Source of the DNA: Micropruina sonneratiae
GTDB lineage: Bacteria; Actinomycetota; Actinomycetes; Propionibacteriales; Propionibacteriaceae
NCBI RefSeq assembly: GCF_025972045.1
Contig: NZ_JAPDHX010000002.1
Location: forward strand, 496,001 to 560,000
Direction: 5' to 3'
DNA: 64,000 nt
Part shown: positions 1 to 64,000 of the stretch, in pieces
Layout: each line of letters opens with the position of its first letter
Numbering within the stretch: the stretch's first letter is position 1
The notes under the pieces: generated by a model
The model's database searches: none
The model's input: the letters and a program-made list of their open reading frames with translations, nothing else
What the model was told of the DNA's origin: nothing
Made by a program: the position numbers and the translations under genes

Positions 1-562
1 GAACACCTTCAGCGACTTCGTCGCCTGCGCCCGGCACCTGGCGGCGTCCGGCTGGACCTCGCCCGACCGTCTGGTGGCCCAGGGCGCCTCCGCCGGCGGG
101 CTGACCGTGGGCGCCGCGGTGAACCTCGCCCCGGACGCCTTCCGCGCCGTCCATGCCGACGTGCCCTTCGTGGACGCGTTGACGACGATCCTCAACCCCG
201 ACCTGCCGCTGACGGTCACCGAATGGGAGGAGTGGGGCGACCCGCTGCACGACCCCGCGGTGTACGGGTGCATGAAGTCCTACACCCCCTACGAGAACGT
301 GGCCGCCCGCGAGTATCCCGCGGTGCTGGCGACCAGCAGCCTCAACGACAGCCGGGTCGAGGTCACCGAGCCCGCCAAATGGGTGGCGCAGCTGCGCCGC
401 ACCGTCACCAACGGCACCGACCGGCCGATCCTGCTGCGCACGGAAATGGTGGCCGGGCACGGTGGCGTCTCGGGCCGCTACCAGGCCTGGAAGGACCTCG
501 CGTTCGAGCTGGCCTGGATCATCGACCAGGCGGGCGCAACGGTTGCCCACCCCCGCCGGTAG
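1..562 (+). CDS. ptrB: Oligopeptidase B, C-terminal part (5' end outside window)
   Basis: This is the last 186 or so codons of a serine peptidase of family S9A. It cleaves peptides after Lys/Arg and is normally cytoplasmic. The whole catalytic triad is visible in the usual order: the nucleophile Ser in GASAGG (codon at base 89), Asp in LNDSRV and His in AGHGG near the C-terminus. The stretches TVTEWEEWG and MKSYTPYENV are typical of oligopeptidase B rather than of prolyl oligopeptidase or DPP4. The frame is open back to base 2, so the start and the beta-propeller lie upstream of the window. It ends in TAG and is followed by a sigma-factor gene in the same direction after 125 nt. Confidence is high for the family. 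Confidence 0.93.
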   Translation, partial: NTFSDFVACARHLAASGWTSPDRLVAQGASAGGLTVGAAVNLAPDAFRAVHADVPFVDALTTILNPDLPLTVTEWEEWGDPLHDPAVYGCMKSYTPYENVAAREYPAVLATSSLNDSRVEVTEPAKWVAQLRRTVTNGTDRPILLRTEMVAGHGGVSGRYQAWKDLAFELAWIIDQAGATVAHPRR

Positions 563-687
563 CGGCCCGGGTACGACTGTGGTCTTGGATTGACCCGCAG
601 GGGTGCCTTCAGGGTTCATTGAGGGCGAACACGAGAAGATCCGCGCTCCGCGCTGCGTTGTACTGATGACGAAGCGAAAGGACACGC

Positions 688-1629
688 ATGATCTCGACTG
701 CGCACCGCATCCGGAGCACCGACGGAATCGATGGCAAGGACGCCGTGGGCCTGTACCTCGACGGCATCGCCAAGACGCCCCTGCTGACCGCCGAACAGGA
801 GGTGTTCCTCGCCAAACGGATCGAGGCCGGCCTGTTCGCCCGGGCGCTGCTCGCCGAGACCGTGGAGGCCACGCGTCCCCACGGTGCCAGCACCGACGAA
901 CTCGAACGCATCGCCGCCGAAGGTGACGCCGCCCTGCAACAGTTCATCACCGCCAACCTGCGGCTGGTGGTCTCGGTCGCCCGCAAGTACGGCCGGGCCC
1001 AGATGCCGCTGCTCGATCTGGTGCAGGAGGGCAACACTGGCCTGATCCGCGCGGTGGAGAAGTTCGACTACAGCAAGGGCTTCAAGTTCTCGACCTACGC
1101 CACCTGGTGGGTCCGCCAGTCGATCTCGCGCGGCATCGCGCAACAGGGCCGGATCGTTCGCCTGCCGGTGCACGTGGCCGAGCAGGTCAACCAGGTGTCG
1201 GCCGTCCGCCGCACGCTGGAGCGCCGCTTCGGTCGCGAGCCCGAACTGGTCGAGATCGCCGACGAGTTGGGCCTGACCGAGGAGCAGGTCGTCGACCTGC
1301 TGCGGCTGGCCCGCGACCACGTCAGCCTGGACGCCCCGGTCGAGGAGGACGGCGACACCGCGCTGGGCGACCTGCTCGCCCGCGAGATGTCACCCGGACC
1401 GGACGAGATGGTGCTGGACGCCGAGGACCGCGCCCGCCTGGACGGCATGCTGTCGTCGCTGGACGAGCGCTCCGCCGATGTGGTGCGGCGCCGCTACGGC
1501 CTGGTCGACGGCAGGCAGGCCAAGCTGGCCGACATCGCCGCTGTCTGGGGCATCACCGCCGAGCGCGTCCGCCAGATCGAACGGCACGCCATCGCCAAGC
1601 TGCGCACGGCGCACGAACTGGCCGCCTGA
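688..1629 (+). CDS. RNA polymerase sigma factor, group 2 (SigB/HrdB-like)
   Basis: This 313-residue sigma-70 protein directs RNA polymerase to promoters. Region 1.2 is at about residues 18-46 (starting DAVGLYLDGI). Region 2, with DLVQEGNTGLIRA and the -10 binding segment FSTYATWWVRQSI, is at 87-150. Region 3 follows, and region 4 ends in a helix-turn-helix with ERVRQIERHAIAKLR. It lacks the long acidic N-terminus of a primary RpoD, so it fits the nonessential group 2 class (mycobacterial SigB type). A Shine-Dalgarno GAAAGGA lies 5 nt before the ATG. It is monocistronic and ends at a strong hairpin terminator. A stationary-phase or stress role is inferred from the family. Confidence 0.9.
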   Translation: MISTAHRIRSTDGIDGKDAVGLYLDGIAKTPLLTAEQEVFLAKRIEAGLFARALLAETVEATRPHGASTDELERIAAEGDAALQQFITANLRLVVSVARKYGRAQMPLLDLVQEGNTGLIRAVEKFDYSKGFKFSTYATWWVRQSISRGIAQQGRIVRLPVHVAEQVNQVSAVRRTLERRFGREPELVEIADELGLTEEQVVDLLRLARDHVSLDAPVEEDGDTALGDLLAREMSPGPDEMVLDAEDRARLDGMLSSLDERSADVVRRRYGLVDGRQAKLADIAAVWGITAERVRQIERHAIAKLRTAHELAA

Positions 1630-1641
1630 GCAGGACCCCCC

Positions 1642-1673
1642 AACGGCCCGCCCCACACCGGGGCGGGCCGTTT
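1642..1673 (+). terminator. Rho-independent terminator of the sigma-factor gene
   Basis: A 13-bp perfect GC-rich stem (1642-1654 with 1660-1672) has a 5-nt loop ACACC and is followed by TTTGTT. It starts 12 nt after the stop codon. Confidence 0.85.
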
Positions 1674-1706
1674 GTTGGTGGCGTCCGGTGCCTTCCCGGG
1701 GGCTGA

Positions 1707-1810
1707 CCGTTCTCATCAACGCCGACTGCTGTCACCAACCGTGACTGCTTTCGCGTTGCAACACGAGAGCAGCCGGCCAAGCCGAGAACAGTCGGCGTTG
1801 ATGAGAACGG
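1707..1810. repeat. 104-nt symmetric palindrome (22-bp perfect arms, inner palindrome)
   Basis: Bases 1707-1728 are the exact reverse complement of 1789-1810. At the same centre (1758.5) sits a second palindrome, 1745-1772, whose core is GTTGCAAC. Two 16-nt segments that pair poorly separate the outer and inner arms, so the element is one symmetric structure rather than two unrelated hairpins. The arms weakly extend outwards (GGGGGC against GCCCCC). It has no coding capacity and lies between the sigma-factor terminator and the GAF-type regulator. It could be a degenerate miniature element, a structured RNA or a regulatory site. Confidence 0.8.
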
Positions 1811-1830
1811 ACGCCCCCCGGGGCCAGCGA

Positions 1831-1899
1831 CAGCACCCGTCATCCCGGGGTCTCTCCCCCGGGCCCTGGGGCATCCCGGCCGCCGGGATGAGGGTGCTG
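1831..1899. repeat. Second long inverted repeat before the regulator gene
   Basis: Bases 1831-1848 pair with 1883-1899 over 17 bp with one bulged G. The interior (about 34 nt) is also GC-rich and can fold. It lies 67 nt upstream of the -10 hexamer of the next gene. Together with the palindrome at 1707-1810 it fills most of the 348-nt gap between the sigma factor and the regulator. No T-run follows, so a simple terminator role is uncertain. Confidence 0.65.
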
Positions 1900-1965
1900 A
1901 CCGATCACAGGGTCCGGTCGCCGTCTTCGGCGGATCGACCCGGTGAAGCCTCTGGACTGCCCGAC

Positions 1966-1971
1966 TAGGGT
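1966..1971 (+). promoter_or_regulatory. -10 hexamer, leaderless start of the GAF regulator
   Basis: TAGGGT is followed by 6 nt and then the ATG at 1978, so transcription would begin at or next to the A of the start codon. No Shine-Dalgarno sequence is present. Confidence 0.6.
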
Positions 1972-1977
1972 GTGCCC

Positions 1978-3252
1978 ATGGGTCTCCAGACGGGGGCGAC
2001 GGTGCCCGCGCGTGACCGACCGCGGCATGGCCGCGGCCTCGCCCGGCTGCACGACGACTTCGTGAGTTCCGGCGCGGTCGACGAAGGCGTCCGGGCGGTC
2101 GTGTCCGAATCCTGGCAGCGCAGTGTGCGCAGCGGCGTCGACCCCGAACGGACGCTGGCCCCGGTCCGGCTCACCTCCGACGACCTGGCGCTGGCTAGGC
2201 AAGCCCATCCGCTGGCCCGGGCGTTGCCCGTGGTGCGACACCTGCTGGTGGAGGCGGCGGCCGATGCCGGTCTGCTGGTCGCGATCAGCGACGCGGCGGG
2301 GCAGTTGTTGTGGGTGGAGGGCGACCACGCGCTGCGCTCCCGGGCCGAGGCGATGCACTTCCTGCCCGGCGCGGACTGGAGCGAGGCGTCAGCGGGCACC
2401 AACGCCCCGGGCACCGCGCTGGCGCTGGGCCGTCCGGTGCAGATCGTCGGTGCCGAGCACCTGCTGCGGGCGGTCACCCCGTGGAGCTGCTCGGCCGCGC
2501 CGATCCGCGACCCGGCCCACGGGACCATCCTCGGCGTCCTCGACCTGACCGGCGGACCGCACAGCGCCACCCCGCAGACCCTCGCCCTGGTCCGGGCCAC
2601 CGTCGCGGCCGTCGAGGCCGAACTGCGGCTGCAGCAGCTCTCGCTCGGCGACCCGACCCGGCAGGCCTCGGCCGGACGCCCGCAGCTGGCCGTGCTGGGC
2701 CGCCGGCAGGCGATGCTGCACGGCGCCGGGATCGATCAGGTGTTGAGCCTGCGGCACAGCGAGATCGTGCTGCTGCTCAGCCAGCACCCCGACGGCCTGT
2801 CCAGCGCCGAACTCGCGGTCGAACTGAGCGACGACGACCTGGCCCCGGTGACGGTACGGGCCGAGCTGTCCCGGCTGCGGCTCGCACTCGGTCCGCTCGA
2901 GCTTTCCTCCAAGCCGTACCGGTTGCCCCCACTGGTCACCGACCTGGGCGACGTGTGGGCCGAGCTCGAGGCCGGCCGGCTGTCGGCCGCGGTGGCCCGC
3001 TACCGGGGGCCGGTCCTGCCGGCGTCCCATGCTCCCGGCGTGGTGCGGCTGCGGGACGACCTGCACCGGGGCGTCCGTGGCCGGCTGCTCGCCGGCGGCG
3101 ACCCGGACGCCCTGCTCGCGTTCGCCGACACGCCCTTCGGCCGTGACGACCTGGCCGTCTGGTCGCTGGCCGCCGCCACCATGCCGCCGTCGTCGCCCAG
3201 GCGTCCGGAGGTCCACCAGCACCTGCACGCCCTCGACCGGGCACTGCGGTGA
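1978..3252 (+). CDS. GAF-domain transcriptional regulator (AcoR-like) of the aldehyde dehydrogenase
   Basis: This 424-residue protein starts with an AcoR-type N-terminal segment containing [21 protein letters not shown] sensor domain at about residues 75-195 contains the conserved [16 protein letters not shown] and [13 protein letters not shown] stretches. The C-terminal half has a winged or helix-turn-helix region ([19 protein letters not shown]) instead of the AAA+ sigma-54 domain of true AcoR. Actinobacterial proteins of this kind usually lie next to ExaC-type aldehyde dehydrogenases, as here (91 nt apart, same strand). It probably senses a small alcohol, aldehyde or related signal and activates the dehydrogenase; the ligand is unknown. 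A GTG at 1972 is an alternative start, but the -10 element at 1966-1971 favours ATG 1978. Confidence 0.82.
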
Positions 3253-3253
3253 T

Positions 3254-3274
3254 CGTTGCAACCCTGATGCAACG
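3254..3274. promoter_or_regulatory. Candidate operator of the aldehyde dehydrogenase gene
   Basis: A perfect inverted repeat CGTTGCA-N7-TGCAACG lies in the 91-nt gap before the dehydrogenase. Its left part contains GTTGCAAC, which is also the exact centre of the palindrome upstream of the regulator (1755-1762). It is a reasonable binding site for the neighbouring regulator; that assignment is inferred. Confidence 0.55.
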
Positions 3275-3343
3275 CCGGGTTTTCTAACCTTCCGGTCACG
3301 CGATCGGACGGACCGGTCGCGGTGCGCAGACAAGGACGTCTCC

Positions 3344-4867
<1,524 letters not shown>

Positions 4868-4883
4868 TGCACCCGGTGACGCG

Positions 4884-5312
4884 ATGACAGTCTCGCGCGT
4901 CGGAGTGACCGCGGAGGCGGCGGAGATGATCCGTCGCCTCCGGGGCGAGCACGGGCCGGTCATGTTCCACCAGTCCGGCGGCTGCTGCGACGGGTCGTCG
5001 CCGATGTGCTACCCCAGGGGCGACTTCATCACCTCCGACGCCGACACCCTGCTCGGGACGATCGACGTGCGCGAGCCCGGAGCCACTGACGAGCCGGACG
5101 AGGACGACCTGGTCGAGGTGTGGATGAGCGCCAACCAGTTCGCATACTGGCGGCACACCCACCTGACGATCGACATCGTGCCCGGACGCGGCGCCGGGTT
5201 CTCGCTGGAGGGCCCGACCGGTTTCCGTTTCCTGATCCGTTCGCGGTTGTTCAGTGAGGACGAGTACGCCGAGCTCGGTGAGACCCCGCCCCAGGTGGGC
5301 CTCACCAGCTGA
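4884..5312 (+). CDS. DUF779 protein, partner of the aldehyde dehydrogenase
   Basis: This 142-residue protein belongs to the DUF779 family, whose members are very often encoded directly after ExaC-type aldehyde dehydrogenases. The conserved HQSGGCCDGSSPMC motif (about residues 33-46) has three cysteines that could bind metal or be redox active. The later part includes WMSANQFAYWRHTHLTIDIVPGRG. The biochemical function is not known. The ATG lies 16 nt after the dehydrogenase stop, so the two are probably cotranscribed. It may support dehydrogenase maturation or protect it; this is a guess from gene order alone. Confidence 0.85.
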   Translation: MTVSRVGVTAEAAEMIRRLRGEHGPVMFHQSGGCCDGSSPMCYPRGDFITSDADTLLGTIDVREPGATDEPDEDDLVEVWMSANQFAYWRHTHLTIDIVPGRGAGFSLEGPTGFRFLIRSRLFSEDEYAELGETPPQVGLTS

Positions 5313-5369
5313 GGGAGCACCTCGACGACGTCGTCCCCGGGCGGGCCCACCGCTCGGCATACTGGGCGG

Positions 5370-5870
5370 ATGCGCAGACTGAAGCTGCTGCTCGGCGCCA
5401 TCGTGGTGGCAGCCGTGTCGTCCGGGTGCACGATGCCGACCCTGCTCGGGTGGGGTCCGCGCCCGACCCGGCCGCTGAGCGTCCATGCGGTGATCGCAAG
5501 CAGCCCGGCGCCCTGCTCGGACGCCGGGCTGGTCTTCCCCGATCCGGCGAACGAGTCACAATGCCTGGAGCTCGACGCGGCCGCCTTCACCGTGCAGGAG
5601 TTGCGCTCGGTCGAGGCGAGAGCGGACGGCTCCGGTGCCTGGGTCGTCACCCTCGAACTGGTCCACGCGGACGCCGAGAAGTTCGAGACGCTGACCGGAC
5701 GCATCGCCGGCCAGACCGACCCGCGCAACCGGCTGGCGCTGGTGCTCGGCGGCGACGACCTCGTCACCGCACCCCAGGTGGCGGCGCCGATCACCGGCGG
5801 CACCGTGCAGATCTCGGGCAATTTCACCCAGCAGCAGGCGCAGGAGCTGGTCGGACGCCTCGGCGGCTGA
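5370..5870 (+). CDS. Lipoprotein with a stand-alone SecD P1-head-like domain
   Basis: The 166-residue product begins with a lipoprotein signal (MRRLKLLLGAIVVAAVSSGC, lipobox SSGC, predicted lipidated Cys20). The C-terminal part includes NRLALVLGGDDLVTAPQVAAPITGG followed by ISGNFTQQQAQEL, broken here only for length. It resembles the head subdomain of the periplasmic P1 loop of SecD, where the same VAAPI-GG-ISG-FT-EAQ pattern occurs. No transmembrane transporter part is present, so it is not SecD itself. It is probably anchored on the outer face of the membrane. A hexamer CATACT lies 6 nt before the ATG, similar to leaderless promoters elsewhere in the window. The role is unknown; a part in protein export or folding is speculative. 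Confidence 0.7.
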   Translation: MRRLKLLLGAIVVAAVSSGCTMPTLLGWGPRPTRPLSVHAVIASSPAPCSDAGLVFPDPANESQCLELDAAAFTVQELRSVEARADGSGAWVVTLELVHADAEKFETLTGRIAGQTDPRNRLALVLGGDDLVTAPQVAAPITGGTVQISGNFTQQQAQELVGRLGG

Positions 5871-5920
5871 ACTGTCGGCGCCCGCCGATCAGGGTGGACC
5901 GCCGGAACCGCCCCCAGCGC

Positions 5921-6775
5921 TCAGGCGTCCAGCACGCGGATGAGCCCGGCCTGGGCGCAGGACGCCGCGATCGGGCCGCCGTCGCCGAACAACCTGCCCT
6001 GGGAGAAGCCGAGCCCACCGGAGGCCGACGGCGACGACTGGTCGTAGAGCAGCCATTCGTCGGCCCGGGTGTGCCGGTGGAACCACATGGCGTGGTCGAT
6101 CGATGCGGCCTGCATGCGCGATGACATGAACTCGACCTCGTGCGACAGGGTGCTGACGCTGAGCAGCGTGATGTCGGAGAAGTAGGCGAGCACCATCTGA
6201 TGGATGCGGGGGTCGTCGGGCAGCGCCGAGGCCGCCTTGATCCACAACTGCATCTGCGAGGGCCCACCGGTGGCCTCCAGCGGGGGTTCGGTGACGTAGC
6301 GGGCGTCCAACGCTCCCCATTCCGCCTCCCAGAACGCGGCCCGCCGCGCGGACCGCTCCCCCAGCACCTGCGCGGCCGGACGGCACTCGTCCGGACGGGG
6401 CACCCCGGCCGGAAACGGTTCGGCGTGGTCCAGACCCCCTTCGGGGACGTGGAAGGAGCACACCATCGAGAAGATCGGCTTGCCGTTCTGCCGGGCGACG
6501 ATCCGGCGCTGGCTGAAGGCGCGGCCGTCCCGGGTCTGCTCGACCACGTACAGGATCGGCGTCACCGGCGAGCCCGGCCGCAGGAAGTACGCGTTCAGCG
6601 AGTGCGCCAGCCGCTCGGGGGTCACCGTGCGATAGGCCGCGCTGAGCCCCTGGGCCAGCACCTGGCCGCCGAACGAGCGTTGCAGCACGGTTTCGGGGTG
6701 GGGGCCGCGGAACAGGTCGGTGTCGAGCTTCTCGAGGTCGAGCAGGCCCAGCAACTCCTCGGTGGTGCGGGGCAA
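5921..6775 (-). CDS. tesB: Acyl-CoA thioesterase II
   Basis: TesB hydrolyses acyl-CoA esters to free acid and CoA in the cytoplasm. The double hot-dog fold is recognisable: RSFGGQVLAQGLSAA in the first half, then SIDHAMWFH, LLYDQSSPSASGG and CAQAGLIR. These supply the Asp, Ser/Thr and Gln of the catalytic network. With a TTG start at 6775 the protein has 284 residues, the normal TesB length. That TTG lies one base after the stop of the PAC2 gene upstream (TGA-C-TTG), which suggests translational coupling. Upstream in-frame codons run back into the PAC2 gene and give non-homologous sequence, so they are rejected as the start. Confidence 0.88.
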   Translation of the reverse strand: MPRTTEELLGLLDLEKLDTDLFRGPHPETVLQRSFGGQVLAQGLSAAYRTVTPERLAHSLNAYFLRPGSPVTPILYVVEQTRDGRAFSQRRIVARQNGKPIFSMVCSFHVPEGGLDHAEPFPAGVPRPDECRPAAQVLGERSARRAAFWEAEWGALDARYVTEPPLEATGGPSQMQLWIKAASALPDDPRIHQMVLAYFSDITLLSVSTLSHEVEFMSSRMQAASIDHAMWFHRHTRADEWLLYDQSSPSASGGLGFSQGRLFGDGGPIAASCAQAGLIRVLDA

Positions 6776-6776
6776 G

Positions 6777-7679
6777 TCAGCCCCGCCCGTCTGCGGAGTC
6801 GCCGTCCTGCTCGGCGAGGAACTGCTCCACCGCGGCACCGATCTCGTCCGCGGTCGGCACCGAGGTGCGGCCGGACTCGGACAGCTGGTCGTACTGCTCC
6901 TCGAGCGCCGCCAGCACCGCCGGGAACTCCGAATCCTCCTGCACCTCGGCGGCGATCGTGGCCAGCTGCTGCTCGGCCTCGTCGTCCAGGTCACCGAGCG
7001 GGATGTTCAGCCCCGCCGCGTCGTTGACCCGCCGCAACACCGCGGCGATGGCCTGCGGGAAGCTCGACTGCGCGAGGTAGTGCGGCACGTGCGCCACGAA
7101 GCCCAGCCCGGTCAGCCCCGCCTGCCCGGCGCGGTACTCGAGCATCGCCGAGAAACTGCCGGGGATCTGGATCCGGTCGATCCACAGCGGGTTCCCGGTG
7201 GCCAGGGCCGGATCGGTGGAGTGCGAGGTGACCAGGGTGGGCCTGGTGTGCGGCACCGCCATCGGCACACCCTGGGCGGTCAGCAGCAGGGCCGAGTGCA
7301 GCCGTTCGGCGATGCCCAGCACCGCGTGGGCGGCGCGCCGCCACTGGGTGTCCGGCTCGGGTCCGGTCAGCAGCAGGAACGGCGTCCCGTCGGCGTCGAT
7401 CACCTTGTGCAGCAGCAGTGAGAAGTCGTTCATCGAGACCCAGGCGTTGGTGTCGAACACCATCTGTGGGCGCCGGCTGCGGTAGTCGTGCAGTTGGTCG
7501 TGGTCGAACTCGGCCAGCACCTCGTGGGAGCAGTGCGCCAGGATGTGGGCGGAGAGTCCGCGGTTCACCGAGGCAGCGTCCACATACCCCTCGAACAGGT
7601 GCAGCAGCACCGGGCGCTCAGCGTCCAGGCTGGCCCACACCTCGGGGTCGAACGTGTACAGCAACCGGGGATCGAGCAC
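6777..7679 (-). CDS. PAC2 family protein (proteasome-assembly-chaperone-like)
   Basis: This 300-residue PAC2/DUF75 protein is related to archaeal and eukaryotic proteasome assembly chaperone 2. Actinobacterial members are common but have no assigned function. Visible family features are HLFEGYVDAASV near the N-terminus, a middle region with VPHTRPTLVTSHST, and VAHVPHYLAQSSFPQAIAAVLRR. The last 90 residues are acidic and helical. GTG is the start; TAGGGT lies 6 nt ahead, and it forms an operon with tesB. Whether a bacterial proteasome exists in this organism cannot be seen from the window. Confidence 0.85.
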   Translation of the reverse strand: MLDPRLLYTFDPEVWASLDAERPVLLHLFEGYVDAASVNRGLSAHILAHCSHEVLAEFDHDQLHDYRSRRPQMVFDTNAWVSMNDFSLLLHKVIDADGTPFLLLTGPEPDTQWRRAAHAVLGIAERLHSALLLTAQGVPMAVPHTRPTLVTSHSTDPALATGNPLWIDRIQIPGSFSAMLEYRAGQAGLTGLGFVAHVPHYLAQSSFPQAIAAVLRRVNDAAGLNIPLGDLDDEAEQQLATIAAEVQEDSEFPAVLAALEEQYDQLSESGRTSVPTADEIGAAVEQFLAEQDGDSADGRG

Positions 7680-7685
7680 CCCGCC

Positions 7686-7691
7686 ACCCTA
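7686..7691 (-). promoter_or_regulatory. -10 hexamer, leaderless start of the PAC2-tesB operon
   Basis: On the minus strand TAGGGT is followed by GGCGGG and then the GTG start at 7679. Confidence 0.6.
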
Positions 7692-7719
7692 CCGCGCGGG
7701 TTCCGCGATCCCGCAGGGA

Positions 7720-8228
7720 CTACGCCTTGGGCGAAGCGCCGCGCCCCTCGGCGAGCCGGACGCCGACGCCGGCGATCAGGAGTTCCAGGGCTTCGGCGTA
7801 CCGATCGTCGGCGGGTGCCAGCATCGGCTCGCTGGCGGCCGCGGTCAGCGGGAACGAGTCGCCGACCAGCGCGCGGCAATCCTCGGCCGCGTACTCGCCC
7901 GACTCGTGCGAGGCCCGGTGCTGCTCCTCGATCACGAACCCGACGGTCAGGTCGAGCACCGACTGGGCGGCCAGGACGGCCAGCGACAGCGACAGGCCGG
8001 CACCGGTCAGCACCGCCAGCGGCCCCTCCATGGCCGTCACGAGGCTGAGGTCGCGCAACCGCCGACCGGCATACAGCCGGCCACCGTCGCGGTGCGCGAG
8101 CAGCACCCGCCGGATCTCGTGGCCGTGCCGGCGCAGCAGCGTCGACCAGCCCTCTCGGCGGCGGCCGGACCCATCTCGCGGCCGAGTTCGGTGGCCATCT
8201 CGTCGAGCAGGGTGGTCATGTCGGGCAT
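7720..8228 (-). pseudogene. Decayed TetR-family repressor (C-terminal domain, frameshifted, no HTH)
   Basis: The remaining sequence matches the ligand-binding half of classical TetR in order. TLLDEMATELGREM corresponds to the helix just after the DNA-binding domain. GWSTLLRRHGHEIRRVLLAHRDG, split here by reading frame, is followed by LTVGFVIEEQHRASHE and ALELLIAGVGV. The first 28 residues (from ATG 8228) are in one frame and the rest in another, so a one-base indel lies near 8150-8170. The N-terminal helix-turn-helix of about 45 residues is missing entirely; bases 8229-8308 code nothing similar. A repressor without its DNA-binding domain is unlikely to work, so I call it a pseudogene. A sequencing error could explain the shift but not the lost N-terminus. 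Confidence 0.75.
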
Positions 8229-8308
8229 GCCTGGAACCGTCCCGGCGGGCTGGTGCTGATCCCGTGAAGCTCCCGGCGCGGTAACCGCCCGACCGGACGC
8301 CCGAGCCG

Positions 8309-11300
8309 TCAGCGCGGTGGGGCCACGGCCGCCATCGCCGTGCGGACCCGCTTGGCCGACACCGGAGCGGCCGTGCCGAGGCTCTGCGCGAACAGGCTGA
8401 CCCGCAGCTCCTCCAACAGCCAGCCGACGTCGGCGACATCACCCGGCAGCGGCCCGGCCGGATAGCGGGCGCACAGGGCCGCGTACTCGTCCTCGAGCTG
8501 GTCGATCACCTCGGCGCCGACGCGGTCGCGCCCCGGGTTGCTCCGGGCCGCGGACAGCCGCAGCTCGATGGCGTGCAGGTAGCGCGGCAGCCGTCCCCAG
8601 TACGGGTCGGGGGTGGCGGCGATGAACCCGGCATGGACCAGGCCGGCGAGCTGCTCTGCGACGTCTGCGCGCACCGGCGGCGGCGCCCCCGGCAGCGCCA
8701 ACTGGACCCGCTGGTGGCGCTGCAGCACGTCGGCGGCGGCGTTCACCGTGTCGAGCATCGTCTCCGCGGTGCGGGAACGCACCCGGTCGCGCAGGGCCGC
8801 GAAAGCGTCCGCGTCGCGCACCTGCCAGGACGAGCCGGACGCCGCCGCCAGTGACCCGGTCGCCTTGAGCCGGCAGTCGGCGAGCAGCGCCGGGACCGAG
8901 GGGTACGGCGAGGCGGCCAGCGCGAACTTGACCGGGTTGCTGATCCGGGACACCACCCAGTTGGTCGGGTCCGGGCTGGTCAGCACGATCAGCCTGCGCA
9001 GGCCAAGCGCGTGCGAGCGGATCGCCTCGTCCCTGGTCGCGAACACCGTCACACCGACCCTGTCGCGGTGGTCGGCCAGCGCCGGGTAGCCCACCACGGC
9101 GCCGTCCACCTGCTCGGCGATCGAGCCGAACTCCCAGCTCGTCGCCCCGGCGTGGGTGTGCTCGGCGGCGCCGGCGTTCAGTTCGGCGCGCACCTGGGTG
9201 CCCAGCTGTTCGGCCAGCGCCGGAAGGTCCTTGCCGGTGGCCACCTGCTCACCGTCGCGGGTCACCACGAAACGCACCCGCAGGTGATCGGGCACCGCCT
9301 CACCGTTCCACGCCTCGTCGGGAACCTGGACGCCGGTGAGGCTCCGCACCGCGCGGCCGAGGGCCGCCGGCAGTGGCTCGCCGGCGACCGGATGCTCGGC
9401 CAGCCAGGCCAACGCCCGCTTGGCGGTGTCCGGCGCCGGCACCAGGCGCGCGCGCCACTGCTTGGGCAGCGTCCGGATCAGTTCGGTGGCGAGCTCCTGC
9501 CGCAGCCCGGGCACCTGCCACCCGAAGTCGGACGCCGCCACCCGGTTGAGCTGGGCGAGCTCGACGGCGACCGTGACCCCGTCGGAGCCGGCGCCGGGTT
9601 CGAAGGTGTAGCTGACGGGCAGGTCGACCTCGCCGCTGGTCCAGTGGTCGGGGAACGAATCGGTGTCGACCTCGGTGTCGGTGAGCAGGTCGTCGCCGGA
9701 CAGGTCGAGCAGGTGCTCGTCGCGGCGGCGGGCGTCGCGCCACCAACGGTCGAAGTGGGCCACCGACACCACGTCGGGCGGGACCCGGGCGTCGTAGAAC
9801 GCGAACAGGCTGGCGTCGTCGGCGAGCAGGTCGAGCCGCCGGGTGCGTTCGGCCAGCTGCTCGGCCTGTGCCCGCGCGGCCTCGTTGCGGGCCCAGAAAT
9901 GGTGCCGGGTGTGCCACTGCCCCTCGACCAGGGCGGACTGAATGAAGATCCGGTGCGCCTCGATCGGGTCGATCCGGCCGTAGGACACGGTCCGCCCAGC
10001 CACGATCGGGACCCCCAGCAGCGCGACCCGTTCGGTCGCCACCACCTGCCCCGAGCGGGCGGACCAGCGCGGCTCGGAGTAGCTGCGGCTGAGCAGGTGC
10101 GCACCGACCTCCTCGATCCAGGTCTCCTCGATCGGCGCCACGGTGCGCGCCCACAGCCGGGTGGTCTCGACCAGTTCGACCGCCATCACCAGCGGCGGGT
10201 TGATCCGTGCGGCGGCCGAGCCCGGGCTGATCGCGAAGCGTGAGCCCCGCGCGCCCAGGTACTCGCGGGGGCCGCGGCGGCGACGCTCCCCCGGCCTGCC
10301 CCGGTCGCGTTCGCGTTCGTCCAGTAACCCGACGTGCGACAGCAGGCCGGACAGCACCGCCAGGTGCACCCGGTCGAGCCCGGCCGGTTCGGCGTTGCGG
10401 TTCATGCCCAGATCACGGCAGACGGTCTTGAGTTGGGCGTTGAGGTCCTCCCACTCACGCACCCGCAAAAAGTTCAGGTACTCCTCGCGGCACATCCGCC
10501 TGAACGCGTTGCCGGAGCGCTCCTTGCGGCTGCGCTGCAGGTAGCGCCACAGCCGCAGCAGGGCGGCGATGTCGGACGGGTCGCGGTCGGTCTGCTTGCC
10601 CTCGGCGCCGGCCTCGAGGGCGTCGGAGAAGAAGCGCCGGTGCAGGGCGTCCGCCTGCTGCTGGAACTCGGCCGGCCGGTCGCGGACGTCCTGGACGGTC
10701 AGGCCCGCGACCACGGCCTGGGCCTCGCGCAGGCAGCCCTGCCGCTCGGCCTCGACCAGCATCCGGCCGAGCCGTGGATCGACGGGCAGCCTGGCCAGCC
10801 GGTGACCGATCGGGGTGAGCCGGACGCCGTCGCCGCGGCCCCGGCGTCCGCGTCCGCCGCCCGGGTGGGCCGAGACCCCACCAGCGGAGGTCCCCGCCTT
10901 CGACGCCCCCGTCGTGGCGCGGTCGGTCTCGATCGCGCCCAACTCGGTGAGCAGCCGCACGCCGTCGCTGATCTGGGCCGAATCGGGCGGTTCGACGAAC
11001 GGGAATCGGGCGATGTCTCCCAGCCGGGCCTGCGCCATCTGCAGGATCACCGCGGCCAGGTTGGTGCGCAGGATCTCCGGCTCGGTGAACTCGGGCCGCG
11101 CCAGGAAGTCCTCCTCGTCGTAGAGCCGGATGCACACCCCGGGCGCGACCCGGCCGCACCGTCCGGCCCGTTGGTTCGCCGACGCCTGCGAGATCGGTTC
11201 GATCGGCAGCCGCTGCACCTTCGTCCGGGCCGACCAGCGCGAGATCCGGGCGAAGCCGGGGTCGACCACCGACCGGATGCCGGGCACCGTCAGCGACGTC

Positions 11301-12166
11301 TCGGCGACGTTGGTGGCCAGCACCACCCGCAGAGTGCGGTGGGCGCTGAACACCCGGTGCTGCTCGTGCGCCGACAACCGGGCGAACAGCGGCAGGATCT
11401 CCACCTCACGTCTGGTCATGCCGGGCCAGTCGAGGCCCGCGATCGCGTCCGCGGCGTCCCGGATCTCGCGTTCACCCGAGCAGAACACCAGGATGTCGCC
11501 GTCGGGCCCGTCGAGCACCAGCTCGGTGACCGCGTCGCAGATGCCGTCGATCAGGTCCCTGTCGGTGCCGCCCTCGATCACCGGACGCCAGCGCAGCTCG
11601 ACCGGGTAGGTGCGGCCGGACACCTCGATGATCGGTGCGTCGTCGAAGTGCGCGCTGAACCGGGCGGTGTCGATCGTCGCCGAGGTGACGATCACCTTCA
11701 GGTCGGGACGCCGCGGCAGCAGCTGCTTCAGGTAGCCCAGCAGGAAGTCGATGTTGAGGCTTCGCTCGTGCGCCTCGTCGATGATCAGGGTGTCGTAGCG
11801 GCGCAGGTCACGGTCGTGACCGATCTCGGCCAGCAGGATGCCGTCGGTCATCACCTTCACCCGGGTCTGCCGGGTGGTCTTCGCCGTGAATCGAACCTGG
11901 TAGCCGACAACCTCGCCCAGCGGCGTCCCGACCTCTTCGGCGATGCGTTCGGCCAGGCTGCGGGCCGCGATCCGCCTGGGCTGGGTGTGACCGACCCGTT
12001 CCCGCCCGGCCGCCAGGCAGAGCTTCGGCAGCTGGGTGGTCTTGCCCGAGCCCGTCTCGCCCGCCACGATCACCACCTGGTGGTCGCGGATGGCGGTCAC
12101 GATCTCGTCCGCCCATGCCGCGATCGGTAGGCCCGGGTCGACCGCCAGGCGCAACGCCCCGGCCAC
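8309..12166 (-). CDS. hrpA: ATP-dependent RNA helicase HrpA (DEAH box)
   Basis: This is a 1285-residue DEAH-box helicase, the normal HrpA length. Walker A GETGSGKTTQ lies near residue 35, then DEAHERS, SATIDT and the motif VI QRAGRCGR. The helicase-associated domain and the long C-terminal DUF3418 region specific to HrpA follow. In E. coli HrpA helps resolve stalled ribosomes and process some mRNAs. The GTG start at 12166 overlaps the TAG stop of the uspA gene. Further upstream the open frame is only a shadow of uspA. An insertion of about 35 residues rich in Gly and Arg (coding bases about 10825-10925) lies between the helicase core and HA2 region. Confidence 0.92.
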   Translation of the reverse strand: MAGALRLAVDPGLPIAAWADEIVTAIRDHQVVIVAGETGSGKTTQLPKLCLAAGRERVGHTQPRRIAARSLAERIAEEVGTPLGEVVGYQVRFTAKTTRQTRVKVMTDGILLAEIGHDRDLRRYDTLIIDEAHERSLNIDFLLGYLKQLLPRRPDLKVIVTSATIDTARFSAHFDDAPIIEVSGRTYPVELRWRPVIEGGTDRDLIDGICDAVTELVLDGPDGDILVFCSGEREIRDAADAIAGLDWPGMTRREVEILPLFARLSAHEQHRVFSAHRTLRVVLATNVAETSLTVPGIRSVVDPGFARISRWSARTKVQRLPIEPISQASANQRAGRCGRVAPGVCIRLYDEEDFLARPEFTEPEILRTNLAAVILQMAQARLGDIARFPFVEPPDSAQISDGVRLLTELGAIETDRATTGASKAGTSAGGVSAHPGGGRGRRGRGDGVRLTPIGHRLARLPVDPRLGRMLVEAERQGCLREAQAVVAGLTVQDVRDRPAEFQQQADALHRRFFSDALEAGAEGKQTDRDPSDIAALLRLWRYLQRSRKERSGNAFRRMCREEYLNFLRVREWEDLNAQLKTVCRDLGMNRNAEPAGLDRVHLAVLSGLLSHVGLLDERERDRGRPGERRRRGPREYLGARGSRFAISPGSAAARINPPLVMAVELVETTRLWARTVAPIEETWIEEVGAHLLSRSYSEPRWSARSGQVVATERVALLGVPIVAGRTVSYGRIDPIEAHRIFIQSALVEGQWHTRHHFWARNEAARAQAEQLAERTRRLDLLADDASLFAFYDARVPPDVVSVAHFDRWWRDARRRDEHLLDLSGDDLLTDTEVDTDSFPDHWTSGEVDLPVSYTFEPGAGSDGVTVAVELAQLNRVAASDFGWQVPGLRQELATELIRTLPKQWRARLVPAPDTAKRALAWLAEHPVAGEPLPAALGRAVRSLTGVQVPDEAWNGEAVPDHLRVRFVVTRDGEQVATGKDLPALAEQLGTQVRAELNAGAAEHTHAGATSWEFGSIAEQVDGAVVGYPALADHRDRVGVTVFATRDEAIRSHALGLRRLIVLTSPDPTNWVVSRISNPVKFALAASPYPSVPALLADCRLKATGSLAAASGSSWQVRDADAFAALRDRVRSRTAETMLDTVNAAADVLQRHQRVQLALPGAPPPVRADVAEQLAGLVHAGFIAATPDPYWGRLPRYLHAIELRLSAARSNPGRDRVGAEVIDQLEDEYAALCARYPAGPLPGDVADVGWLLEELRVSLFAQSLGTAAPVSAKRVRTAMAAVAPPR

Positions 12167-13029
12167 TACTTGACCAGCACCACCGGGCAGCTGGCGTAGG
12201 TCATCAGGCCGCGGGCCACGCTCCCGATCGAATAGGTCGGGAAGCGCACGTTCGCCTCGAGCACCAGCAGCGACAGCGAGTCGCTGAACGACGCCAGCTC
12301 GTCGACCGGAGCGCCGTAGCGCACCTGGGTGGTCACCGCCGGGGCGTCCGGGTGACGCGCCAGCACGCGACGGACCTGCCGCTCCTGCTCGGCGGCGGTG
12401 TTCACGACCGCGGAGTCGATCTGCTCCTGGCTGACGGCGGAACGGAAGATCCTGCCGGAGGGTGCCTTGCAGATGCTGATCACCTGGACGTCCTGGCCGG
12501 CGTACAGCGGGTTGGTCAGCACCCACTCCAGCGCCGCATCACCCGGACCGCCCGCCTCGATCGCCACGCCGATCGGGCCGTCGTGGTGCGGCGCGTCGGC
12601 GACCACCACCAACGGGCAGCGCACCGAAGCGGCCAGCCCGACGGCCGTGGAGCCGGACAGCTGGCGATTGTCGCCGTGGGTGCGCCGGCCGACCACCACC
12701 ATCGAGCAGTTCTGGCTGAGCTGGGTGAGGACCCCGACCGGGGTGCCGACCGCGACCTTGATCCGGATCCGCTTCTTGGCCACGCCGAGGGAGTTCGCGA
12801 CGGCGGCGGCGTCCACCAGCAGCCTGCGAGCGGTCGCCTGCACATCGGCGCCGTCGGTGACCACTCCCCAGGCGCTGTTCACCACCGTGTTGTCGGCGAC
12901 GAACACCAGTTGCAGCATGGTCTTGGTCGCGGCCGCGATCCCCGCTGCGTACTCGAGCGCCTCGACCGCGTCGTCCGAGGCGTCGTAGCCGACCAGGATC
13001 GGCGGCGGCCCGCTGTAGGGCTTCGGCAT
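12166..13029 (-). CDS. Universal stress protein with two tandem UspA domains
   Basis: The 287-residue protein has two Usp repeats. The first runs from PPILVGYDASDDAVEALEYA to SVRCPLVVVADAP and contains the nucleotide-binding loop VVVGRRTHGDNRQLSGSTA (G-x2-G-x9-G-S/T type). The second repeat starts IGVAIEAGGPGDAALEW and ends SIGSVARGLMTYASCPVVLVK, written here as its two halves. Two-domain actinobacterial Usps often belong to hypoxia or stationary-phase regulons. The ATG at 13029 has GGAGGGGG just upstream. It lies between a PNPOx-like gene and hrpA on the same strand, with 26 nt upstream and a one-codon overlap downstream, so all three may be one transcript. Confidence 0.9.
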   Translation of the reverse strand: MPKPYSGPPPILVGYDASDDAVEALEYAAGIAAATKTMLQLVFVADNTVVNSAWGVVTDGADVQATARRLLVDAAAVANSLGVAKKRIRIKVAVGTPVGVLTQLSQNCSMVVVGRRTHGDNRQLSGSTAVGLAASVRCPLVVVADAPHHDGPIGVAIEAGGPGDAALEWVLTNPLYAGQDVQVISICKAPSGRIFRSAVSQEQIDSAVVNTAAEQERQVRRVLARHPDAPAVTTQVRYGAPVDELASFSDSLSLLVLEANVRFPTYSIGSVARGLMTYASCPVVLVK

Positions 13030-13055
13030 TCCCCCTCCAATCAAAGGTCCCGCGT

Positions 13056-13448
13056 TCAGTCGGCCGCGATCGAGCGCCCCGCGTAGTGATCGGGCTGGAT
13101 GCCGATCACCATGGGTCGGTCGCCCGGCGCCCACGGACTCGGCATGTTGGCCGGCAGCGACGCTACCGGCGCCCCCGAGGTGCCGTGCACCAGGACACTC
13201 CAACCGGTCGAGGTGTCCGCATCCAGGTCGTCGACCTGGAACGACACCTCGACCGGGCGAACGAGTTCGGCCAGCGGTGAACCCGCCATCGTGCGGAAGA
13301 CGATCACGTCGTCGACCAGTCCGTAGCTGACCGGCAGGATCTGCACGCCCGAGGCGGAGTTCCAGCCGACCCGGCCAAAGGTGCGGGTCGCCAGCAACAA
13401 CCGGCATTCCGCCGCATCCAGCGTGGTCAGGTGCCCATACTGCGCCAT
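13056..13448 (-). CDS. Pyridoxamine 5'-phosphate oxidase-like flavin-binding protein
   Basis: This 130-residue split beta-barrel protein is of the PNPOx-like family (PF12900 type). It has the typical start LDAAECRLLLATRTFGRVGW, then LPVSYGLVDDVIVFRT and the later VSFQVDDLD and GWSVLVHGT strands. Small proteins of this kind bind FMN or F420, and in actinobacteria they are often neighbours of Usp genes, as here. The substrate is unknown. No Shine-Dalgarno is present; TAAGGT lies 7 nt before the ATG, so the mRNA is probably leaderless. Confidence 0.85.
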   Translation of the reverse strand: MAQYGHLTTLDAAECRLLLATRTFGRVGWNSASGVQILPVSYGLVDDVIVFRTMAGSPLAELVRPVEVSFQVDDLDADTSTGWSVLVHGTSGAPVASLPANMPSPWAPGDRPMVIGIQPDHYAGRSIAAD

Positions 13449-13455
13449 GGGGGCG

Positions 13456-13461
13456 ACCTTA
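13456..13461 (-). promoter_or_regulatory. -10 hexamer for the PNPOx-uspA-hrpA unit
   Basis: On the minus strand TAAGGT is followed by 7 nt and the ATG at 13448. It lies in the 20-nt gap after xfp, so this unit can be read separately from xfp. Confidence 0.5.
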
Positions 13462-13468
13462 CTAGGGT

Positions 13469-15847
13469 TCAGACCACCCCTGCGCCCAGCTTCCAATCCC
13501 GCACCTCCGGCAGGTCTTCGAGATGTTCGATGATGTAGCTGTGGTGCCGCTCGAGCTGGCTCTCGCAGTACCGCATCAGGTCGCCCGATCCGCGCCGGGT
13601 CACCTTCATGTTGTTCAGCACGTCCATCACCAGGTGGTAGCGGGAGGCCCGGTTGCGCACCACCATGTCGAACGGCGTGGTGGTGGTGCCCTGCTCGATG
13701 AAGCCCCGCACCCGGAACCGGTCGGCGTCCGGACGCCCGTGCACCAGTTGGTGGATGGCACCCGGGTAGCCGTGGAAGGCGAAGACGACGTCGCGGTTGT
13801 CGGTGAACAGCTCCTTGAAGTACAGCTCGCTCATGCCGTGCGGATGGTCCTTGGGCCGCATCAGCGTCATCAGGTCGACCACGTTGACCACCCGCAGCCT
13901 GATGTCGGGCAGCCGCGACTTGATCAGCTCCGCGGCCGCGATCGTCTCCAGGGTGGGGATGTCGCCGGCGCAGGCCATCACGATGTCGGGCTCGTCGGCG
14001 TCCTCTTCGGTACCGGCCCATTCCCAGATCGAGGCGCCCTGGGTGCAGTGCTCGATCGCCTCGTCCATCGACAACCACTGCGGCTGCGGCTGCTTGTCCT
14101 GGACGATGAGGTTCACGTAGTTCTTGCTGCGGAAGCAGTGATCGGCCACCGACAGCAGGCAGTTGGCGTCCGGCGGCAGGTAGATCCGGGAATGCTGGGC
14201 GCCGCCGTTGAGCACCACCTGCAGCATGCCGGGGCCCTGATGGCTGAAGCCGTTGTGGTCGTTGCGCCAGGCCGTCGAGCTGAGCAGGATATTCAGGCTC
14301 GGCACGTCGGCCCGCCAGGGCAGGTGGGACGCCTCCTGAAGCCATTTGCCGTGCTGGATGGTCTGGCTGGCCGACACCATCGCGAACGCCTCGTAGGTGG
14401 CGAACAGGCCGTGGCGTCCGGTCAGCGTGTAGCCCTCGAGCCAGCCGTGGCAGTTGTGCTCGCTGAGCACCTCCATCACCCGGCCACGGTGGCTGAGCTT
14501 CACGTCGATGTCGGTCAGGCCCTCCATCCAGGCCCTGTCGGACGCCTCGAAGACCGCCCCCAGGCGGTTGGAATTGGTCTCGTCGGGACAGAACAGCCGG
14601 AACGTGTGGGGGTTGCGCACGTAGGCCTCGCGCATGAACTCGCCCAGGCTGCGGGTCGACTCGATGCGCTCGGTGGCGCGCTGCTCGACGGTGACCGCGA
14701 GGTCGCGGAAGTCGGGCAGGTCGAGCGGCTCACTGAGCAGGCCGCCGTTGGCGTACGGAGTGCCGGACATGGACGCCGACTTCTCGGGGTTGGCCTGGCG
14801 GACCAACTCGACCGGACGGCCGGTGTCGTCGAACAACTCCTCGGGCCGGTACGAGCGCATCCACGCCTCGAGCTGCGCCAGGTGGGCGGCGTTGGTCTTG
14901 ACCCCCGACAGCGGCACCTGGTGGGCACGCCAGGTGCCCTCGACCTGCACGCCGTCGACCTCGTGCGGGCCCGTCCAGCCCTTCGGGGAACGCAGCACGA
15001 TCATCGGCCAGTGCGGCCGCTCGGTGAAACCACTGCCTTCGCGAGCCTGCTCCTGGATGGCCTTGATCGTGCCGTAGGCCTCGGCCAGCGCAGCGGCGAA
15101 GCGGTAGTGCATGCCGGGCAGGTCGTCGCCCTCGACCTCGATCACGTCGTAGCCGTGACCGGTGAGCAGGCCGTGCACCTCGTCGTACGGTTTGCGTGCC
15201 AGCACCGTCGGTGCGGCGATCTTGCCGCCGTTGAGGTGGAGGATCGGCAGCACGGCGCCGTCGTGCTCGGGATTGACGAACGAGATGCCCTTCCAGGAGC
15301 CCTCCAGCGGACCGGTCTCGGCCTCACCGTCGCCGACCACCGCGATGGTCAGCAGGTCGGGATTGTCGAAGACCGAGCCGAAGGCGTGAATCAGTGCGTA
15401 GCCGAGCTCGCCGCCCTCGTGGATCGAGCCGGGGGTGGTCACCGACACGTGACTGGGGATACCGCCGGGAGCCGAGAACTGCCGGAAGAACTTCAGCAGA
15501 CCCTCGTTGTCCTGGGTGATGTGCGGAAAGGCGTCGGTGTAGGTGCCCTCGAGGTAGGAGGCGCCGACCAGGGCGGGGCCGCCGTGACCGGGCCCGGTGA
15601 TGTAGAGGCAGTCCTGTCCGGTGTGCTGGATCAGCCGCGACACGTGGGCGTAGATGAACGCCAGGCCGGAGCTGGTGCCCCAGTGGCCGAGCAGCCGCGG
15701 CTTGATGTGTTCGGGCGCCAGGGGTTCGCGCAGCAGCGGGTTCGCCATCAGGTAGATCTGGCCGACGGTGAGGTAGTTGTTGGCCCGCCACCAGGCGTCG
15801 ATACCGGCTAGCTCGGATTCGGTGAGTTCAGGCAGGGCTGCTGACAT
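13469..15847 (-). CDS. xfp: Phosphoketolase (xylulose-5-phosphate/fructose-6-phosphate)
   Basis: This 792-residue thiamine diphosphate enzyme splits xylulose 5-phosphate or fructose 6-phosphate with phosphate to give acetyl phosphate and an aldose phosphate. The family signatures ITGPGHGGPALVG near residue 85, the ThDP motif GDGEAETGPLEGSW, and SHQGPGM and FHGYPGAIHQL in the C-terminal half are present. Length is normal. The ATG at 15847 has GGAG 5 nt ahead and also TAGCGT 7 nt upstream, so start assignment is firm. Acetyl phosphate would feed acetate kinase or phosphotransacetylase, neither of which is in the window. A small gap of 20 nt separates it from the downstream PNPOx gene. Confidence 0.95.
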   Translation of the reverse strand: MSAALPELTESELAGIDAWWRANNYLTVGQIYLMANPLLREPLAPEHIKPRLLGHWGTSSGLAFIYAHVSRLIQHTGQDCLYITGPGHGGPALVGASYLEGTYTDAFPHITQDNEGLLKFFRQFSAPGGIPSHVSVTTPGSIHEGGELGYALIHAFGSVFDNPDLLTIAVVGDGEAETGPLEGSWKGISFVNPEHDGAVLPILHLNGGKIAAPTVLARKPYDEVHGLLTGHGYDVIEVEGDDLPGMHYRFAAALAEAYGTIKAIQEQAREGSGFTERPHWPMIVLRSPKGWTGPHEVDGVQVEGTWRAHQVPLSGVKTNAAHLAQLEAWMRSYRPEELFDDTGRPVELVRQANPEKSASMSGTPYANGGLLSEPLDLPDFRDLAVTVEQRATERIESTRSLGEFMREAYVRNPHTFRLFCPDETNSNRLGAVFEASDRAWMEGLTDIDVKLSHRGRVMEVLSEHNCHGWLEGYTLTGRHGLFATYEAFAMVSASQTIQHGKWLQEASHLPWRADVPSLNILLSSTAWRNDHNGFSHQGPGMLQVVLNGGAQHSRIYLPPDANCLLSVADHCFRSKNYVNLIVQDKQPQPQWLSMDEAIEHCTQGASIWEWAGTEEDADEPDIVMACAGDIPTLETIAAAELIKSRLPDIRLRVVNVVDLMTLMRPKDHPHGMSELYFKELFTDNRDVVFAFHGYPGAIHQLVHGRPDADRFRVRGFIEQGTTTTPFDMVVRNRASRYHLVMDVLNNMKVTRRGSGDLMRYCESQLERHHSYIIEHLEDLPEVRDWKLGAGVV

Positions 15848-15854
15848 GCTCTCC

Positions 15855-15860
15855 ACGCTA
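15855..15860 (-). promoter_or_regulatory. -10 hexamer of xfp
   Basis: On the minus strand TAGCGT ends 7 nt before the ATG at 15847. The intervening bases also contain GGAG, so either leaderless or short-leader initiation is possible. Confidence 0.5.
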
Positions 15861-15921
15861 GCCACTGCGAGCGACGAAAGGCGCGATTCGGGTCCGCAAT
15901 TCCGTCGGACGGCTAGATCGG

Positions 15922-16863
15922 TCAGCCGTCGGAGGCGAACGTGGTGCGGCCGCGCAGCTTGGCCGCCAGGTGTTCGTCGATCTCGTCCGAGACGACCGAC
16001 ACCGCCCGCAGCGCCTGGTGCAGGTGTGCAGGCACGAACGGCTGGGCGAAGATCGACAGCGACACGAACACACGGTCCTTGATCAGCATGAACCTCACGA
16101 AGCGGGCCTCGGTGTTCAGGTCGGACAGCACCTCCATCGCCCGGCTGCGGCCCTCGACGTCGTGGACCACCGCGGAGAACACCAGCACCTCCTGGGCGTC
16201 GCTGGTGGCCCTGACGAACACCATCGTCGAGCCGACCCGCAGCGCGAAGTCGCCGTCGTCGTCCTGGAGCGGCGGGTGGCCGAGCAGCTCGGTGAGCTCG
16301 GCCCCGATCAACCGGTCCAGGTCGGCCTTGCCGGCGACCATCCGGGCAGCCAGGTCCTCGTCGTCGAAGGTCGTGGTGGGCGCCTCCTTCGCCCCGGGCG
16401 GGGTGAGGATCTCAGCCAGCTGATCGGGCGCCAGGAAAGCCGGGTGCGGCACCCGGTAGACGGATCGCAACACCTCGGTGGCGGCGGCCGCCAGGTCGCC
16501 GGCCCCCTCCTGGTCGCCGACTCGCCAGAAGTTCTCGCTCGGGTGCTCGTCGTCGACGTTCGGCGGCTGCCAGCCCAACGCCTCGAGCTGTCCGAGCTGG
16601 CCGTCGTCGAGCTGGAACTCCTCGCTCAACGCGGCGTTGCCGGCCGCCTCGGCCACCAGCTGCTCCTCGGGGCCGCAGCGGAACAGCACGAACGGCGCCG
16701 TGCCCTCCTGTTCGGTGGCCAGCGACCCGATGCGCAGGGTCGCGCCCGGATCCATGTGCGAGATCACCTCGCCCAGGCGTCCGGCGAACTCGGCCCACGC
16801 CTGGTCGGTGCTCCGGTCGAGGTCGAACGAGTGCACCTCGCTGGCGTTGTTGTCGGCATCCAC
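15922..16863 (-). CDS. TY-Chap / YbjN-like putative chaperone
   Basis: The 313-residue protein has an N-terminal domain beginning STDQAWAEFAGRLGEVISHM, with LEALGWQPPN and ENFWR. This pattern is seen in actinobacterial TY-Chap N-terminal domains (related to type III secretion chaperones and YbjN). The C-terminal domain (from about residue 185) has SDAQEVLVFSAVV, LNTEARFVRFMLIKDRVFVSLS and DEIDEHLAAKLRG, like YbjN or TY-Chap1. No signal peptide or membrane segment is seen, so it should be cytoplasmic. The molecular partner is unknown. The start is GTG with TAGGTT 6 nt ahead. It appears monocistronic. Confidence 0.65.
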   Translation of the reverse strand: MDADNNASEVHSFDLDRSTDQAWAEFAGRLGEVISHMDPGATLRIGSLATEQEGTAPFVLFRCGPEEQLVAEAAGNAALSEEFQLDDGQLGQLEALGWQPPNVDDEHPSENFWRVGDQEGAGDLAAAATEVLRSVYRVPHPAFLAPDQLAEILTPPGAKEAPTTTFDDEDLAARMVAGKADLDRLIGAELTELLGHPPLQDDDGDFALRVGSTMVFVRATSDAQEVLVFSAVVHDVEGRSRAMEVLSDLNTEARFVRFMLIKDRVFVSLSIFAQPFVPAHLHQALRAVSVVSDEIDEHLAAKLRGRTTFASDG

Positions 16864-16869
16864 GCGCCC

Positions 16870-16875
16870 AACCTA
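16870..16875 (-). promoter_or_regulatory. -10 hexamer of the TY-Chap-like gene
   Basis: On the minus strand TAGGTT is followed by GGGCGC and the GTG at 16863, a leaderless arrangement. Confidence 0.55.
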
Positions 16876-16960
16876 GCCAAGCCCGGCGTGAAGGTGGAAC
16901 GCCTCGGCGGTTCGGGTTCGGATCAGGGCGCGCCGGAATGGCGCCCGTGCCCCGGTCGGC

Positions 16961-17890
16961 TCAGCCGAGCAGCGCGGCGATCAGCGTGATGGACGGCACC
17001 GACAGCATGGTGGAGATGAAGATCGAGTCGCGGGCCAGCAGCTCGCCCACCTCGTAGCGGGACGCGATCACGAAGATGTTCTGGGCCGCCGGCAGGGCCG
17101 CTATCACGGTGACGGCGAGCAGCTCGTGCCCGGACAGCCCGAACGCCATCCCCAACGCCCAGGCGGCACAGGGCATCAGCAGCACCTTGACGACCTGGAT
17201 GAGCACCACCTCGTTGAACTGCCTGCCGGGCCTCGGCAGCGGGTCGAGCCGCAACGACACGCCGAAGGCGAGCAGCATCGCCGGCACCGCGATCGCGCCG
17301 ACCAGCTCGATCGGGGCCATCACCAGATCGGGGACGCCGAGGCCGGACAGGTTCACCGCCATCGCGAGCAGCACGGCGGTGGTGATCGGATTGCGCAGCG
17401 GCAGCGTCAGGTAGCTGTACCAGGGCATCGGCTCGCCGGCGTGCCGCGCCGCCCGGGTGTCCAGCAGGGCCAGCGCCACCGGCTGCAGGAAGCCGACCTG
17501 CACCAGCATGATCGGCGCCATCCAGGTCATGTCGCCCATGATCGCCGCGGCGATCGGCAGGCCCAGGTTGCCGGCGTTGGTGTAGCTGGCGCACAGCGTG
17601 CCGACGATCGTGCGGGCGTTCGGACGCCCGAACAGCGCTCGTGCGCCGATCAGGTAGCCGGCCGCGGCGATCGCGATCGCCAGCACCGACACCACCAGGG
17701 TGTGTGAGAAGAGGTGTGCCAGGTCGGCCCGGGAGACCAGCGAGAACAGCAGCGCCGGGGACGCGACCAGAAAGGCCAGGCGGTTCAGCAGGGCGCGGTG
17801 CAGGTCGCCGAGCACCCTGAAGTGGGCCAACAGCGCGCCCGCGGCCACGATCGTCCCGATCGTGAAGAAGCCGGAGAGCGCACCCTGCAT
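16961..17890 (-). CDS. AEC family transporter (auxin efflux carrier-like)
   Basis: This integral membrane protein of about 309 residues has roughly ten hydrophobic segments in two halves, as in the AEC family of organic-acid or amino-acid transporters. Conserved stretches include SPALLFSLVSRAD near the start, SYTNAGNLGLPIAAAI in the middle and ALPAAQNIFVIASRYEVGE near the end. The substrate cannot be told from sequence. ATG 17890 is chosen because TAGGGT lies 7 nt ahead; GTG 17899 is the longer alternative. It is divergent from the acyltransferase gene, with about 98 nt between them. Confidence 0.88.
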   Translation of the reverse strand: MQGALSGFFTIGTIVAAGALLAHFRVLGDLHRALLNRLAFLVASPALLFSLVSRADLAHLFSHTLVVSVLAIAIAAAGYLIGARALFGRPNARTIVGTLCASYTNAGNLGLPIAAAIMGDMTWMAPIMLVQVGFLQPVALALLDTRAARHAGEPMPWYSYLTLPLRNPITTAVLLAMAVNLSGLGVPDLVMAPIELVGAIAVPAMLLAFGVSLRLDPLPRPGRQFNEVVLIQVVKVLLMPCAAWALGMAFGLSGHELLAVTVIAALPAAQNIFVIASRYEVGELLARDSIFISTMLSVPSITLIAALLG

Positions 17891-17897
17891 CGCACTC

Positions 17898-17903
17898 ACC
17901 CTA
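17898..17903 (-). promoter_or_regulatory. -10 hexamer of the AEC transporter gene
   Basis: On the minus strand TAGGGT is followed by 7 nt and ATG 17890. It supports that start over GTG 17899, which overlaps the hexamer. Confidence 0.55.
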
Positions 17904-17974
17904 GAGCGACCGGCGCCGGTGCGAGGCGGCGTCCGGAGGCGGGGCGGCGGCCCCTGCCCCGGCGTCGGGACGCG

Positions 17975-17980
17975 TACAGT
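17975..17980 (+). promoter_or_regulatory. -10 hexamer of the acyltransferase gene
   Basis: TACAGT is followed by 8 nt and ATG 17989; no Shine-Dalgarno is present. Confidence 0.5.
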
Positions 17981-17988
17981 GACCGCCG

Positions 17989-19257
17989 ATGACCCAGCGC
18001 AACCACCTGATCGACCTGGCCCGCGCGCTGTCGGTGTTCGTGGTCGTCACCTTCCACTGCCTGCTGTACCGCATCGTGGTGGTCGACGGCGCGCCGGCGA
18101 TGGTGCCCTGGGCGCCGCGGCCGCACGCAGCCTGGTGGACGGCGAGCTGGTTCATCATGATCATCCCGCTGTTCTTCATCGCGGGCGGCTTCGCGCACGC
18201 CCTGGTGGTGGACCGGATGCGTGCCGAGGGCCGCGGCTACACCTACTACCTGACGTCGCGGGCGCGCCGCCTGGTCGGGCCGCTGCTGGTGTTCGCCGGG
18301 TTCTTCACGCTGCTCGGCACCGCCGCCGCGTGGTTGTGGGACGCCGGCGCGACCGTGGCGCTGAGCGTGCAGTTCGCGCAGCTGCTGTGGTTCATCGCCA
18401 CCTACCTGGTGATCGTCGGGGTCGCGCCGCTGATGGTGACCCTGCACGACCGGTTCGGCGTGTTGCCGATGCTGGCGCTGACGGTGCTCGCCGTCGCCGT
18501 GGACGCCTGGGCGATGGCGTCCGGCACCAACGACCTGCGCTACCTGAACCTGGTGACCGTGTGGCCGCTGTGCCACCAACTCGGCATCGCCTACCACCGC
18601 GGCTGGTTCCGGCGGGGCCGGGCCTGGGTGCCGTGGCTGGCGCTGGTCCTCTCGGCCGCCACGATTCCGGTGCTGATCGCCGGCTTCGGGTACCCCGGAT
18701 CGTCGATCGGGCTGGGCGACATTCCCGTCGCGAACGTGCTGCCGCCGACGGCGGCGATGATCGTGCTGGGCTTCGGCCAGACGGCGCTGCTGGGGCTGCT
18801 GGAACGGGCCGGGGTGGCGGCCACCCTGCCGCCCCGGGTGGAGCGCGGGTTGGGCGTGGCCAACGCACTGGCCGTCACCACCTACCTGTGGCACATCCCG
18901 TGCATCGTGATCGCGGCGGTCGCGCTGTACGCGGTCACTGTGGCGGCACCGGCGTTGACCAGCGTGTTGCTGTCCCAGGTCGCGGTCGCGGTGCTGACCT
19001 GGGCGATCATCGTCGCGGTGGTGCCGCTGATCGGCCGCGCCGAATACGCGCTGGTGCCCCGGCTCGGCGAGACTCCGGTGCGGGGCGCGATCGGTGCCTA
19101 TCTGCTGCTCACCGCCGGCACCGCACTGATCTGGCTGAACGGCATGGTGCTGCACCCGTTGCGGCCCTGGTCGGCGGTCGGACTGGTGCTGCTCGGCGTG
19201 GGGATGGGGTGGCTGCGCCGCGCAGCGAGCGCGCCTGCCGCGGCGTCCGGCCCCTAG
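17989..19257 (+). CDS. Membrane acyltransferase family 3 protein
   Basis: The 422-residue protein has about ten membrane segments and the acyltransferase-3 layout. An N-terminal IDLARALSVFVVVTFH contains the conserved His/Arg region of the family. PLFFIAGGFAHAL follows, and TYLWHIP lies in a late segment. Such enzymes transfer acyl groups from the cytoplasmic side to carbohydrates or lipids at the envelope. The acceptor is unknown. The gene is followed after 57 nt by a VTT-type membrane protein in the same direction, possibly an operon. Confidence 0.85.
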   Translation: MTQRNHLIDLARALSVFVVVTFHCLLYRIVVVDGAPAMVPWAPRPHAAWWTASWFIMIIPLFFIAGGFAHALVVDRMRAEGRGYTYYLTSRARRLVGPLLVFAGFFTLLGTAAAWLWDAGATVALSVQFAQLLWFIATYLVIVGVAPLMVTLHDRFGVLPMLALTVLAVAVDAWAMASGTNDLRYLNLVTVWPLCHQLGIAYHRGWFRRGRAWVPWLALVLSAATIPVLIAGFGYPGSSIGLGDIPVANVLPPTAAMIVLGFGQTALLGLLERAGVAATLPPRVERGLGVANALAVTTYLWHIPCIVIAAVALYAVTVAAPALTSVLLSQVAVAVLTWAIIVAVVPLIGRAEYALVPRLGETPVRGAIGAYLLLTAGTALIWLNGMVLHPLRPWSAVGLVLLGVGMGWLRRAASAPAAASGP

Positions 19258-19314
19258 TGGGGCCCTGCCCCACCGCCGTCCGCCGCCTAGACTGGCCCCT
19301 CGAAGGGGAAGGCG

Positions 19315-19836
19315 GTGGGAGTGGATCCGACCCAGTGGGACGCGCCGTTCCCGATCATCGTCGCCGCCCTGTTCTGCATCGTGCTGGTGCGTACCAACGC
19401 CACCTACTGGGTCGGACGCCTGGTGGCCGGCGGGGCTCACCGCACCAGGGTCGCCAGGCTGATGGACTCGGCCGGGTACCGGCGCGCCATCGAGCGGGTG
19501 AATGGTTGGGGTGCCCCCGCGGTCACCGTGTCGTTCCTCACCATCGGCGTGCAGACCCTGGTCAACCTGGCCGCCGGCGCGACCCGGATGCCGCTGGTGC
19601 GCTACCTGCCGGCGACCATCATCGGCTCCGTCGCGTGGGCGCTGCTGTACGGCACGGTCGGCTTCGTCGGTCTGGAGGCGCTGGCCCTGCTGTGGCAGCG
19701 CTCCCCCGCCCTCGCCGTCACTGTGGCCGTCGTGGCCGCGGCCGGCCTGGCCTGGTTCATCGCGCGCCAGGCCCGCTCGGCCCGGGGCGGCAGCATCGAG
19801 ACCGAGCCGGAGGCAGCCCCCACCGACGGCACGTAG
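19315..19836 (+). CDS. Small VTT/DedA-like membrane protein
   Basis: The 173-residue protein has about four hydrophobic segments. The central region, WGAPAVTVSFLTIGVQTLVN followed by LAAGATRMPLVRYLPATIIGSVAWALLYG (split here only for length), follows the VTT domain pattern of DedA and SNARE-associated proteins. Those are thought to scramble or flip lipids. It is short for DedA and lacks the usual FxxRxxPxxR wording, so function is uncertain. The C-terminal tail is polar and acidic. GTG 19315 is preceded by GGGGAAGG; GTG 19321 is an alternative. The stop is only 33 nt from the convergent oxidoreductase gene. Confidence 0.7.
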   Translation: MGVDPTQWDAPFPIIVAALFCIVLVRTNATYWVGRLVAGGAHRTRVARLMDSAGYRRAIERVNGWGAPAVTVSFLTIGVQTLVNLAAGATRMPLVRYLPATIIGSVAWALLYGTVGFVGLEALALLWQRSPALAVTVAVVAAAGLAWFIARQARSARGGSIETEPEAAPTDGT

Positions 19837-19868
19837 GCCGACCAGTGGGCGACGGCGGGCCTTGGCGG

Positions 19869-20861
19869 CTAGTCGACGGTGATGGCCAGCTTGCCGACCG
19901 CCTCGCCCGAGCGCGCCAGGGCATGCGCCTCGGCGAGAGTGGCGGGGTTGAGACCGTTGAGCGTCCGCTGCAGCGTCGTCCGCAGCCGGCCGGCGTCGAC
20001 GAGTTCGGCGGTGCGCGCCAGCAGGGCGCCCTGCTCGTCGACGTCGGGGGTGTCGTGGCCGGTCCTGGCGAACATGTACTCCCAGTGGAAGCTGATCGCC
20101 TTCGGCTTCAACGGCAGGATCGAACCCGGGTCGTCATCGATGGCGACGATCGAACCGAACGGCTTCAGCAGCTGCTGGTAGGTGGCCAGGTTGGCCGCGG
20201 TGAACGACGAGAACACCCAGTCGACGCCGCCCGGCGAGACCGCGGACACCTCGTCGAGAAGGTTGCGACCGACCACATGGTCGGCACCGAGCTCGGTGAC
20301 GAAGGCGCGCGAGGCGTCCCGGCTCGCGGTGGCCACCACCGTGACGCCGGTGAGCTGCTTGGCGAGCTGGATCATGATGCTGCCCACCCCACCTGCACCG
20401 CCGACGACCAGCAGGACGCCGGCGCTGTCGGCGCCCAGCCGCAGCTTGTCGAACAGGCACTCCCAGGCGGTGATCGTCGTGAGCGGCAGTGCGGCTGCCG
20501 CCGCCCAGTCCAGGCTGCGCGGCTTGTGGGCGACGATCCGGTGGTCGACGGCGTGCAGCTCGGCGTTCGTACCCGGACGGGTGACGTCACCGGCGTAGTA
20601 GACCTCGTCCCCGACGGCGAACCCACCGGCCTCGGCACCGACGGCTTCGACGACACCGGAAGCGTCGTAGCCGAGTTGCTTGGCCTGGCCGGGTTCGAGC
20701 CGGGCGAGCTGTTTGGTGTCGACCGGGTTGATCGAGACCGCCCGCACCCGCACCAGCAGGTCACGGGGTCGCAACTCGGGCACCGGGACCTGTTCGGCGG
20801 TGAAGGTGTCCTGCAGGGGACGTCCCGCGTGAGCGAGCCACGCGGTCATGGTCTGGGTCAT
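19869..20861 (-). CDS. Zinc-independent MDR family oxidoreductase (quinone reductase/alcohol dehydrogenase-like)
   Basis: This 330-residue medium-chain reductase has the GroES-like N-terminal domain (SINPVDTKQL, GYDASGVVEAVG, VGDEVYYAGD). The Rossmann motif VVGGAGGVGSIMIQLAKQL is near residue 150. The catalytic-zinc cysteine and histidine ligands of classical alcohol dehydrogenases are absent. It belongs to the ZADH/quinone-oxidoreductase branch that uses NADPH to reduce quinones or enones. The substrate is unknown. The ATG at 20861 has TAGCGT 6 nt upstream, so it is probably transcribed alone and leaderless. Confidence 0.88.
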   Translation of the reverse strand: MTQTMTAWLAHAGRPLQDTFTAEQVPVPELRPRDLLVRVRAVSINPVDTKQLARLEPGQAKQLGYDASGVVEAVGAEAGGFAVGDEVYYAGDVTRPGTNAELHAVDHRIVAHKPRSLDWAAAAALPLTTITAWECLFDKLRLGADSAGVLLVVGGAGGVGSIMIQLAKQLTGVTVVATASRDASRAFVTELGADHVVGRNLLDEVSAVSPGGVDWVFSSFTAANLATYQQLLKPFGSIVAIDDDPGSILPLKPKAISFHWEYMFARTGHDTPDVDEQGALLARTAELVDAGRLRTTLQRTLNGLNPATLAEAHALARSGEAVGKLAITVD

Positions 20862-20867
20862 GGGTCC

Positions 20868-20873
20868 ACGCTA
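20868..20873 (-). promoter_or_regulatory. -10 hexamer of the MDR oxidoreductase gene
   Basis: On the minus strand TAGCGT is followed by GGACCC and ATG 20861. Confidence 0.55.
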
Positions 20874-20973
20874 GGCGGCATTCCGGCGCACGGTCCATAG
20901 TCTCCGGGATTCGCGTTCACCGGGATGACGGGGTCGCCATGGGCACTCGCGACTCGACCCCGGGGACGAGAAG

Positions 20974-21024
20974 CGGTTCGAGCGTGTCGAGACCCGATCG
21001 GGGAGTCTCGACACGCTCGAACCG
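20974..21024. repeat. 20-bp perfect inverted repeat (TCGACACGCTCGA type) after nrdJ
   Basis: Arms 20974-20993 and 21005-21024 are exact reverse complements around an 11-nt loop. The arm core is GTCTCGACACGCTCGAACC. It starts 8 nt after the nrdJ stop on the minus strand, where it would act as a terminator-like hairpin. From memory, palindromes with this core are recurrent intergenic repeats in many actinobacteria, so it may also be a member of a dispersed repeat family. No second copy occurs in this window. Confidence 0.8.
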
Positions 21025-21031
21025 AGGGTTG

Positions 21032-23869
<2,838 letters not shown>

Positions 23870-23908
23870 TACTGATGCCTTCCTTGGGGAGTTGGCGGGG
23901 GCGATGGT

Positions 23909-24367
23909 TCAGCGCGGGACGACGAGCTGACCGCGCAGGTTCTCGATCTCGGCCTCGAAATCCTCGACCGAGTCGTAGTGCTTGTAGACCGACGCGAAGC
24001 GCAGGTAGGCGACGGCGTCGAGGCTGCGCAGCGGACCGAGGATCGCCAGGCCGACGTCGTCGGCGGGGATCTCGGCCTGGCCACCGGCGCGAAGCGCCTC
24101 CTCGACCTGCTGGCCGAGCCGCGCCAGGTCGGCCTCGGAGACCGGGCGGCCCTTACAGGCCTTGCGGACGCCGGTCACGACCTTGTCGCGCGAGAAGGGT
24201 TCGACCACGCCGGATCGCTTCACCACCACCAGTTGCATCTGCTCCAGCGTGGTGAACCGGCGCTCACAGGAGGGGCACTGGCGCCGGCGGCGGATCGCGG
24301 CGCCGTCTTCGGCGACGCGGCTGTCCAGGACGCGGGAGTCGGTGTGCCGGCAGTACGGGCAGTGCAC
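23909..24367 (-). CDS. nrdR: Transcriptional repressor NrdR
   Basis: NrdR is an ATP/dATP-sensing repressor of ribonucleotide reductase genes. The 152-residue protein begins with a zinc ribbon, with Cys3, Cys6, Cys31 and Cys34 in HCPYCRHTD and QCPSCERRF, followed by an ATP-cone domain at about residues 47-137 ([15 protein letters not shown]). GTG 24367 is chosen because the zinc ribbon must start there; the frame runs further upstream without homology. It is first in an operon with nrdJ. Inverted repeats at 24441-24477 upstream are candidate operators for autoregulation. Confidence 0.95.
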
Positions 24368-24440
24368 GGGTCGACCCCCTCGTTCGCGTAGCGTGCGCAC
24401 CCTCCCCTGTGGAGGGGCGTGTGTACCGGCTGTGGAGATG

Positions 24441-24477
24441 TTGTGGACAAGAACCACAATCTGTGGATGAACCACAG
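24441..24477. promoter_or_regulatory. Tandem inverted repeats before nrdR (candidate NrdR/DnaA sites)
   Basis: Two palindromes occur side by side: TTGTGG-N7-CCACAA (24441-24459) and CTGTGG-N5-CCACAG (24461-24477), centred 19 bp apart. The first contains TGTGGACAA (24442-24450), the reverse complement of the DnaA box TTGTCCACA. Tandem boxes are what NrdR uses, but the half-sites do not exactly match the enterobacterial NrdR box, so either protein is possible. Confidence 0.6.
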
Positions 24478-24656
24478 CGGTGTAACTACTAGATCTGGAC
24501 CCTACGCCGGTACCACGTACAACGCAACAGAGCTACGGCGTGTTCCGGGGGATGCGGCGAGTCGCGACCGGAACTGGCCCGAACTCGCTTGCGGAGGGCG
24601 GCGACTGCGACCGGCCGTCCCGGTCACCCGCCGACCCCAAGGGAACACAGCGTGCC

Positions 24657-25025
24657 TCAGGGCACCTGCACGGCCACGGCCGCGGCCGGAGCCTGAACCG
24701 GCTCGTTGGACACGGCCAGGAAACCAGCGACCAGGGTGACCACCCCGGCCGCCACCACGGACAGGAAGACCGCCATCACCACGGCCAGCCCACGCCTGGT
24801 CAACCGCCAGCCGGGAGCGACCTCGACGACCGGTTCGGCCGCCGCCGGCGTTGCGCGGCGGATCAGCGGCGCCGCCGGCCCCAGCGGGCGGGACCCGGAC
24901 GTCGCCGGGTGTTGCGGGCGAGCGATCGGCCCCCGCTGCCGCGGGACGTGCCGCCACCGCGGACGGGTCGTCGCCGGGTTCACCGCAGCCGTCTGGACGG
25001 TCTCATCAACCAGCATCGCGCTCAT
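24657..25025 (-). CDS. SOS-controlled small single-pass membrane protein (DivS/YneA-position, no LysM)
   Basis: This 122-residue protein has a Pro/Arg-rich cytoplasmic N-terminus of about 70 residues. One membrane segment follows (LTRRGLAVVMAVFLSVVAAG and onwards, about residues 74-102). A short outside tail ends AAVAVQVP. The gene is divergent from lexA and has a perfect LexA box 15 nt upstream of its start. In actinobacteria this position is held by SOS cell-division suppressors such as DivS and Rv2719c, which carry a LysM domain after the membrane segment. Here the protein stops where LysM would begin, and I found no LysM-like coding further downstream. ATG 25025 has GGAAGGAAG ahead. Division inhibition is an inference from position and regulation. 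Confidence 0.7.
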   Translation of the reverse strand: MSAMLVDETVQTAAVNPATTRPRWRHVPRQRGPIARPQHPATSGSRPLGPAAPLIRRATPAAAEPVVEVAPGWRLTRRGLAVVMAVFLSVVAAGVVTLVAGFLAVSNEPVQAPAAAVAVQVP

Positions 25026-25040
25026 CTCGCACTTCCTTCC

Positions 25041-25056
25041 TCGAACATACGTTCGA
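25041..25056. promoter_or_regulatory. LexA (SOS) box of the small membrane protein gene
   Basis: TCGAACATACGTTCGA is a perfect match to the actinobacterial LexA palindrome TCGAAC-N4-GTTCGA. It lies 15 nt before the ATG of the minus-strand gene. Confidence 0.93.
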
Positions 25057-25281
25057 TCTCATTGTTACCCGCCAAGCGGCCCCGCGCAAGCACTATTCGT
25101 ACCTGTGTTCCGACCGTTCTGCGGCGTTGGAATGAGTCAACAGGCAGGGTCTGACAGTTTTCGCCGGCAACCGGCACGGGTCGTCCGGACGGGTCACGGG
25201 CACGAGGCCGGACCACCTCCGGGGCCGACCCGGGGCCGCAGCCGGCCGATCCGCGCAATTCGAACAAATCCGGCGACACGC

Positions 25282-25297
25282 TCGAACGTTTGTACAA
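25282..25297. promoter_or_regulatory. Diverged LexA box upstream of lexA
   Basis: TCGAACGTTTGTACAA keeps the full left half-site TCGAAC but only 4 of 6 bases in the right half-site. It ends 18 nt before the -10 hexamer at 25316. This placement suits autorepression with moderate affinity. A further TTCGAACAAA at 25258 could add a half-site. Confidence 0.65.
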
Positions 25298-25315
25298 ATC
25301 GTCGGCGGCGACCCC

Positions 25316-25321
25316 TACCCT
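25316..25321 (+). promoter_or_regulatory. -10 hexamer of lexA
   Basis: TACCCT is followed by TGTCGC and ATG 25328, a leaderless arrangement. The diverged LexA box lies just upstream, where it would cover the -35 region. Confidence 0.55.
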
Positions 25322-25327
25322 TGTCGC

Positions 25328-26161
25328 ATGGCTGGTAGGAACCCATTCGACAAGACCCCGCGACGCGGACGTCCGCCCAAGAAACCACCGAAGATGACCG
25401 TCGGTCGCCCGAGCAACGCCCAGGTGGCCGAGCAGCTCGAGATGGCCAAGATCACCCAACTGCCCGACGGTCCGGCCGACACCGAGGGCCTCACCCCGCG
25501 GCAGCGCCGCATCCTGGAACTCATCCACCTGGCGGTCAGCACGCGCGGCTACCCGCCCACCATCCGCGAGATCGGTGAGGCGGCCGGGCTGGCATCACCC
25601 TCAAGCGTGTCCCACCAGCTCAGGCAGCTCGAGGCGAAGGGCTACCTGCGCCGCGACCCGCACCGGCCACGTGCCATGGAGGTGCGGTTGCCCGAGTCGA
25701 TCTCCGGGGCGGCAGGGGTCGACACGGCACCGGTCGACCCCGAGACCGACGTCGTCGACATCACCGGCATCGGTGACGCGCTGCCCGAAGCAATCAATGT
25801 GCCGGTCGTCGGCCGGATCGCCGCCGGCGGTCCGATTCTGGCCGAGGAGCGCGTCGAGGACGTCTTCCCGCTGCCCAGGCAGCTGGTCGGCGACGGCACC
25901 CTCTTCCTGCTCGAGGTCAAGGGCGACTCGATGATCGAGGCGGCCATCTGCGACGGCGACTTCGTGGTCGTGCGGCAGCAGCCGAACGCCAACAACGGCG
26001 ACATCGTGGCCGCCCTGCTCGAGGACGAGGCGACGGTCAAGACCTTCAAGCGCACCGAGGGGCAGGTGTGGCTGCTGCCGCACAACCCGGCCTACTCCCC
26101 CATCGACGGCAACCAGGCCTCGATCCTGGGCAAGGTCGTCGCGGTGCTGCGGCGGGTCTGA
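25328..26161 (+). CDS. lexA: SOS repressor LexA
   Basis: LexA represses DNA-damage genes and cleaves itself when RecA is activated. The 277-residue protein has an unusually long basic N-terminal extension of about 50 residues ([12 protein letters not shown]). The winged helix DNA-binding domain is at 54-120 ([33 protein letters not shown]). The cleavage site is Ala166-Gly167 in GRIAAGGPI, with catalytic Ser201 in KGDSMIEA and Lys238 in EATVKTFKR. It is divergent from the SOS membrane gene. A DUF167 reading frame begins one base after its stop codon. Confidence 0.96.
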
Positions 26162-26162
26162 C

Positions 26163-26423
26163 ATCAGAATCAGCATCCGGGTCAAGCCCGGTGCCGGCCG
26201 GACCAGGGTGGGTGGACGCTACGGCGACGACACCCTGGTCGTCGCCGTTCAGGCGCCCGCCGTTGACGGCCGCGCCACCCAGGCCGCACTCAAGGCGGTG
26301 GCGACGGCGTTCGGGCTCCCCGCCCGTGACGTGCGGCTGATCGCCGGCAACACCAGCCGCACCAAGATCGTCGAGTTGGCCGGTGAACACGCCGCGCGCT
26401 GGGCGGAGCTCCTCGGGTCGTAG
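26163..26423 (+). CDS. DUF167 (YggU) family protein with apparent AUC start codon
   Basis: The full family sequence is present in one frame: IRISIRVKPGAGRTRVGGRY, then GDDTLVVAVQAPAVDGRA and GNTSRTKIVEL. That frame has no ATG, GTG, TTG or CTG before GTG 26208, which would remove the first strand with the invariant KPG. I checked the same frame for about 160 nt upstream within lexA: it stays open and also has no start codon. The only sensible start is ATC at 26163, one base after the lexA TGA. That would give 86 residues, a normal length, with ATC in the place where relatives have ATG. It may rely on translational coupling. A base error (ATG read as ATC) or a mutated, now dead gene are alternatives. 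Function of the family is unknown. Confidence 0.7.
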   Translation: MRISIRVKPGAGRTRVGGRYGDDTLVVAVQAPAVDGRATQAALKAVATAFGLPARDVRLIAGNTSRTKIVELAGEHAARWAELLGS

Positions 26424-26543
26424 CCGCGTGGGCCGCGCCCCCTGCCCCTAACCGCGAGGCAGTGCGTCCCAGCGCGGCGTCGACGAGTTCGACCAACAGC
26501 TTCGGGGCGCCCACCGCAGAGCTTGGACTGGCTCGACCAGCGG

Positions 26544-28544
26544 CTACTGCTCGCCGAGGCGACGCAATGCGCCGATCGCCGTCTCGCGGTCGGTGGTCAT
26601 CCAGAACGGCGGCATCGAGGCCCGCAGATAGCTGCCGTAGCGGGCGGTGATAAGCCGCGGGTCGAGCATTGCGACCACACCGCGATCGCTGAGCCGGCGG
26701 ATGAGGCGTCCGGAACCCTGGGCGAGCAGCAGCGCCGCGTGGGTGGCCGCGACGGCCATGAAGCCGTTGCCGCCGCGCTCGGCGACGGCCCGCTGCCGGG
26801 CCTGCAGCAAGGGATCGTCCGGGCGTGGGAAGGGGATCTTGTCGATGATCACCAGCCGGCAGGTGTCACCGGGCACGTCGACGCCCTGCCACAACGACAG
26901 CGTGCCGAACAGGCTGGTCGCGGGTTCGGCGATGAAGCGTCTGGTCAACTCGCCGAGCTGGGCGTCGCCCTGGCAGAGGATCTCGGCGTCCGGCAGCTCG
27001 CGGCGGCAGTGGACGGCCGCGGCTTCGGCGGCTCGCTGCGAGGCGAACAGCCCAAGGGTTCGTCCGCCCGCGGCCCAGAGCAGCTCTGCCACCTCGGCCA
27101 GGGTGTCGGGACCAATGCCGTCGCGGCTTGGCGGCGGCAGCGCCTTGGCGACGTACAGGATGCCCTGTCTGCCGTAGTCGAACGGCGAACCGACGTCGAG
27201 CCCGCGCCACCTCGGCGGCTCCGTCTCGTCGTCGCCCTCGGACGCCTGCGCACCGGTCAGCCCCACCGTGGACGCCACCGCGTCGAACGAACCACCGATC
27301 GACAACGTCGCCGAGGTCAGCACGACCGGGCGCTTGGCGAAGATGCCCGTGCGCATCAGCCCGGCCACCGACAGCGGTGCCTGGTTGACCTGGCGCCCGG
27401 AGCGTTCCCGCTCCGACACCCACACCACGTCGTGCGGGTCGATCCGGGCCAGCTGCTCGGCGATGTCGAAGACCTCCTTGGCAGCGGCCGCCGCCTGCTT
27501 GCGGTCGTTGTCGGAGTCGTCGCCGCCACCCATCGCCGACACGACCCGGCGGGCCACGTCGCGCACCAGCCGCAGCGTGGTCGGCAACGGGCCGTCGGCG
27601 TCCTCGATCCGCTCCAGCGGCGCCTCGTCGAGGGCCGCCCGCAGCGCCTCGCCGGCGTCCAGGAACTCCAGCGCCAGCTCGTCGTCGAGCCAGCTGAGGC
27701 ACCGACGTCCGACCCGCTCGATCAACTGCGGACTGAGCTCGTGCGAGGCGGCACCGGTCACCCGGGAGACCAGTTCGTGGGCCTCGTCGACGATCACCGC
27801 CTCGTGTTCGGGCAGGGCCGTGCCGCCGTGCATCGCATCGATCGCCAGCAACGCATGGTTGGTGACCACCAGCTGCGCCGAGCGGGCCGTGTCGCGGGAC
27901 CGTTCGACGAAGCACTCCGACCCGAACGGGCAGCGCTGTACCCCCAGGCACTCGCGCACCGGGATCGACACCTGCGCCCACGCCTGCGCGGTGTGAGTGG
28001 GTGCGTCGTCACGGTCGGCCAGCCCCCGCGCAACCGCCTGCTCTTCGACCCAGCCGCGCAGCGCGACCACCTCGGCCCCCACCTTCGAGGCCGGATCGGC
28101 AGCCGACGAGGTGAGCGCCACAGCCAGGTCGCTGCCGCCGATCAGCGTGTCCTGCTCGGGACCCTGGCCGTCGCGGGCCCGGTACAGGCAGGCGTAGTTG
28201 GTGCGCCCCTTGAGCACGGCGTGGCTGGGACGTTTACCGGTGACCGTCGCGCAGGCGTCCAAGGCCGCGGGAATGTCGGAGTGCGCCAGCTGGGACTGCA
28301 GCGCCAGCGTCGCCGTGGCGACGATGACGCGGTCCTGGGGGGCCTGGACGAGGTGTGCCAGCGCCGGTGCCAGGTAGCCCAGCGACTTGCCGGTACCGGT
28401 GCCGGCCTGCACCAGCAGGTGGTCGCCGCCGGCCAGGGTCTCGGCCACCGCCGCCGCCATCTCGTGCTGGCCGGGACGCTGGGCACCGTGGATCCCCTCG
28501 ACCGCCGCGGCGAGGATCGCCTCGGTCAGGTCGGTCTCTGGCAC
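26544..28544 (-). CDS. dinG: ATP-dependent DNA helicase, DinG/XPD-like
   Basis: This 666-residue superfamily 2 helicase has Walker A AGTGTGKSLGYLAPAL near residue 48, the DEAH box IVDEAHELVSRV and QGSGRLIRR as motif VI. Four cysteines in the insertion between motifs Ia and II (YACLYRA, ECLGVQRCPFGSECF) fit a 4Fe-4S cluster as in XPD and DinG. Such helicases unwind D-loops, R-loops or G-quadruplexes in repair. It lies close to lexA in many actinobacteria, but no LexA box is seen here. GTG 28544 has TAGGTT 6 nt ahead. The 120-nt gap to the DUF167 gene shows nothing distinct. Confidence 0.92.
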   Translation of the reverse strand: MPETDLTEAILAAAVEGIHGAQRPGQHEMAAAVAETLAGGDHLLVQAGTGTGKSLGYLAPALAHLVQAPQDRVIVATATLALQSQLAHSDIPAALDACATVTGKRPSHAVLKGRTNYACLYRARDGQGPEQDTLIGGSDLAVALTSSAADPASKVGAEVVALRGWVEEQAVARGLADRDDAPTHTAQAWAQVSIPVRECLGVQRCPFGSECFVERSRDTARSAQLVVTNHALLAIDAMHGGTALPEHEAVIVDEAHELVSRVTGAASHELSPQLIERVGRRCLSWLDDELALEFLDAGEALRAALDEAPLERIEDADGPLPTTLRLVRDVARRVVSAMGGGDDSDNDRKQAAAAAKEVFDIAEQLARIDPHDVVWVSERERSGRQVNQAPLSVAGLMRTGIFAKRPVVLTSATLSIGGSFDAVASTVGLTGAQASEGDDETEPPRWRGLDVGSPFDYGRQGILYVAKALPPPSRDGIGPDTLAEVAELLWAAGGRTLGLFASQRAAEAAAVHCRRELPDAEILCQGDAQLGELTRRFIAEPATSLFGTLSLWQGVDVPGDTCRLVIIDKIPFPRPDDPLLQARQRAVAERGGNGFMAVAATHAALLLAQGSGRLIRRLSDRGVVAMLDPRLITARYGSYLRASMPPFWMTTDRETAIGALRRLGEQ

Positions 28545-28550
28545 CGGTTC

Positions 28551-28556
28551 AACCTA
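28551..28556 (-). promoter_or_regulatory. -10 hexamer of dinG
   Basis: On the minus strand TAGGTT is followed by GAACCG and the GTG at 28544. Confidence 0.55.
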
Positions 28557-28590
28557 CCGTGCAGCCCGCACGGAACCGGACGCCGCTATT

Positions 28591-28610
28591 CGGGCCTGTG
28601 CACAGGCCCG
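28591..28610. repeat. 20-bp perfect palindrome between hflX and dinG
   Basis: CGGGCCTGTGCACAGGCCCG is perfectly self-complementary without a spacer. It lies 66 nt after the hflX stop and 34 nt upstream of the dinG -10 hexamer. It could terminate hflX transcription or be a dimer binding site in the dinG promoter. No T-run follows. Confidence 0.75.
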
Positions 28611-28676
28611 GCAGGAGTCGGACGTGCCGGAGCGGCGGCCCGGTCTCGTCGCCGTGGCCCGGGCCGGCACCTCCGG

Positions 28677-30089
28677 TCAGACGCGATAGGGCTCGAGCTC
28701 ACCGGCCAGGCCGGAGTTGACCCGGGCGGTCACCGCCGTGCCCTCCGCGGTGTGCTCAAGCACGACGATCTCGCCGCTGGTGTGGATCTTGTTCACCAGG
28801 TCGCCACGCTCGTACGGCAGCAGCACCGAAACCTCGACCGCGGGCCGGGGCAGCCGCTCCTCGATCCGCCGCTTCAGCTCGGCGACACCGTCCCCGGTGC
28901 GCGCCGAGACGAACACGGCGTCCGGGTAGCGGGTACGCAACGTCGCCAACGTGAGGGCGTCGGCCCGGTCGGTTTTGTTGATCACCAGCTGCTCGGCGAC
29001 GTCGGCCGCACCGATCTCGCCCAGCACGGTGTGCACCGCCCTGATCTGCCCCTCGGGGTCGGGGTCGGAGCCGTCCACGACGTGCAGCAGCAGGTCGGCC
29101 AGCACCGACTCCTCCAACGTGGAGCGGAACGCCTCGACCAGATCGTGTGGCAGATGGCGGACGAAACCGACGGTGTCGGTCAACGTGAACACCCGGCCAT
29201 CGACGCTCTCGGCGCGGCGCGTGGTCGGGTCGAGGGTGGCGAACAGGGCGTCCTCGACCAGCACCCCGGCGCCGGTCAACCGGTTCAGCAACGACGACTT
29301 GCCGGCGTTGGTGTAGCCGACGATAGCCACCGACGGGATCTCGTTGCGGCGTCGCTCCTGTCGCTTGGTGGAGCGCACCTCGTCCATCGCCCGCAGCCGC
29401 TTGCGCAGCACCGAGATCCGGTGGCGGATCCGGCGCCGATCGGTCTCGATCTTGGTCTCGCCGGGGCCGCGTCCGCCGATGCCGGCGCCGCCGGCCGCAC
29501 GTCCACCGGCCTGCCGGGACAGGTTGCCGCCCCAGCCGCGCAGCCGCTGCCGCAGGTACTGCAGCTGGGCCAGTTCGACCTGCGCCTTGCCCTCGGCGCT
29601 CTTGGCGTGCTGGGCGAAGATGTCGAGGATCAGCGCCGTGCGGTCGATCACCTTGACCTTGACCCGGTCCTCCAGGTTGCGCAGCTGGGCCGGCTCGAGC
29701 TCGCCGTCGCAGATCACCGTGTCGGCGCCGGTCGCGATCACCACCTCACGCAGTTCGTCGACCTTGCCGCGACCGATGAAGGTGGCCGGGTCGGGGTGCT
29801 GCCGGCGCTGCACGAGTGCCTCCAGCACCTGCGACCCCGCGGTCTCGGCGAGCAGCTTGAGTTCGGCCACGGCATTGTCGGCGTCCACCTGGGACCCGGT
29901 CGTCCAGACGCTGACCAGGACCACCCGCTCGAGCTGCAGGTCGCGGTACTCGACTTCGGTGATGTCGGCCAGCTGGGTGGACATGCCCGCCACCCGGCGC
30001 AGCGACAGCCGCTCGGCCAGGTCGAGCTGGTCGCCGTCGACGTCGGTCTGCTCCGGGTCGGCGGCGTCGTCGTATCGGAGTTCGGTCAC
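28677..30089 (-). CDS. hflX: Ribosome-associated GTPase HflX
   Basis: HflX splits stalled ribosomes. The 470-residue protein has the N-terminal HflX domain (ATFIGRGKVDEL, then DGELEPAQLRNLED). A coiled helical linker contains GGRGPGETKIETDRRRIR. The GTPase domain has G1 GYTNAGKSS, G2/G3 with LDPTTR and DTVGFVRHLPH, and G4 NKTDRAD. GTG 30089 overlaps the dapF stop codon (GTGA), so translation is coupled. The upstream open frame inside dapF is a shadow. Confidence 0.95.
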   Translation of the reverse strand: MTELRYDDAADPEQTDVDGDQLDLAERLSLRRVAGMSTQLADITEVEYRDLQLERVVLVSVWTTGSQVDADNAVAELKLLAETAGSQVLEALVQRRQHPDPATFIGRGKVDELREVVIATGADTVICDGELEPAQLRNLEDRVKVKVIDRTALILDIFAQHAKSAEGKAQVELAQLQYLRQRLRGWGGNLSRQAGGRAAGGAGIGGRGPGETKIETDRRRIRHRISVLRKRLRAMDEVRSTKRQERRRNEIPSVAIVGYTNAGKSSLLNRLTGAGVLVEDALFATLDPTTRRAESVDGRVFTLTDTVGFVRHLPHDLVEAFRSTLEESVLADLLLHVVDGSDPDPEGQIRAVHTVLGEIGAADVAEQLVINKTDRADALTLATLRTRYPDAVFVSARTGDGVAELKRRIEERLPRPAVEVSVLLPYERGDLVNKIHTSGEIVVLEHTAEGTAVTARVNSGLAGELEPYRV

Positions 30090-30895
30090 AGGTTCACTGT
30101 GCCACGAGCGACGATGACGGCGGGACCCGTCAGTGTCGCCTCGGGCCCGCTCAGGTCGACGACCAGCGAGCCGCCGGGCGGGTCGACCCGCCACCGGCGT
30201 CCGCTGTGGCCGGACGCCGTGGCCGCGGCCACGGCCGCTGCCACCGTGCCGGTCCCGCACGAGAACGTCTCGCCCACGCCGCGTTCCCAGACCCGCATCA
30301 CGACCCGGTCGTCACCGGCGAACTCCACGAACTCGACGTTGGCCTGGTTCGGGTAGACCTCGGCCGGGTAGCCGGGCTCCACGCTCAGGTCGAGGCCCGC
30401 CAGCCGTCCGGGCTCGAGCACGACGGCGGCATGCGGATTGCCGACGTCGACCACTCGTGCCGGGAACGACTCACCAGCCACCGTCACGGTGATCGGATCG
30501 GGCCCGATCGTGGGGGTGCCCATCGTGACGCAGATCTGTCCGTCGGGCAGGAACTCGCCGTGCCGGACGCCGGCGCGGGTCACGATGTCGACCGGCGACT
30601 CGTCGATCAGGCCCTCCTGCTCCAGATACCGCAGGAACACCCGCAGACCGTTGCCGCACATCTCGGCGATCGAGGCGTCCGCGTTGCGGTAGTCCATGAA
30701 CCAGGCGTCCCCGTGGCCCTCGTAGCCGGGCACGTGCCTGGCCCGGACGGCGCGCAGCGTGCCGTCGCCCCCGATCCCTGCCCGCCGGTCGCACAGGAAG
30801 CGCAACTGCTCGTCGGACAGCTCGAGGCGTCCCTCGGCGTCGCTGAAGCAGACGAAGTCGTTCAGCGTGCCGTGTCCCTTGGCGAAGGCGAGCAT
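30086..30895 (-). CDS. dapF: Diaminopimelate epimerase
   Basis: DapF converts LL- to meso-diaminopimelate for lysine and peptidoglycan synthesis. The 269-residue protein has the two catalytic cysteines: Cys80 in SIAEMCGNGLRVF and a second one in ETFSCGTGT. GHGTLNDFV at the start and GNPHAAV in the middle are also typical. Its stop overlaps the hflX start by 4 nt. ATG 30895 is favoured over upstream in-frame starts because the family begins with the substrate-binding N-D-F segment right there. Confidence 0.95.
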   Translation of the reverse strand: MLAFAKGHGTLNDFVCFSDAEGRLELSDEQLRFLCDRRAGIGGDGTLRAVRARHVPGYEGHGDAWFMDYRNADASIAEMCGNGLRVFLRYLEQEGLIDESPVDIVTRAGVRHGEFLPDGQICVTMGTPTIGPDPITVTVAGESFPARVVDVGNPHAAVVLEPGRLAGLDLSVEPGYPAEVYPNQANVEFVEFAGDDRVVMRVWERGVGETFSCGTGTVAAAVAAATASGHSGRRWRVDPPGGSLVVDLSGPEATLTGPAVIVARGTVNL

Positions 30896-30974
30896 TCCGG
30901 AATTCCACCCCAGCACGGGCCGGGGGTCAAACCGGCACCGCCCGATGGCGAGCGCGGGGCGAAAATGAGGTCGG

Positions 30975-31892
30975 TCAGTGTGGCAGCTGGCCGACCAGGT
31001 GCTCAGCGAGTCCCTCGGACGACGCCGGCAGCCAGGTGATCCGCGGGTCGCGGCGGAACCAGCCCAGTTGCTTGCGGGCGAACCGCCGGGTGCCGGACGC
31101 CGTGCGCAGGCGGGCCTCGTCCTCGCTGAGCTCGCCGTCGAGGAAGGCCAGTACCTGGCGGTAGCCGAGGGCGCGTGAGGCGGTCCGACCGTCCCGCAGG
31201 CCACGCGCGGCCAGATTGCGCACCTCGGCCACCAGCCCGTCGGCCCACATCCGCTCCACCCGGGCGTCGATCCGGGCGTCCAGTTCGTTGCGGGGAATCT
31301 CCAGCCCGTACTGCAGCACGTCGCCCAGCGCGTACTGCCACTGCGGCAGGTTCGGCTGCCACGACCCCGTCAGCTCGATCACCTCGAGCGCCCGGACGAT
31401 GCGTCGGCCGTTGCCGGGCAGGATGCCGGCCGCAGCCTGTGGCGACAGCGCCTCCAGCCGCTGGTGCAGCGCCTCGGCGCCCGCGGCGTCAAGATCGGCC
31501 TCCAAGCGGGCGCGCACCGCGGGGTCCGTGCCGGGAAACTCGAACGCATCGAGGATCGCGTGCACATACAGCGCCGACCCGCCGACCAGGATCGGCAACA
31601 CGCCGCGGGCACGACAGTCGGCCACTGCGTCCCTGGCCAGCCGCTGGAAGTCGGCGACGCTGGCGGTCTCGGTGACGTCGAGGATGTCGATCAGGTGGTG
31701 GGTCACCCCGCCCCGCTCGGCGGCGGACGGTTTCGCCGTCCCGATGTCCATGCCGCGATAGACCAGCATCGAGTCGGCGTTGATGATCTCGGCCGCACGG
31801 CCCTGCTCGCGCAACCTCTGCGCCACACCGACGGCGAGCGCGCTCTTGCCACTGGCGGTGGGGCCGTTGATCACCAACAGCGGGGTCGACAC
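30975..31892 (-). CDS. miaA: tRNA dimethylallyltransferase MiaA
   Basis: MiaA adds the dimethylallyl group to A37 of tRNAs reading UNN codons. The 305-residue protein has the P-loop GPTASGKSAL at the N-terminus, then INADSMLVYRGMDIGTAKP and HHLIDILDVTE, and the late RRFARKQLGWFRRD. GTG 31892 is the start; CACAAT lies 6 nt upstream and could be a -10 element. miaA is read in the same direction as dapF and hflX, 79 nt apart. Its partner miaB, which methylthiolates the same base, is at 36890-38347. Confidence 0.95.
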   Translation of the reverse strand: MSTPLLVINGPTASGKSALAVGVAQRLREQGRAAEIINADSMLVYRGMDIGTAKPSAAERGGVTHHLIDILDVTETASVADFQRLARDAVADCRARGVLPILVGGSALYVHAILDAFEFPGTDPAVRARLEADLDAAGAEALHQRLEALSPQAAAGILPGNGRRIVRALEVIELTGSWQPNLPQWQYALGDVLQYGLEIPRNELDARIDARVERMWADGLVAEVRNLAARGLRDGRTASRALGYRQVLAFLDGELSEDEARLRTASGTRRFARKQLGWFRRDPRITWLPASSEGLAEHLVGQLPH

Positions 31893-32003
31893 GCCGTCAT
31901 TGTGCCGCACAGTTCGGCGCATCCCCTTGGCCCTGGCCGGATGACGGGGTAACAATGGCCGTGAGCCGGGTTCGCCCCGGGAGTGCGAGAGAAAGGAGGC
32001 CGA

Positions 32004-32198
32004 ATGGGATTCGTCGACAAGATCAAAGGGGCCGTGAGCGGTCATGAGGATCAGATCGATGGCGCCATCGACCAAGCTGGCGACTTCGTGGACTCCAAGA
32101 CGGACAGCAAGCATGCGGCCCAGGTCGATCAGGCTCAGGACTTCCTGAAGGGTCAGGTTCGGCAGGGCTCCGGCACTCCGGAACAACCCCAGACCTGA
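32004..32198 (+). CDS. MT0933-like antitoxin family small protein
   Basis: This 64-residue acidic, helical protein starts MGFVDKIKGAVSGHEDQIDG, with GDFVDSKTDSKHAAQVDQAQ following. It matches the pattern of the MT0933 antitoxin family (PF14013), common in actinobacteria. It has a strong Shine-Dalgarno GAAAGGAGG 4 nt before the ATG and its own terminator. No toxin gene is adjacent on either side. The antitoxin label comes from the family name; many members are orphan and their role is uncertain. An ATG/GTG further upstream (31983) would lie in the ribosome binding site region and is not used. Confidence 0.8.
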   Translation: MGFVDKIKGAVSGHEDQIDGAIDQAGDFVDSKTDSKHAAQVDQAQDFLKGQVRQGSGTPEQPQT

Positions 32199-32236
32199 TC
32201 GGCTCGATCTTTCGTACGATCTAGATATCTACACGG

Positions 32237-32263
32237 CGGGGCCGGGCGATTCGCCCGGCCCCG
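32237..32263 (+). terminator. GC-rich hairpin after the MT0933-like gene
   Basis: A 13-bp stem (32237-32249 with 32251-32263) is nearly a perfect palindrome. It lies 38 nt after the stop codon. No clear T-run follows. Confidence 0.7.
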
Positions 32264-32287
32264 TCCCCATGCCCGGGCTGGCTTGCA

Positions 32288-32308
32288 GTCATGCCAACCG
32301 AGCATGAC
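32288..32308. promoter_or_regulatory. Candidate operator upstream of the aminobutyraldehyde-type dehydrogenase
   Basis: GTCATGC-N7-GCATGAC is a perfect 7-7-7 inverted repeat. It lies about 120 nt before the chosen dehydrogenase start in a 233-nt noncoding stretch. A smaller palindrome GGTCATTGACC follows at 32323-32333. The binding protein is unknown. Confidence 0.5.
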
Positions 32309-32431
32309 CGCCATGCAGAGAAGGTCATTGACCTCGGGGCAGCGACCCCGCCAGCCTGTGAAGCATTACTGTGATGGTGCGAGCACACCATGAATTCGCG
32401 AGCGATTTCACGCAATGACGAGAGGAATCCG

Positions 32432-33877
32432 GTGTCCGAGGTCGAGGTACTGCACAACATCATTGCCGGTGAGGCGAGGCCGGCGGTCTCGGGCGAGACC
32501 CTGGAGATCACCGATCCGAGCACCGGGCGGGTGTACGCCACGTCGCCGAAGTCAGGCCCTGCCGACATCGACGCCGCCTTCACGGCCGCAGCGGACGCCT
32601 TCGAGAGCTGGCGCTGGAGCACCCCCGCGGAGCGCCAGCAGGCGCTGCTCGCCTTCGCCGACGCGATCGAGTCGGGCGCCGACGAACTCGTCGACCTCGA
32701 GTGCCGCAACACGGGCAAGCCGAAGAACCTGACCGCCTCGGAGGAGATCGGGCCGATGGTCGACCAGGTGCGGTTCTTCGCCGGCGCCGCCCGGGTGCTG
32801 GACGGCCGGGCGTCCGGTGAGTACATGCGGGGCTTCACCTCCTCGATCCGGCGCGAACCCATCGGCCCGGTCGGCCAGGTCGCCCCGTGGAACTACCCGA
32901 TGATGATGGCGATCTGGAAGCTCGCCCCGGCGCTGGCCGCCGGCAACACCGTCGTGCTCAAGCCGTCGGACACCACCCCCGCCTCGTCGGTGTGGCTGGC
33001 CGAGAAGCTGGCCGACATCCTGCCCGCGGGGGTGGTGAACCTGGTCTGCGGCGATCGCGAGACCGGTGCCACGCTGACCGCCCACCCGACGCCCCGGATG
33101 CTGTCGATCACCGGCTCGACCCGGGCCGGAATGGCGGTCGCCACCGCGGCCGCCGCCGACCTGAAGGTCACCCACCTCGAGCTTGGTGGAAACGCTCCGG
33201 TGGTGGTCTTCGACGACGCCGACCTGGCCGCGGCGGTCGAGGGCATCTCGGTGGCCGGACTGTTCAACGCCGGCCAGGACTGCACCGCGGCCAGCCGGGT
33301 GCTGTGCCAGGCGGGTGTGTACGACGCGTTCGTCGCCGAACTGGCCAAGGCCGCCGCCGCGACCCGCACCGGCTTCGACCCGGCCGACGAGGACATCCTG
33401 TACGGCGCGATCAACAACCCGCGCCAACTCGCGCACGTCTCGGGCCTGGTGGAACGGGCCCCGGCCCACGCGAGCGTTGTCACCGGCGGACGCCGCGTGC
33501 AGCGCGACGGGTTCTTCTACGAGCCGACCGTCATCGCCGACCTGCGCCAGGACGACGAACTGGTCGCCACCGAGATCTTCGGACCGGTGCTCACCGTGCA
33601 GCGCTTCGTCGACGAGGACGAGGCGGTCCGGCTGGCCAACGACACCCCCTACGGCCTCGCGTCGTCGGTGTGGACGTCGAACGCCGGCACCGCGGCTCGG
33701 CTCTCGATGCGGCTGGACTACGGCTGCGTGTGGGTGAACACCCACATTCCGCTGGTCGCCGAGATGCCGCACGGCGGGTTCAAGCACTCCGGGCACGGCA
33801 AGGACCTGTCGATGTACAGCCTGGAGGACTACACCAGGATCAAGCACGTGATGCAGTACCACGGCTTCGAGGGCTGA
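32432..33877 (+). CDS. Aldehyde dehydrogenase, gamma-aminobutyraldehyde dehydrogenase type
   Basis: This 481-residue NAD-dependent enzyme matches the PatD/Prr branch, which oxidises 4-aminobutyraldehyde from putrescine to GABA. The family features are PVGQVAPWNYPMMMAIWKLA, the general base in LELGGNAPVV and the catalytic Cys in NAGQDCTAASR. The conserved HTHIPL with MPHGGFKHSGHGKDLS occurs near the C-terminus. GTG 32432 has GAGAGGA 5 nt ahead; ATG 32390 is the longer alternative without a good ribosome site. The nearby GABA-type aminotransferase would take the product onward. The exact substrate is inferred. Confidence 0.88.
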   Translation: MSEVEVLHNIIAGEARPAVSGETLEITDPSTGRVYATSPKSGPADIDAAFTAAADAFESWRWSTPAERQQALLAFADAIESGADELVDLECRNTGKPKNLTASEEIGPMVDQVRFFAGAARVLDGRASGEYMRGFTSSIRREPIGPVGQVAPWNYPMMMAIWKLAPALAAGNTVVLKPSDTTPASSVWLAEKLADILPAGVVNLVCGDRETGATLTAHPTPRMLSITGSTRAGMAVATAAAADLKVTHLELGGNAPVVVFDDADLAAAVEGISVAGLFNAGQDCTAASRVLCQAGVYDAFVAELAKAAAATRTGFDPADEDILYGAINNPRQLAHVSGLVERAPAHASVVTGGRRVQRDGFFYEPTVIADLRQDDELVATEIFGPVLTVQRFVDEDEAVRLANDTPYGLASSVWTSNAGTAARLSMRLDYGCVWVNTHIPLVAEMPHGGFKHSGHGKDLSMYSLEDYTRIKHVMQYHGFEG

Positions 33878-33888
33878 GGCCCCCCACT

Positions 33889-33911
33889 GGACGCCTGCCG
33901 CTCAGGCGTCC
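33889..33911. terminator. Bidirectional terminator between the dehydrogenase and LysR genes
   Basis: GGACGCCTG and CAGGCGTCC (9 bp, perfect) flank a 5-nt loop. The right arm covers the last codons and stop of the LysR gene. The arms contain an inverted pair of the over-represented heptamer GGACGCC. Confidence 0.6.
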
Positions 33912-34783
33912 TGCCCGTACCGGTCGCGGACGAAGCGGCGGAAGCGGTCGGCCAGGTCCGCCAGCTGCTCGGCGCCGTGATGGTGCGGCTGCCAGGCCGC
34001 ATGCAGCGCGATGCTCAGCGCGCCCGCCGGGATGTCCACGGTCACCTGGACGAGGCCGTAGCGCGGGTCGTCGGACACCACCGCGACGCCACGCCCGGCC
34101 GCGGCGACGGCCTGGGCGACGTGCGACGACGTGAACTCGACCAGGTCGGGCACCGGCAGCCCCGCCGCCTCGACGGCGGTGTCGAGGGCGCGCCGGGCGT
34201 GACTGTCCACGGTGGGCACCAGCAACCGATGTCGAAGCAACTCGGCCAGCGTCACCCGCCGGCGGACCGCCAACTCATGGTCGGCCCGCAGATAGGCGAT
34301 CACCGGCAGCGTGGCCACCCGCGTCCGCGCCAGCGTGATGGGCGGCGGGCGGGTGCCGATTACCACGTCCGCCCCGCGCTCCAGCGCCCCGTACTCGTCG
34401 GTGGCGTCCAAGGGCTGCACCCGTGGCATCGGGTCGTCGGGGCCCAGGGTGGCGAAGAACGGAGCCAGCAGGTCGTTCAGCGTGACCGGCGGCGCGGCGA
34501 GGGTCACGCTGGGCAGGCCGCCCGCCCTGATCTGGGCGGCCGCCGACCGGGTGGCCTCCGCACGGCTGAGCAGGTCGCGGGCCGCGGGCAGGAACTGCCG
34601 CCCGGCCGGGGTCAGCACCAGGCGTCCGTCCCGCCGAGTGAACAGCTCCAACCCCAGCTCCTTCTCGAGTTGCCGCAACTGCCGCGACAGGGACGGTTGG
34701 GTCACATGGGTGACCCTGGTCGCGGCGCTGACCGACCCGGCGTCGGCCACGGCGACGAAATACCCGATGGTGCGGAGTTCCAC
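33902..34783 (-). CDS. LysR family transcriptional regulator
   Basis: The 293-residue protein has the LysR winged helix at residues 1-60 (YFVAVADAGSVSAATRVTHV, then QPSLSRQLRQLEKELGLELF). A two-lobed ligand-binding domain follows. It is divergent from the aminotransferase gene with 122 nt between them, and convergent with the aldehyde dehydrogenase. The likely target is the aminotransferase, possibly both genes. Start GTG 34783 has GAGGAGG ahead. The ligand is unknown; a GABA or polyamine breakdown intermediate is a reasonable guess. Confidence 0.9.
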   Translation of the reverse strand: MELRTIGYFVAVADAGSVSAATRVTHVTQPSLSRQLRQLEKELGLELFTRRDGRLVLTPAGRQFLPAARDLLSRAEATRSAAAQIRAGGLPSVTLAAPPVTLNDLLAPFFATLGPDDPMPRVQPLDATDEYGALERGADVVIGTRPPPITLARTRVATLPVIAYLRADHELAVRRRVTLAELLRHRLLVPTVDSHARRALDTAVEAAGLPVPDLVEFTSSHVAQAVAAAGRGVAVVSDDPRYGLVQVTVDIPAGALSIALHAAWQPHHHGAEQLADLADRFRRFVRDRYGQDA

Positions 34784-34806
34784 GGCGTCCTCCTCGGCAG
34801 CACTCT

Positions 34807-34821
34807 ATGCCCAGCACGCAT
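34807..34821. promoter_or_regulatory. Candidate LysR binding site (T-N11-A)
   Basis: ATGC-N7-GCAT holds the T-N11-A core of LysR boxes (T34808, A34820) inside the divergent lysR/aminotransferase region. Confidence 0.5.
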
Positions 34822-34905
34822 GGATCCGTTAGCAAACGAGTATTCGACAGCATGGCTCGACGGCGGAGAGGATGGACACGACACACCACGAGTGGAGGAG
34901 TCGTC

Positions 34906-36240
34906 ATGCCCGTCGAGCAACGCCGTCGGCTGGTCACCGCAGTGCCCGGTCCCCGATCGATCGACTTGGCCGCCAGGAAGGCCGCCGCGGTGGCCGACGG
35001 GGTCGGCACCATCGTGCCCGCCTACGTCGTCGAGGCGTCCGGCGGCATCGTGGTGGACGCCGACGGCAACCAGTTGATCGACTTCGGTTCGGGGATCGCG
35101 GTCACCACCGTCGGTAACTCCGCCCCGGCGGTCGTCGCGCGGGTGCAGCAGGCGGTCGAGAGGTTCACCCACACCTGTTTCATGGTCACCCCCTACGAGG
35201 GTTACGTCGAGGTGGCCGAACGACTGGCCGAACTCACGCCGGGCGACCACGCCAAGAAGACGGCACTGTTCAACTCCGGCGCCGAGGCCGTCGAGAATGC
35301 GATCAAGATCGCCCGGGTCGCGACCGGACGCAGCGCGGTGGTCTGCTTCGACCACGCCTATCACGGCCGCACCAACCTCACCATGGCGCTGACCGCCAAG
35401 GACATGCCCTACAAGCACGGCTTCGGTCCGTTCGCCTCGGAGGTGTACCGGACGCCGATGGCCTACCCCTACCGCTGGCCCGGCGACCCCGCCCGCGTCG
35501 CCGAGGAGGCGTTCGAACAGTTCGAGTCGCAGGTGCACGTGCAGGTCGGCGAGAGCCAGGTGGCGGCGGTGATCATCGAGCCGATCCAGGGCGAGGGCGG
35601 CTTCATCGTGCCCCCGGACGGCTTCCTGCCACGGCTGCAGCGGTGGTGCGCCGACCACGGCGCCGTCCTCGTCGCCGACGAGATCCAGACCGGGTTCTGC
35701 CGCACCGGCGACTGGTTCGCCTGCGACCACGAGGGTGTGGTGCCCGACCTGATCACCACCGCCAAGGGCATCGCCGGCGGGCTGCCGCTGGCCGCGGTGA
35801 CCGGTCGCGCCGAGTTGATGGACGCCGTCCACGTCGGCGGCCTGGGCGGCACCTACGGCGGCAACCCGATAGCCTGCGCGGCGGCCCTGGGCGCCATCGA
35901 AGAGATGGAAACCCACGACCTGACCGGCCGGGCGCGCGAGATCGAAGCGATCTTCCGCGACCGGCTGGGCGGCATCGCGGCCCGGCAGCCGGCGATCGGG
36001 GACGTCCGGGGACGCGGCGCGATGATGGCGATCGAGCTGGTACGGCCCGGCTCGAAGGACCCGGACCCGGTGCTCACCTCGGCGGTCGCACGGGCCAGTC
36101 ACGCGCAGGGACTGGTGGTGCTGACCGCCGGCTCGTTCGGCAACGTGCTGCGCTTCCTGCCGCCGCTGAGCATCTCCGACGAGCTGCTGCACGAGGGCCT
36201 GGACCTGATCGAACAGGCCTTCGACAAGACGGCCGCCTGA
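34906..36240 (+). CDS. gabT: 4-aminobutyrate aminotransferase
   Basis: This 444-residue class III PLP aminotransferase would convert GABA and 2-oxoglutarate to succinate semialdehyde and glutamate. The sequence shows FNSGAEAVENAIKIAR, FDHAYHGRTNL, VIIEPIQGEGGF, VADEIQTGFCRTG and the PLP-binding Lys in ITTAKGIAGGLPLAA. These match GabT/PuuE more closely than ornithine or acetylornithine transaminases. ATG 34906 has GGAGGAG 5 nt ahead; earlier in-frame starts lie in the promoter. With the aldehyde dehydrogenase 1 kb upstream it suggests putrescine-to-succinate catabolism; no succinate-semialdehyde dehydrogenase is seen in the window. Confidence 0.9.
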   Translation: MPVEQRRRLVTAVPGPRSIDLAARKAAAVADGVGTIVPAYVVEASGGIVVDADGNQLIDFGSGIAVTTVGNSAPAVVARVQQAVERFTHTCFMVTPYEGYVEVAERLAELTPGDHAKKTALFNSGAEAVENAIKIARVATGRSAVVCFDHAYHGRTNLTMALTAKDMPYKHGFGPFASEVYRTPMAYPYRWPGDPARVAEEAFEQFESQVHVQVGESQVAAVIIEPIQGEGGFIVPPDGFLPRLQRWCADHGAVLVADEIQTGFCRTGDWFACDHEGVVPDLITTAKGIAGGLPLAAVTGRAELMDAVHVGGLGGTYGGNPIACAAALGAIEEMETHDLTGRAREIEAIFRDRLGGIAARQPAIGDVRGRGAMMAIELVRPGSKDPDPVLTSAVARASHAQGLVVLTAGSFGNVLRFLPPLSISDELLHEGLDLIEQAFDKTAA

Positions 36241-36243
36241 GGA

Positions 36244-36265
36244 CTACCGGGGTCTCGGCCGGTAG
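36244..36265. terminator. Hairpin between gabT and the convergent membrane gene
   Basis: CTACCGG and CCGGTAG (7 bp) enclose an 8-nt loop in the 40-nt gap between two convergent genes. Confidence 0.55.
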
Positions 36266-36280
36266 ACCGCTCCCGCCGGC

Positions 36281-36769
36281 TCAGCGGCGGGTGCCTTCGT
36301 CGCCCCAGGTGCCGGGCTGGCCGAAGGGTTGCGGCCGGCCGTACGGCTGGTCGGCACCGGTAGCGGATTCTCCCCACGGGGCGCGCTGCCGCTGCTGATC
36401 GAACGGCTCGGCCGGGGCCTGGCCCACCGGCGGTCCGCCGACCGGCGGGTAACCCGTCCCGGCCGGCTGACCCGGCCGAGCACTGGTGGCGGCGCGTCCG
36501 ATCGCCAGCAGCAACAGCACGACCGCGACGAGGTGCACCACGGTGCCGGCCACCGAAGCGACCGAGTAGCCCCACATCGGGAGCCGCAGCTGGCTGAACA
36601 CGTAGACCTGCAGCACCGACCACATCTGTCCGATCACGAGCAGCCCGACGCCGCCCCACATCAGCCCGCGCGCCCGGGACGGCAGCCGGCCCTGCACCAT
36701 CGCGGCGACCCCCACCATGACGCCGAGGGTGACCAGGAACACCAGCCAGCCCGCCACGTAACTGATCAT
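36281..36769 (-). CDS. Small membrane protein with Pro/Gly/Gln-rich tail
   Basis: The 162-residue protein has three hydrophobic segments (MISYVAGWLVFLVTLGVMVG at the start, then GGVGLLVIGQMWSVLQVYVF and VVHLVAVVLLLLAIG). A cytoplasmic-like tail of about 65 residues follows, rich in Pro, Gly and Gln (GYPPVGGPPVGQAP, GRPQPFGQPG). I do not recognise a named family. ATG 36769 is chosen because it is immediately followed by the first membrane segment; a longer reading frame upstream is probably not translated. It is 120 nt upstream of miaB on the other side of its own promoter region, on the same strand as miaB. Confidence 0.65.
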   Translation of the reverse strand: MISYVAGWLVFLVTLGVMVGVAAMVQGRLPSRARGLMWGGVGLLVIGQMWSVLQVYVFSQLRLPMWGYSVASVAGTVVHLVAVVLLLLAIGRAATSARPGQPAGTGYPPVGGPPVGQAPAEPFDQQRQRAPWGESATGADQPYGRPQPFGQPGTWGDEGTRR

Positions 36770-36889
36770 GCCTACGCACCCTTCTGTCGACGTGCGGAGC
36801 CTAGCCGGTCGCGGGTCATCGGCCAGGTGGGCCTGCGACCGGCGACCGCGGTAGGTGCCCGGCACGCATGGGGGACGCCGACCGGGCGC

Positions 36890-38347
36890 TCAGCCGGCGG
36901 CGCCGACCCGCTTCGGCAGGCCCAGGCCGATCAGCCTCTTGCGCGGGGTGTGCCGGGCGTCCCAGGCGTCGCCGCCCCGCGTCCGGCGCAGGTTCGCCAC
37001 TCCCCCGTCGGCGACGAGGTGGTGCGGTGCCGCGTAGCTGATCTCGACGGTGCCGAGATCGCCGGGACGCGGCCGCTCGGTCCCCTCGGGGATGCTCACG
37101 TGCACAAGGCGGTTGTCCCGTGCCCGGCCCGAGAGCCGCTCGGTGGCGGCGTCCTTGCGCCCCTCCCCGGCGGCGAACATCACCTCGACCTCGCGGCCGA
37201 CCAGCTTCTGGTTCTCCTGCCAGGCCAGGTCGCCCACCAGGTCGACGAGCCGCTCGTAGCGCTCCTGGACGACCTGCTTCGGCACCTGGTCGGGCATCGT
37301 CGCGGCCGGCGTCCCCGGGCGGATCGAGTACTGGAAGGTGAAGGCGGCGGAGAACCGGGACGCCTCCACCACCCGCAGTGTCTCGGCGAAGTCGGCCTCG
37401 GTCTCACCCGGGAAGCCGACGATGATGTCGGTGGTGATCGCGGCGTCCGGCATCGCGGCCCGGACCCGGTCGATGATACCCAGGTACTTGGTCGAGCGGT
37501 ACGACCGGCGCATCGCCCGCAGCACCGCGTCCGACCCCGACTGCAGGGGCATGTGCAGGCTGGGCATGACGTTGGGCGTCTCGGCCATGGCGGCGATCAC
37601 GTCGTCGCTGAAGGCGGCCGGATGCGGCGAGGTGAACCGGACGCGTTCCAGCCCGTCGACCTCACCGCAGGCGCGCAGCAACTTGCCGAACGCGAAGCGG
37701 TCGCCGAACTCGACCCCGTAGCTGTTGACGTTCTGGCCGAGCAGGGTGATCTCCTGGACGCCCTCGTCGACCAGCGCGCGGATCTCGGCCAGGATGTCGC
37801 CGGGCCGGCGGTCGGTCTCCTTGCCGCGCAGTTGCGGGACGATGCAGAAGGTGCAGGTGTTGTTACAGCCGACGCTGATCGACACCCAGGCCGAGTACGG
37901 CGATTCCCGCCGCGTCGGCAGGGCCGACGGGAACGCCTCGAGCGCCTCGACGATCTCGACCTGGGCCTCCTGCTCGACGCGGGCGCGTTCGAGCAGCACA
38001 GGCAGCTTGCCGACGTTGTGGGTGCCGAAGACCACGTCGACCCAGGGCGCCTTGCGGACGATGACGTCACGATCCTTCTGGGCCATGCAGCCGCCGACGG
38101 CGATCTGCATGCCGGGATGCCCGGCCTTGACCGGCGCCAGATGCCCCAGGTTGCCGTACAGCCGGTTGTCGGCGTTCTCCCTGACCGCGCAGGTGTTGAA
38201 AACCACGACGTCGGCCTGCTCGCCCTCGACCTGCGGGGTGTAGCCGGCGTCCTCGAGCAGCCCGGCGATCCGTTCGGAGTCGTGGACGTTCATCTGGCAC
38301 CCGTAGGTGATGACCTGGTAGGTGCGAGGCAGCGCGGTGGTAGTCAT
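36890..38347 (-). CDS. miaB: tRNA-2-methylthio-N6-dimethylallyladenosine synthase MiaB
   Basis: MiaB is a radical-SAM methylthiotransferase that modifies the base made by MiaA. The 485-residue protein has the N-terminal cluster cysteines Cys17 ([13 protein letters not shown]), Cys53 ([11 protein letters not shown]) and the one in AVGGCMAQ. The radical SAM CxxxCxxC is in [31 protein letters not shown] and a C-terminal TRAM domain complete it. ATG 38347 is preceded by TAGGAT 11 nt upstream. It runs in the same direction as miaA, but is separated from it by the GABA block, which is unusual because the two are often close. Confidence 0.96.
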
Positions 38348-38430
38348 GACGGTGCGCAATCCTACCGGGTGCACCAACGCTTGCCCCCCAGCGCCGGTCC
38401 GAGCGCGGTTGCGCCGGGCAGCCGGCCCGC

Positions 38431-39270
38431 TCAGTCGGGTTGGTCGGCCTGGTAGTGGCCGGGCGTGAACCCGGTGACCGTGCGGAAGTCGTGGGTGAAG
38501 TGGGCCTGGTCGGCGTAGCCGAGGTCGGCGGCCAGGTCGGCCAGGGAGCGTCCGCCGGCCTTGAGCTGGGCGACCGCGTCGTGCAGCCGACGCCGCTGAA
38601 TGAGCCACTTCGGGCTCAGCCCGACCCGGTTCTCCACGAGCCGCTGCAGCGCCCGCTCGCCCAGGCCGAAGGCGTCGGCCAGGTCGGCGACCCGGGTCAC
38701 CTCGGGATGATCGTCCAGCCAGTCGATGATGGCGTTGATCAGCCGACCCTGCTGGTCCACCGGGAGGAAGCCGGCCACGGTGTCCTCGTAGGCGGCGATC
38801 GCGGCCCGGTGGGACGCCGGCGCGCCGGGTTCGGCGGCCAGCGCGGCCCGCACCGCGGTGACCAGTCCCGCGCCGTCGAGGGTCGTCAAGGCGTCCAGGT
38901 CGACGTAGTCGTCCACCAGTTCGCTGACCGGGCGGCCCAGCAGCAGGCGGCCGGCGGCCGGCCGGAACAGCACGCCGGCCGCCCACCCGTCGCCCTCGAG
39001 GACCACCTGCGACAGCCCGCGGGTGACGCCGTAGAAGCGGGCGTAGCTGTTGCTGATCACGATCAGACAGACCGGGAACTGCAGCGTGCGCTGCGTCGAG
39101 GGTTCCGTCAGCGACCAGACCGGGAACCAGTACCGCGTGATCAGGTCGGTGACGAAGTCCGAGGCCGGGTAGCGGTGGATCGGCGGCGACGGCCGGGACG
39201 CCGTCGTCAGATGGGCCCGGTCGACCGGATCGCCGGCGCCCGCCGGGTCGCGCTGGGAAGCGACTGCCAT
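38431..39270 (-). CDS. AraC family transcriptional regulator
   Basis: The protein of about 279 residues has a C-terminal AraC double helix-turn-helix ([20 protein letters not shown], then [13 protein letters not shown]). The N-terminal sensor part contains [21 protein letters not shown], a pattern of DUF6597-type AraC proteins. It is divergent from a TIGR03086 gene with only about 50 nt between starts, so it very likely controls that gene. ATG 39270 or ATG 39285 may be the start. Confidence 0.87.
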
Positions 39271-39308
39271 GCGTCGGATTATCACAATGCAACCCGCCCG
39301 GGCGCTCG

Positions 39309-39314
39309 TAGCGT
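39309..39314 (+). promoter_or_regulatory. -10 hexamer of the TIGR03086 gene
   Basis: TAGCGT is followed by GGCCGC and ATG 39321. Confidence 0.55.
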
Positions 39315-39320
39315 GGCCGC

Positions 39321-39902
39321 ATGAACAACACGACGACTGACACGATCAGTATCTTCCGCACCCGGGCGGCCACCTTCGAGCAGGTGTTGGAGGGCGCCTC
39401 GGGGCGCTGGGACGCCCCGACCCCCTGCACCGGCTGGACGGTGGCGGACGTGGTCGACCACGTGATCTCCACCCAGAACGACTTCCTGCGACGCCACGGC
39501 CTGGCCGATGATGCCGGGACGGTGCCCGCCGATTCCGATCCCCGGCAGGCCTGGCGCGGCCATGCCGCGGCCGCGTTGAGCGTCCTGGAACGCGACGGCG
39601 TTGCCGAGACCACCTTCGACGGCTATTTCGGGCCCACCACGATCGGGGACACGATGGCGGACTTCTACGGCTGGGACCTGGTCATCCACGGTTGGGACGT
39701 CGCCCGTGCCACCGGCCAGCCCAGCCCGATCCGTGAGGACGAGGCGGCCGGCCTGGCAGCCACCGCCGACGGTTGGGGCAAGGCGCTGTACAGCGAGGGC
39801 ATCTGCGCCCAGCCTGTCGAGGTGCCCCCGGACGCCGGCCGGTTGGACAAGCTGCTCGGCAAGCTCGGCCGCGATCCGCGCTGGACGCCCGCGCAGGCCT
39901 GA
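39321..39902 (+). CDS. TIGR03086 family metal-binding protein (DinB/mycothiol maleylpyruvate isomerase-like)
   Basis: The 193-residue protein has the TIGR03086/TIGR03083 pattern. [20 protein letters not shown] holds one metal His. [20 protein letters not shown] holds the second, and the end is typical of the family. These four-helix proteins resemble mycothiol-dependent maleylpyruvate isomerase and are typical of mycothiol-making actinobacteria. Reaction and substrate are unknown. It is divergent from an AraC regulator and followed after 62 nt by a VOC protein. Confidence 0.87.
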
Positions 39903-39964
39903 CACCCGTCCGGAGCCGCCACCCCGCCTCGCCGGGTGGCGGCTGCAGTGGGCATGATGGGGCG

Positions 39965-40366
39965 ATGATCTGGAACCAGACGTTGGTCTGCGTCCGTGAC
40001 GTGCCGGCCTCAAGCCGGTGGTACTGCGCCGTGCTGGGCGGCACCAGCGGACACGGCGGTGACGAGTACGAGCAGGTGCTGGTGGATGGCGAGCTGATGC
40101 TGCAGTTGCACCGGATCGACGTCGCCGACCATCACGGCTACCTGGCCGACGCCTCCGTCCCGCTCGGCAACGGCGTGGCGCTGTGGTTCGAGGTCAGCGA
40201 TTTCGACGATGCCGTGCGCCGGGTCCGCGACTGCGGCGCCACCGTGACGACCGAACCGCACGTGAATCCCAACGCCGCACAGTCCGAGATCTGGCTGAGC
40301 GACCCCGACGGCTACCTGGTGGTGTTGGCCGGGCCGTCGCGGTGGCGTCCGCGGCCGGCCGGCTGA
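39965..40366 (+). CDS. VOC family protein (glyoxalase/bleomycin resistance fold)
   Basis: This 133-residue protein has the paired beta-alpha-beta-beta-beta modules of the VOC fold: LVCVRDVPASSRWYCAVLGG at the start and SDFDDAVRRVRDCGATV in the middle. IWLSDPDGYLVVLAGP at the end holds the usual C-terminal metal or substrate residues. The reaction is unknown. ATG 39965 is preceded by CATGAT 6 nt upstream, similar to the leaderless starts elsewhere. It may also be read from the TIGR03086 gene. Confidence 0.85.
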   Translation: MIWNQTLVCVRDVPASSRWYCAVLGGTSGHGGDEYEQVLVDGELMLQLHRIDVADHHGYLADASVPLGNGVALWFEVSDFDDAVRRVRDCGATVTTEPHVNPNAAQSEIWLSDPDGYLVVLAGPSRWRPRPAG

Positions 40367-40420
40367 CCCGGGCCTGCCCGCCGGGAGTGCCGCGGCGGCA
40401 GCGGGGCCGACCACGAACGC

Positions 40421-42049
40421 TCAGTGCGCGGTCTCGATTGCCCGCGACTCGCGCACCACGGTCACCTTGATGCTGCCCGGGTAGGTGAGCTCGTCCTGGA
40501 CCTGCTTGGCGATCTCCTTGGCCATCACGTGGGTGGCGGCGTCGTCGACGGCGTCCGGCTGCACCATCACCCGGATCTCTCGGCCCGCCTGCATGGCGAA
40601 CACCTTGTCCACGCCCTCGTGGGCTCTGGCGATCTCCTCGAGCCGCTGCAGCCGCTTCACGTACACCTCGAGGCTCTCGCGGCGGGCACCGGGGCGTCCA
40701 CCGCTGATGGCGTCCGCCGCCTGGGTCAGCACCGCGATGACGGTCCTGGGCTCGACCTCGTTGTGATGCGCCTCGATGGCGTTCACGATGTCGGGCTGCT
40801 CACCGAAACGGCGGGCCAGGTCGGCGCCCACCTTGGCGTGCGAGCCCTCGACCTCGTGGGTGAGCGCCTTGCCGATGTCGTGCAGGAACGCGGCCCGCTT
40901 CGCCGGCGCGGGATCGATCTGCAACTCGCTGGCCATCAGAGCGGCCAGGTGGGCGCATTCGACGAGGTGCTTGAGCACGTTCTGCCCGTAGGAGGTGCGG
41001 TACTGCAGCGCGCCGATGGTGGGCAGCAGGCCGGGATCGAGGTCGGTCAGCCCGACTTCGGCGACGGCGTCCTCGGCGGCCCGCAGGCAGATCTCGTCGA
41101 TACGCCGCTTGCTGCGCTCGTAGACCTCCTCGATCCGGGCGGGGTGGATGCGGCCGTCGGCGACGAGCTCGGTCAGGGTGAGCCGGGCGACCTCGCGGCG
41201 GACCGGGTCGAACGACGACAACAGCACGCTCTCGGGCGTGTCGTCGATCATCACGTTGACCCCGGTGGTCTGCTCGAAGGCTCGGATGTTGCGGCCCTCG
41301 CGGCCGATGATCCGGCCCTTCATCTCGTCGCCGGGCAGCGGAACGGTGGTCACCACCGACTCGGTGGTCTGCTCGGTGGCGAGCCGCTGGATGGCACCGA
41401 CGATGATCTGCCTGGCCTTGGCCTCGCCGTCGCGTCTGGCCTCGGCCTCGATCTCACGACTCAGCTGGACGGCCTGCAGGCGGGCCTCGTGCTCGACCTG
41501 GTTCAGCAGCTCGGCTCTGGCCTCCTCCGACGTCATGCCGGCGATCCGCGCGAGCTCTCCGCGCTGGCGCTGCTCAGCCTCGGTGAGCTCCTCGCGGCGC
41601 GACTCCAACTCGGCGAGCCTCACCTCGAGGTCGCCCAAGCGTTCGTCGAGCTTGCGCTGCAGGCCGGCGTTGGCGTCCTCACGTTCGCCGACCCGGCGTT
41701 CGCGGCGCTCGACCTCCTCGAGCAGCTTGCTGCCACGGTCACGCTCGACGCGGACAGCGGCCTCGCCTTCGGCGCGTTCCCGCGCCGCCTCGGCGCGCAC
41801 CCGTTCGGCCTCGGCCTTGGCCGCCGCCAGGATCTCATCACCCTCGGCCTTGCGCGCCATCGGATCGACGCGGGCGACCAGAGCCTGCAACCGGGATCGC
41901 TCCTGCTTCTCGGCCTCGACGACCCGGCGTGCGGCCTGCTTCTGCGCCGCCTGCTGGTTGCGGACCATCGACACCACGACCAGGGTCAGTCCGACCAGCA
42001 CGAGCCCCAGGACGACGGCGACGATCGCGAGCAACTGCATCGGATCCAT
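40421..42049 (-). CDS. rny: Ribonuclease Y
   Basis: RNase Y is a membrane-anchored endoribonuclease that starts mRNA decay. The 542-residue protein has one N-terminal membrane helix (LLAIVAVVLGLVLVGLTLVV). A long charged coiled coil runs to about residue 190. The KH domain with GRIIGREGRNIRAFEQTTGV is followed by the HD domain with FLHDIGKALTHE. The ATG at 42049 has GGAGG 8 nt ahead; a GTG at 42076 is less likely. It lies in the order usual for the phylum, downstream of recA and recX. The 258 nt between it and recX hold no gene; a small palindrome CTAGTCACTAG is at 42178. Confidence 0.94.
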   Translation of the reverse strand: MDPMQLLAIVAVVLGLVLVGLTLVVVSMVRNQQAAQKQAARRVVEAEKQERSRLQALVARVDPMARKAEGDEILAAAKAEAERVRAEAARERAEGEAAVRVERDRGSKLLEEVERRERRVGEREDANAGLQRKLDERLGDLEVRLAELESRREELTEAEQRQRGELARIAGMTSEEARAELLNQVEHEARLQAVQLSREIEAEARRDGEAKARQIIVGAIQRLATEQTTESVVTTVPLPGDEMKGRIIGREGRNIRAFEQTTGVNVMIDDTPESVLLSSFDPVRREVARLTLTELVADGRIHPARIEEVYERSKRRIDEICLRAAEDAVAEVGLTDLDPGLLPTIGALQYRTSYGQNVLKHLVECAHLAALMASELQIDPAPAKRAAFLHDIGKALTHEVEGSHAKVGADLARRFGEQPDIVNAIEAHHNEVEPRTVIAVLTQAADAISGGRPGARRESLEVYVKRLQRLEEIARAHEGVDKVFAMQAGREIRVMVQPDAVDDAATHVMAKEIAKQVQDELTYPGSIKVTVVRESRAIETAH

Positions 42050-42307
42050 CGGATACCTCCCGTCGTCGTCCACCACAGTGGGTACGCCAAGGCCACTATC
42101 AACATGTCAATCAGGCGACGCCGAGGAAGAACCTCAGTCGTCGCCGTCCCGCTCCGCCGTGGGGGTGGACGGAACTCCTAGTCACTAGCCGGGTGAGTAG
42201 CCCGTTGAAAAGTCGATCGCATGGGTTGATGAATCGTTGACGCACCTGATGGTGAGGTTAGGCGCAGCACGCCCACCGATCAAGCGGCGCACCTTGTCGC
42301 GCCACGG

Positions 42308-42871
42308 TTACCGGCCCGGCGGCCCGTCGTACCACTCGTCGGCGGGCACCATCGACGCGTCGCCGTCGGTCGCGGACGGCTCGTCTTCCCCGCGCGGAAG
42401 CTCGCGCAGCACCTGGGAGATCACCCCCGGCGCGAAACCTCGCCGCGCCAGCTGGCCGGCGAGGCGCCGGTAGCGGACCTGATGGGGCAGCCGAAGCAAG
42501 CTCGGCAGCCGCTTGGCGACCAGTGCCCGGGCGACCGCCTCGTCGGTACCGTCGTCGACGGCGTCGGCGGCGGCGTCGATCAGCTCGGCGTCGACACCCT
42601 TGGTGCGCAACTCCTGGCGCAGTGCACGACTCGAGCGCAGCCGACGCTGCTGGGCGTCGAAGGTCGCGACCGCCACCCGCCGGTCATCGATGAAACCGAG
42701 CTCCGCGAGCCGGTCGAGCACCTCGCGGGTCGCCTCGGGCGGCACCCGCTTCTTGACCAGGGCCAGTTCGAGCTCGTGCCGCGTCCGGTCGCGGACGTCG
42801 AGCAGCCGCAGGGCGATCTCGCGCGCCACTGCCACGGGGTCGGCGTCAGGGCCGGCGTCGGAGTCGAGCAC
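42308..42871 (-). CDS. recX: RecA regulatory protein RecX
   Basis: RecX limits RecA filament growth. The 187-residue protein has three helical repeats: AREIALRLLDVRDRTRHELE, then GFIDDRRVAVATFDAQQ with RALRQELRTKGVDAELI, and a third with YRRLAGQLARRGFAPGVISQVL. It begins 41 nt after recA, so the two form an operon. The C-terminal tail is acidic. The start is GTG 42871; a later GTG is possible. Confidence 0.93.
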   Translation of the reverse strand: MLDSDAGPDADPVAVAREIALRLLDVRDRTRHELELALVKKRVPPEATREVLDRLAELGFIDDRRVAVATFDAQQRRLRSSRALRQELRTKGVDAELIDAAADAVDDGTDEAVARALVAKRLPSLLRLPHQVRYRRLAGQLARRGFAPGVISQVLRELPRGEDEPSATDGDASMVPADEWYDGPPGR

Positions 42872-42912
42872 CTCGGACTCCGATGCCGGCCGTGCCGATC
42901 GCCGCAGCGGGC

Positions 42913-43959
<1,047 letters not shown>

Positions 43960-44014
43960 GTTCTGGTGTCCTTCCCCGTCGGTGTCGTGCCAGCGTGTTT
44001 CAGGTTCTGTCGTC

Positions 44015-44037
44015 ACCCTACGAACAAGGTCTGACAA
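44015..44037 (-). promoter_or_regulatory. LexA-independent (RecA-NDp/PafBC-type) recA promoter
   Basis: On the minus strand TTGTCAGAC, exactly 8 nt, then TAGGGT. The mycobacterial RecA-NDp consensus is TTGTCRGTG-N8-TANNNT, so 7 of 9 upstream bases, the spacing and the -10 element agree. It lies 56 nt before the recA ATG. Confidence 0.65.
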
Positions 44038-44059
44038 AAGAGTCACACTCGTCCGGGCC

Positions 44060-44068
44060 TGTGGATAA
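44060..44068. promoter_or_regulatory. Perfect DnaA box upstream of recA
   Basis: TGTGGATAA is the exact reverse complement of TTATCCACA. It lies between the recA promoter and the SOS box. One box alone may be by chance, though none with this perfect match was noticed elsewhere in the window. Confidence 0.5.
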
Positions 44069-44094
44069 CCACTCCTGCGTCAGCAAGCAGCCTA

Positions 44095-44110
44095 CCGAAC
44101 AGATGTTCGA
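44095..44110. promoter_or_regulatory. LexA (SOS) box of recA
   Basis: CCGAACAGATGTTCGA matches TCGAAC-N4-GTTCGA at 11 of 12 positions. It lies 58 nt upstream of the RecA-NDp-like -35 motif and 135 nt before the ATG, which suggests a second, LexA-controlled promoter further upstream. Confidence 0.88.
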
Positions 44111-44128
44111 AACAAGCCCGACACGCCG

Positions 44129-44323
44129 TCAGCGTTCGGAGGCGGGCAGTTCGAGGTTCTGCCACACCGCACGCCAGACCTGCTTGGCCGGAACACCGGC
44201 CGCGAGAGCCTGCCGCACCGTGCGACTGCCCAACTCGCCGATCACGTGGCTCTCGGCCCAGACCAGCGCGTAGCCACCGCCCAGATGACGGGTCAGTCGC
44301 GCCCAGAGTTCTGCCTCGCGCAC
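44129..44323 (-). CDS. DUF3046 protein
   Basis: This 64-residue protein has the DUF3046 pattern (MREAELWARLTRHLGGGYAL, HVIGELG, RTVRQALAAGVPAKQVWRAV). It is found almost only in actinobacteria, usually just upstream of recA, as here. Function is unknown. Its start lies one base after the ClgR stop, so both are in one operon. The SOS box of recA begins 19 nt downstream of its stop. Confidence 0.88.
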   Translation of the reverse strand: MREAELWARLTRHLGGGYALVWAESHVIGELGSRTVRQALAAGVPAKQVWRAVWQNLELPASER

Positions 44324-44324
44324 C

Positions 44325-44627
44325 TCAGGCGGCCACGCGGGCCGAGCGCACCGGAAGGTGCGCGACGACGTCGTGGTCGTCGTACTTGTCGCTGACCCGG
44401 CGCAGCACGCTCGACAGCGGCACTCCGAGCGCTCCGCAGATCGCGTTCAACAGCTCGCTCGAGGGCTCTTTCTGGCCCCGTTCGATCTCGGACAGGTAGC
44501 CCAGGCTGACCCGCGCCGCCGAGGACACCTCACGCAACGTGCGCTGGTCGGCCGTCCGCAGTTCGCGCAACGACTCGCCCAGCAGCTCGCGCAACAGCTG
44601 CGGCCGTTGTGGTTCGGCTGCGATCAT
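44325..44627 (-). CDS. clgR: XRE-family regulator ClgR
   Basis: ClgR activates clp protease, lon and other proteostasis genes in actinobacteria. The 100-residue protein has the Cro/CI helix-turn-helix in [21 protein letters not shown] followed by [20 protein letters not shown] (shown as two parts). It ends ARVAA. In Streptomyces the two terminal alanines of ClgR mark it for Clp proteolysis, so this tail fits the same feedback. ATG 44627 has TAGAGT 7 nt ahead; the long upstream frame is not used. It heads a short operon with DUF3046. The 206-nt gap upstream to cinA holds only this promoter. Confidence 0.88.
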
Positions 44628-44634
44628 GCCCACG

Positions 44635-44640
44635 ACTCTA
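44635..44640 (-). promoter_or_regulatory. -10 hexamer of clgR
   Basis: On the minus strand TAGAGT is followed by 7 nt and ATG 44627. Confidence 0.55.
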
Positions 44641-44833
44641 CCCACCCATCCTCCGATCAGACGCTCAGCCTCAACACGCGTCGCGCGGCTTATGTTCCCG
44701 CCCGCCCGGCACAGCAGGCGACCGGCCCGACCGGCGCTCCTGCCGAGCACCCCAGGGCTGCGGGCTCAAACCGGACCCCACCGGCCGGGACAGGCGTCCG
44801 CCGGCCGGATGGGCTGGAGCGAAACCCGAGCCC

Positions 44834-45340
44834 TCACCCCTCGTGCAGGGGGTCGAGCAGGTCGCGCAGCATTTCGAGCGCGGCGTCCACGGTCTTGCTG
44901 CGGATGGGCTGCCGGTCGCCCTCGAACTCGAACCGCAGGGCCACCGGTGGCGGCTGGAACATCCCGATCCGGGGGCCGATGGCGGCGATCCAGACCTCGC
45001 CCGGCGGGTGGCCCTCCTGCGGGTCGGGTCCGGCCACCCCGGACGCGGCCAGCGCGTAGTCGGCACCGGTCAGTTCCTGGACGCCCATCACCATCTCGAC
45101 GACGGTCTGTTCCGACACCACGCCGTACTTCGTCAGCACCTCGGGGTTGACGCCGCCGATCCGGGCTTTCTGCTCGGTGGCGTAGACCACCACTCCGCCC
45201 AGGTAGTAGCGCGACGCCCCCGGCACGGCGGTGATGGTCGCGCCCAACTGCCCACCGGTCAGCGACTCCGAGGTGGCCAGGGTCAGGTCACGCTCGGCCA
45301 GCGTGCGGCCAACGATCTCGGCCATGGACAGGTCGGTCAT
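44834..45340 (-). CDS. CinA C-terminal domain protein (nicotinamide mononucleotide amidase, PncC type)
   Basis: The 168-residue protein is the stand-alone CinA C-terminal domain. LATSESLTGGQLGATIT holds the catalytic Ser-Thr-Gly segment. YYLGGVVVYATEQKARIGGV and ALAASGVAGPDPQEGHPPGEVWIA, the latter split in reading, are characteristic. Such proteins deamidate NMN to nicotinate mononucleotide. The ATG overlaps the pgsA stop (ATGA), so they are translationally coupled. In this phylum pgsA-cinA-clgR-recA is a common order. Confidence 0.9.
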   Translation of the reverse strand: MTDLSMAEIVGRTLAERDLTLATSESLTGGQLGATITAVPGASRYYLGGVVVYATEQKARIGGVNPEVLTKYGVVSEQTVVEMVMGVQELTGADYALAASGVAGPDPQEGHPPGEVWIAAIGPRIGMFQPPPVALRFEFEGDRQPIRSKTVDAALEMLRDLLDPLHEG

Positions 45341-45921
45341 CGTTTCTCCTGTTCGGCCAGGCCGGCGCGACGCAGCGCCACAGCCTCGCGGATGTAGGGC
45401 ACGGCGGTCACGGCCGTCACCAGCACCGCTGCCGCCATCACCGCCCAGGCTAGCCACTGCAACCACCCCGGCATCAGCGGCAGCCCGGGCAGGAACAACA
45501 GCAGCGCGACGCTCTGCAGCACCGTCTTGAGCTTGCCGCCCGCATTGGCCGCCATCACCCCGTACTTCAGCATCGCCACCCGCATCCAGGTGATGCCCCA
45601 CTCGCGGACCAGCACCAGCGCGGTGATCCACCACGGCAGTTCACCCAGGATGCTCAGCCCGACGAACGCCATCCCGGTGAGCGCCTTGTCGGCGATCGAA
45701 TCCCACAACTTGCCGAAGTCGGTGATCAGGTTGTATTTGCGGGCGATCCTGCCGTCGACGGCGTCGGTCAGAATGGCGATGCCGAATACTGCGGTGGACG
45801 CCAGCCGCCACCACAGCTCGGCCGGATGGCTCAGCAGCATCCACGCGAACACCGGCACCAGGACCAGACGCAGCACGGTGAGCGCATTGGCGGCATTGAG
45901 CCGGCTCGGCTGTTCGTTCAT
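45337..45921 (-). CDS. pgsA: CDP-diacylglycerol-glycerol-3-phosphate 3-phosphatidyltransferase
   Basis: PgsA makes phosphatidylglycerol phosphate at the membrane. The 194-residue protein has about four membrane helices and the full CDP-alcohol phosphotransferase motif D53-x2-D56-G57-x2-A60-R61-x8-G70-x3-D74-x3-D78. ATG 45921 overlaps the rimO stop (ATGA) and its own stop overlaps the cinA start, giving a tightly coupled rimO-pgsA-cinA unit. Confidence 0.94.
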
Positions 45922-47333
45922 CGGGCCTCGGCTGCGATCAGGTCGATGCCATCGGCGGCGGTGACGGTGGCCCACACGAGACTACCGACCCGGAGAGCGG
46001 CCCGCCCCGCCACACGCGTGGTGCCGTCGACCTCCGGGCCCTGGTGGGCGGCCCGGCCGACCCCGTCCGGCTGCTCGACCAGCACCTGCACCCGCTGGCC
46101 GATGCGGGCCTCGGCCCGCTCGGCGCACACCTGCTCGACCAGCATCGACATCGACTCCACCCGTTCGGCGACCACGTCGTCGGGCAGCTTGCCGGTCAGG
46201 GTCTCAGCCTCGGTGCCCACCTCGTCGGAGTAGCCGAAGACGCCCATGGCGTCCAGCCGGGCGGCCGAGACGAACTGGGCCAGCGTCGCGAGGTCGGCCT
46301 CGGTCTCGCCCGGGAAGCCCACGATCACGTTGCTGCGGATGCCGGCCTCCGGGGCCACCGCGCGCACCCGGTCGAGCAGGCCCAGGAACGAGTCCGGGTC
46401 GCCGAAGCGGCGCATCCGGCGCAGCACCGCGGGCGCCGCGTGCTGGAAGGACAGGTCGAAGTAGGGCACCACCTTGTCGACGCCGAGCATGCCTTCGATC
46501 ATCCCGGGACGCAGCTCGGCGGGCTGCAGGTACGACACCCGCAGCCACTCGATGCCCTCGACGCGGGACAGTTCGCGAAGCAGGTTCTCCAGCGCCTGCG
46601 GACCGGCCCGCAGGTCCTTGCCGTAGGAGGAGGTGTTCTCGCTGGCCAGGAACAGCTCCTTCACGCCGCGCTCGGCCAGCCAGCGCGCCTCGGCCACCAG
46701 CTCGCCGGGCGGACGGGAGAGGTAGGAACCGCGGAACGACGGGATCGCACAGAAGGTGCACCGCCGGTCGCAGCCGGAAGCGACCTTGAGCGGCGCCATC
46801 GGGGAGTCGTCGAGCCGGCGACGCAGCACCGCCGGGCCGCTCGCCGGTGAGCCGCCGCGCTCGGTGGGGCCGTGTCCCGGCAACACCACGGTGTCGGCCG
46901 CGCCGGGCCGGTCGGCGGGCGCGAGCGGCAGCAGCAGCCGCCGGTCGCGGGGGGCGTGCGCCTGGTGGTGGCCGCCGGCCATGATCCAGCGCAGCCGGTC
47001 GGCGATGTCGGGATAGGCGTCGAAGCCGAGCACGGCGTCGGCCTCGGGCAGCGCGTCGGCCAGTTCGGAGCCGTAGCGTTCGGCCAGGCAACCGACCGCG
47101 ACCACCGCCTTCGCCCGCCCCGACTCCTTGAGGTCGGACGCCGCCAGCAGGGTGTCGACCGAGTCCTTCTTGGCGGCGTCGATGAAGCCGCACGTGTTGA
47201 CCACCACGGCGTCCGCGGCGTCCGGGTCGTCGGTGATCTCGAAGCCGCCGACCTCGAGGCGGGCCAGTAGTTCCTCGGAATCGACATCGTTGCGCGCACA
47301 ACCGAGGCTGACCAGATGCACGCGTGCGTTCAC
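45918..47333 (-). CDS. rimO: Ribosomal protein S12 methylthiotransferase RimO
   Basis: RimO is the radical-SAM relative of MiaB that methylthiolates an aspartate of ribosomal protein S12. The 471-residue protein has [17 protein letters not shown] (first cluster Cys12), [10 protein letters not shown] and [10 protein letters not shown]. The radical SAM triad is in [26 protein letters not shown] and a C-terminal TRAM region follow. Its insert of about 45 residues between the domains is rich in Arg and Pro. GTG 47333 has TAGCCT 6 nt ahead. The 160 nt to ftsK show nothing beyond that promoter. Confidence 0.95.
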
Positions 47334-47339
47334 CTCAGC

Positions 47340-47345
47340 AGGCTA
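47340..47345 (-). promoter_or_regulatory. -10 hexamer of rimO-pgsA-cinA
   Basis: On the minus strand TAGCCT is followed by GCTGAG and the GTG at 47333. Confidence 0.55.
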
Positions 47346-47493
47346 TCCCAGCGGGCTGTGCGCCGGGCGACCCTGAAAACGGTGCACTCGTTCGACCGGC
47401 CCCGCCGATGCTGAGGCGAGCGGCCTCTCCCCCGTGGTGACGACTGCACCGTTGTCAGGATCGAGCGCGACGAGACCACGTCTCGATCGCCGC

Positions 47494-49980
47494 TCAGCCC
47501 TCGCGCAGGTTGACCAGCACCTCGTCCAGGTCGTCGGGCTTGACCAGCACCTCGCGCGGCTTGGAGCCCTCGGAGGGACCGACGATGCCGCGGGTCTCGA
47601 GGATGTCCATCAGGCGCCCGGCCTTGGCGAAGCCGACCCGCAGCTTGCGCTGCAGCATCGAGGTCGACCCGAGTTGCAGGTTCACCACCAGGGTGGCCGC
47701 CTCGAGCACCAGTTCGAGGTCGTCGCCGATGTCCTCGGCGACCTTGGCCGACGACTCGGCCGGCGCGGCGACGTCGTCGCGGTACTGCGGCTGGAGCTGC
47801 TCGGTGACGTGCTTGACCACCTGCCGGATCTCGGCCTCGGTGACCCAGGCCCCCTGCACCCGGATCGCCTTGGACGCCCCCATCGGCAGGAACAGCCCGT
47901 CGCCCTGTCCGACCAGCTTCTCGGCGCCGGGCGAGTCGAGGATGACCCGCGAGTCGGTCATCGACGACGTCGCGAACGCCAGCCGTGAGGGCACGTTGGC
48001 CTTGATCAGGCCGGTGACCACGTCGGTCGAGGGTCGCTGGGTGGCCAGCACCAGGTGGATGCCGGCAGCCCGGGCCAGCTGGGTGATCCGGACGATCGAG
48101 TCCTCCACGTCGCGCGGGGCCACCATCATCAGGTCGGCCAGCTCGTCGACCACGACCAGCAGGTACGGGTACGGGGCCAGCACCCGTTCCGAGCCCGGCG
48201 GCAGCTTCACCGCGCCGGCCCGGACGGCCTTGTTGAAGTCGTCCACGTGCCGGAAGCCGAAGGCGGCCAGGTCGTCGTAGCGGGTGTCCATCTCGCGGCA
48301 CACCCACTGCAGCGCCTCGGCGGCCTTCTTCGGACTGGTGATGATCGGGGTGACCAGGTGCGGGATGCCTTCGTAGTGGGTGAGCTCGACCCGCTTGGGG
48401 TCGACCAGCAGCAGCTGCACCTCGTCGGGGGTGGCCCGCATCATCACCGAGGTGATCAGCGAGTTGATGAAGCTGGACTTGCCCGAGCCGGTGGCGCCCG
48501 CGACCAGCAGGTGCGGCATCTTGGCCATGTTGGCGACCACGTAGCCGCCCTCGACGTCCTTGCCGAGACCGACCGTCATCGGGTGGTGGTCGTTGCGCGC
48601 GACGGGGCTGCGCAGCACATCGCCCAGCGACACGATCTCCTTGTCGGCGTTCGGGATCTCGATGCCGATCGCTGACTTGCCGGGGATCGGCGACAGGATG
48701 CGCACGTCGGCCGAGGCGACTGCGTAGGCGATGTTCTTGCCGAGTGCGGTGACCTTCTCGACCTTGACGCCGGGGCCGAGCTCGACCTCGTAGCGGGTCA
48801 CCGTCGGACCGCGCATGTACCCGGTGACGGTGGCGTCGATGTCGAACTGGCGCAGCACCTCGGTCAGCCGGCCCACGACCGCATCGGACGCCTGGGTTCG
48901 CGCCTTGGGCACCGAGCCGGCCTTGAGCACCTGCGGCTGGGGCAGCACGTAGGCCACGTCGCCGGCCAACGGGGGCTGCTCGGCGACACCGCTGACGTGG
49001 CTGTGTTCGGGGGCGAGCAGGCTCGCCGCGGCGTCCGGATGAGCGAGGGGGGCATCGGCTTCCACCTCCGGCACGGCGGCGGGAGCCTTCCCGGCGGTCA
49101 CCGGGCTCGCTTCTTCCTCGAGCTCGTCGTCGGCCCAGTGGTCGATCTCGGCCGGCTCGATGTCGCCGACGATCGGGGTGTCGTAGGCCTCGTCGACGCC
49201 GAACTTCAGCTCGGGACCCGCTGCGGGCTTCTCGGGCCGGGCCGGCAGCTTCGCCTTGAACTCGGCGAAACGGGTGGCGAGCTCGTGCAGCGGCATGCCG
49301 ATGATGACCAGGACGCCGAAGAACAGCAGCAGCACCAGCAGCGGCACCGCCACCCAGACGCTGACCAGGTCGGCCACGAAGGTGGAGGCGATGAAGCCAA
49401 GCGCTCCCCCGGCCTCGCGGACGGCGTCGGCGTCCGGGAAGCGGGGCATGCCCTTGGAGATGTGGATCAGGCCGAGCAGGCCGAGCAGCGCCGAACTCCA
49501 GCCGACCACCTGCCGTCCCGCCGGTCCGTTGTGCTCGGGGTGCCGCAGCGTGCGCCAGGCCATCGCCAGGCCGAACAGCGGCAGGGCCACGCTGAGCGAA
49601 CCGAACACGGTGGTGACGCCGATGTGGATCCAGCGACCGAAGGTGCCGGGGATGCCGAACCAGAACTCGGCGGCGATCACGATGGCGAGACCGATCAGGG
49701 CAAGTCCGGCCCCGTCGCGGCGCAGTGCCGGGTCGAGGTCGCGGGCACCGTTGCCGACGCCGCGGACCAGATAGCCGACGCCACGCGCCAGGGCGTTCCA
49801 GGTCGCAGCGATGCCGCGGCCCAGTGCGGGGAGCAGCCCGGGCGAGGACTTGCCGGCGCCCTTGCTGCGGGCGCGCGAGGACGAGCGGGCTGGTGGTTTC
49901 TTGCTTCCGGACGACCGCGGTGCGGAACTGCGCGTGGCGCTGTTACGTGACCGCGACGGGGAAGACGCGCGGGTCGCCAT
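47494..49980 (-). CDS. ftsK: DNA translocase FtsK
   Basis: FtsK pumps chromosome dimers through the septum and activates XerCD. The 828-residue protein has a Ser/Arg/Lys-rich N-terminus of about 50 residues, then four membrane segments up to about residue 250. A linker follows, then the alpha and beta motor domains (Walker A GATGSGKSSFIN near residue 496; VDPKRVELTHYEGIPHLVTP; VVVDELADLMMV). The C-terminal gamma winged helix has TLVVNLQLGSTSMLQRKLRV. ATG 49980 has TAGGGT 7 nt ahead; GTG 49989 overlaps that element. Confidence 0.95.
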   Translation of the reverse strand: MATRASSPSRSRNSATRSSAPRSSGSKKPPARSSSRARSKGAGKSSPGLLPALGRGIAATWNALARGVGYLVRGVGNGARDLDPALRRDGAGLALIGLAIVIAAEFWFGIPGTFGRWIHIGVTTVFGSLSVALPLFGLAMAWRTLRHPEHNGPAGRQVVGWSSALLGLLGLIHISKGMPRFPDADAVREAGGALGFIASTFVADLVSVWVAVPLLVLLLFFGVLVIIGMPLHELATRFAEFKAKLPARPEKPAAGPELKFGVDEAYDTPIVGDIEPAEIDHWADDELEEEASPVTAGKAPAAVPEVEADAPLAHPDAAASLLAPEHSHVSGVAEQPPLAGDVAYVLPQPQVLKAGSVPKARTQASDAVVGRLTEVLRQFDIDATVTGYMRGPTVTRYEVELGPGVKVEKVTALGKNIAYAVASADVRILSPIPGKSAIGIEIPNADKEIVSLGDVLRSPVARNDHHPMTVGLGKDVEGGYVVANMAKMPHLLVAGATGSGKSSFINSLITSVMMRATPDEVQLLLVDPKRVELTHYEGIPHLVTPIITSPKKAAEALQWVCREMDTRYDDLAAFGFRHVDDFNKAVRAGAVKLPPGSERVLAPYPYLLVVVDELADLMMVAPRDVEDSIVRITQLARAAGIHLVLATQRPSTDVVTGLIKANVPSRLAFATSSMTDSRVILDSPGAEKLVGQGDGLFLPMGASKAIRVQGAWVTEAEIRQVVKHVTEQLQPQYRDDVAAPAESSAKVAEDIGDDLELVLEAATLVVNLQLGSTSMLQRKLRVGFAKAGRLMDILETRGIVGPSEGSKPREVLVKPDDLDEVLVNLREG

Positions 49981-49987
49981 GCCCGTC

Positions 49988-49993
49988 ACCCTA
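49988..49993 (-). promoter_or_regulatory. -10 hexamer of ftsK
   Basis: On the minus strand TAGGGT is followed by 7 nt and ATG 49980. Confidence 0.55.
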
Positions 49994-50076
49994 GGACATG
50001 GCTGTGACTTGGCACAGCGCCCACGCCGTCGGGCCCGGCCGGTGCTCCGCCGGGAGCGCGACCTCGGGGGTCGGCC

Positions 50077-50082
50077 TACGAT
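50077..50082 (+). promoter_or_regulatory. -10 hexamer of the gamma-glutamyltransferase-like gene
   Basis: TACGAT is followed by GCTGGG and GTG 50089. Confidence 0.55.
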
Positions 50083-50088
50083 GCTGGG

Positions 50089-51627
50089 GTGCGCAGCACC
50101 GTGCCGTTCGTGGTGAGCGCCGACCATCGCGCCAGCGAGGCCGGCGCCGCGGTGCTGCGGGGCGGTGGCAACGCGGTGGATGCCGCGATCGCCGCCAACG
50201 CGGTGCTGGCGGTGACCGCCCCGCACCTGTGCGGACTGGGCGGTGACCTGCTCGCCCTGGTGTACGCCGACGACGAGGAGGACTGCCTGATCGCGGCCGG
50301 CCGGGCCGGCGCCCGCTCGTCGGCGTCCGAACTGCGAGCGGCCGGGCACCGGTCGATGCCGCTGTTCGGAGATCCCCGTTCGGTGACGATGCCCGGCTGC
50401 GTCGACGGCCTGCTGGCGCTGCACGAACAGTTCGGCAGCCGCGACCTGGACGAGGTGTTCGCGCCGGCGATCATGCTGGCCGAGTGCGGCTTCCGCGCCG
50501 AGGCGCCGCTGGCCGAGTCGGTGGGCCGGCTCGGCCCGGCGGCCCGCGAGCAGCTCAGCGAACTGGCCGGCCAGGCGACCGGTCCGGGCGCGCGGGTGCG
50601 GCGTTTGGGTGTGGCTCGGGCTCTGCGAGCGATTGCGGCGACGGGGCGCGACGGCTTCTACGGCGGCGAGTTCGGCGCCGGACTGCTCGAGTTGCCCGGT
50701 GGCACCTTCGCTGCCCCCGACCTGGCCGTGAACTCGGCCGGCTGGGGGGAACCGTTGCGGGCGTCCGCGTGGGGCGTCGAGCTGTGGGTGGCGCCGCCGC
50801 CGTCGCAGGGCTACCTGCTGCCGGCGTCCGCAATGCTGGCGGCGTCGGTCGACCTGCCGGATCCGGACGACCCCGGCTGGGCGCACCTGCTGATCGAGTG
50901 CGCTGCGGCCGCCGCCCACGACCGGCCCGCCGTGCTGTCCGACCACGCCGACGGCGCCGCGCTGATCGCCTCAGCCGCCGGGCGGCGCTCACTGGTCGAT
51001 CCCGACCGCGCCGGACGCCGTGGGCCGGGTGGCGCCGGAGACACCACCTACCTGTGCGTGACCGATGGCGCCGGCATGGGGGTGTCGCTGATCCAGTCGA
51101 ACGCGTCGGGGTTCGGCTCGCAGCTGGTCGAGCCCAACACGGGCATCAACCTGCACAACCGGGGACTGGGCTTCTCGCTGCAGCCCGGGCATCCGGCCGA
51201 GCTGGCCCCCGGACGCCGTCCGCCGCACACCCTCGTCCCGGCGCTGGCCACCGACGAGGCCGGGCTGCGGGCCGTCTTCGGCACCATGGGCGGCGACGCG
51301 CAGCCGCAGATCCTGCTGCAGCTCGCGGCCCGGCTGTTCCACCATGCCGAACCTCCCGCCGCCGCGGTGGCCGCGCCGCGCTGGGCGTTGCGCAGCGACT
51401 CCGGCTTCGACACCTGGACCTCGAGCGAGGTGTCGGTCGCCGTCGAGGCGGACGCCCCGGCGGGGTGGTTCAACGGGCTCGCCGAGGGCGGTCACCGGCT
51501 GGCCGCCCTGCCACCGCTGAGTTCCGCGGTCGGGCACGCGCACGCGATCGCCCGGCTGGCCGACGGCACCTGGGCGGCCGGCGCGGACCCACGCACGGTG
51601 ATCGGGTCGGTCGCCGAGCCCGGCTGA
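50089..51627 (+). CDS. Gamma-glutamyltransferase family Ntn hydrolase, no signal peptide
   Basis: The 512-residue protein belongs to the GGT family. The N-terminal part has ASEAGAAVLRGGGNAVDAAI and PHLCGLGGDLLALVY. The autoprocessing nucleophile is the first Thr of GDTTYLCVTDGAG, about residue 322. The small subunit has QSNASGFGSQLVEPNTGINL with HNRGLGFS and a GTMGGDAQPQ loop. There is no secretion signal, unlike classical GGT, so it is probably cytoplasmic and acts on a gamma-glutamyl or related amide. GTG start agrees with the -10 element. It stands alone between divergent ftsK and convergent thiL. Confidence 0.85.
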   Translation: MRSTVPFVVSADHRASEAGAAVLRGGGNAVDAAIAANAVLAVTAPHLCGLGGDLLALVYADDEEDCLIAAGRAGARSSASELRAAGHRSMPLFGDPRSVTMPGCVDGLLALHEQFGSRDLDEVFAPAIMLAECGFRAEAPLAESVGRLGPAAREQLSELAGQATGPGARVRRLGVARALRAIAATGRDGFYGGEFGAGLLELPGGTFAAPDLAVNSAGWGEPLRASAWGVELWVAPPPSQGYLLPASAMLAASVDLPDPDDPGWAHLLIECAAAAAHDRPAVLSDHADGAALIASAAGRRSLVDPDRAGRRGPGGAGDTTYLCVTDGAGMGVSLIQSNASGFGSQLVEPNTGINLHNRGLGFSLQPGHPAELAPGRRPPHTLVPALATDEAGLRAVFGTMGGDAQPQILLQLAARLFHHAEPPAAAVAAPRWALRSDSGFDTWTSSEVSVAVEADAPAGWFNGLAEGGHRLAALPPLSSAVGHAHAIARLADGTWAAGADPRTVIGSVAEPG

Positions 51628-51635
51628 GCGTCAGG

Positions 51636-51679
51636 ACTGTGTGAGTTCGGACATCGAGTTCAATGTCCAGGCTCACAGT
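51636..51679. terminator. Imperfect hairpin between the GGT-like gene and thiL
   Basis: GTGAG/CTCAC (51641-51645 with 51672-51676) and GGACAT/ATGTCC (51649-51654 with 51663-51668) stack around a 3x3 internal loop and an 8-nt end loop. It lies in an 81-nt convergent gap and is followed by TCTTTC. Confidence 0.6.
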
Positions 51680-51708
51680 GTCTTTCGGCGGGCCGGCGGC
51701 CGGGACGC

Positions 51709-52656
51709 TCAGAAGTGCCGCCAGCCGGCGCTGTCGCCCTCCCACTCGGCCCCGTCGACGGTGACCTGCGGGTCACCGGCCGAGACCGAGCCGATCACCC
51801 GCCAGCCGTCGGGCACGGCGTCCGCGGAGAAGGTGGCCAGCAGCGCGTGATCGTCGCCGCCGGTGAGGATGAAGGTCAGCGGGTCTCCCCCGCCGACCGC
51901 CGCGGCCACCACGCTCTGCGGTTCGGCGACGTCGAGCCGGGAGGTGTCCACGTCGATCGCCACGCCGGACGCCTCGGCGAGGTGGCCGAGGTCGGCCAGC
52001 AGCCCGTCGGAGCAGTCGATCATCGCGGAGGCCCCGGCCTGCTGCGCCACCTGGCCCTGGCCGTAGGGCGGCTCGGGCACCCGGTGCGCCACTACCACGG
52101 CCCGCGGCGACCGGAAGCCCCGGTTCAGCACCGTCAGGCCCGCGGCGGCCCAGCCCAGGCGTCCGCACACGGCAACCACGTCGCCGGGCCGGGCCCCCGA
52201 GCGGGTGACCGGCGGCCGGCCCTGCAGGTCGCCGAGGACGGTGGCGGTCGCGATGATGTCGCGTCCGCGGGTCAGGTCGCCGCCGAGCAGCAGCACGCCG
52301 GCATTGGCGCACTCCTCGCGGACGCCGGCGGCGAACTCCTGCACCCAGGCCAGCTCCAGCTCGGCGGGAACGGTCAACGCGAGAACCACGCCGATGCCGC
52401 GCGCACCCATCGCCTCGAGATCGGCGACCGCGGCGGCGACGGCCTTGCGCCCGACGTCAGCGGGACCTGACCAGGCCCGGCGGAAGTGCACGTTCTCGAC
52501 CATGGTGTCGGTGGAGACGGCGACGTCGCCGTCGGCGCCGAACACCGCGCAGTCGTCGCCCGGGCCGACACGGAGCGCCGGACCGGTCGGCAGACCGGCC
52601 GTGATGGCCCCGATCAGTTCGAACTCCGTGGTGTCACCGACCGTGCGTCCCGCCAT
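51709..52656 (-). CDS. thiL: Thiamine-monophosphate kinase
   Basis: ThiL phosphorylates thiamine monophosphate to thiamine diphosphate, the cofactor used for example by the phosphoketolase in this window. The 315-residue protein has GPGDDCAVF, STDTMVENVHFR, LLGGDLTRG, MIDCSDGLLADLGHLA and LTGGDDHALL, all typical of the AIR-synthase/ThiL fold. TAAGCT lies 8 nt before ATG 52656 and no Shine-Dalgarno is seen. In this phylum thiL is usually near ddl; here a block of five genes separates them. Confidence 0.95.
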   Translation of the reverse strand: MAGRTVGDTTEFELIGAITAGLPTGPALRVGPGDDCAVFGADGDVAVSTDTMVENVHFRRAWSGPADVGRKAVAAAVADLEAMGARGIGVVLALTVPAELELAWVQEFAAGVREECANAGVLLLGGDLTRGRDIIATATVLGDLQGRPPVTRSGARPGDVVAVCGRLGWAAAGLTVLNRGFRSPRAVVVAHRVPEPPYGQGQVAQQAGASAMIDCSDGLLADLGHLAEASGVAIDVDTSRLDVAEPQSVVAAAVGGGDPLTFILTGGDDHALLATFSADAVPDGWRVIGSVSAGDPQVTVDGAEWEGDSAGWRHF

Positions 52657-52664
52657 GAAAGTTG

Positions 52665-52670
52665 AGCTTA
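52665..52670 (-). promoter_or_regulatory. -10 hexamer of thiL
   Basis: On the minus strand TAAGCT is followed by 8 nt and ATG 52656. Confidence 0.45.
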
Positions 52671-52697
52671 GGGGCTACCCGGTGGAAGCATCCCAGG

Positions 52698-53594
52698 GTG
52701 TCCCCCATCAGCCGCAACCGGGCGCTCGGCGCCGCGGTGGCCGCGTACCTGCTCTGGGGCTTCCTGCCGCCCTTCCTGGCCACGCTGAAACCAGCCGGCC
52801 CGCTGGAGATCCTGGCCCATCGCGTCGTGTGGTCGTTCGCGCTGGTGCTGCTGGCGTTGCTGCTGCTGCGCAGCCGGTGGGACTGGCTGCGCACCCGGGT
52901 GTTCACGCGGCGGACGATCCTGCCGCTGATGGCGGCCGCGGTGCTGGTGGGCACCAACTGGCTGGTCTACATCTGGGCGGTCGCCAACGGCCATGTCGTC
53001 GAGGCGTCCCTGGGCTACTTCATCAACCCGTTGGTGAACGTGCTGCTCGGCGTCCTGCTGTTCCGCGAACAGCTGAGTGTGGGCAGCCGGGTCGGCGGCG
53101 GCATCGCCCTGCTCGGGGTGGTCGTGATCTCGGCCGGCAGCTGGCAGGGATTGTGGGTGTCGCTGGCGCTGGCGTTCAGTTTCGGACTGTACGGGGTGGT
53201 GAAGAAGCGCTCCACGCTGACCGCGCTGCAGGGCTTGCTGATCGAGTCGGCCCTGCTCACGCCGCTGGCGCTGCCCTACCTGCTGTGGCTGGGTTCGGAC
53301 GGCCAGTTCGGGTCGGCCTGGGCGATCAGCGTCCTGCTGGTGGCGGCCGGTGCGGTCACCGCGCTGCCGCTGTGGTTCTTCGCCGTCGCCGCGCCCCGGC
53401 TGGAGTTCGGGGTGCTCGGCGTGCTGCAGTACGTGGCACCCACCATCCAGTTCCTGCTGGGCATCACCGTCTTCGGTGAGCACGTCAGCGGCGTGTACTG
53501 GGCGGGCCTGATCTGCGTCTGGATCGGCTCGATCGTCTACCTGACCCTGACCATCCGCGACCGCGAGGAACCCGAGACGCTCGAACCGACGTGA
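52698..53594 (+). CDS. rarD: EamA family transporter RarD
   Basis: The 298-residue protein has ten hydrophobic segments in two EamA halves. AAYLLWGFLPPFLATLKP near the start, AHRVVWSFAL, VGTNWLVYIWAVANGHVVEA, with SLGYFINPLVNVLLG after it, are RarD signatures. The substrate is unknown (small-metabolite export in relatives). GTG 52698 gives the usual family length and has GGTGGAAG upstream; the TTG at 52662 would add residues that overlap the thiL promoter. It is divergent from thiL. Confidence 0.92.
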   Translation: MSPISRNRALGAAVAAYLLWGFLPPFLATLKPAGPLEILAHRVVWSFALVLLALLLLRSRWDWLRTRVFTRRTILPLMAAAVLVGTNWLVYIWAVANGHVVEASLGYFINPLVNVLLGVLLFREQLSVGSRVGGGIALLGVVVISAGSWQGLWVSLALAFSFGLYGVVKKRSTLTALQGLLIESALLTPLALPYLLWLGSDGQFGSAWAISVLLVAAGAVTALPLWFFAVAAPRLEFGVLGVLQYVAPTIQFLLGITVFGEHVSGVYWAGLICVWIGSIVYLTLTIRDREEPETLEPT

Positions 53595-53646
53595 TAGGCC
53601 GGCCTCGCTCCGGCGGCCCGGCCGGCGAGACGGCAGAGCCATACGG

Positions 53647-54264
53647 TCACAGCCAGCCGTTGTCCCTGGCCAGCCGAGCCGCCTCGACCTTGTTGCGGGT
53701 GCCGGTCTTGCCGATCGCGGCCGACAAGTAGTTGCGCACGGTCGAGGCGGACAGGTGCAGCCGGGACGCGATGTCGGCGATCGTGGAGCCGTCTTCGGCG
53801 GCGGCCAGGACGTCCCGCTCCCGCTCGCTGAGCGGGCTGGACGCCTCACGAAGCGCATGCCGGGCCAGTTCCGGATCGACCACCGTGCCGCCGGCGACCA
53901 CCCGCCGGATGGCCTCGACCAGCGACTCGACGGGGCCGTCCTTGGCCAGGAAGCCGCTGGCTCCGGCGGCCATCGCGCGCTGCACGTACCCGGCCCGGGC
54001 GAACGTGGTGAGGATCAGCACCCTGCACCCGGGCAGTGCGCGGGCCAGCTCGGCGGCGGCGTCCAGGCCGCTGCGCCCCGGCAGTTCGATGTCGAGCAGC
54101 GCCACGTCGGGCCGGGTACGCAGCGCCTCGGACACGACCGCGCCGCCGTCCCCGACCTGCGCGACCACGCGCAGGTCGTCCTCGAGGTCGAGCAACTGGG
54201 CGAGCGCGCCGCGCAGCATGGCCTGGTCCTCGGCCAGCAGGACGCCGATCGGTTCACTGGTCAT
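53647..54264 (-). CDS. NarL/LuxR family response regulator
   Basis: The 205-residue protein has a receiver domain with the phospho-acceptor Asp near residue 57 (VALLDIELPGRSGLD), conserved LTTFAR and FLAKDGP with the Lys. A LuxR helix-turn-helix at the C-terminus contains LSERERDVLAAAEDGSTIAD. Its N-terminus overlaps the end of the histidine kinase gene by 11 nt. The pair most resembles DesKR/LiaSR-type systems. Its target is unknown; the DUF6069 membrane gene just upstream of the kinase is a candidate. Confidence 0.93.
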   Translation of the reverse strand: MTSEPIGVLLAEDQAMLRGALAQLLDLEDDLRVVAQVGDGGAVVSEALRTRPDVALLDIELPGRSGLDAAAELARALPGCRVLILTTFARAGYVQRAMAAGASGFLAKDGPVESLVEAIRRVVAGGTVVDPELARHALREASSPLSERERDVLAAAEDGSTIADIASRLHLSASTVRNYLSAAIGKTGTRNKVEAARLARDNGWL

Positions 54265-55330
54265 CGGGCACCTCCGCGATCAGGGTGAAGCCGGACGCCC
54301 CGGGGAGCACCTGCAGCGAACCTCCCGCGGCGGTGAGCCGCCGTCGCAGCCCGGCCAGGCCGCCACTGTCGTCGGCGCGGGGACCGAGATGCCCGACCCC
54401 GTCGTCCGCGATCGTCAGCCGCAGCCCGCCGGCGCCGCGGGTGAGGTCGATCCGGCAGGTCGAGGCCGCCGAATGCCGCAGCACGTTGGTGACCCCTTCG
54501 CGCAGCGCCCACGCTAGCGGCTCACCACCCGCGGGGTCGTCCCCGGCCGCGGCCGAGACCGTGACCTCGATGCCCGCCGCCCGCAGGGCCTCCCGGGCGG
54601 CCTGCAGGCCGGTGCGCAGGTCGGGCGGAGCGGCGTTGTGCACCACCTCACGCACCCGGGTCAGCGCCGTGCGGCCCACCGTCTCGATGTCGGCGGCGTG
54701 CTGCGCCGCGGCGTCCGGATCGGTGCCGATCAACCGCCGCACCGCCGCCGCCTTCACCACCAGCACCGAAAGGGTGTGACCGAGGGCGTCGTGCAGGTCG
54801 CGGGCGACCCGGTCGCGCTCGCGCGCCACGGCGGCCGCCGCGAGCTGTTCGCGGGTGCGGCGCAACTCGCGGTTGGCGACCAGCAGCCGGTTCAGCACCG
54901 CCGCGGTGGTTCCGCTCAGGCCCACCACGAAGACCCTGGTCAGGGCCTGTTCGAGGCTCGGATCCCAGCGGTACTGCAGCCAGGCGGCCAGGGCGGCGGT
55001 GAGCGGTACCGCCGGCCAGACCGCCAGCTTCGGCAGCGCGACCCCGGCCATCATCGCGATCATCAGCCACGCCGGCGCCCAGCCGTCCCACAGCAGTGAA
55101 CCGACGGTGGCGGCGAGCGCGGCCGCCAGCCACGCCACCACGCTGATCGCCGTCGGTGCCGGCCAGCTGGCCAGGACACCCGTGACCGCCGCGGCCCCCA
55201 CCATCGCGACGAGCATGACGCCGCCGGCGCCGAACCCACCTGTTCGAAGGCTGACCAGGGGTGAGGCGAGCAGCACCGGCACCCAGATCAGCACCGAGGC
55301 GTTGCGCGGCAGCGCCGGGTTGGCACGCAT
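54254..55330 (-). CDS. Sensor histidine kinase (HisKA_3)
   Basis: The 358-residue kinase has four or five N-terminal membrane segments up to about residue 145 and no large extracellular loop, so it probably senses within the membrane. The dimerisation helix with the phospho-His is RDRVARDLHDALGHTLSVLV. The HATPase domain has WALREGVTNVLRHSAAS and IADDGVGHLG, with GGLAGLRRRL after it. ATG 55330 has TAGCGT 6 nt ahead. It overlaps the response regulator gene. Confidence 0.93.
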   Translation of the reverse strand: MRANPALPRNASVLIWVPVLLASPLVSLRTGGFGAGGVMLVAMVGAAAVTGVLASWPAPTAISVVAWLAAALAATVGSLLWDGWAPAWLMIAMMAGVALPKLAVWPAVPLTAALAAWLQYRWDPSLEQALTRVFVVGLSGTTAAVLNRLLVANRELRRTREQLAAAAVARERDRVARDLHDALGHTLSVLVVKAAAVRRLIGTDPDAAAQHAADIETVGRTALTRVREVVHNAAPPDLRTGLQAAREALRAAGIEVTVSAAAGDDPAGGEPLAWALREGVTNVLRHSAASTCRIDLTRGAGGLRLTIADDGVGHLGPRADDSGGLAGLRRRLTAAGGSLQVLPGASGFTLIAEVPDDQ

Positions 55331-55336
55331 GGCTTC

Positions 55337-55342
55337 ACGCTA
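55337..55342 (-). promoter_or_regulatory. -10 hexamer of the two-component system
   Basis: On the minus strand TAGCGT is followed by GAAGCC and ATG 55330, so the system can be transcribed separately from the DUF6069 gene. Confidence 0.55.
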
Positions 55343-55363
55343 ACCGACGGGTCGACCTGCCGG

Positions 55364-55786
55364 TCACCAGCGGGCGCGCCAGCCGATCGCGATCACCACG
55401 GCCGCGACGACGCCGTGCAGGGTGACCAGCGTCCACAGCGCGGCCGGGTTGGTGGCCGCCAGGGGTCCGGTCATCGAGCCGATCAGCACCAGGACGGCCA
55501 GCGCCGTCCAGATTCCGCGGGCTCGTCGGGTGATCCGGCGCAGCAGCCGCAGCGCCAGCAGGCCGACCAGGCCGGCGACACAGGCGGTGACGGCGACCGC
55601 GACCCAGCCCACGCTCGTGACCGCGCCGCCGAGCTGCACCGTGAGGTCGACGCCGCCGACGACGATCAGCAGCAGCCAGGTGACCAGCGCGCAGATCGGT
55701 GCGGCCACCGCGGCGACCAGTTCGGGATACCGTGCGAGCCGCCGTGGCAGCGAGGTGGCGGAAGGGCTTTCAAGGGTGGTGCTCAT
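55364..55786 (-). CDS. DUF6069-like four-helix membrane protein
   Basis: The 140-residue protein has four membrane segments (AAVAAPICALVTWLLLIVVG, VGWVAVAVTACVAGLVGLLA, WTALAVLVLIGSMTGPLAAT, TLVTLHGVVAAVVIAIGW). The second is followed by a basic loop RRITRRARG. It resembles the DUF6069 family of actinobacterial membrane proteins. Function is unknown. ATG 55786 is preceded by GGAGGAA. It ends 34 nt before the histidine kinase starts, on the same strand. The 172 nt upstream hold no gene. Confidence 0.65.
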   Translation of the reverse strand: MSTTLESPSATSLPRRLARYPELVAAVAAPICALVTWLLLIVVGGVDLTVQLGGAVTSVGWVAVAVTACVAGLVGLLALRLLRRITRRARGIWTALAVLVLIGSMTGPLAATNPAALWTLVTLHGVVAAVVIAIGWRARW

Positions 55787-55958
55787 GATTCCTCCGGGGC
55801 TTTAGGGCCGGACTCTCCGACGTGTTTCACGCTAGGCGGGCGCGATGAGTGGCCCGTAGGGGAATGCGTCCACACCTGGGTGGGACTTTTGTCACACCCG
55901 GTGGGGCTGGCACGGTGCGGGCAGGCCGGTTGCGCGGCGTCCAGGTCCGGCCGATCAC

Positions 55959-56591
55959 CTATTCGATGCGGAACGCCGCACCCTCGACGATCAGCGCCTG
56001 CCCGTCCCGCAACGCCCAGTACGGCTGCCCGGACGCCTCGTAGGCGTCGGCGACCAGTCGCAGCAGATCCGTCTCGGGATGCCCGGGAGAGTCCAGGTGC
56101 GGCACCACCGGCCGGTCGAGGACGGCGAGCCCGTCGAACCGGACGCCGCCGTAGGCGGCCTCGCACCGCTCGACCGGGTCGCACAGTTCGAGACCGTGCA
56201 GCGACGGCGCCAGCACGCACGGACCGGCGCTGAAGCCGGCGTACACGAAGGCGTCGGAGGCCAGTCCGGCGACGACCAGGGCGTCCAGGCCGGCGCGGGC
56301 CATCGCCATCCGCAGGGTGAACACGTTGCCGCCCCGCACCCACAGGAAGCCGGGCTCGCCGAACGCCGCGGCCAGGGACGCCGGCGTGTGCTCGCGCAGG
56401 TCGAGGACGTCGGCGTCGAGCCCCAGGGCCGCCAGCCGACCGAGCTGGACCCCGGTGTCGGCTCGCCGCCGCGCCTCGTCGCCGCCGTCCAGCGCGTTCA
56501 TCACCAGCCAGCCGGAGCGCCGGCGACCGGTCAGCCGGACGAACTCCTCAGGGTGGTCGCCCAGCTGGTAGGAGGACAGGTACAGCCGCAC
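55959..56591 (-). CDS. Peptidase S51 (dipeptidase E-like)
   Basis: This 210-residue protein has the S51 pattern: LYLSSYQLGDHPEEF at the start, LWVRGGNVFTLRMAM as the substrate loop, and the nucleophile Ser in VYAGFSAGPCVL. In PepE the equivalent Ser hydrolyses aspartyl dipeptides; cyanophycinase is a relative. Specificity here is unknown. The start is GTG 56591, right after which the beta strand of the fold begins. It is 93 nt downstream of ddl on the same strand. Confidence 0.87.
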   Translation of the reverse strand: MRLYLSSYQLGDHPEEFVRLTGRRRSGWLVMNALDGGDEARRRADTGVQLGRLAALGLDADVLDLREHTPASLAAAFGEPGFLWVRGGNVFTLRMAMARAGLDALVVAGLASDAFVYAGFSAGPCVLAPSLHGLELCDPVERCEAAYGGVRFDGLAVLDRPVVPHLDSPGHPETDLLRLVADAYEASGQPYWALRDGQALIVEGAAFRIE

Positions 56592-56684
56592 GGCTCAGGC
56601 CCTCCGGCCCCAGGTGCGGACAACAGCCACGGCCGTGGCCGACCACCGGCCGGCCGGCGCCGCCGGTCGAACCCCGAGCATCGC

Positions 56685-57797
56685 TCAGCGCAGGCCGAGC
56701 GGGCGCTCGAGCGCCTGCTCGATCAGATCGGTGATCAGGGTGGTGTAGTCGATGCCGGTGGCCGCCCACAGCGCGGGGAACATCGAGATATGAGTGAAGC
56801 CGGGCATCGTGTTGATCTCGTTGACCAGCACCCGCCGGTCGGCGGTCAGGAACAGGTCGACCCGCGCCAGGCCCTCGGCGTCCATCGCCTCGAAGGTGCG
56901 GGCGGCGACGTCGGCGGCGCGGCGGCGCAACTCGTCGTCCATCTCGGTGGGCACCTTGAGCACGGCGTCGTCGTCGGAGACGTACTTGGCCTCGAAGTCG
57001 TAGAAGGTGTCGGGGTCGCGCAGCACGATCTCGCCGGGCAGCGACACCCGTGGGGCGCCGCCGCGTCCGCCGAGCACCGCGAACTCGACCTCACGGGCAC
57101 CCAGCACGCCCTCCTCGACCACCAGCTTCGGGTCGAACGTGTGCGCCAGCGCGACGGCGTCGTCGAGGTCGTCGAGGCTGTCGATCCGGGTGATCCCGAC
57201 GCTGGAGCCGCCCCGGGCAGGCTTGACGAACAGCGGCAGCCCGAGCGTCACGATCCGCGCCAGGGACGCCTCGCGCTCCTGTTCCCACTGCCGGGCGGTG
57301 ATCGTCGCGAACCGGCAGCCGGGCAGGCCGGCCGAGCTCAGCGTCCGCTTCATCAGGTCCTTGTCCATGCCGTTCGCGCTGGCCGCCACGCCCGAGCCGA
57401 CGTAGCGGATGCCGAGCATCTCGAACATGCCCTGAATGGTGCCGTCCTCGCCGAACGGCCCGTGCAGCAGCGTGAACGCCACGTCGAAGTCGCGGACGTC
57501 GACCAGCCGGTCCCCCTCGAGGCTGGCGATGCGGCCACCGCCGTCGGTGCCGGGCAGCAGCACCGCGGTGCTGCGGGACTCGCCCAGCCGGGGCAGCGTC
57601 TCGCCCTGCTTGCGCAGCGCACGGACCTCGTCGGCGTCGATCTGCACCCAGCGGCCCGACGGGGTGATGCCGATGCCGACCACCTCGAAACGGTCGGCAT
57701 CGATGGCCCGCCCGACGCCGCCCGCGGTGAGGCAGGAGACGTCATGCTCTGGGCTGGTGCCACCGAAGACGATGCCCACCCGGGTGCGCTGCGGCAT
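56685..57797 (-). CDS. ddl: D-alanine-D-alanine ligase
   Basis: Ddl joins two D-alanines for peptidoglycan. The 370-residue protein has the ATP-grasp layout: RVGIVFGGTSPEHDVSCLTA at the start, LLHGPFGEDGTIQGMFE in the middle, PLFVKPARGGSSVGITR for ATP binding, and late VDLFLTADRRVLVNEINTMPG, divided by motif, with FTHISMFP. ATG 57797 has AGGAGGAA ahead. In many relatives gpsA lies between plsC and ddl, but not here. Confidence 0.96.
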   Translation of the reverse strand: MPQRTRVGIVFGGTSPEHDVSCLTAGGVGRAIDADRFEVVGIGITPSGRWVQIDADEVRALRKQGETLPRLGESRSTAVLLPGTDGGGRIASLEGDRLVDVRDFDVAFTLLHGPFGEDGTIQGMFEMLGIRYVGSGVAASANGMDKDLMKRTLSSAGLPGCRFATITARQWEQEREASLARIVTLGLPLFVKPARGGSSVGITRIDSLDDLDDAVALAHTFDPKLVVEEGVLGAREVEFAVLGGRGGAPRVSLPGEIVLRDPDTFYDFEAKYVSDDDAVLKVPTEMDDELRRRAADVAARTFEAMDAEGLARVDLFLTADRRVLVNEINTMPGFTHISMFPALWAATGIDYTTLITDLIEQALERPLGLR

Positions 57798-57914
57798 TGC
57801 TTCCTCCTGATTCGGCGGTGCAAGCCACCCTAGTGGGAGACGTTGGTCCACGAGGCTCAACGTCGGGCCCCGGCGCACGGGTTCCCGCCGTTGCGGCGGT
57901 CCCGCCGCCCGCGC

Positions 57915-58688
57915 TCAGACTGCCTCGCCCGCCCAGTCGCGCGGGATGCGCCTGCCGGCGCGCAGGTCGTAGCGCTCGGTGGGCGGGGTCTCGCCGCGCA
58001 GGTCGCCGACGAGGGCCGTGATGGCGTCCATGATCCGCAGGCTGCCCTCGGCGGCGGCGGTGGGCGACTCGCTGGCCTCACGCAGGTCGTCGAGCTCGAC
58101 GGGGTCGCCGACCAGCACCTGCATCGTGGCGCGCGGGAACAACTTCGGCAGCCGTACCCGCCGCCCCGGCATCACCTGCTGCGCGCCCCACTGCCCGATC
58201 GGGATCACCGGGACGCCGGTCCGCAGCGCCAGCCGGGCGGCTCCGGGGCGTCCGGTCATCGGCCAGCCGTCGGGATCACCGGTGATCGTCCCCTCCGGGT
58301 AGATCACCACGCACTCGCCGCGTTCCAGGGCGGACGCCGCGGCGTCCAGTGACTCGCGAGCGCGGGTAGTGCGGCGCTCCACCGGGATCTGTCCCAGCTC
58401 GCGGGCCAGCGTCCCGAGGATCGGGATCTGCCACAGTTCGCTCTTGGTCAGCGTCCGCGGCCAGCGGCCGTGCCAGACCAGGAAATGCCCCAGCGCCACC
58501 GGGTCGAAGTTCGAGATGTGGTTGGCGACCACGATCACTCCGCCGGATCGCGGCACCTTGTCACCACCGCGCCAGTCCTGCCGGGTCACCCAGCGCAGCA
58601 ACGGTCCGGCCACGCGGGCCAACCGGCGGAAGGCGGGCTCGACGGGGGCACGGTTCACCGTCGACAGCGACAGTGCGGCGCGGGACAT
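57915..58688 (-). CDS. plsC: 1-acyl-sn-glycerol-3-phosphate acyltransferase family protein
   Basis: PlsC adds the second acyl chain in phosphatidic acid synthesis at the membrane. The 257-residue protein has the HX4D catalytic motif in NHISNFDPVAL, a second block with GQIPVERRTT, and CVVIYPEGTITGD as block III. ATG 58688 has GAGGAGT ahead. It lies upstream of ddl with 117 nt between them. Confidence 0.9.
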   Translation of the reverse strand: MSRAALSLSTVNRAPVEPAFRRLARVAGPLLRWVTRQDWRGGDKVPRSGGVIVVANHISNFDPVALGHFLVWHGRWPRTLTKSELWQIPILGTLARELGQIPVERRTTRARESLDAAASALERGECVVIYPEGTITGDPDGWPMTGRPGAARLALRTGVPVIPIGQWGAQQVMPGRRVRLPKLFPRATMQVLVGDPVELDDLREASESPTAAAEGSLRIMDAITALVGDLRGETPPTERYDLRAGRRIPRDWAGEAV

Positions 58689-58782
58689 CTGACTCCTCAG
58701 GGGGCGGGGTCGCCTCAGATTACTGGCCGCCCCCACAGCCCCACAGCGGCACGGCTCCGGCCGTGTCCAAACTGCAACAAAC

Positions 58783-58799
58783 CCGGGCGTTGGGCCCGG
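58783..58799 (-). terminator. Terminator of leuCD
   Basis: On the minus strand the stem CCGGGC/GCCCGG with a 5-nt loop is followed by GTTTGTTG. It lies 34 nt after the leuD stop. Confidence 0.7.
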
Positions 58800-58833
58800 A
58801 AAAGTTGAGGGTGACTAGGCGATCCGGCCCGTT

Positions 58834-59439
58834 TCAGCCTGCCGTGCGGGCGGGCTGGGTGCGCGGCAGCCAGGACTGCCGACGAGCCTCGAAGGCACTG
58901 ATCTCGGCCTCGTGCTGCAGGGTCAGGCCGATGTCGTCCAGACCCTCCAGCAGCCGGTGCCGGGTGTAGTCGTCGATGTCGAAGGCGAAGACGTCCGAAC
59001 CCGCCGTGATCGTCTTGTCGACGAGCGAGACGGTGAGCTCGGCACCCGGGACGGCCTCGGCGAAGGCCCACAGCAGCTCGACGACGTCCTGGTCGACGGT
59101 GGCGATCAGCAGGCCGGCCTTGCCGGAGTTCGAACGGAAGATGTCGCCGAAGCGCGAGCCGATGACGACCTTGAAGCCGTAGTTCTGCAGGGCCCAGACG
59201 GCGTGCTCGCGTGAGGAGCCGGTGCCGAAGTCGGGCCCGGCGACCAGCACCGAGCCGGCCGTGTACGCCTCGTTGTTGAGCACGAACTCGGGGTCGTTGC
59301 GCCACGCGGCGAACAGGCCGTCCTCGAAGCCGGTGCGGGTGACCCGCTTCAGGTAGACGGCCGGGATGATCTGGTCGGTGTCCACGTTGCTGCGCCGCAG
59401 CGGGACGGCCACCCCGGTGTGGGTGTCGAACTTGTCCAT
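58834..59439 (-). CDS. leuD: 3-isopropylmalate dehydratase small subunit
   Basis: LeuD pairs with LeuC to isomerise 2- to 3-isopropylmalate in leucine synthesis. The 201-residue protein shows [20 protein letters not shown], then [17 protein letters not shown] and [13 protein letters not shown]. It follows leuC after 12 nt. Confidence 0.97.
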
Positions 59440-59451
59440 GTGCGCTGCTCC

Positions 59452-60867
59452 TCAGACGTTGACGGGGGCGGCCAGGTCGGCCGGCGACGACAGGGTGCCT
59501 CGGATGGCGGTCGCGGCGGCGACCGGCGGCGAGACGAGGTGGGTACGGCCGCCCTTGCCCTGGCGTCCCTCGAAATTGCGGTTCGAGGTGGACGCCGAAC
59601 GCTCGCCGGGCGCGAGCTGGTCGGGGTTCATGCCCAGGCACATCGAGCAGCCGGCTTCGCGCCATTCGGCCCCGGCGTCCTTGAACACCTGGTCGAGGCC
59701 CTCCTCCATGGCCTGGATGCGCACTCGGGCCGAACCCGGCACCACCAGCATCCGGACGCCGTCGGCGACCCGCCGGCCCTTGATCACCGAGGCGGCCAGT
59801 CGCAGGTCCTCGATGCGGCCGTTGGTGCAGGACCCCAGGAAGACGGTGTCGACCCGGATGTCGCGCATGGGCGTCCCGGCCTCGAGCGCCATGTACTCCA
59901 GGGCGCGCTCGGCGGCGGCCTTCTCGACCGGGTCGGTGAACTGGCCCGGGGTGGGCACGACGCCGCCGAGCGGGACGCCCTGGCCCGGGTTGGTGCCCCA
60001 GGTGACGAACGGCGTCAGCTCGTCGGCGTTGAGGTCGACCTCGACGTCGAAGACCGCGTCGTCGTCGGTGTAGAGCGTGCGCCAGTACTCGACGGCGGCG
60101 TCCCAGTCGGCGCCCTCGGGGGCGTGCGGGCGGCCCTTCAGGTAGGCGAACGTGGTGTCGTCGGGTGCGACCATGCCCGCCTTGGCGCCCCACTCGATGG
60201 ACATGTTGCAGATCGTCATACGACCTTCCATGCTCATCTCGCGCATCACGTTGCCGCGGTACTCGACCACGTAGCCCTGACCGCCGCCGGTGCCGACCTT
60301 CGCGATCAGCGCCAGGACGACGTCCTTCGGGGTGACGCCCTCGCCCAGGGTGCCGTTGATGTTGACCGCCATCCGCTTCGGACGGGGCTGCGGCAGGGTC
60401 TGGGTGGCCAGTACGTGTTCGACCTCGGAGGTGCCGATGCCGAACGCCAGCGCGCCGAACGCGCCGTGGGTGGCGGTGTGGCTGTCGCCGCAGACGACGG
60501 TCAGCCCCGGTTGGGTCAGGCCCAGCTGGGGGCCGATGATGTGCACGATGCCCTGGTCCTTGTCGCCCAGCGAATGCCGGCGGACGCCGAACTCGTCGGT
60601 GTTGCGGCGCAGGGTGTCGACCTGCAGCCGCGAGACCGGGTCGGCGATCGGGGCCAGAATGTTCAGCGTCGGGGTGTTGTGGTCCTCGGTGGCCATCGTC
60701 AGGTCGGTCCGGCGGACGCTGCGGCCGGCCATCCGGAGCCCGTCGAAGGCCTGCGGCGAGGTGACCTCGTGCACCAGGTGCAGGTCGATGTAGAGCAGGT
60801 CCGGCTCGCCCGGGGCGCTGTGGACGACGTGATCGTCCCATACCTTGTCGCTCAGGGTTCTGCCCAT
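59452..60867 (-). CDS. leuC: 3-isopropylmalate dehydratase large subunit
   Basis: The 471-residue 4Fe-4S hydro-lyase has [37 protein letters not shown], and the cluster cysteines in [14 protein letters not shown] and [15 protein letters not shown] 60867 has GGAGGAGG ahead; an upstream frame extension to 60915 is not needed. It is divergent from an IclR regulator, the known arrangement of leuCD with NdgR/LtbR regulators. No leader peptide or attenuator was seen. Confidence 0.97.
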
Positions 60868-60937
60868 GACTGCCTCCTCCGGCTCTGTGGCGCCGTTGCA
60901 CCGGCCTCTCGCCACAATACGCGTCCGGAAACTTGCA

Positions 60938-60964
60938 TATCAGGATTCGAGACGGCAGTATCAG
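60938..60964. promoter_or_regulatory. Direct repeats TATCAG in the iclR/leuC divergent promoter
   Basis: TATCAG occurs at 60938-60943 and 60959-60964, 21 bp apart (two helical turns), overlapping the predicted iclR -10 region. They are possible autoregulatory half-sites. Confidence 0.4.
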
Positions 60965-60967
60965 ACT

Positions 60968-61693
60968 ATGGACAACTCAAGTGGTGTCGGAGTGCTGGAC
61001 AAGGCGGCCCTGGTGCTGACCGCTCTGGAGCAGGGTCCGACCACCCTGGCGGGCCTGGTCACGGCCACCGGTCTGGCCCGCCCCACCGCGCACCGTCTCG
61101 CCGTCGCTCTCGAACATCATCGTCTGGTCAGCCGCGACCTGCAAGGACGGTTCGTGCTGGGCCCCCGGCTCACCGAGTTGGCCTCGGCCGCCGGCGAGGA
61201 CCGGTTGCTGGCCACCGCCGGCCCGGTGCTGGCCAGGCTGCGCGACATCACCGGCGAGTCGGCCCAGCTGTTCCGGCGGCAGGGCGACATGCGGGTCTGT
61301 GCCGCCGCGGCCGAACGACCCGCCGGGCTGCGCGACACCGTGCCGGTCGGCTCGCAGCTGACCATGTCGGCCGGCTCGGCGGCCCAGGTGCTGCTCGCCT
61401 GGGAGGACCCCGAACGCATCCAGCGCGGCCTGTTGTCGTCGTCGTTCTCCGCGGTGGCCCTGGCGACCGTGCGCCGCCGCGGCTGGGCCCAGTCCGTCGG
61501 TGAGCGCGAGAACGGCGTGGCCTCGGTGTCCGCGCCGGTGCGCTCCCCCTCGGGCAAGGTGATCGCCGCGGTGAGCGTGTCCGGCCCGATCGAGCGACTC
61601 TCCCGCCAGCCCGGACGCCTGCACGCCCCGGCTGTGATGGCCGCGGCCGAGCGGCTCAGCGAGGTGCTGCGCCGCAGCGGCGCCGAGGGCTGA
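60968..61693 (+). CDS. IclR family regulator (NdgR/LtbR type) of leuCD
   Basis: The 241-residue protein has the IclR winged helix (LDKAALVLTALEQGPTTLAG, with ATGLARPTAHRLAVAL). An effector domain with GRFVLGPRLTELAS, RQGDMRVCAAAAERP and SAPVRSPSGKVIAAVSVSGP follows. In Streptomyces and Corynebacterium the regulator divergent from leuCD represses it in response to leucine or related amino acids. No Shine-Dalgarno precedes ATG 60968. CAGTAT lies 6 nt upstream with TTGCAT 16 nt before it, so the transcript is probably leaderless. Confidence 0.92.
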   Translation: MDNSSGVGVLDKAALVLTALEQGPTTLAGLVTATGLARPTAHRLAVALEHHRLVSRDLQGRFVLGPRLTELASAAGEDRLLATAGPVLARLRDITGESAQLFRRQGDMRVCAAAAERPAGLRDTVPVGSQLTMSAGSAAQVLLAWEDPERIQRGLLSSSFSAVALATVRRRGWAQSVGERENGVASVSAPVRSPSGKVIAAVSVSGPIERLSRQPGRLHAPAVMAAAERLSEVLRRSGAEG

Positions 61694-61701
61694 CGGGACT
61701 G

Positions 61702-62169
61702 CTACTGCTCCTGGGCAAGGCGCTCGAGCAGCGGACGGGTTCTCGCCGGCAGCAGTTCGGTCAGCGAGATCGCACTGTCGCTGCGCTGGACGCCGGGCAC
61801 GTTGGTGATCCGGTTCGTCAGCCTGTACAGGTGCGCGGTGTCCCGCGCCACCACCCGCAGCAGTAGGTCCGCGTCCCCCGAGGTGGCGTGCACCTCGATC
61901 ACCTCCGGGAGTTCGGCCAGCCCCGCCACCGCCTGCACCTGGCTGGACTGGCTGATCCGCAGCGACACGAAGGCGACCAGCGGGTACCCGAGCGCGGCGG
62001 GGTCGACTCGCTGCCCGAACCCGCGCAGCACGGAGGTCGCGAGCCGCTTGAGCCTGGCCTGCACCGTATTGCGGGCCACGCCCAGCCTCCGCGCCACTCC
62101 CAGCGTGGTGGCGTCCGGATCGTCGTCGAGGGCGAGCAGAATGCGGGCGTCGAGAGGGTCGATGGCCAT
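61702..62169 (-). CDS. Lrp/AsnC family regulator
   Basis: The 155-residue protein has the AsnC helix-turn-helix (LDARILLALDDDPDATTLGV, with ARRLGVARNTVQARLKRL). The RAM ligand-binding domain has VIEVHATSGDADLLLRVVAR and RSDSAISLTELLP. It is divergent from a YitT-type membrane gene and its stop lies 9 nt from the convergent iclR stop. ATG 62169 has TACAAT 7 nt ahead, which decides against ATG 62178 and longer forms. The ligand, probably an amino acid, is unknown. Confidence 0.92.
   Translation of the reverse strand: MAIDPLDARILLALDDDPDATTLGVARRLGVARNTVQARLKRLATSVLRGFGQRVDPAALGYPLVAFVSLRISQSSQVQAVAGLAELPEVIEVHATSGDADLLLRVVARDTAHLYRLTNRITNVPGVQRSDSAISLTELLPARTRPLLERLAQEQ
62077..62082 (-). other. 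Part of the Lrp-type coding region (no separate element)
   Basis: This short segment lies inside the DNA-binding-domain coding sequence of the Lrp/AsnC gene. It is listed only to record that the hexamer-like string here is within coding sequence and is not taken as a promoter. Confidence 0.1.
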
Positions 62170-62176
62170 GGCTCGC

Positions 62177-62182
62177 ATTGTA
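62177..62182 (-). promoter_or_regulatory. -10 hexamer of the Lrp/AsnC gene
   Basis: On the minus strand TACAAT is followed by GCGAGCC and ATG 62169. Confidence 0.6.
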
Positions 62183-62215
62183 TTGGTCACGATGCTGTAT
62201 GAATAACGATGATGC

Positions 62216-62254
62216 TGCGCAGATTGCTCAGCTAGTTCATTGCTTGTTGCGCAG
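62216..62254. promoter_or_regulatory. Paired TGCGCAG sites between lrp and yitT
   Basis: TGCGCAG occurs at 62216-62222 and 62248-62254, 32 bp apart (about three turns), in the divergent region. They may be binding sites of the Lrp-type regulator. Confidence 0.4.
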
Positions 62255-62311
62255 CGTGTCACCCACCGGCGACCATCGAGGTCCACCGGAGCGACCACGA
62301 AGGAGCAGCCG

Positions 62312-62944
62312 ATGACTCTCGCCCCGCCCCGCCCGGCCACCGAGGCCGGCGCCCTTCGGCACCGTCCGATCGAGGACGCCCTGGCCCTGCTGATCGGCAC
62401 CTTCGTGGTGTCCCTCGGCATGCATCTGCTGCACGCGGCGCACGCCGTCACCGGCGGCACGGCCGGGCTCGCGCTGTTGCTGACCTATGCGACCGGTGCC
62501 CCCCTCGGCGTGCTGTACCTGGTGATCACGCTGCCGTTCCTGATCATCGCCTACCGGATGAAGGGCTGGCGGTTCACGGTGCGGACGCTGCTCGCCATCA
62601 CCCTGGTCTCGGTGTTCACCAGCGTCCACCCGGTTCTGCTGGTGGACGGTCCGCTGACCGGCGGGTACGGGGTCCTGGCCGGCAACCTGCTGGCCGGCCT
62701 CGGCATGCTGGTGATCTTCCGGCACGGCGGCAGCCTGGGCGGCTTCAACACGATCGCCCTGATCGCGCAGGAGCGCCTCGGCGTGAAGGCTGGGTTGGTC
62801 CAGTCCGGGCTCGACTGCGTGGTCATCCTGGTCTCGTTGAGCGTGGTCCCGCCGCTGACCGTTGCGCTGTCGGCCGCGGGGGCGATGCTGCTCGGACTGG
62901 TGCTCGGGCTCAACCACCGGCCCGATCGCTACCTCGGGCGCTGA
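62312..62944 (+). CDS. YitT/YczE-type membrane protein
   Basis: The 210-residue protein has five or six membrane segments and the DUF161/YitT pattern: FVVSLGMHLLHAAHAVTGGT, then GLALLLTYATG, PLGVLYLVITLPFLIIAYR, GGYGVLAGNLLAGLGMLVIF and RHGGSLGGFNTIALIAQERL, which holds the typical SxGGxxxxA segment. Function is not established; some relatives are thought to export small compounds. ATG 62312 has AAGGAG 7 nt ahead. It is divergent from an Lrp-type regulator, which probably controls it. Confidence 0.85.
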   Translation: MTLAPPRPATEAGALRHRPIEDALALLIGTFVVSLGMHLLHAAHAVTGGTAGLALLLTYATGAPLGVLYLVITLPFLIIAYRMKGWRFTVRTLLAITLVSVFTSVHPVLLVDGPLTGGYGVLAGNLLAGLGMLVIFRHGGSLGGFNTIALIAQERLGVKAGLVQSGLDCVVILVSLSVVPPLTVALSAAGAMLLGLVLGLNHRPDRYLGR

Positions 62945-62998
62945 GCGGTACGCCGCCGTCCGACCCCCCGGGCCGCCACCCCCGAACCCGGACAGCGA

Positions 62999-63024
62999 AA
63001 GGCCCCCGCCGCGGCGGGGGCCTT
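62999..63024. terminator. Bidirectional terminator, 26-bp palindrome without spacer
   Basis: 13-bp arms 62999-63011 and 63012-63024 are exact complements and lie between two convergent genes. On the minus strand the stem ends in TTTCGC. Confidence 0.8.
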
Positions 63025-63038
63025 CGGGCGTCCGGTGA

Positions 63039-64000
63039 TCAGGCGGTCGCCTTGGTGGAGTAGATGTGCACCTTGGCGCCGATGGGGGTCTTCTTGAAGA
63101 TCCACTGCGCGTCGGAGAGCTTGCGGATGTTCACGCAGCCGTGGCTGGACGAGGCGTAGCCGGAACTGTTGAAGCCCGGCGAATAGTGCACGTACATGTC
63201 CGGGTAGAACATCGTGCTGTACGGCATGGCGCCGCTGCCGTAGTTCTCCGAGTACGGGTTCACCTGCTTGTCGTAGACCTTCCAGGTGCCGTTCGCGGTC
63301 GGGAAGTTGCGCCAGATGTACGTCTTGGCGTGCTGCGCGTAGCCGCCGAGCCGCACCTTGAAGGTCTTGATGATCTCGCCGTTGCGCAGCCAGTACAGCT
63401 TGCGGTGCGCCTGGTCGACGCACAGCACGACGCCCTTGGTGAAACAGGTCTTGGGCAGCTCCTTCGAGACCGTCGGCGCCTTGGACGCCAGCGCCAGCCA
63501 GGTGGACTTGCCGGCGAAGCCGTCGGCGTCCAGACCGCGCGAACGCTGGTAGTTCAGCACCGCGTTGACCCCGGCGACGCTCAGGTAGCTGGACACCGAC
63601 CACGGGTAGAAGCCGGCCTTCTTCAGCTCCTTCTGGAGCAGCGTCGTGCAGGCGCCGGACGAGCCGGGCCGCACGGTGGTCGACTTGCAGGACTTGAACT
63701 TCTTGCGCACCGAGTCGCTCAACAGCGTCCACGGGTTGGGCTCGGCGGTCTTGGTGGCGCTCGGCTGGGGCGTCGCCGAGGCGGTGCCGGTGGCCGAGCC
63801 CGTGGCGGTGGCGGACGCGGTGGCCGTGGCGACCGGGGCCGCGGTGGTGGGACTGTTCACCCCCGCGGCGGCCGGGGAGACGGCACAGCCGGCCGTCATG
63901 GCCAACAGGGCTGCTGCTACTCCACCCGCTGCGACCAGCTTGCGACGTCCCCGAACGGGGGCGGCATCAGCGGCGGAGGGGGTGGAAAGGGTGATGGTGG
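63039..64000 (-). CDS. L,D-transpeptidase lipoprotein (5' end outside window)
   Basis: This enzyme would form 3-3 cross-links in peptidoglycan outside the membrane. From the visible N-terminal part: a basic RGRRKLVAA, a hydrophobic stretch and TAGC as lipobox, then a Thr/Ala/Ser-rich linker of about 45 residues. A peptidoglycan-binding region follows with LQKELKKAGFYPW and GLDADGFAGKSTWLALA. The YkuD catalytic domain is last, with the nucleophile Cys in ASSSHGCVNIRKLSDAQW. Because the frame stays open to base 64000 the true start lies beyond the window; the ATG at 63899 is inside the signal peptide. Confidence 0.9.
   Translation of the reverse strand, partial: TITLSTPSAADAAPVRGRRKLVAAGGVAAALLAMTAGCAVSPAAAGVNSPTTAAPVATATASATATGSATGTASATPQPSATKTAEPNPWTLLSDSVRKKFKSCKSTTVRPGSSGACTTLLQKELKKAGFYPWSVSSYLSVAGVNAVLNYQRSRGLDADGFAGKSTWLALASKAPTVSKELPKTCFTKGVVLCVDQAHRKLYWLRNGEIIKTFKVRLGGYAQHAKTYIWRNFPTANGTWKVYDKQVNPYSENYGSGAMPYSTMFYPDMYVHYSPGFNSSGYASSSHGCVNIRKLSDAQWIFKKTPIGAKVHIYSTKATA

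Follow-up and report, generated by a model that had tools for sequence, protein, structure and literature searches.

MITEs, ERIC, Correia/NEMIS and RUP are intergenic inverted-repeat elements of about 100 nt that occur in tens of copies, and long intergenic palindromes are commonly put down as 'repeats of unknown origin'. Closer to the present case are systems in which a gene or protein is associated with repeats of its own. In REPtrons, several repeat-specific gene-repeat pairs can coexist (PMC3733652), and 23-bp inverted repeats are bound by AbiEi proteins, S. agalactiae having two of them and the region upstream of rv2827c four (PMC7319586). Vsr-like nuclease domains are represented by I-Bth0305I, a homing endonuclease that dimerises on a target of nearly 60 bp (PMC3943268), and by the MTES_1575 domain, described in PMC3710099 as a Vsr-family REase.

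The palindrome described here lies in the window, the whole 64-kb stretch of DNA that was analysed, which comes from a 3.5-Mb genome in 17 contigs (G000). It belongs to a dispersed family, two copies of which bracket a gene for a two-domain nuclease; congeners carry different palindromes, and matched repeat pairs beside homologous nucleases recur across the class.

Structure and distribution of the palindrome

The palindrome at 1707-1810 is real, with 39 of 52 pairs symmetric, compared with 32 for the runner-up centre of the window. The first-pass annotation had described a centred double palindrome of 104 nt, in which 22-bp perfect arms and an inner hairpin share the same centre with 16-nt stretches between them. 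That description holds, as does its naming of the neighbours, which Pfam also assigns as a sigma-70 factor and a GAF-domain protein. The claim that no open reading frame is present was correct in substance, since none resembles a gene, but not to the letter, as mechanical ORFs of 60 or more amino acids do cross the palindrome. The features are as follows.

688 to 1629, plus strand: sigma-70 family factor gene, upstream context (Pfam)
1695 to 1822, no strand: imperfect G-rich/C-rich stem extension (column counts)
1707 to 1810, no strand: reported palindrome of 104 nt with 22-bp perfect outer arms (symmetry count)
1709 to 1808, no strand: solo palindromic element of family A (GTTCTC...GAGAAC), the 100-nt unit conserved among copies
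1709 to 1727, plus strand: outer 19-nt unit U1, consensus GTTCTCagCAACGCCsACT (column counts, 30 copies)
1728 to 1746, plus strand: second 19-nt unit U2, ryTnTC...gACT (column counts, 30 copies)
1747 to 1770, no strand: 24-nt central palindrome around GTTGCAAC; the central tetranucleotide is YRYR in the family
1771 to 1789, minus strand: mirror unit U2' (column counts, 30 copies)
1790 to 1808, minus strand: mirror unit U1' (column counts, 30 copies)
1972 to 3252, plus strand: GAF-domain regulator gene, downstream context (Pfam)

Column counts over 30 copies give a mirror layout of 19 + 19 + 24 + 19 + 19 nt, in which U2 rhymes with the outer unit and the centre of the element approximates GYTYTCGTGTYRYRACACGARARC; where one unit is divided from the next is our reading of the period. 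Outside the 100-nt unit, GGGG at -9 to -6 and CCCC at +107 to +110 recur among the copies in G000, in 20-27 of 30 per column. Columns 49-52 of the alignment (A1) are nearly always pyrimidine-purine-pyrimidine-purine (TGCA, TGTG, CACA, CGTG and others), and are often not self-complementary.

As RNA, the 141 nt from 1690 to 1830 fold with -89.8 kcal/mol (z -9.3), and none of 200 shuffles folds equally well. Within the family, there is no covariation, and facing positions vary independently. The pairing test used 30 copies of exactly 100 nt, among them a single copy of the second type and two tandem copies that are nearly identical; three copies of 99 or 101 nt were excluded. Watson-Crick pairs occupy 1071 of 1500 cells, compared with 1097 +/- 15.4 when the right halves are permuted, and 4804 of 5000 permutations reach the observed count, so that facing pairs are, if anything, slightly avoided; G.T cells (106) are about as frequent as A.C cells (103) in our sum over rows. 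The covariance analysis suggested in the first-pass annotation thus gives no compensatory changes within the family, and its option of a structured RNA is not supported, since pairing is no better than between permuted halves and Rfam models match only far below their gathering scores. We take one of these, mir-1307 (26.6 bits, compared with a gathering score of 69), as a chance match. A conserved RNA hairpin is ruled out by the lack of covariation within the family; that the two halves vary independently is in keeping with a direct readout of conserved positions in duplex DNA.

The window element is situated 79 nt downstream of a stop codon. Two other inverted repeats lie close by. Just after the stop codon of the sigma-factor gene there is a strong GC-rich inverted repeat (1635-1679), which is probably that gene's own terminator. 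Just downstream of the palindrome is a second, imperfect hairpin at about 1837-1894, with arms CCGTCATCCCGG / CCGGGATGAGGG; it is essentially single-copy, with one weak other match in G000, and on that ground is not part of family A.

The check on copy number by BLASTN against the same genome, which the first-pass annotation had proposed, showed the palindrome to be multi-copy, with 78 matches at E <= 10. When G000 was searched with a covariance model derived from 30 of the copies, 80 matches over the two strands resulted, representing at least 37 places among the matches listed. Family A, defined by GTTCTC...GAGAAC ends, accounts for at least 35 of the places listed, a density of about one copy per 100 kb, and hardly varies in length: of the 35, 32 measure exactly 100 nt and the other three 99, 99 and 101 nt. 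A second palindrome type (GATCTCGACATCG...) is found at two listed places, C11:202696 and C1:97492. None of 33 family places examined lies inside a called gene, and the 28 places with both neighbours called comprise 10 convergent, 12 co-directional and 6 divergent gaps, where the calls come from a simple, crude GC3-based caller. A regulatory cruciform, also among the early suggestions, is compatible with the element as a DNA structure, but its regulatory part sits poorly with copies in convergent, co-directional and divergent gaps alike.

No consistent target-site duplication emerged from 33 copies scanned at lengths of 2-10 nt and 25 x 25 offsets, the best case (5 nt) being 2 of 33, although old copies may have lost the duplication; nor was an insertion boundary found for the family-A copies. 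The suggestion of a MITE-like remnant therefore stands in part, in that the element is dispersed, intergenic, palindromic and multi-copy, and fails in that target-site duplications are absent and the bracketed gene encodes a nuclease, with no classical transposase between copies among the matches listed. An exact two-arm pattern had no match in viral_contigs, nor in genome_contigs, which may omit the window's own genome.

Some copies occur in tandem. At C13:73404-73890 (L046) three palindromes lie about 191-196 nt apart, and at C11:573765-573984 (L029) two copies are 120 nt apart. Beside the family-A nuclease, at C1:418254-418474 (L050), right-arm units are repeated in tandem every ~52 nt, as if the element had been amplified or copied in parts.

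The bracketed nuclease and its homologues

Among the matches listed, the family-A pair found around a gene in G000 brackets a nuclease gene. This gene (C1:417209-418060) is intact and encodes 284 aa, and the two copies, at 417025-417124 and 418167-418266, lie 84 and 106 nt from it; profiles identify the neighbours as glnE and an MBL-fold gene. The same arrangement, with two palindromes of the local type bracketing a gene of ~290 codons, is found in G000, G001 and G005. No classical transposase lies between family-A ends in G000 among the matches listed, and profiles recognised no AbiEii nucleotidyltransferase toxin adjoining the family-A nuclease at the glnE locus.

The protein appears to comprise an AbiEi-like winged helix followed by a Vsr-like nuclease domain, an assignment that draws on profile matches and on structural matches that are weak. 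AbiEi_4 (PF13338) matches the family-A nuclease with 32.4 bits, compared with a Pfam cut-off of 25, which it passes in one of three nucleases tested. The C-terminal part matches the Vsr-like MTES_1575 REase domain, below threshold in all three proteins tested, and PADLOC AbiEi models match all four homologues in G000 (AbiEi E 3e-7). Residues D216, E227, D229, G230, K233, E188 and others are invariant in 13 of 13 homologues.

An AlphaFold2 model of a homologue from a Micropruina MAG (six sequences, pLDDT 75.9) gave no Foldseek row at E <= 0.001, the best rows being the I-Bth0305I catalytic domain (3r3p; probability 0.99, E 0.05) and an AbiEi antitoxin (E 0.1). With VIA-align, for which a Z under 8 may mean only a common arrangement, the C-terminal part matched NGO0050 (3hrl, Z 8.3) and I-Bth0305I (3r3p, Z 7.2), and residues 1-180 matched AbiEi (6y8q, Z 6.0). 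Rv2827c was matched at Z 4.8, and the highest score, Z 8.9, belongs to a helical protein that is unrelated and aligns to residues 114-179.

Relatives of the nuclease were not found by tblastn against plasmids (E <= 1e-5) or phages (E <= 1e-3), in viral_contigs, or by phmmer against the PDB. A tblastn search with three nucleases over 53 overlapping loci, made for relics of the gene beside solo copies, returned the family-A nuclease locus alone. Homologues are nevertheless common, being present in 5 of 6 genus genomes (first profile, E <= 1e-10). A profile of 13 sequences, at E <= 1e-20, recovers them in 56 of the 77 genomes sampled from the family and in 100 of the 148 from the class. In the R2 search palindromes were found beside 8 of 14 genus homologues, and the others have repeats of their own.

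Matched repeat pairs, as judged by comparison of flanking sequences, lie on both sides of most of these homologues across the class. The test compares 550 nt to the left of each gene with 550 nt to the right, and a pair counts as matched at or above a score that 1% of 1200 cross-locus pairs attain. Of the 14 genus loci it covered 12, and of the 58 others 48; 3 duplicates were set aside, along with 7 loci truncated at a contig end, a truncated genus locus and a gene that was broken. Fifty of the 60 loci had a matched pair (11/12 in the genus set, 18/24 in the class set and 21/24 in the family set). None was found in distal windows of the same 60 loci or around 37 ordinary genes in the window, where the score peaked at 40 against a threshold of 49. 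As 26 of the 60 loci fall in nine orthologous groups, the number of independent loci is about 43. Of the named loci, Aeromicrobium sp. Leaf350 has a pair with a flank score of 108, and Microcella and Nesterenkonia (L193, L194) show none. The ten of the 60 loci that have no matched pair include the fourth homologue in G000. Wider flanks, applied to 11 loci, gave no clear rescue of these ten; L145 rose to 57 with flanks of 1500 nt, a length that has no control of its own. With the threshold set at 48 and a further locus added, there are 51 repeat pairs. Of these, 36 are clearly self-complementary, exceeding every one of 100 block shuffles, and the repeats lie at median distances of 105 and 94 nt from the gene.

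Divergence of palindromes and inversion of the nuclease gene

A BLASTN search with the palindrome gave no match in 36 relatives, suggesting initially a repeat confined to the species. This was overturned by the covariance model, which found palindromes, mostly of 99-103 nt, in 5 of 5 congeners (E <= 0.1). The comparison with related genomes proposed in the first-pass annotation is thus negative by BLASTN and positive by covariance model, although with other arms: in place of those of family A the congeners have GATCTCGACATCGCC, GATCGCGCGATCG, GATCTCACCATCGG, GATCTCGAGATCGCT and GTTCTCGAGAACGG. Over 197 family genomes the model matched 8 at E <= 0.001, two of these outside the genus. In G042, a genome of another genus, two model matches near 3.61 Mb resemble the repeats that flank its nuclease at 0.377 Mb, with scores of 64-75 compared with a control maximum of 29. 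Both arms change together between species, which suggests renewal of whole elements.

The positions of the palindromes are seldom shared. Only 3 of 43 congener loci fetched have the neighbourhood of a G000 copy, two of them downstream of mfd and one at the nuclease locus beside glnE, and the other congener positions examined differ from those in G000. At the syntenic place of the window, the congener G004 has the sigma factor and the GAF gene without the element. The gap after mfd has a palindrome in three congeneric species (L109, L110 and L111), 46, 153 and 12 nt from the stop codon; one of the three has different arms.

Several nuclease-repeat pairs are found in G000 itself. Palindromes of 101 nt stand on either side of the second nuclease (C13:140251-141117) and match the model weakly (E 0.003 and 0.02). 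Their GATCTCGACATC-like arms are of the type seen in the two second-type solo copies of the same genome. The third (C14:83399-84292) has a 72-nt palindrome of its own on both sides, and this 72-nt family occurs at seven further places, two of them weak. The fourth homologue (L130, C1:240683-241588) has no matched repeat pair; two inverted repeats of ~120 nt lie on its right side only.

At the glnE locus, nucleases that are 56-61% identical occupy the same place in G000, G001 and G005, and the palindromes around them, GTTCTC..., GATCGCGCGATC... and GATGCCGGCATC..., respectively, differ clearly, with similarities of 0.07-0.12. In at least two of these genomes (G000 and G001) the dispersed copies include the genome's own glnE-locus type. 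Over 51 loci, palindrome similarity is correlated with nuclease similarity (Mantel r 0.34, matched by 0 of 2000 permutations), a signal that comes from close nuclease pairs only.

Both outer flanks are shared by 31 locus pairs in nine groups, and in 11 of these pairs, from three of the groups, the nuclease gene is inverted relative to its flanks; seven of the 11 inversions are confirmed by gene alignment, and four, all with L153, are read from the strand in the search table. In the comparison of L146 with L150 the whole 1.3-kb cassette and its repeats are reversed, at 77.7% identity between flanks that are 90-91% identical. Cassette inversions at conserved loci were also observed for L142/L143, L117/L118 and others, and at sucB-lipB the G001 and G005 cassettes are in opposite orientation; the same place in G004 has one palindrome and no nuclease match. 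That nuclease loci are often conserved by position implies that the gene itself is not very mobile. Conserved loci with inversions imply, further, that the gene often stays long at one place and flips, and that the palindromes turn over.

Proposed mechanism, alternatives and known systems

How might the window element have arisen? We lean, by a modest margin of confidence, towards its being a solo copy of a binding site whose nuclease, encoded elsewhere in the genome, spreads and maintains its own palindromes. In this view the ~19-nt units of the nuclease's own palindrome form a symmetric array that the AbiEi-like winged helix would recognise and bind. The Vsr-like domain would nick or cut at or in the array, perhaps as replication lets it extrude into a hairpin, and repair of the break or template switching there could then copy palindromes into new intergenic sites, homogenise them and flip the cassette, with solo copies such as the window element as a by-product. 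Copying and homogenising by the nuclease would cause palindrome and nuclease specificity to change together. Binding, cutting and dispersal by the nuclease are what we infer from these arrangements. The nuclease-plus-matching-repeat units in many actinomycetes point to an undescribed self-spreading DNA system. The broader proposal seems to us evenly poised between true and false: a widespread, undescribed selfish or domesticated actinomycete module, in which the nuclease would spread, homogenise and renew its sites, flip its cassette and change its site between species.

The main rival is that the palindromes are operator arrays, in which the flanking copies autoregulate an AbiEi-like repressor, in the manner of AbiE toxin-antitoxin promoters, and solo copies near other genes serve as decoys or as sites of its regulon. 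PMC7319586 has AbiEi and Rv2827c binding two to four 23-bp inverted repeats in their promoters; a 100-nt element with two 19-nt units per half is of comparable scale, and the PADLOC AbiEi models match all four homologues in G000. We nonetheless consider it unlikely, given repeats on both sides of the nuclease gene, 10 of 28 places in convergent gaps, which contain no promoter (by the crude gene caller), and no toxin gene recognised beside the main nuclease, whose neighbours are glnE and the MBL-fold gene. The dozens of near-identical copies would in any case require a copying mechanism. A further alternative is that the palindromes are conventional MITEs, spread by an unrelated transposase and landing around the nuclease by chance, as their dispersed intergenic copies with inverted-repeat ends and the syntenic gap in G004, which has no element, might suggest. 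This is improbable when the pairing recurs with different repeats at 50 of 60 loci across the class, when there is neither a target duplication nor a Y1 transposase in G000, and when no family-end pair surrounds a classical transposase among the matches listed.

Readings that leave the nuclease aside fare worse. A density of ~1 copy per 100 kb, a fixed 100-nt length and an intergenic position at 33 of 33 places examined would suit a chromosome-organising or replication-related site of a host protein. Sites bound by essential proteins of the host tend to be conserved, however, and here the arms change wholesale between species of one genus and several different families coexist in one genome, making such a site highly improbable. 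Least credible of all is a structured RNA or terminator-like hairpin under selection. The fold is very stable and the window copy follows a stop codon at a distance of 79 nt, but covariation is absent by each of the counts given above (1071 compared with 1097 permuted, 4804 of 5000 permutations, 106 G.T compared with 103 A.C) and copies are also found in divergent gaps.

If a nuclease that spreads its own sites is indeed responsible, long intergenic palindromes would be matched with a biochemical partner and with a mechanism of copying that can be tested, and a nuclease family present in 100 of 148 sampled class genomes would gain a function. The many natural nuclease-site pairs could also be used to study how DNA-binding specificity and dozens of genomic sites change jointly. 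The module would, in effect, be the nuclease counterpart of REP/RAYT.

No description of nuclease genes bracketed by cognate palindromes was found in a search of openly available journal papers. Like MITEs, the window element has terminal inverted repeats and no coding capacity; the differences from MITEs, ERIC, Correia/NEMIS and RUP are that no target duplication was detected here and that the link is with a nuclease, not with an IS transposase. The AbiE type IV toxin-antitoxin system is similar in that AbiEi binds inverted repeats (PMC7319586) and has a related N-terminal DNA-binding module, as judged from a profile match and a weak fold match. Here, in contrast, this module is apparently fused to a nuclease domain, the repeats are on both sides of the gene and dispersed, and no AbiEii toxin was recognised beside the family-A nuclease. 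The Vsr-like, EDxHD enzyme I-Bth0305I has a catalytic domain of similar predicted fold, among the best though weak matches to the model, but the gene here stands alone in an intergenic cassette, not in an intron or intein, and its apparent partner site is a palindrome rather than a host gene.

The closest likeness is to REPs and REPtrons (PMC3733652), which share with the present system dispersed intergenic palindromes and a gene bracketed by the same palindromes. REPs in that source are 20-40 bp long with GTAG or CGTC tags, whereas the palindromes here are mostly 60-150 nt and have no such tags; family A in particular has a 100-nt unit with symmetric GTTCTC/GAGAAC ends. The REP enzyme, as presented there, is a Y1 HUH transposase; here it is a putative AbiEi-like/Vsr-like nuclease. 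A RAYT origin is rejected, as PF01797, the Y1 HUH transposase profile, has no match in G000; it was found in 5 of 14 control genomes. In conservative wording, the system represents a REP/RAYT-like principle with an unrelated enzyme.
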